This document shows, in pieces, positions 1 through 9,766 of a stretch of 9,766 nt of DNA. Source of the stretch: Mesomycoplasma ovipneumoniae. Lineage in GTDB: Bacteria > Bacillota_I > Bacilli_A > Mycoplasmatales > Metamycoplasmataceae. The first letter of the stretch is position 1. The number at the start of each line of letters is the position of its first letter. The DNA lies in NCBI GenBank assembly GCA_009756935.1, contig VZDP01000009.1, positions 24,738 through 34,503 of the forward strand, in the 5' to 3' direction. The position numbers and the translations under genes were made by a program. A model generated the notes under the pieces. The model saw only the letters and a list, made by a program, of their open reading frames with translations. It was not told the origin of the DNA and made no database searches.

Positions 1-150
1 AAAATAAGTAAGCTAATTGAGAATCAAATTACAATGAAATTGATAAAAATTTGTGTATAAGTTGGACTGATAAAATCAGCGGTTGTTATCAAGCTATAAA
101 AATATGGCATGCTAGGTAAACTTATTATTAGCCCTGATATTAAAATTAAG
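1..150. repeat. Terminal direct repeat, left copy (identical to 9617-9766)
   Basis: The first 150 bases match the last 150 base for base in the same orientation. The repeat lies wholly inside the ABC transporter coding frame, and joining the ends leaves that frame open through to a stop codon. This is what a closed circular contig or a tandem-repeat unit looks like when reported with a residual overlap. Confidence 0.97.
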
Positions 151-2285
151 AAAGAAATTGCAAAAATATTTAATATGTGTAGGAAAAAGATTTTTTTAGT
201 TTTTTCGCCTAGTGATTTAAGAATTCCAATTGATTTTAATTTTGATTGTGTTAGATTTTTTGCATAAAGAACTGAAAAAACTACCAATAAAACTATAAGA
301 ATTACTTGGATAACAAGTAAAGTTGCTTGCACTAAAAAGGTGGAAGTTAAAACAAAAATTTTTATTGATTCAAGATCATTTGAATATAAAAAATTTGGAA
401 AATCCTTTTTAAATGAGTCTAAATTTTCACTAATATTTTCAGATTTTAAAAATATTCTTGCACCTCGTGGTCTTATTTCATTTCTATATTCATCACCATC
501 ATTGTGCATTATGATTTGGTGCTTAAATTCACGTCTTTGTTCTTCGGGAGCGCCAGCTTCAGATCTTTGTTCCTGCAAATGATGGTTTTCCTTTAGATCA
601 AAAGTTCCAACTATTTTAAAAGGAATATCTTGTCCATTTTTGTTTGATAATTCAACTTTAGACCCTATTTTTAGCTTCTCGTATTTGTCGATTTTGCAAT
701 CATTGTTTTTATCTATAATATTATTTATTTCATCAATAGTGTTAACTGAAACAACAATTTCATCTTTATTCTTAGGAAGCTCACCATTACTAATTTTTAA
801 ATTTTCTAGCTTTAAATCTTTTAAAAAATGATTTTTCTCAACTTCCAATTCTTCAAATCCTTTTGCATTCAAAGGAGCGATCATTATGTCACTGAAAAGT
901 GACTCGCCGACTGTGTTTTTAACATAAAAAGCTTCTTCAATTTTTTTTGCTAAATTATAATGCAAAAAAGAGGGTATTGTGTTGAATACATCAGTTGAAT
1001 AGTTTACTCCGACAATAGTAGCCTCAAAAATTGTTGGAATTTCATCAACATTCGAATGACGTATAGCTTTAATTTTAATTTTTTTGCCAACAGGATCAGT
1101 AATTTTTAATTTTGTGACAACTGAATTTGAAATAATTATCTCATCTTCATTTTGTATAAAATTACCTTGAAGGTTTTTGTCATCAAATTTAAACCTATTT
1201 TTAAAAAAATCAGATTCGTCGATTAATTCAATAGCATTTTTCTCAGAAATTAATTCTTTGTCGTTATTATTATAAGTAAAAGCAAAGTTTTGAGTTGAAT
1301 AAATGGGAATAATTTTATTAACAATGTCTTTTTTAGTATTGAATTTCTCGATTTCTCCGTCAAAAAATGGTGCTATTCCCTTTTTTTGAAGCTCAAAAGA
1401 ATCTAAATTGTATTGATGAATTCGTTGCGAGTTAACGGCATTTGCTTGTGTATCAAGTGTAGCAAATAAATTTAGACTTAAAATGCTAATTAGAAATGTG
1501 ATAATCAGTAAGGCTGTAATAATTATTTTATTTTTAAAATCTAGCTTCAAAAATAAAATAATTAATTTTAATTTATCACTTATTTTTAAAGGTTTTTTTT
1601 CAAATTTAAAATTATAATCAGTTTTATTTAAAGATTCGGCTTTATTTATTTCTTCGATTTTATCAATTTCTAATACAGATTCATTTTTTAGATAAATTAT
1701 TCTATCGCCGTATTTTTTAGCAAGATCTAAATTGTGGCTAACTATCAAAATAGTTTTATTTTTCTTTAATATTTGTATTTTTTCAAAAAGAATTTCAGCA
1801 TTTTCAACATCAAGATTTCCAGTAGGTTCATCTAACAAAATAAAGTCAGATTCACGCGCTAATGATCGCAAAATTGCGATTCGTTGTTTTTGACCACCTG
1901 ATAAATCACTCACTTTATTTGCTAAATTTTCTTTTGAAATATTAACAAAACTTGCATTTTCTTCAATATTCTTTTCATCAATATTAAAATTTATTGCATT
2001 TGCGCCAATTTTAATATTTTCCATACCAGTAGCAGATTCAATTAGGTTAAAATCTTGAAAAACAACGTCAATTAAAGGGTTTTTAACAATTTTGTTATCT
2101 TTATAAAAAAAAATTTCACCTTTATCTTTTTGACTAAAATTAGCGATTAGGTTAATAAGAGTAGTTTTCCCAATCCCAGAAGGTCCAACAACAAAAACCA
2201 ACTCATTAGATGGAATGTCCAGGCTAAAATTTTTGAAAATAGCTCTTCGATTAAAAGTTTTAGTCAAATTTTTAATTTTTATCAT
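1..2285 (-). CDS. MacB/FtsX-type ABC transporter, ATPase-permease fusion (3' end continues past window edge)
   Basis: Starts at ATG 2285-2283, overlapping the end of the upstream gene by 14 nt, so it is probably translationally coupled. Residues 1-215 are an ABC ATPase: Walker A GPSGIGKT (34-41), Q-loop Q77, signature LSGGQ (128-132), Walker B FILLDEP (148-154), H-switch H184. A linker leads to one membrane helix (about 243-275), a large predicted extracellular domain (280-640), then C-terminal helices (about 642-675, 698-730 and 743-770) as in FtsX-like MacB permeases. This family uses ATP to drive conformational work on extracytoplasmic substrates, often peptide export or defence, rather than classic uptake. 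Here it closes an operon with a secreted protein and a membrane-anchored protein, so exporting or handling the former is plausible. The frame is still open at base 1 (UGA Trp at residue 754). Joined to 9616-9544 through the terminal repeat it gives 785 residues. An EF-hand-like loop sits at 525-536. Confidence 0.93.
678..713 (-). other. EF-hand-like calcium-loop motif inside the ABC permease extracellular domain
   Basis: Codons 525-536 of the ABC transporter read DKNNDCKIDKYE. This fits the 12-residue EF-hand or dockerin-type loop pattern D-x-N-x-D-x-x-I-D-x-x-E: acidic or amide residues at positions 1, 3, 5, 9 and 12 and isoleucine at 8. Position 7 is Lys instead of the usual Gly, which weakens the case. 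Calcium binding is an inference from the pattern only. Confidence 0.45.
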
Positions 2286-4155
2286 TTTTAAGTAGCCAAT
2301 CTATTTGATAAGTCAGATAAATAGTTTTAATATTCAAAAAGCGTGTTTTACCTATTTTTCTATCAATTTTATCTAAAATATCTTTTTTTAATAATGAAAT
2401 AAATTTTTCTAATTTAGTAGAGTCTATTTGGTGCTCTAATTTTGATTTAATTGCGCTTTGAAACTCAATATACCAAAAAAGATGTTCTAAAAATTCAGCG
2501 TTATTTATATTTTTTTCATCAAGATTTTGGTTTATAAATTCGACAATTTCTTTATTACCATCTAATTCATTTTTAAAAATAAACTTAATAAATAAGTTAA
2601 TAAATTTTAAAAAAAATGGAGCATTTTTTTCTAGTTTCACATTTATAATATTGTCAAAAATGTCCTTGGAAACATTAATTTTCGCCGGTTTGTCTGTATT
2701 ATAAAAACTATTTAATAGTGCAATTGTTTTAAACAAATAAAAAAAATCAATTGGTTTTTTTACAAATTTACTATAATCAATTATTCTATTTAAAAAATCT
2801 TTTTGACTATTTAAAAAATCGGGATGAGTCTTAATTGAAAAAAATACATAATTATATAAGTCCTGAAAAAAATCAGGATTATTTTCCGGTTTTTCCGTTG
2901 TTTGTTTAAATAAGGTTTCTATTGTTTGATTTATTTTTTCCACTTGATCATCTTTTTTCTCACTCAAGTCTAAAATCTGTTTTACAAAAATTGTTTTTGT
3001 AATATCAGGTGTTACGGGAAATAGAATATTTTCAATACTATAATCAATAATTTCCTTGTTTTTTTCAATCAAATCTTGTTCTAATTTTTGGTTATTTCCA
3101 AAATAGTAATTAATTATAGAAACCATATAAAAAGTATATTCATCTGCTGAGTTAATAATTGCATTTTTAGAAAACATTTTTATTTTTTCTCATTCAGAAT
3201 CATTGTAATTATAAAAATGTTTTGTATTAAAATAAAAGGAGACTATTCCCGGTTCATCATTCATATCAGGTTTTATTTTAATATCATTGCTTTTAAAAGC
3301 CATTTCATAATAATCTTTTCAAGATTTTATTAAAGTATTAAGTGATTGTTGTTTCTGAACTAATGTATCGGTAAAATTAAATTTACCTAGAATATTAATT
3401 ATCGATAAAAAAGGTATATATTTTCGAAAAAGTATGTGTTGTTTTTCTCTAAGCTTTTTGTGATCATCATTAATTTTTATTAAAACCTCATTATTTTCAA
3501 AATTAAAATTAATTAATTCTTCCTTGATTCAATCTTTTATATCAAAAAATTCTTGAAAATCAAATCCATTTAATTTAAAATATAACAAAATGAAATTTAA
3601 ATCCCGAAACAAATATTCTCTATCGTTTGTGACTTCGAATCTTTTCTTTTCTTTATTATAATATTTTGAAATTAAACTAATAAGTTTCGGCAAATTTTTT
3701 TTTGGATCTATATTTAAATAGATATTAGTTATGTAATAAAGCTGATTAAATTGAATTTGGTTGGGCAAATTAGGTGCTATTTTTAAAATTGAATTTATTT
3801 TTTCAAGTTGAGATTTATCACCTGTCATTTTTGCAAAAGCAAAAATATTATTTGCAGTTTCGAAATCATATTCATCCTGAAAATTGTTTTTAAGCGTATA
3901 ACTTATTTGTTGCTTACCCCTTTTCAACTCATTTTCTAAAATAAATTCATTTATTTTTTCTATGTAAGAGTTGGAAAAAATAGCAGAGGAGTTTGTGCTA
4001 TTAATTAATGTTTTAGGTTTGAATGCATTTACCCCAACTTCAATATTTTGATTAAGAAAATAATAAATTAATGGAACACTTATACCAATAGAACCTATGC
4101 TTGCACCAATAATTGAAAAAATAACTCATTTTTTTGTAAAAATTTTAGATGACAT
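2272..4155 (-). CDS. Membrane-anchored all-helical extracellular protein, unknown function
   Basis: A 627-residue frame with UGA Trp, running without interruption from ATG 4155-4153 to TAA 2274-2272. Residues 1-9 are basic, residues 10-34 are one hydrophobic helix (VIFSIIGASIGSIG...IYYF), and the rest is hydrophilic, so the positive-inside rule places about 590 residues outside. There is no lipobox cysteine near the N-terminus. The outer part is rich in Leu, Ile, Phe, Asn and Lys and looks built of paired amphipathic helices. Stretches such as SKYYNKEKKRFEV followed by YLFRDLNFILLYFKLNGFD recall alpha/alpha-toroid repeats, but that is only an impression. It starts two bases after the secreted-protein stop (separated by one TAG) and overlaps the ABC gene by 14 nt, so all three are probably co-translated and may form one surface complex. 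A broken copy lies at 5228-5521. I do not recognise the family. Confidence 0.88.
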
Positions 4156-4158
4156 CTA

Positions 4159-4848
4159 TTATTCTTCTTCTTCGTCCAAGCTCTCGGATAATTGTGAAAC
4201 ACTATTATAAGTAGAATTAGACGTTAACAAAACCTTGGTATAACCATATTCGGCAGCAGCAGTTGCATATTGGTCAAAACTTGTAACCTTATATTTTCAA
4301 CCATTAAAGTCATAAATAATTTTAGCATATTTACTATTATGTTTGGTAATTTCGCTAACTAGATATCCATTTGAATCGATTGCAATATTAGTGTTTACTT
4401 TCCCACCTACGGAAAAATTACCATCGTATTTTACCTCTGCACCTACTTGAAATGAAGGGCTTCCTATTCCCGAAATCCAAGATGTCACCGCTAATTGTAT
4501 TTTGTCTGGGTTATCGTCATATCTATTTTTTCCTCTAAATTTTGCTTTGGCGGTACCATCTCATGAAATTTTATCTTGATAAAATAAACCGCCATAGTAT
4601 GCTAAATTTTGTTTGCCTTCCAATGATATTCCAAAATAAAATTTTTCATTAGATTTTTCAGCGTATTGTATTACATTATTCTCATTTTTATTTACTGGAA
4701 GCTTAAAGCCGGTAAATGCGGCAAATACATAAGCATTAGCATCTGTTTTCTGTATCGCTACAATTGTTGGGGTTAGAATGGACAACGATAAAGATGCAAA
4801 AAGCATTGAATAAATAGAGAGTTTCTTTATTTGTGTTTTTAACTTCAT
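4159..4848 (-). CDS. Secreted protein with Sec signal peptide, paralogue 1 (bacteriocin-like export substrate candidate)
   Basis: A 229-residue frame from ATG 4848-4846 to TAA 4161-4159, with UGA Trp at residues 96 and 184. The start is fixed by a strong Shine-Dalgarno site, TAAGGAG, 5 nt upstream. The N-terminus is a signal peptide: basic KLKTQIKK, hydrophobic 11-32, likely signal peptidase I cut after ANA (37-39). The mature part is rich in Gly, Tyr, Ser and Asn, lacks Cys, and looks beta-rich. Blocks shared with paralogue 2 are YYGGLFYQDKISW (84-96), SWISG-GSPSFQVG (123-136), YDG-F (141-145), DSNGYL (158-163) and GWKYKVT (183-189), with a C-terminal LSESL. The tail DEEEE comes from a GAA repeat that may also act as the ribosome site for the next gene. 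First gene of an operon with the anchored helical protein and the ABC transporter. A bacteriocin- or toxin-like exported effector, or a surface antigen, would fit; no family was recognised. Confidence 0.9.
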
Positions 4849-4853
4849 TAGTT

Positions 4854-4860
4854 CTCCTTA
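4854..4860 (-). promoter_or_regulatory. Shine-Dalgarno site of secreted protein 1
   Basis: TAAGGAG on the minus strand, 5 nt before ATG 4848. It is a near-consensus site and decides the start. Confidence 0.85.
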
Positions 4861-4910
4861 TTAATTTTTTATTAAAATTAATTCTTTATTTTAATAAAAT
4901 TATAACAATA

Positions 4911-4960
4911 ATTATATCATAAAATATCTTGTTTTTTATATATAAAAAAAAAAAAAAAAA
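4911..4960 (-). promoter_or_regulatory. Candidate phase-variable promoter of secreted protein 1 (TATAAT plus T17 tract)
   Basis: On the minus strand GATATAATT gives a TATAAT -10 box at 4916-4911, conserved in sequence and setting upstream of paralogue 2 (6251-6246). A second TATAAT lies at 4904-4899. An uninterrupted run of 17 T (A17 on the + strand, 4944-4960) lies 27 bp upstream of the conserved -10 box, covering the -35 region and just beyond. Length changes in such homopolymers near promoters switch surface-protein genes in mycoplasmas, for example the poly-A tract of vlp genes in M. hyorhinis. In paralogue 2 the matching tract is broken by C and G, which suggests only copy 1 could switch. 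The regulation is inferred. Confidence 0.6.
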
Positions 4961-5127
4961 TACAAAAATATAATTTTTGTTAAAAAAATGTAAAAAAATA
5001 TATTTTTATTCACAGCAATTTTGCAAACCATAAACTTTATAAACATAAAACAAAATTTAAATAACAAAAGTAAGTCATTAAAATTTGCGGCTGTTTCTTC
5101 ATTTTTTCTTTTTTATATATAGCATTC

Positions 5128-5154
5128 AAAAGGGCAGAATTTTTTTGCTCTTTT
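5128..5154. terminator. Weak candidate hairpin terminator between the two secreted-protein units
   Basis: AAAAGGGCA pairs with TGCTCTTTT (nine pairs, one G-T) around a T-rich 9-base loop. It could end transcripts coming from the upstream unit before the promoter of secreted protein 1. On the minus strand the stem itself ends in TTTT but no long T-run follows; on the + strand TT follows the final TTTT. Its direction is therefore unclear. Confidence 0.35.
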
Positions 5155-5227
5155 TTCATATTTTAGGCCTTTATAATAAATTTTATTAAAACAGATTTAC
5201 CTTAAAACACAAAATATTGAATATTCA

Positions 5228-5521
5228 ACGTAATTATAATCTGCCTGAAAATTATTTTTTAGAGTATAACTAGTTTTTTGCACACTTTTTTAATTCATTT
5301 TTTAAAATAAAACTGTTTATTTTTTCTAGATCAGAATTAGAGAAAATAGATGCGGATTTTGAATCACTAGCTAATGTTTTAGGCTCAAATCTATTTATTT
5401 CAAATCAATAGACTTATTAAAAACATAATAAATTAATACAACACTTATAACAATTGACCCTAAACTTGTACTAATAATTGAGAAAATAACTCATTTTTTT
5501 TTCAACAATTTTAGAAATCAT
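5228..5521 (-). pseudogene. Decayed 5' fragment of the helical membrane-anchored protein
   Basis: It starts at ATG 5521-5519, six bases after the stop of secreted protein 2, exactly where the intact homologue starts after secreted protein 1. With frames corrected it reads MISKIVEKKWVIFSII, then SLGSIVISVVLIYYVFN, then RFEPKTLASDSKSASIFSNS and LEKINSFILKNELKK, matching residues 1 to about 95 of the protein at 2272-4155. It has at least three frameshifts: an A9 run where the intact copy has A7, one after an in-frame TAA near SIDLK, and one near KKCAKN. Homology stops at about 5228-5245, at the duplication junction. It cannot make the full protein. Confidence 0.85.
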
Positions 5522-5527
5522 TTACTG

Positions 5528-6190
5528 TTATCCCAAACTTTCAGATAATTCAGAAACCTTATAAAAAGCAGAATTAGATAATAAATTCCTAGTTTTTCAA
5601 CCGAAATCAACTCTTGCTGCCGCATAGCTGCCGAATTTTGTTACTTTGTATTTTCAACCATGATAATCATAATTAATTGAAGCATATTTATTATTATGAC
5701 TAGTTATTGTTTGAATAAGATAACCATTGGAATCAATTCAAGCATCTGTATTCATACTTGCCCTAGGTGAAAATTTACCATCATATCTTATCTCGTCACC
5801 AACTTGAAAAGAAGGGCTTCCAAGCCCCGAAATTCAAGATATCAGCTGTAATTTTAAATTTTTTGGACTATAATAATATTTATTTTTTAATCTAAATTTT
5901 GTTTTTACTTGTCCAGTTCATGAAATTTTGTCTTGATAAAATAAACCGCCATAATATGATAAATTTTGGTCACCTACCAATTTTATTCCGAAATAAAAGT
6001 CTTCTTCATTTATTTCAGCAAGTTGTATATTATTTTTTTTTGCTGAAGACGAAATTCCTGGAAAAGCTAAAGAAGCCTTCGCATTTATTTTTTGACTAGC
6101 AACAATCGCTGGTGTTGCGACTGCAAGCGTTAAACTTGTTAATGCTGTTAGGTTTAGTAAAATTTTTTTTATTTTTTTTGCTAATAACAT
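5528..6190 (-). CDS. Secreted protein with Sec signal peptide, paralogue 2
   Basis: A 220-residue frame from ATG 6190-6188 to TAA 5530-5528, read through UGA Trp codons at 91, 119, 151, 179 and 198. AAGGAG lies 5 nt upstream and fixes the start. The signal peptide has basic AKKIKK, hydrophobic 10-32, and a likely signal peptidase I cut near NAKA (36-39). It shares with paralogue 1 YYGGLFYQDKISW (79-91), SWISG-GSPSFQVG (118-131), YDG-FS (136-141), DSNGYL (153-158), GWKYKVT (178-184) and the C-terminal LSESL, but ends in Gly instead of DEEEE. The region just after the signal peptide and the region 187-205 differ most. No Cys. Its downstream partner gene is broken, so it would depend on the helical protein and transporter of the other unit if exported by them. 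Its function is not recognised. Confidence 0.88.
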
Positions 6191-6465
6191 AAAATCTCCT
6201 TAATAAAATTTATTTATAAAGTACTTATATGTTTGTTTATTCACAATTATATCACGCTAAATTAAATAACAAAGAACAAAAACAAGAAAAATACAAAAAT
6301 ATAATTTTTATTAAAAAACGGCAAAAATTATATTTTTATTCATATACTATTTTTGCAAACTATAAATCCTATAAATATAAAAAAGAAATATTAAATATTT
6401 TAGTCCTTTATGATAAATATTATCAAAACAGATTTGCCTTAAAACACAAAATATTTAATACCCCC
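6191..6465 (-). repeat. Upstream region of secreted protein 2, homologous to 4849-5226
   Basis: This non-coding stretch holds the promoter and ribosome site and then matches the far upstream region of paralogue 1 up to CTTAAAACACAAAATATTTAATA. Homology ends at about 6460-6465, where the unrelated + strand reading frame becomes unique sequence. Confidence 0.75.
6196..6251 (-). promoter_or_regulatory. Promoter and ribosome site of secreted protein 2
   Basis: TATAAT (6251-6246, context GTGATATAATTG) matches the -10 box of paralogue 1, and AAGGAG (6201-6196) is the Shine-Dalgarno site. The segment upstream that aligns with the T17 tract of paralogue 1 reads as broken T-runs separated by C and G (about 6270-6291), so it is not a clean slippage tract. 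AAGTACTT (6219-6226) in the leader is a small palindrome of unknown meaning. Confidence 0.65.
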
Positions 6466-7075
6466 AAATAAGCTGCTATTTCATAAAACTAGATTATTTA
6501 TTAAAAAAAATTTGCTAAATATTATTGTTAATAGATTTATTTTTGATTTTTTTCTAAAAAATAATACTGAATTGATATGATTCTCTAAAAATGAATATAA
6601 ATTTGAACTAATAAATTCTCTCCAAAGAAATAAACTTTTGTCAAAAAAAATTCAATCACTTTTCTGTTTGAATAAATATTCTAGGAATTTATTTAGTAAT
6701 TTAATGGTTATTAATGATTATATCTTGAAAAATAAGTATAATATTATTACCAAAATTAACACACTAAATGAGTCCGAACGCACGCTATTTTCAAATGAAA
6801 TCTACTTGAAAAATGTAAACTTCTTCTTTAATAATTTTAAAATGATAAACACAAAAAATATAGTTTTTAGTTCAAAAATTTCACCAAACTGAGACAATGA
6901 AATCATAGAGATTAATAAGTTATTCCCCTTTATAAAGATTTTAAAAATTCTATCATTAAAGTACAAAATTAATGAAAATCTAAATAAAAATGAAATTTTA
7001 ATTTATTCTAGCAATGATCGAGAGTTTTTACTTAACACATTATATAAAATAGTTGTTTTGTTAGCATTTATCTAA
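6443..7075 (+). pseudogene. Start-less reading frame of unknown function, probably 5'-truncated
   Basis: Open from a stop at 6440-6442 to TAA 7073-7075, with UGA Trp at two places (LIWFSKNE and SPNWDNE). There is no ATG in the first 90 codons and no Shine-Dalgarno site, so as it stands it is probably the 3' part of a longer gene. Its first 20 bases or so belong to the duplicated promoter region, so the duplication or an associated rearrangement probably cut it. The product would be hydrophilic and rich in Asn, Lys, Ile and Phe, with a short hydrophobic end (IVVLLAFI). I see no motif I can name. It is the only sizeable frame on the + strand not shadowing a minus-strand gene, and a palindromic terminator follows 55 bases after the stop, supporting a real gene origin. 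Confidence 0.5.
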
Positions 7076-7129
7076 TTAAAGGGTTGCCAAACCAAGGAGA
7101 ATTTCAATTATTTTAATTTTCGACAAAAC

Positions 7130-7151
7130 ATGATTTTATTAATAAAATCAT
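7130..7151 (+). terminator. Perfect 22-bp palindrome with T-rich tail, likely terminator of the + strand frame
   Basis: ATGATTTTATT is followed directly by its exact reverse complement AATAAAATCAT, then TTTTATTATTTG on the + strand. It lies 55 nt after the stop at 7075. The stem is AT-rich but long. It may also stop minus-strand transcripts arriving from the gene at 7485-8216. Confidence 0.55.
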
Positions 7152-7258
7152 TTTTATTATTTGTTATTCCTTAATTAAATTTCAGTTTCTATTGACATAG
7201 ATATATTTAAAAAACCCAAATTAAAAATATAAATGCAACACACAAATATTTTTAATTC

Positions 7259-7484
7259 GGGATCCAGCCAAAGTGGCGGGAGTCTTCTTCAAGTTTTGAA
7301 TTGTTATACTAGTCAATAAATCAACTTATTTTTTGATTTGCAACGGTCACATTTTCAAAATTTTGACCTTCGATATTAATCGTGGCTACAAAAAAGTATA
7401 AAAAATCATTGGTTAGTTTGTGGGGTTGTTTTTTGAAAGTATTAATTTATTTGTGATTTGATTTTCTAAAAAATTTATGCAATC
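7259..7484 (-). repeat. 3' flanking repeat of the downstream four-helix gene (homologous to 8503-8729)
   Basis: It covers most of the gene-free stretch 7076-7484. It begins with a degenerate hairpin (GGATCCAGCC / GGCGGGAGTC, 7260-7284) that matches the clean hairpin at 8503-8529, and runs up to the stop codon of the membrane-protein gene. In the frame of that gene the segment still reads protein-like pieces (FVATINIEGQNFENV, QKISWFID) but has a 1-base deletion and stops, so here it is not coding. Confidence 0.7.
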
Positions 7485-8216
7485 TTAATTTTCTTTAGGA
7501 AGATAAAATCTGATAAAAATACTTTTAAAACTTTTTTTAGATTCTTCAACAGAAACAGTCGAAAGATTTCTAATAACTTGTATTAATTTGATTGTTGATT
7601 GATTCAATCACGCTGAGGCAGGACTAGCAATAACAACAAATATCAAACTACTTACCACCGAATATGTAAAATTAGGAATAACAGATAAATTATTATCTTT
7701 TGTTGAAAGCAATGTTGTAAACATAAAATAGTAAAATAAAGTAAAGCATGCAATTAAAAAAGGGACTAAAAATGATTCAACAATGTGAAATTTTAAAATA
7801 ATCTTGTATACAAATTTTTGTTTTACTTCATAGTTGGGATCTTGTTCATTAAATTTAGAAGCAATTAAAGGTAATTGAAATTTTAACCAAGTATTATAAT
7901 CTGAAACTCTTCTTGCAAATCGAGCTGCATTTTTTTCAATTTTTAAAAGTTTAGGAAACTTTTTTTCAAGTTCTTCATTTGATAAATTCAAAGCCTCTTT
8001 TTTATATTTGGAAATAAATCAAATGTATCTTGAAAAGGTAAGAAAAGCAAGCAAAAAAATCGAACTAAAAATAAATATTCTTAAAATAAGCAAATGTTCG
8101 GGAAATAAGTATTGAAAAGGTGTACCTAATAGAATAATAATTAATAAAAAAACGCTTGAAACAATATAAAGGGGTTTAAAAAATAATAGTCTATGAAGTA
8201 GTAAAATTGATTTCAT
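7485..8216 (-). CDS. Four-helix membrane protein, paralogue C (candidate immunity or self-protection protein)
   Basis: A 243-residue frame from ATG 8216-8214 to TAA 7487-7485, with UGA Trp in RYIWFISK and ASAWLNQ. AGGTGG (8230-8225) is 8 nt upstream and fixes this ATG over the in-frame GTG at 8228. Predicted layout: two helices at about 16-34 and 41-64, a charged helical segment (about 68-142, LSNEELEKKFPKLLKIEKNAARFARR), two helices at about 146-170 and 179-204, then a basic C-terminal tail with EESKKSFKS. Both ends would be on the same side. It is a tandem paralogue of 8730-9461, of identical length. Placed near secreted effector-like genes and an ABC transporter, an immunity role is a reasonable guess; the central helices plus two membrane segments also recall small pore-forming or 2TM conflict proteins. 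The family is not recognised. Confidence 0.87.
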
Positions 8217-8224
8217 TTTAATAA

Positions 8225-8274
8225 CCACCTGTGTTGATTTCTCTAAATCAAATCTAAATTATATACTAATTTAG
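8225..8274 (-). promoter_or_regulatory. Promoter C: TATAAT within an imperfect palindrome, plus AGGTGG ribosome site
   Basis: On the minus strand CTAAATTAGTA (8274-8264) is followed by TATAATTTAG, so TATAAT occupies 8263-8258. The 21-base element is one base short of the perfect 22-bp palindrome in front of the paralogous gene. AGGTGG (8230-8225) sits 8 nt before ATG 8216. Sequence between the palindrome and the ribosome site (TTGATTTAGA..AAATCAAC) is conserved in both copies. An operator overlapping the -10 box is likely but inferred. Confidence 0.6.
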
Positions 8275-8502
8275 GCATCATATAACCTAAAAAAATTAGA
8301 AATTATTTTGCCTAATTGGCTAAATAATGTGAAATTAAATTAGATTTCTATCTGAAAAAATCCATAAAAATTTAAAACAGAAAATTATGAACACTCTCTA
8401 AAACTCTAAATTTTAGTGTAAATTATTTACGCCCAATTAACTGTACTTTTAGTTAATAAGAAATTCTCACACAAAAACAAGTCTTGTTTTAACAAAATAG
8501 TA
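8275..8502. other. Gene-free spacer between the two membrane-protein units
   Basis: Bases 8275-8310 resemble the stretch around the ABC transporter stop (9523-9555; both contain CCTAAAAAA and nearby ATT/ACTATTTTT), so the duplication seems to begin near that stop. The rest is unique. It has two small AT-rich inverted repeats: ATTAACT/AGTTAAT (8436-8457) and AAAACAAG-T-CTTGTTTT (8474-8490). No gene seen apart from an open frame running in from 8729 to about 8430 (see findings). Confidence 0.5.
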
Positions 8503-8529
8503 AAACTCCTGCCAAATTGGCGGGAGTTT
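8503..8529 (-). terminator. Strong hairpin terminator after membrane-protein gene D
   Basis: AAACTCCTGCC and GGCGGGAGTTT form an 11-pair stem (one G-T) with a 5-base AAATT loop, by far the most stable hairpin in this AT-rich window. On the minus strand the stem ends in AGTTTTACTATTTTGTT, a usable T-rich tail. It lies about 200 nt after the stop of the gene at 8730-9461 and insulates the gene at 7485-8216. The + strand tail (TTTCTTTC) would also work weakly. Confidence 0.65.
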
Positions 8530-8729
8530 CTTTCAAGTTTTCAATCGTTATACCAATCAATAAATCAACTTATTTTTTGGTAAGCCACAGACACATTTTC
8601 AAAATTTACAAATTCAATATTAATCGTGACTACAAAATAGTGTAAAAAATTATTGGTGAGTTTGTGGTGGTTGTTTTTTGAAGGTATTAATTTATTTGTG
8701 CTTTGGTTTTCTAAAAAATTTATGCAATC
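8530..8729 (-). repeat. 3' flanking repeat of gene D (homologous to 7285-7484)
   Basis: Direct-repeat partner of the segment after gene C. In the frame of gene D, immediately after its TAA, it stays open for about 100 codons (INFLENQSTNKLI, FVVTINIEFVNFENV, ISWFIDWYND) through the terminator hairpin to a stop near 8430. No start codon or ribosome site is seen, so it is listed as flanking sequence that may be a relic of a longer gene. Confidence 0.6.
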
Positions 8730-9461
8730 TTAAATGTCTTTAGGAAGATAAAATCTGATAAAAATACTTTTAAAGCTTTTTTTAGATTCTTCAACAGAAA
8801 CAGTCAAAAGATTTCTAAAAACTTGTATTAATTTGATTAATGATTGATTTAATCACGTTGAGGCAACACTAGTAATAACAAAAAGTATAATACCAGTTAT
8901 CAGCGAATATGTAAAGTTAGGAATAACAGATAAATTATTATCTTTTGTTGAAATAAGTGCTGTCATCATAAAATAGTAAGATAAAGCAAGACCTGCCATT
9001 AAAATAGGAGCAAAAAATAATTCAACAATCTGCAATTTTAAAGTAATCTTGTATATAAATTTTCGTTTTTCTTCATAATCGGGATCTTGTTCATTAAATT
9101 CAGAAGCAATTAAAGGTAATTGAAATTTTAACCAAGTATTATAATTTGAAACTTTTTTTGCAAATCAAGCTGCATTTTTTTCAATTTTTAAAAGTTTGGG
9201 AAACTTTTTTTCAAGTTCTTCATTTGACAAATTCAAAGCCTCTTTTTTGTATTTGCGAATAAATCAAATGTATCTTGAAATGGTAAGAAAAGCAAACAAA
9301 AAAATCGAACCAAAAATAAGTATTCTTAAAATAAGTATATGTTCAGGAAATATGGGTTGAAAATGTGTGCTTATTATAAAAATCAACGATAAAAAAAAGC
9401 TTGAAACAACATAAATGGGTTTAAGAAATACTAGTCTATTAAGTAGTAAAATTGATTTCAT
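8730..9461 (-). CDS. Four-helix membrane protein, paralogue D (candidate immunity or self-protection protein)
   Basis: A 243-residue frame from ATG 9461-9459 to TAA 8732-8730, with UGA Trp in RYIWFIRK, NAAWFAKK and ASTWLNQ. AGGTGG (9475-9470) precedes it by 8 nt; an in-frame GTG at 9473 overlaps that site and is unlikely to be the start. Same layout as paralogue C: helices at about 16-34 and 41-64, a charged helical middle (68-142), helices at about 146-170 and 179-204, and a basic tail. The middle (SNEELEKKFPKLLKIEKNAA, YNTWLKFQLPLIAS, FNEQDP) and the loop STKDNNLSVIPNFTYS are nearly unchanged between copies, whereas the membrane segments vary more, which suggests selection on the soluble parts. 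It follows the ABC transporter stop by 82 nt and has its own palindrome/promoter. Its function is inferred from context only. Confidence 0.88.
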
Positions 9462-9469
9462 TTTAATAA

Positions 9470-9522
9470 CCACCTGCGTTGATTTTTTTCTAAATCAAGT
9501 CTAAATTAGTATACTAATTTAG
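9470..9522 (-). promoter_or_regulatory. Promoter D: perfect 22-bp palindrome over the -10 region, plus AGGTGG ribosome site
   Basis: CTAAATTAGTA joined to its exact reverse complement TACTAATTTAG occupies 9501-9522, and TATACT within it (9513-9508) can serve as the -10 box. No T-run follows, so it does not look like a terminator for the ABC gene although it starts 22 nt after that stop. The leader to AGGTGG (9475-9470) is nearly identical to that of gene C. It is the kind of site a dimeric repressor would bind. Confidence 0.6.
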
Positions 9523-9543
9523 ATATAAAGTGACCTAAAAAAT

Positions 9544-9766
9544 TTACAAACTATTTTTAAGAAGTTCAGTAACAGGTTTTTTGTAATATCTTAATGATAT
9601 GAAGAAATAGATAAGGAAAATAAGTAAGCTAATTGAGAATCAAATTACAATGAAATTGATAAAAATTTGTGTATAAGTTGGACTGATAAAATCAGCGGTT
9701 GTTATCAAGCTATAAAAATATGGCATGCTAGGTAAACTTATTATTAGCCCTGATATTAAAATTAAG
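9544..9766 (-). CDS. C-terminal end of a MacB/FtsX-type ABC transporter (5' end missing)
   Basis: The reading frame enters from the right window edge and stops at TAA 9546-9544. Its last residues, IWFSISLLIFLIYF then RYYKKPVTELLKNSL, are a final membrane helix and a short basic cytoplasmic tail, the usual ending of FtsX-like permeases. Bases 9617-9766 are identical to 1-150, which encode the same part of the transporter at the left edge, so this is either the missing 3' end of that same gene (circular molecule or tandem unit) or an identical second copy. Gene 8730-9461 begins 82 nt downstream of the stop, with no clear terminator between them. Confidence 0.9.
9617..9766. repeat. Terminal direct repeat, right copy (identical to 1-150)
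   Basis: Partner of the left-edge repeat, offset by 9,616 bases, with no mismatch by eye. The unique unit is therefore 9,616 bp. The bases just inside (9544-9616) supply the C-terminal 24 codons and stop that the left-edge gene lacks. Confidence 0.97.

Follow-up and report, generated by a model that had tools for sequence, protein, structure and literature searches.

Is the window (the whole 9,766-nt stretch of Mesomycoplasma ovipneumoniae DNA analysed here) a piece of ordinary chromosome, or a unit that closes on itself? The question is raised by its ends and by an ABC transporter gene that is interrupted at one end and continued at the other. The features on which the answer depends are collected in Table 1.

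Table 1. Features of the window (genes S229, S220, O187, 247a and 247b and the IS end R are named as in the text).
Feature	Position	Strand	Remark
Left copy of the terminal identity	1–150		Inside the ABC gene
ABC transporter, fused ATPase and FtsX-like permease	3–2285	−	Residues 1–761 of 785
627-aa protein	2272–4155	−	Hydrophobic N terminus (by eye); overlaps ABC start
S229, secreted-type protein	4159–4848	−	Hydrophobic N terminus (by eye)
Second copy of the IS256-family terminus	5158–5226	+	More diverged; upstream of S229
Remnant, 5′ part of a 627-type gene	5282–5511	−	Between S220 and S229
S220, paralogue of S229	5528–6190	−	98% to G010
R, 71-nt outer terminus of an IS256-family element	6395–6465	+	Outer end at 6465; upstream of S220
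Putative closing joint, IS end vs. truncated O187	6465/6466		Border known to within a few bases
O187, 3′ part of a gene of 360 aa in SC01	6466–7075	+	5′ part missing; ORF 6512–7075
247a, 247-aa hydrophobic protein	7485–8228	−	Membrane (by eye)
Remnant, opposite terminus of the element that gives R	8289–8396	−	Inverted relative to R
247b, 247-aa hydrophobic protein	8730–9473	−	Directly downstream of the ABC 3′ end
End of the ABC frame	9544–9616	−	Last 24 codons and stop
Right copy of the terminal identity	9617–9766

Terminal identity and the ABC transporter gene

Positions 1–150 and 9617–9766 are identical at 150/150 positions (offset 9616), and this match is not chance. The ABC frame starts with an ATG at 2285 on the minus strand and is open to the left edge (761 aa); across the join, 24 further codons lead to a stop at 9544, giving 785 aa. 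Both points had been made by the first-pass annotation and stand. Twelve orthologues among the matches listed (P0072–P0083) are exactly 785 aa long and 95% identical over the full query. The C-terminal letters were compared in three of them: P0072 and P0083 end in FLIYFFISLRYYKKPVTELLKNSL, identical to the 24 residues of the window, and P0081 differs at one residue. The right end of the window (∼283 nt) is 91–96% identical to true chromosomal ABC 3′ ends (n = 11) and 85–90% identical to ABC 3′ remnants (n = 7), and we rejected the option that it is a mere remnant like those preceding later 247 genes in relatives. The left 150 nt differ from the ABC copies of relatives at 4–11 of 150 positions (11 copies compared).

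The C-terminus had also been called FtsX-like. The family PF02687 is precomputed for orthologues P0072 and P0083, but on the truncated protein it scored weakly (22.5 bits, cut-off 25.5). ABC_tran was the sole Pfam family above its cut-off in the 7 of 21 ORFs scanned. The top NCBIfam match of the ABC protein, TIGR03608, covers the ATPase part only and lies below its cut-off (147.4 vs. 254.85 bits); PADLOC rows span the same ATPase part and were taken as general ATPase likeness.

Since several relatives carry repeated ABC modules at this locus, completion of the ABC gene across the join is not in itself proof of a circle. Because the parts of the window are chromosomal in relatives and the join falls inside the ABC gene, 9616/1 is an ordinary gene interior. 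The first-pass annotation had treated it as the decisive join; the informative joint is instead at 6465/6466.

The island in relatives and its cargo

In relatives the window's parts belong to a chromosomal island of modules (secreted protein, 627-aa protein, ABC transporter) followed by 247-aa genes. Genes of the 247 type are present in six of the seven chromosomal stretches mapped, where they always follow the last ABC gene. Window positions 6466–8664 are 99.86% identical to the chromosome of G008, in which no S gene is joined to O187. Two IS ends of the same orientation flank one module in G006, and in G010 a 627-type remnant similar to that of the window follows S220. On its upstream side the island is neighboured by a 541-aa gene in G010 and G008.

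The cargo resembles an export module, with an ABC ATPase-permease, its 627-aa partner and beta-rich proteins of the secreted type. The named relatives of the 627-aa protein are from Mesomycoplasma. The predicted model of S229 is beta-rich, with ten strands, at low confidence (pLDDT 62.6), and the exact 229-aa protein was found in a single database record, on a contig of 34,503 bases. The secreted-type proteins matched no family in the Pfam/NCBIfam scan; a sequence search of solved structures returned nothing for the S proteins and, for the 627 family, a single row at chance level. Rfam and tRNA scans gave no features.

An IS256 terminus joined to a truncated O187

A role of R as promoter of a repeated gene was rejected, since R is the end of an IS256 element. 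Full copies bounded by R are present in loci of G013, and their transposase is above the cut-off of the IS256 family (NF033543, E = 6.6e-114, 380.4 bits vs. a cut-off of 150). In those copies the IS border falls at the base that corresponds to the outer end of R, and the opposite terminus is found ∼1.3 kb from R. The two copies of the R-type terminus in the window (5158–5223 vs. 6395–6460) are 91% identical. No literature linking M. ovipneumoniae with IS256 was found.

On one side, R sits upstream of a secreted-protein gene, like its counterpart in G006 (160 of 177 columns match between window positions 6301–6474 and the G006 S-gene upstream region with its IS end). On the other, it abuts the interior of the truncated O187, a gene from the opposite island border, and O187 of G008 matches the window from 6466 onwards at 95/95 positions. 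At the IS end, two distant chromosomal points thus meet in a novel joint, located to a few bases. Its position is not exact to the base, since the first bases past 6465 (AAATAAGCT) are also similar to those after the IS end of G006 (AAACAAACT) and of one copy in G004 (AAATAAATT). The joint is made of ordinary parts, but the join is unusual: a 40-mer across it is absent from loci L001–L065, and a 33-mer is absent from viral_contigs. A whole IS element between units was not found; the joint carries 71 nt only.

As the IS256 terminus is joined to the truncated O187 of the other border, the island appears to be closed in head-to-tail fashion. We consider it probable that the window represents one copy, closed in this way to 9,616 bp, of an island from the chromosome of an M. 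ovipneumoniae strain, as an excised circle or as a unit of a tandem array. In the simplest route, an IS256-family element would have inserted into O187 at one island border, and the other border would have held an old 71-nt IS256 end upstream of S220 in the same orientation. Recombination between the two ends would join the island borders and yield either product, and the two ends of the window would then be one and the same place. An excised circle or chromosomal array of a transporter and secreted-protein locus was also the initial proposal. It remains the best fit, with its decisive joint moved and a third reading, a linear contig, set beside it.

Competing readings and known systems

The third reading, which we regard as possible but less favoured, is that the window is a linear chromosomal contig bounded by two ABC paralogues within a rearranged array. 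An identical stretch of 150 nt would be common to the paralogues, a short-read assembler would have stopped there, and there would be neither a circle nor identical units. Such paralogues are at hand: the island stretches of G010 and G008 each hold two complete ABC copies, as does SC01, and within a genome the 150-nt stretch of the two copies shows only 5 differences in G010, 6 in G008 and 5 in SC01. Contigs of SC01 break at the ABC/627 border, and one of them (C23, 6.4 kb) spans one such border to the next. The window itself crosses the joint unbroken and ends in an ABC gene, as a linear contig would. The terminal identity fits less well. We modelled unitigs (De Bruijn graph, unitigs >300 nt, five k values) of seven chromosomal stretches of 16–34 kb. 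None gave a unitig with identical ends of at least 150 nt; one self-overlap of 30 nt occurred in G009. By our reasoning, equal ends call for a repeat of about the k-mer size; for an overlap of 150, k would have to be at least 151. This exceeds the k of 127 that PMC11364169, a large M. ovipneumoniae study, gives for its short-read samples. In each of the three genomes compared (G010, SC01 and G008), moreover, the 150-nt stretch resembles the 247-proximal ABC copy more than the other; the same holds for the left ABC piece in G010 and SC01 (∼96% vs. 94%), but not in G008 (92.0% vs. 92.4%). The modelled graph also bears on the closed island: the break falls at 6466 rather than within the ABC gene, both for a tandem array and for a circle with a chromosomal copy of equal depth, so an array would fit only if its flank paths had been lost.

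An assembly chimera, with the joint or the terminal repeat produced by assembly or record processing, is improbable. IS ends are dispersed repeats and 150 is an unusual k-mer size, which speak for it; against it, the joint holds just 71 nt of repeat, falls on the IS border and has two sides from unlike places.

That the window is a classic small mycoplasma plasmid with its own replication is highly improbable, although it looks circular at ∼10 kb. A distant ABC relative (50.9% identical over most of the query) is encoded by NZ_LR214993.1, a 268-kb M. hyopneumoniae record labelled plasmid, but that record also carries ribosomal and other core genes, and the genes of the window are chromosomal in relatives. 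No megablast match was obtained among 72,556 plasmid records. Rep, relaxase and integrase families were absent from the NCBIfam rows of the 7 of 21 ORFs scanned (for the ABC protein, the best 25 of 185), and PHROGs returned for six proteins two weak rows of unknown function, none of them Rep, relaxase or integrase. The first-pass view that no rep gene or integrase is visible agrees with these searches. A phage or viral contig was rejected, with no match for the whole window (megablast), one 69-mer or the ABC protein.

We only tentatively propose the more specific form of the closed island, a free circle with the whole export island, arisen by recombination of a solo IS256 terminus with an IS copy, that is, a translocatable unit that has no replication gene of its own. 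If free, such a circle could move or amplify the export island between M. ovipneumoniae strains. If the unit is either free or arrayed, it shows a way in which solo IS256 ends next to the secreted-protein genes of a sheep pathogen can cut out or multiply a variable island of transporter and secreted proteins. According to PMC11364169, plasmids were unreported in M. ovipneumoniae assemblies published up to that study, and its long-read pipeline discarded contigs that were not of chromosome length, and circles of this kind may therefore have been overlooked. A closed circle of 1,496 bp in one strain is mentioned in later work (PMC12846336).

From S220 to 247a the window agrees with the ordinary island of M. 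ovipneumoniae and its kin in its gene families and in their order and orientation, but none of the seven chromosomal stretches mapped has the borders joined as here. It shares with lactococcin 972-type export transporters (TIGR03608) the top match of its ATPase part, beside secreted-type proteins; unlike them, its ABC protein stays below the family cut-off and those proteins match no family. Mycoplasma integrative conjugative elements spread through excision and circularization (PMC6813540), steps shared with the closure proposed here, whereas no conjugation or integration family occurs in the seven ORFs scanned. Also comparable is the IS-associated gene amplification, canonical and non-canonical, described by Yelin and Kishony (2026; PMC13423834), where array and circular topology are indistinguishable by short reads (legend of Extended Data Fig. 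2). In both, head-to-tail closure affects a region that is normally single-copy and leaves IS sequence at the joint, although in the window this is a 71-nt IS terminus and not a whole IS.

Window ends and the chromosomal island

The first-pass annotation had held that the window begins and ends with the same 150 bases and that joining the ends makes an ABC transporter gene whole. Both points were borne out. The identical ends are offset by 9,616 bases and, in the minus-strand frame read with TGA as Trp, the left edge cuts ABC after 761 residues and the right end adds 24 codons and a stop. The 12 orthologues listed all have 785 residues (95% identical); the last 24 letters are the same in two of the three orthologues read, and the third has one residue changed.

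The island that carries these genes was mapped in seven chromosomal stretches of relatives (G004, G006, G008, G009, G010, G011 and G012) and in the draft genome SC01. In the direction of transcription, 247-type genes come after one or two modules, which comprise a secreted-type protein, a 627/630-aa protein and an ABC transporter. Three to five 247-type genes were found in five of the seven stretches (one in G010 is split in two pieces), one in G004 and none in G006, and a 247-type gene directly follows ABC in all but G006 (6/7). In G009, G011 and G012 the S (secreted-type) queries found no match next to 627 at E 1e-12, so that the module as mapped there is limited to 627 and ABC. The G004 stretch contains one complete and one partial ABC (query residues 1–216), and a further ABC gene lies elsewhere in G004. 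In SC01, the window join 9615/1 falls within a single contig, C24. With C24 included, the island mapping shows that the window ends meet in a normal gene interior.

Remnants are also present. One of a 627-type gene lies between S220 and S229, and a similar one follows the G010 S220 gene. In relatives, the ABC tail and the 247 gene look as if they had been duplicated together. A short dispersed repeat of the window recurs near the start of SC01 contigs C26, C28 and C30, at most 120 bases away, and G008, G010 and G013 have it at a few places.

Features of the window, and ABC remnants in loci of relatives
Feature	Position	Strand	Remark
ABC	3–2285 and 9544–9616	-	785-aa transporter
627	2272–4155	-	627-aa protein
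S229	4159–4848	-	secreted-type protein
627-type remnant	5282–5511		5′ part
S220	5528–6190	-	paralogue of S229
R	6395–6465	+	71-nt IS256-family terminus
Joint	6465/6466
O187	6466–7075	+	truncated gene
Short repeat	7209–7255		dispersed
247a	7485–8228	-	247-aa hydrophobic protein
IS256-family remnant	8289–8396		opposite terminus of the same element, between 247a and 247b
247b	8730–9473	-	247-aa hydrophobic protein
ABC 3′-end remnants	L014 9786–10004; L037 17785–17993; L039 18966–19182; L042 12345–12562; L043 13750–13968 and 15279–15498; L044 6894–7111		before later 247-type genes

The joint at 6465/6466

Window 6301–6474 matches the region upstream of the G006 secreted-protein gene in 160 of 177 columns, and from 6466 the window matches the G008 O187 gene in 95/95 bases. 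The 71 bases just before the change are a dispersed repeat. Six copies with flanks were compared in G013: five have bases 690–2072 in common and the sixth 1083–2072, at 99.9–100%. Among the pairs listed, the copies diverge no more than a few bases from 2072; the exception is L054/L058, whose flanks are alike too. Base 2072 corresponds to window 6465 if one extra A is allowed for in the G013 copies. These alignments show the repeat to be the outer end of a mobile element, whose transposase belongs to the IS256 family (NF033543, 380.4 bits vs. a cut-off of 150); IS256 transposases exceed the cut-off in 8 of the 15 genomes. The position of the border has an uncertainty of a few bases, because the first few bases after the repeat in G006, and likewise in a single G004 copy, are similar to those past 6465. 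A 40-base stretch spanning the joint was absent from loci L001–L065, and a 33-base stretch was found in no viral contig searched. Window 8280–8420, around the opposite-terminus remnant, is identical in G008.

O187 encodes 360 aa in SC01, is split over two frames in G008 and is represented in the window by its 3′ part only. In G008 it lies just past 247a, and window 6466–8664 is 99.86% identical there; in G004, G009 and G011 the homologue is far from the island. The joint alignments and the placement of O187 thus indicate that the S220 border of the island is joined to the O187 border via an IS256 end. The window is a real join, and a rather unusual one, between chromosomal parts that are themselves ordinary.

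Circle, array or linear contig

Assembly graphs were modelled at k 77 and 127 with island copies in the chromosome, a circle plus a chromosomal copy, or a circle alone. With two or three chromosomal copies, or a circle beside one, contigs ended at 6465/6466. Only the circle alone gave an unbroken cycle, cuttable anywhere. The window passes unbroken through 6465/6466 and its cut falls in ABC. In these models, the cut position would lean towards a circle, or an array deep enough for its flanks to be dropped; paired reads or other processing could yield the same pattern. A head-to-tail unit, as circle or array, is the reading that we favour with moderate confidence. Short reads cannot tell such topologies apart, according to PMC13423834. 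The exact 229-aa protein (S229) has a single recorded occurrence, on a contig 34,503 bases long (∼3.6 times the unit).

A linear contig between two ABC paralogues is a less probable, tentative alternative, which likewise predicts a cut inside ABC. Two complete ABC genes are present in G010 and also in G008, their starts 5.3 and 5.4 kb apart, respectively; closing a contig that spans from one to the other would likewise give the appearance of a whole ABC. SC01 contig C23 begins and ends at the same ABC/627 border. Since a contig between two ABC genes, such as C23, looks alike, wholeness of ABC across the join is not proof of closure. Equal ends were modelled with de Bruijn unitigs >300 nt from the seven stretches (16–34 kb each) at k 55, 77, 99, 127 and 151. 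Self-overlaps of at least 150 nt were found in none of the seven; the sole self-overlap was 30 nt (G009; k 99, 127 and 151). Over the 150-nt stretch, ABC paralogues within a genome differ at 5 (G010), 6 (G008) and 5 (SC01) positions, and between the window and 11 copies from relatives there are 4 to 11 differences. All other readings, taken together, are improbable.

A head-to-tail unit could have formed as follows. An IS end occupies the same place in G006, so the one upstream of S220 is old. The IS border at O187 suggests that an IS256 element inserted within that gene, and the two IS ends would then have had the same orientation. Recombination inside the common 71 nt would leave exactly such a joint, without a whole IS, and its product would be a circle or a tandem duplication. 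This geometry recurs, since one G006 module sits between two IS ends of the same orientation.

Database relatives and cargo

Window DNA and protein queries found nothing similar in plasmid, phage and viral collections, bar one distant ABC relative in an M. hyopneumoniae record labelled plasmid. This record, NZ_LR214993.1 (L013), is named plasmid 2 but probably belongs to a chromosome, since it carries rpsP, trmD, rplS, topA and truB. Among named proteins, those of Mesomycoplasma ovipneumoniae come nearest. Of 15 genomes of the genus, 8 have the 627-aa family. Neither this family nor the S family had a meaningful match in any library used; the S229 model is beta-rich, at low confidence (mean pLDDT 62.6). 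The ABC protein scored best with the bacteriocin-export family TIGR03608, below its cut-off. These features suggest a putative export or surface-assembly module.
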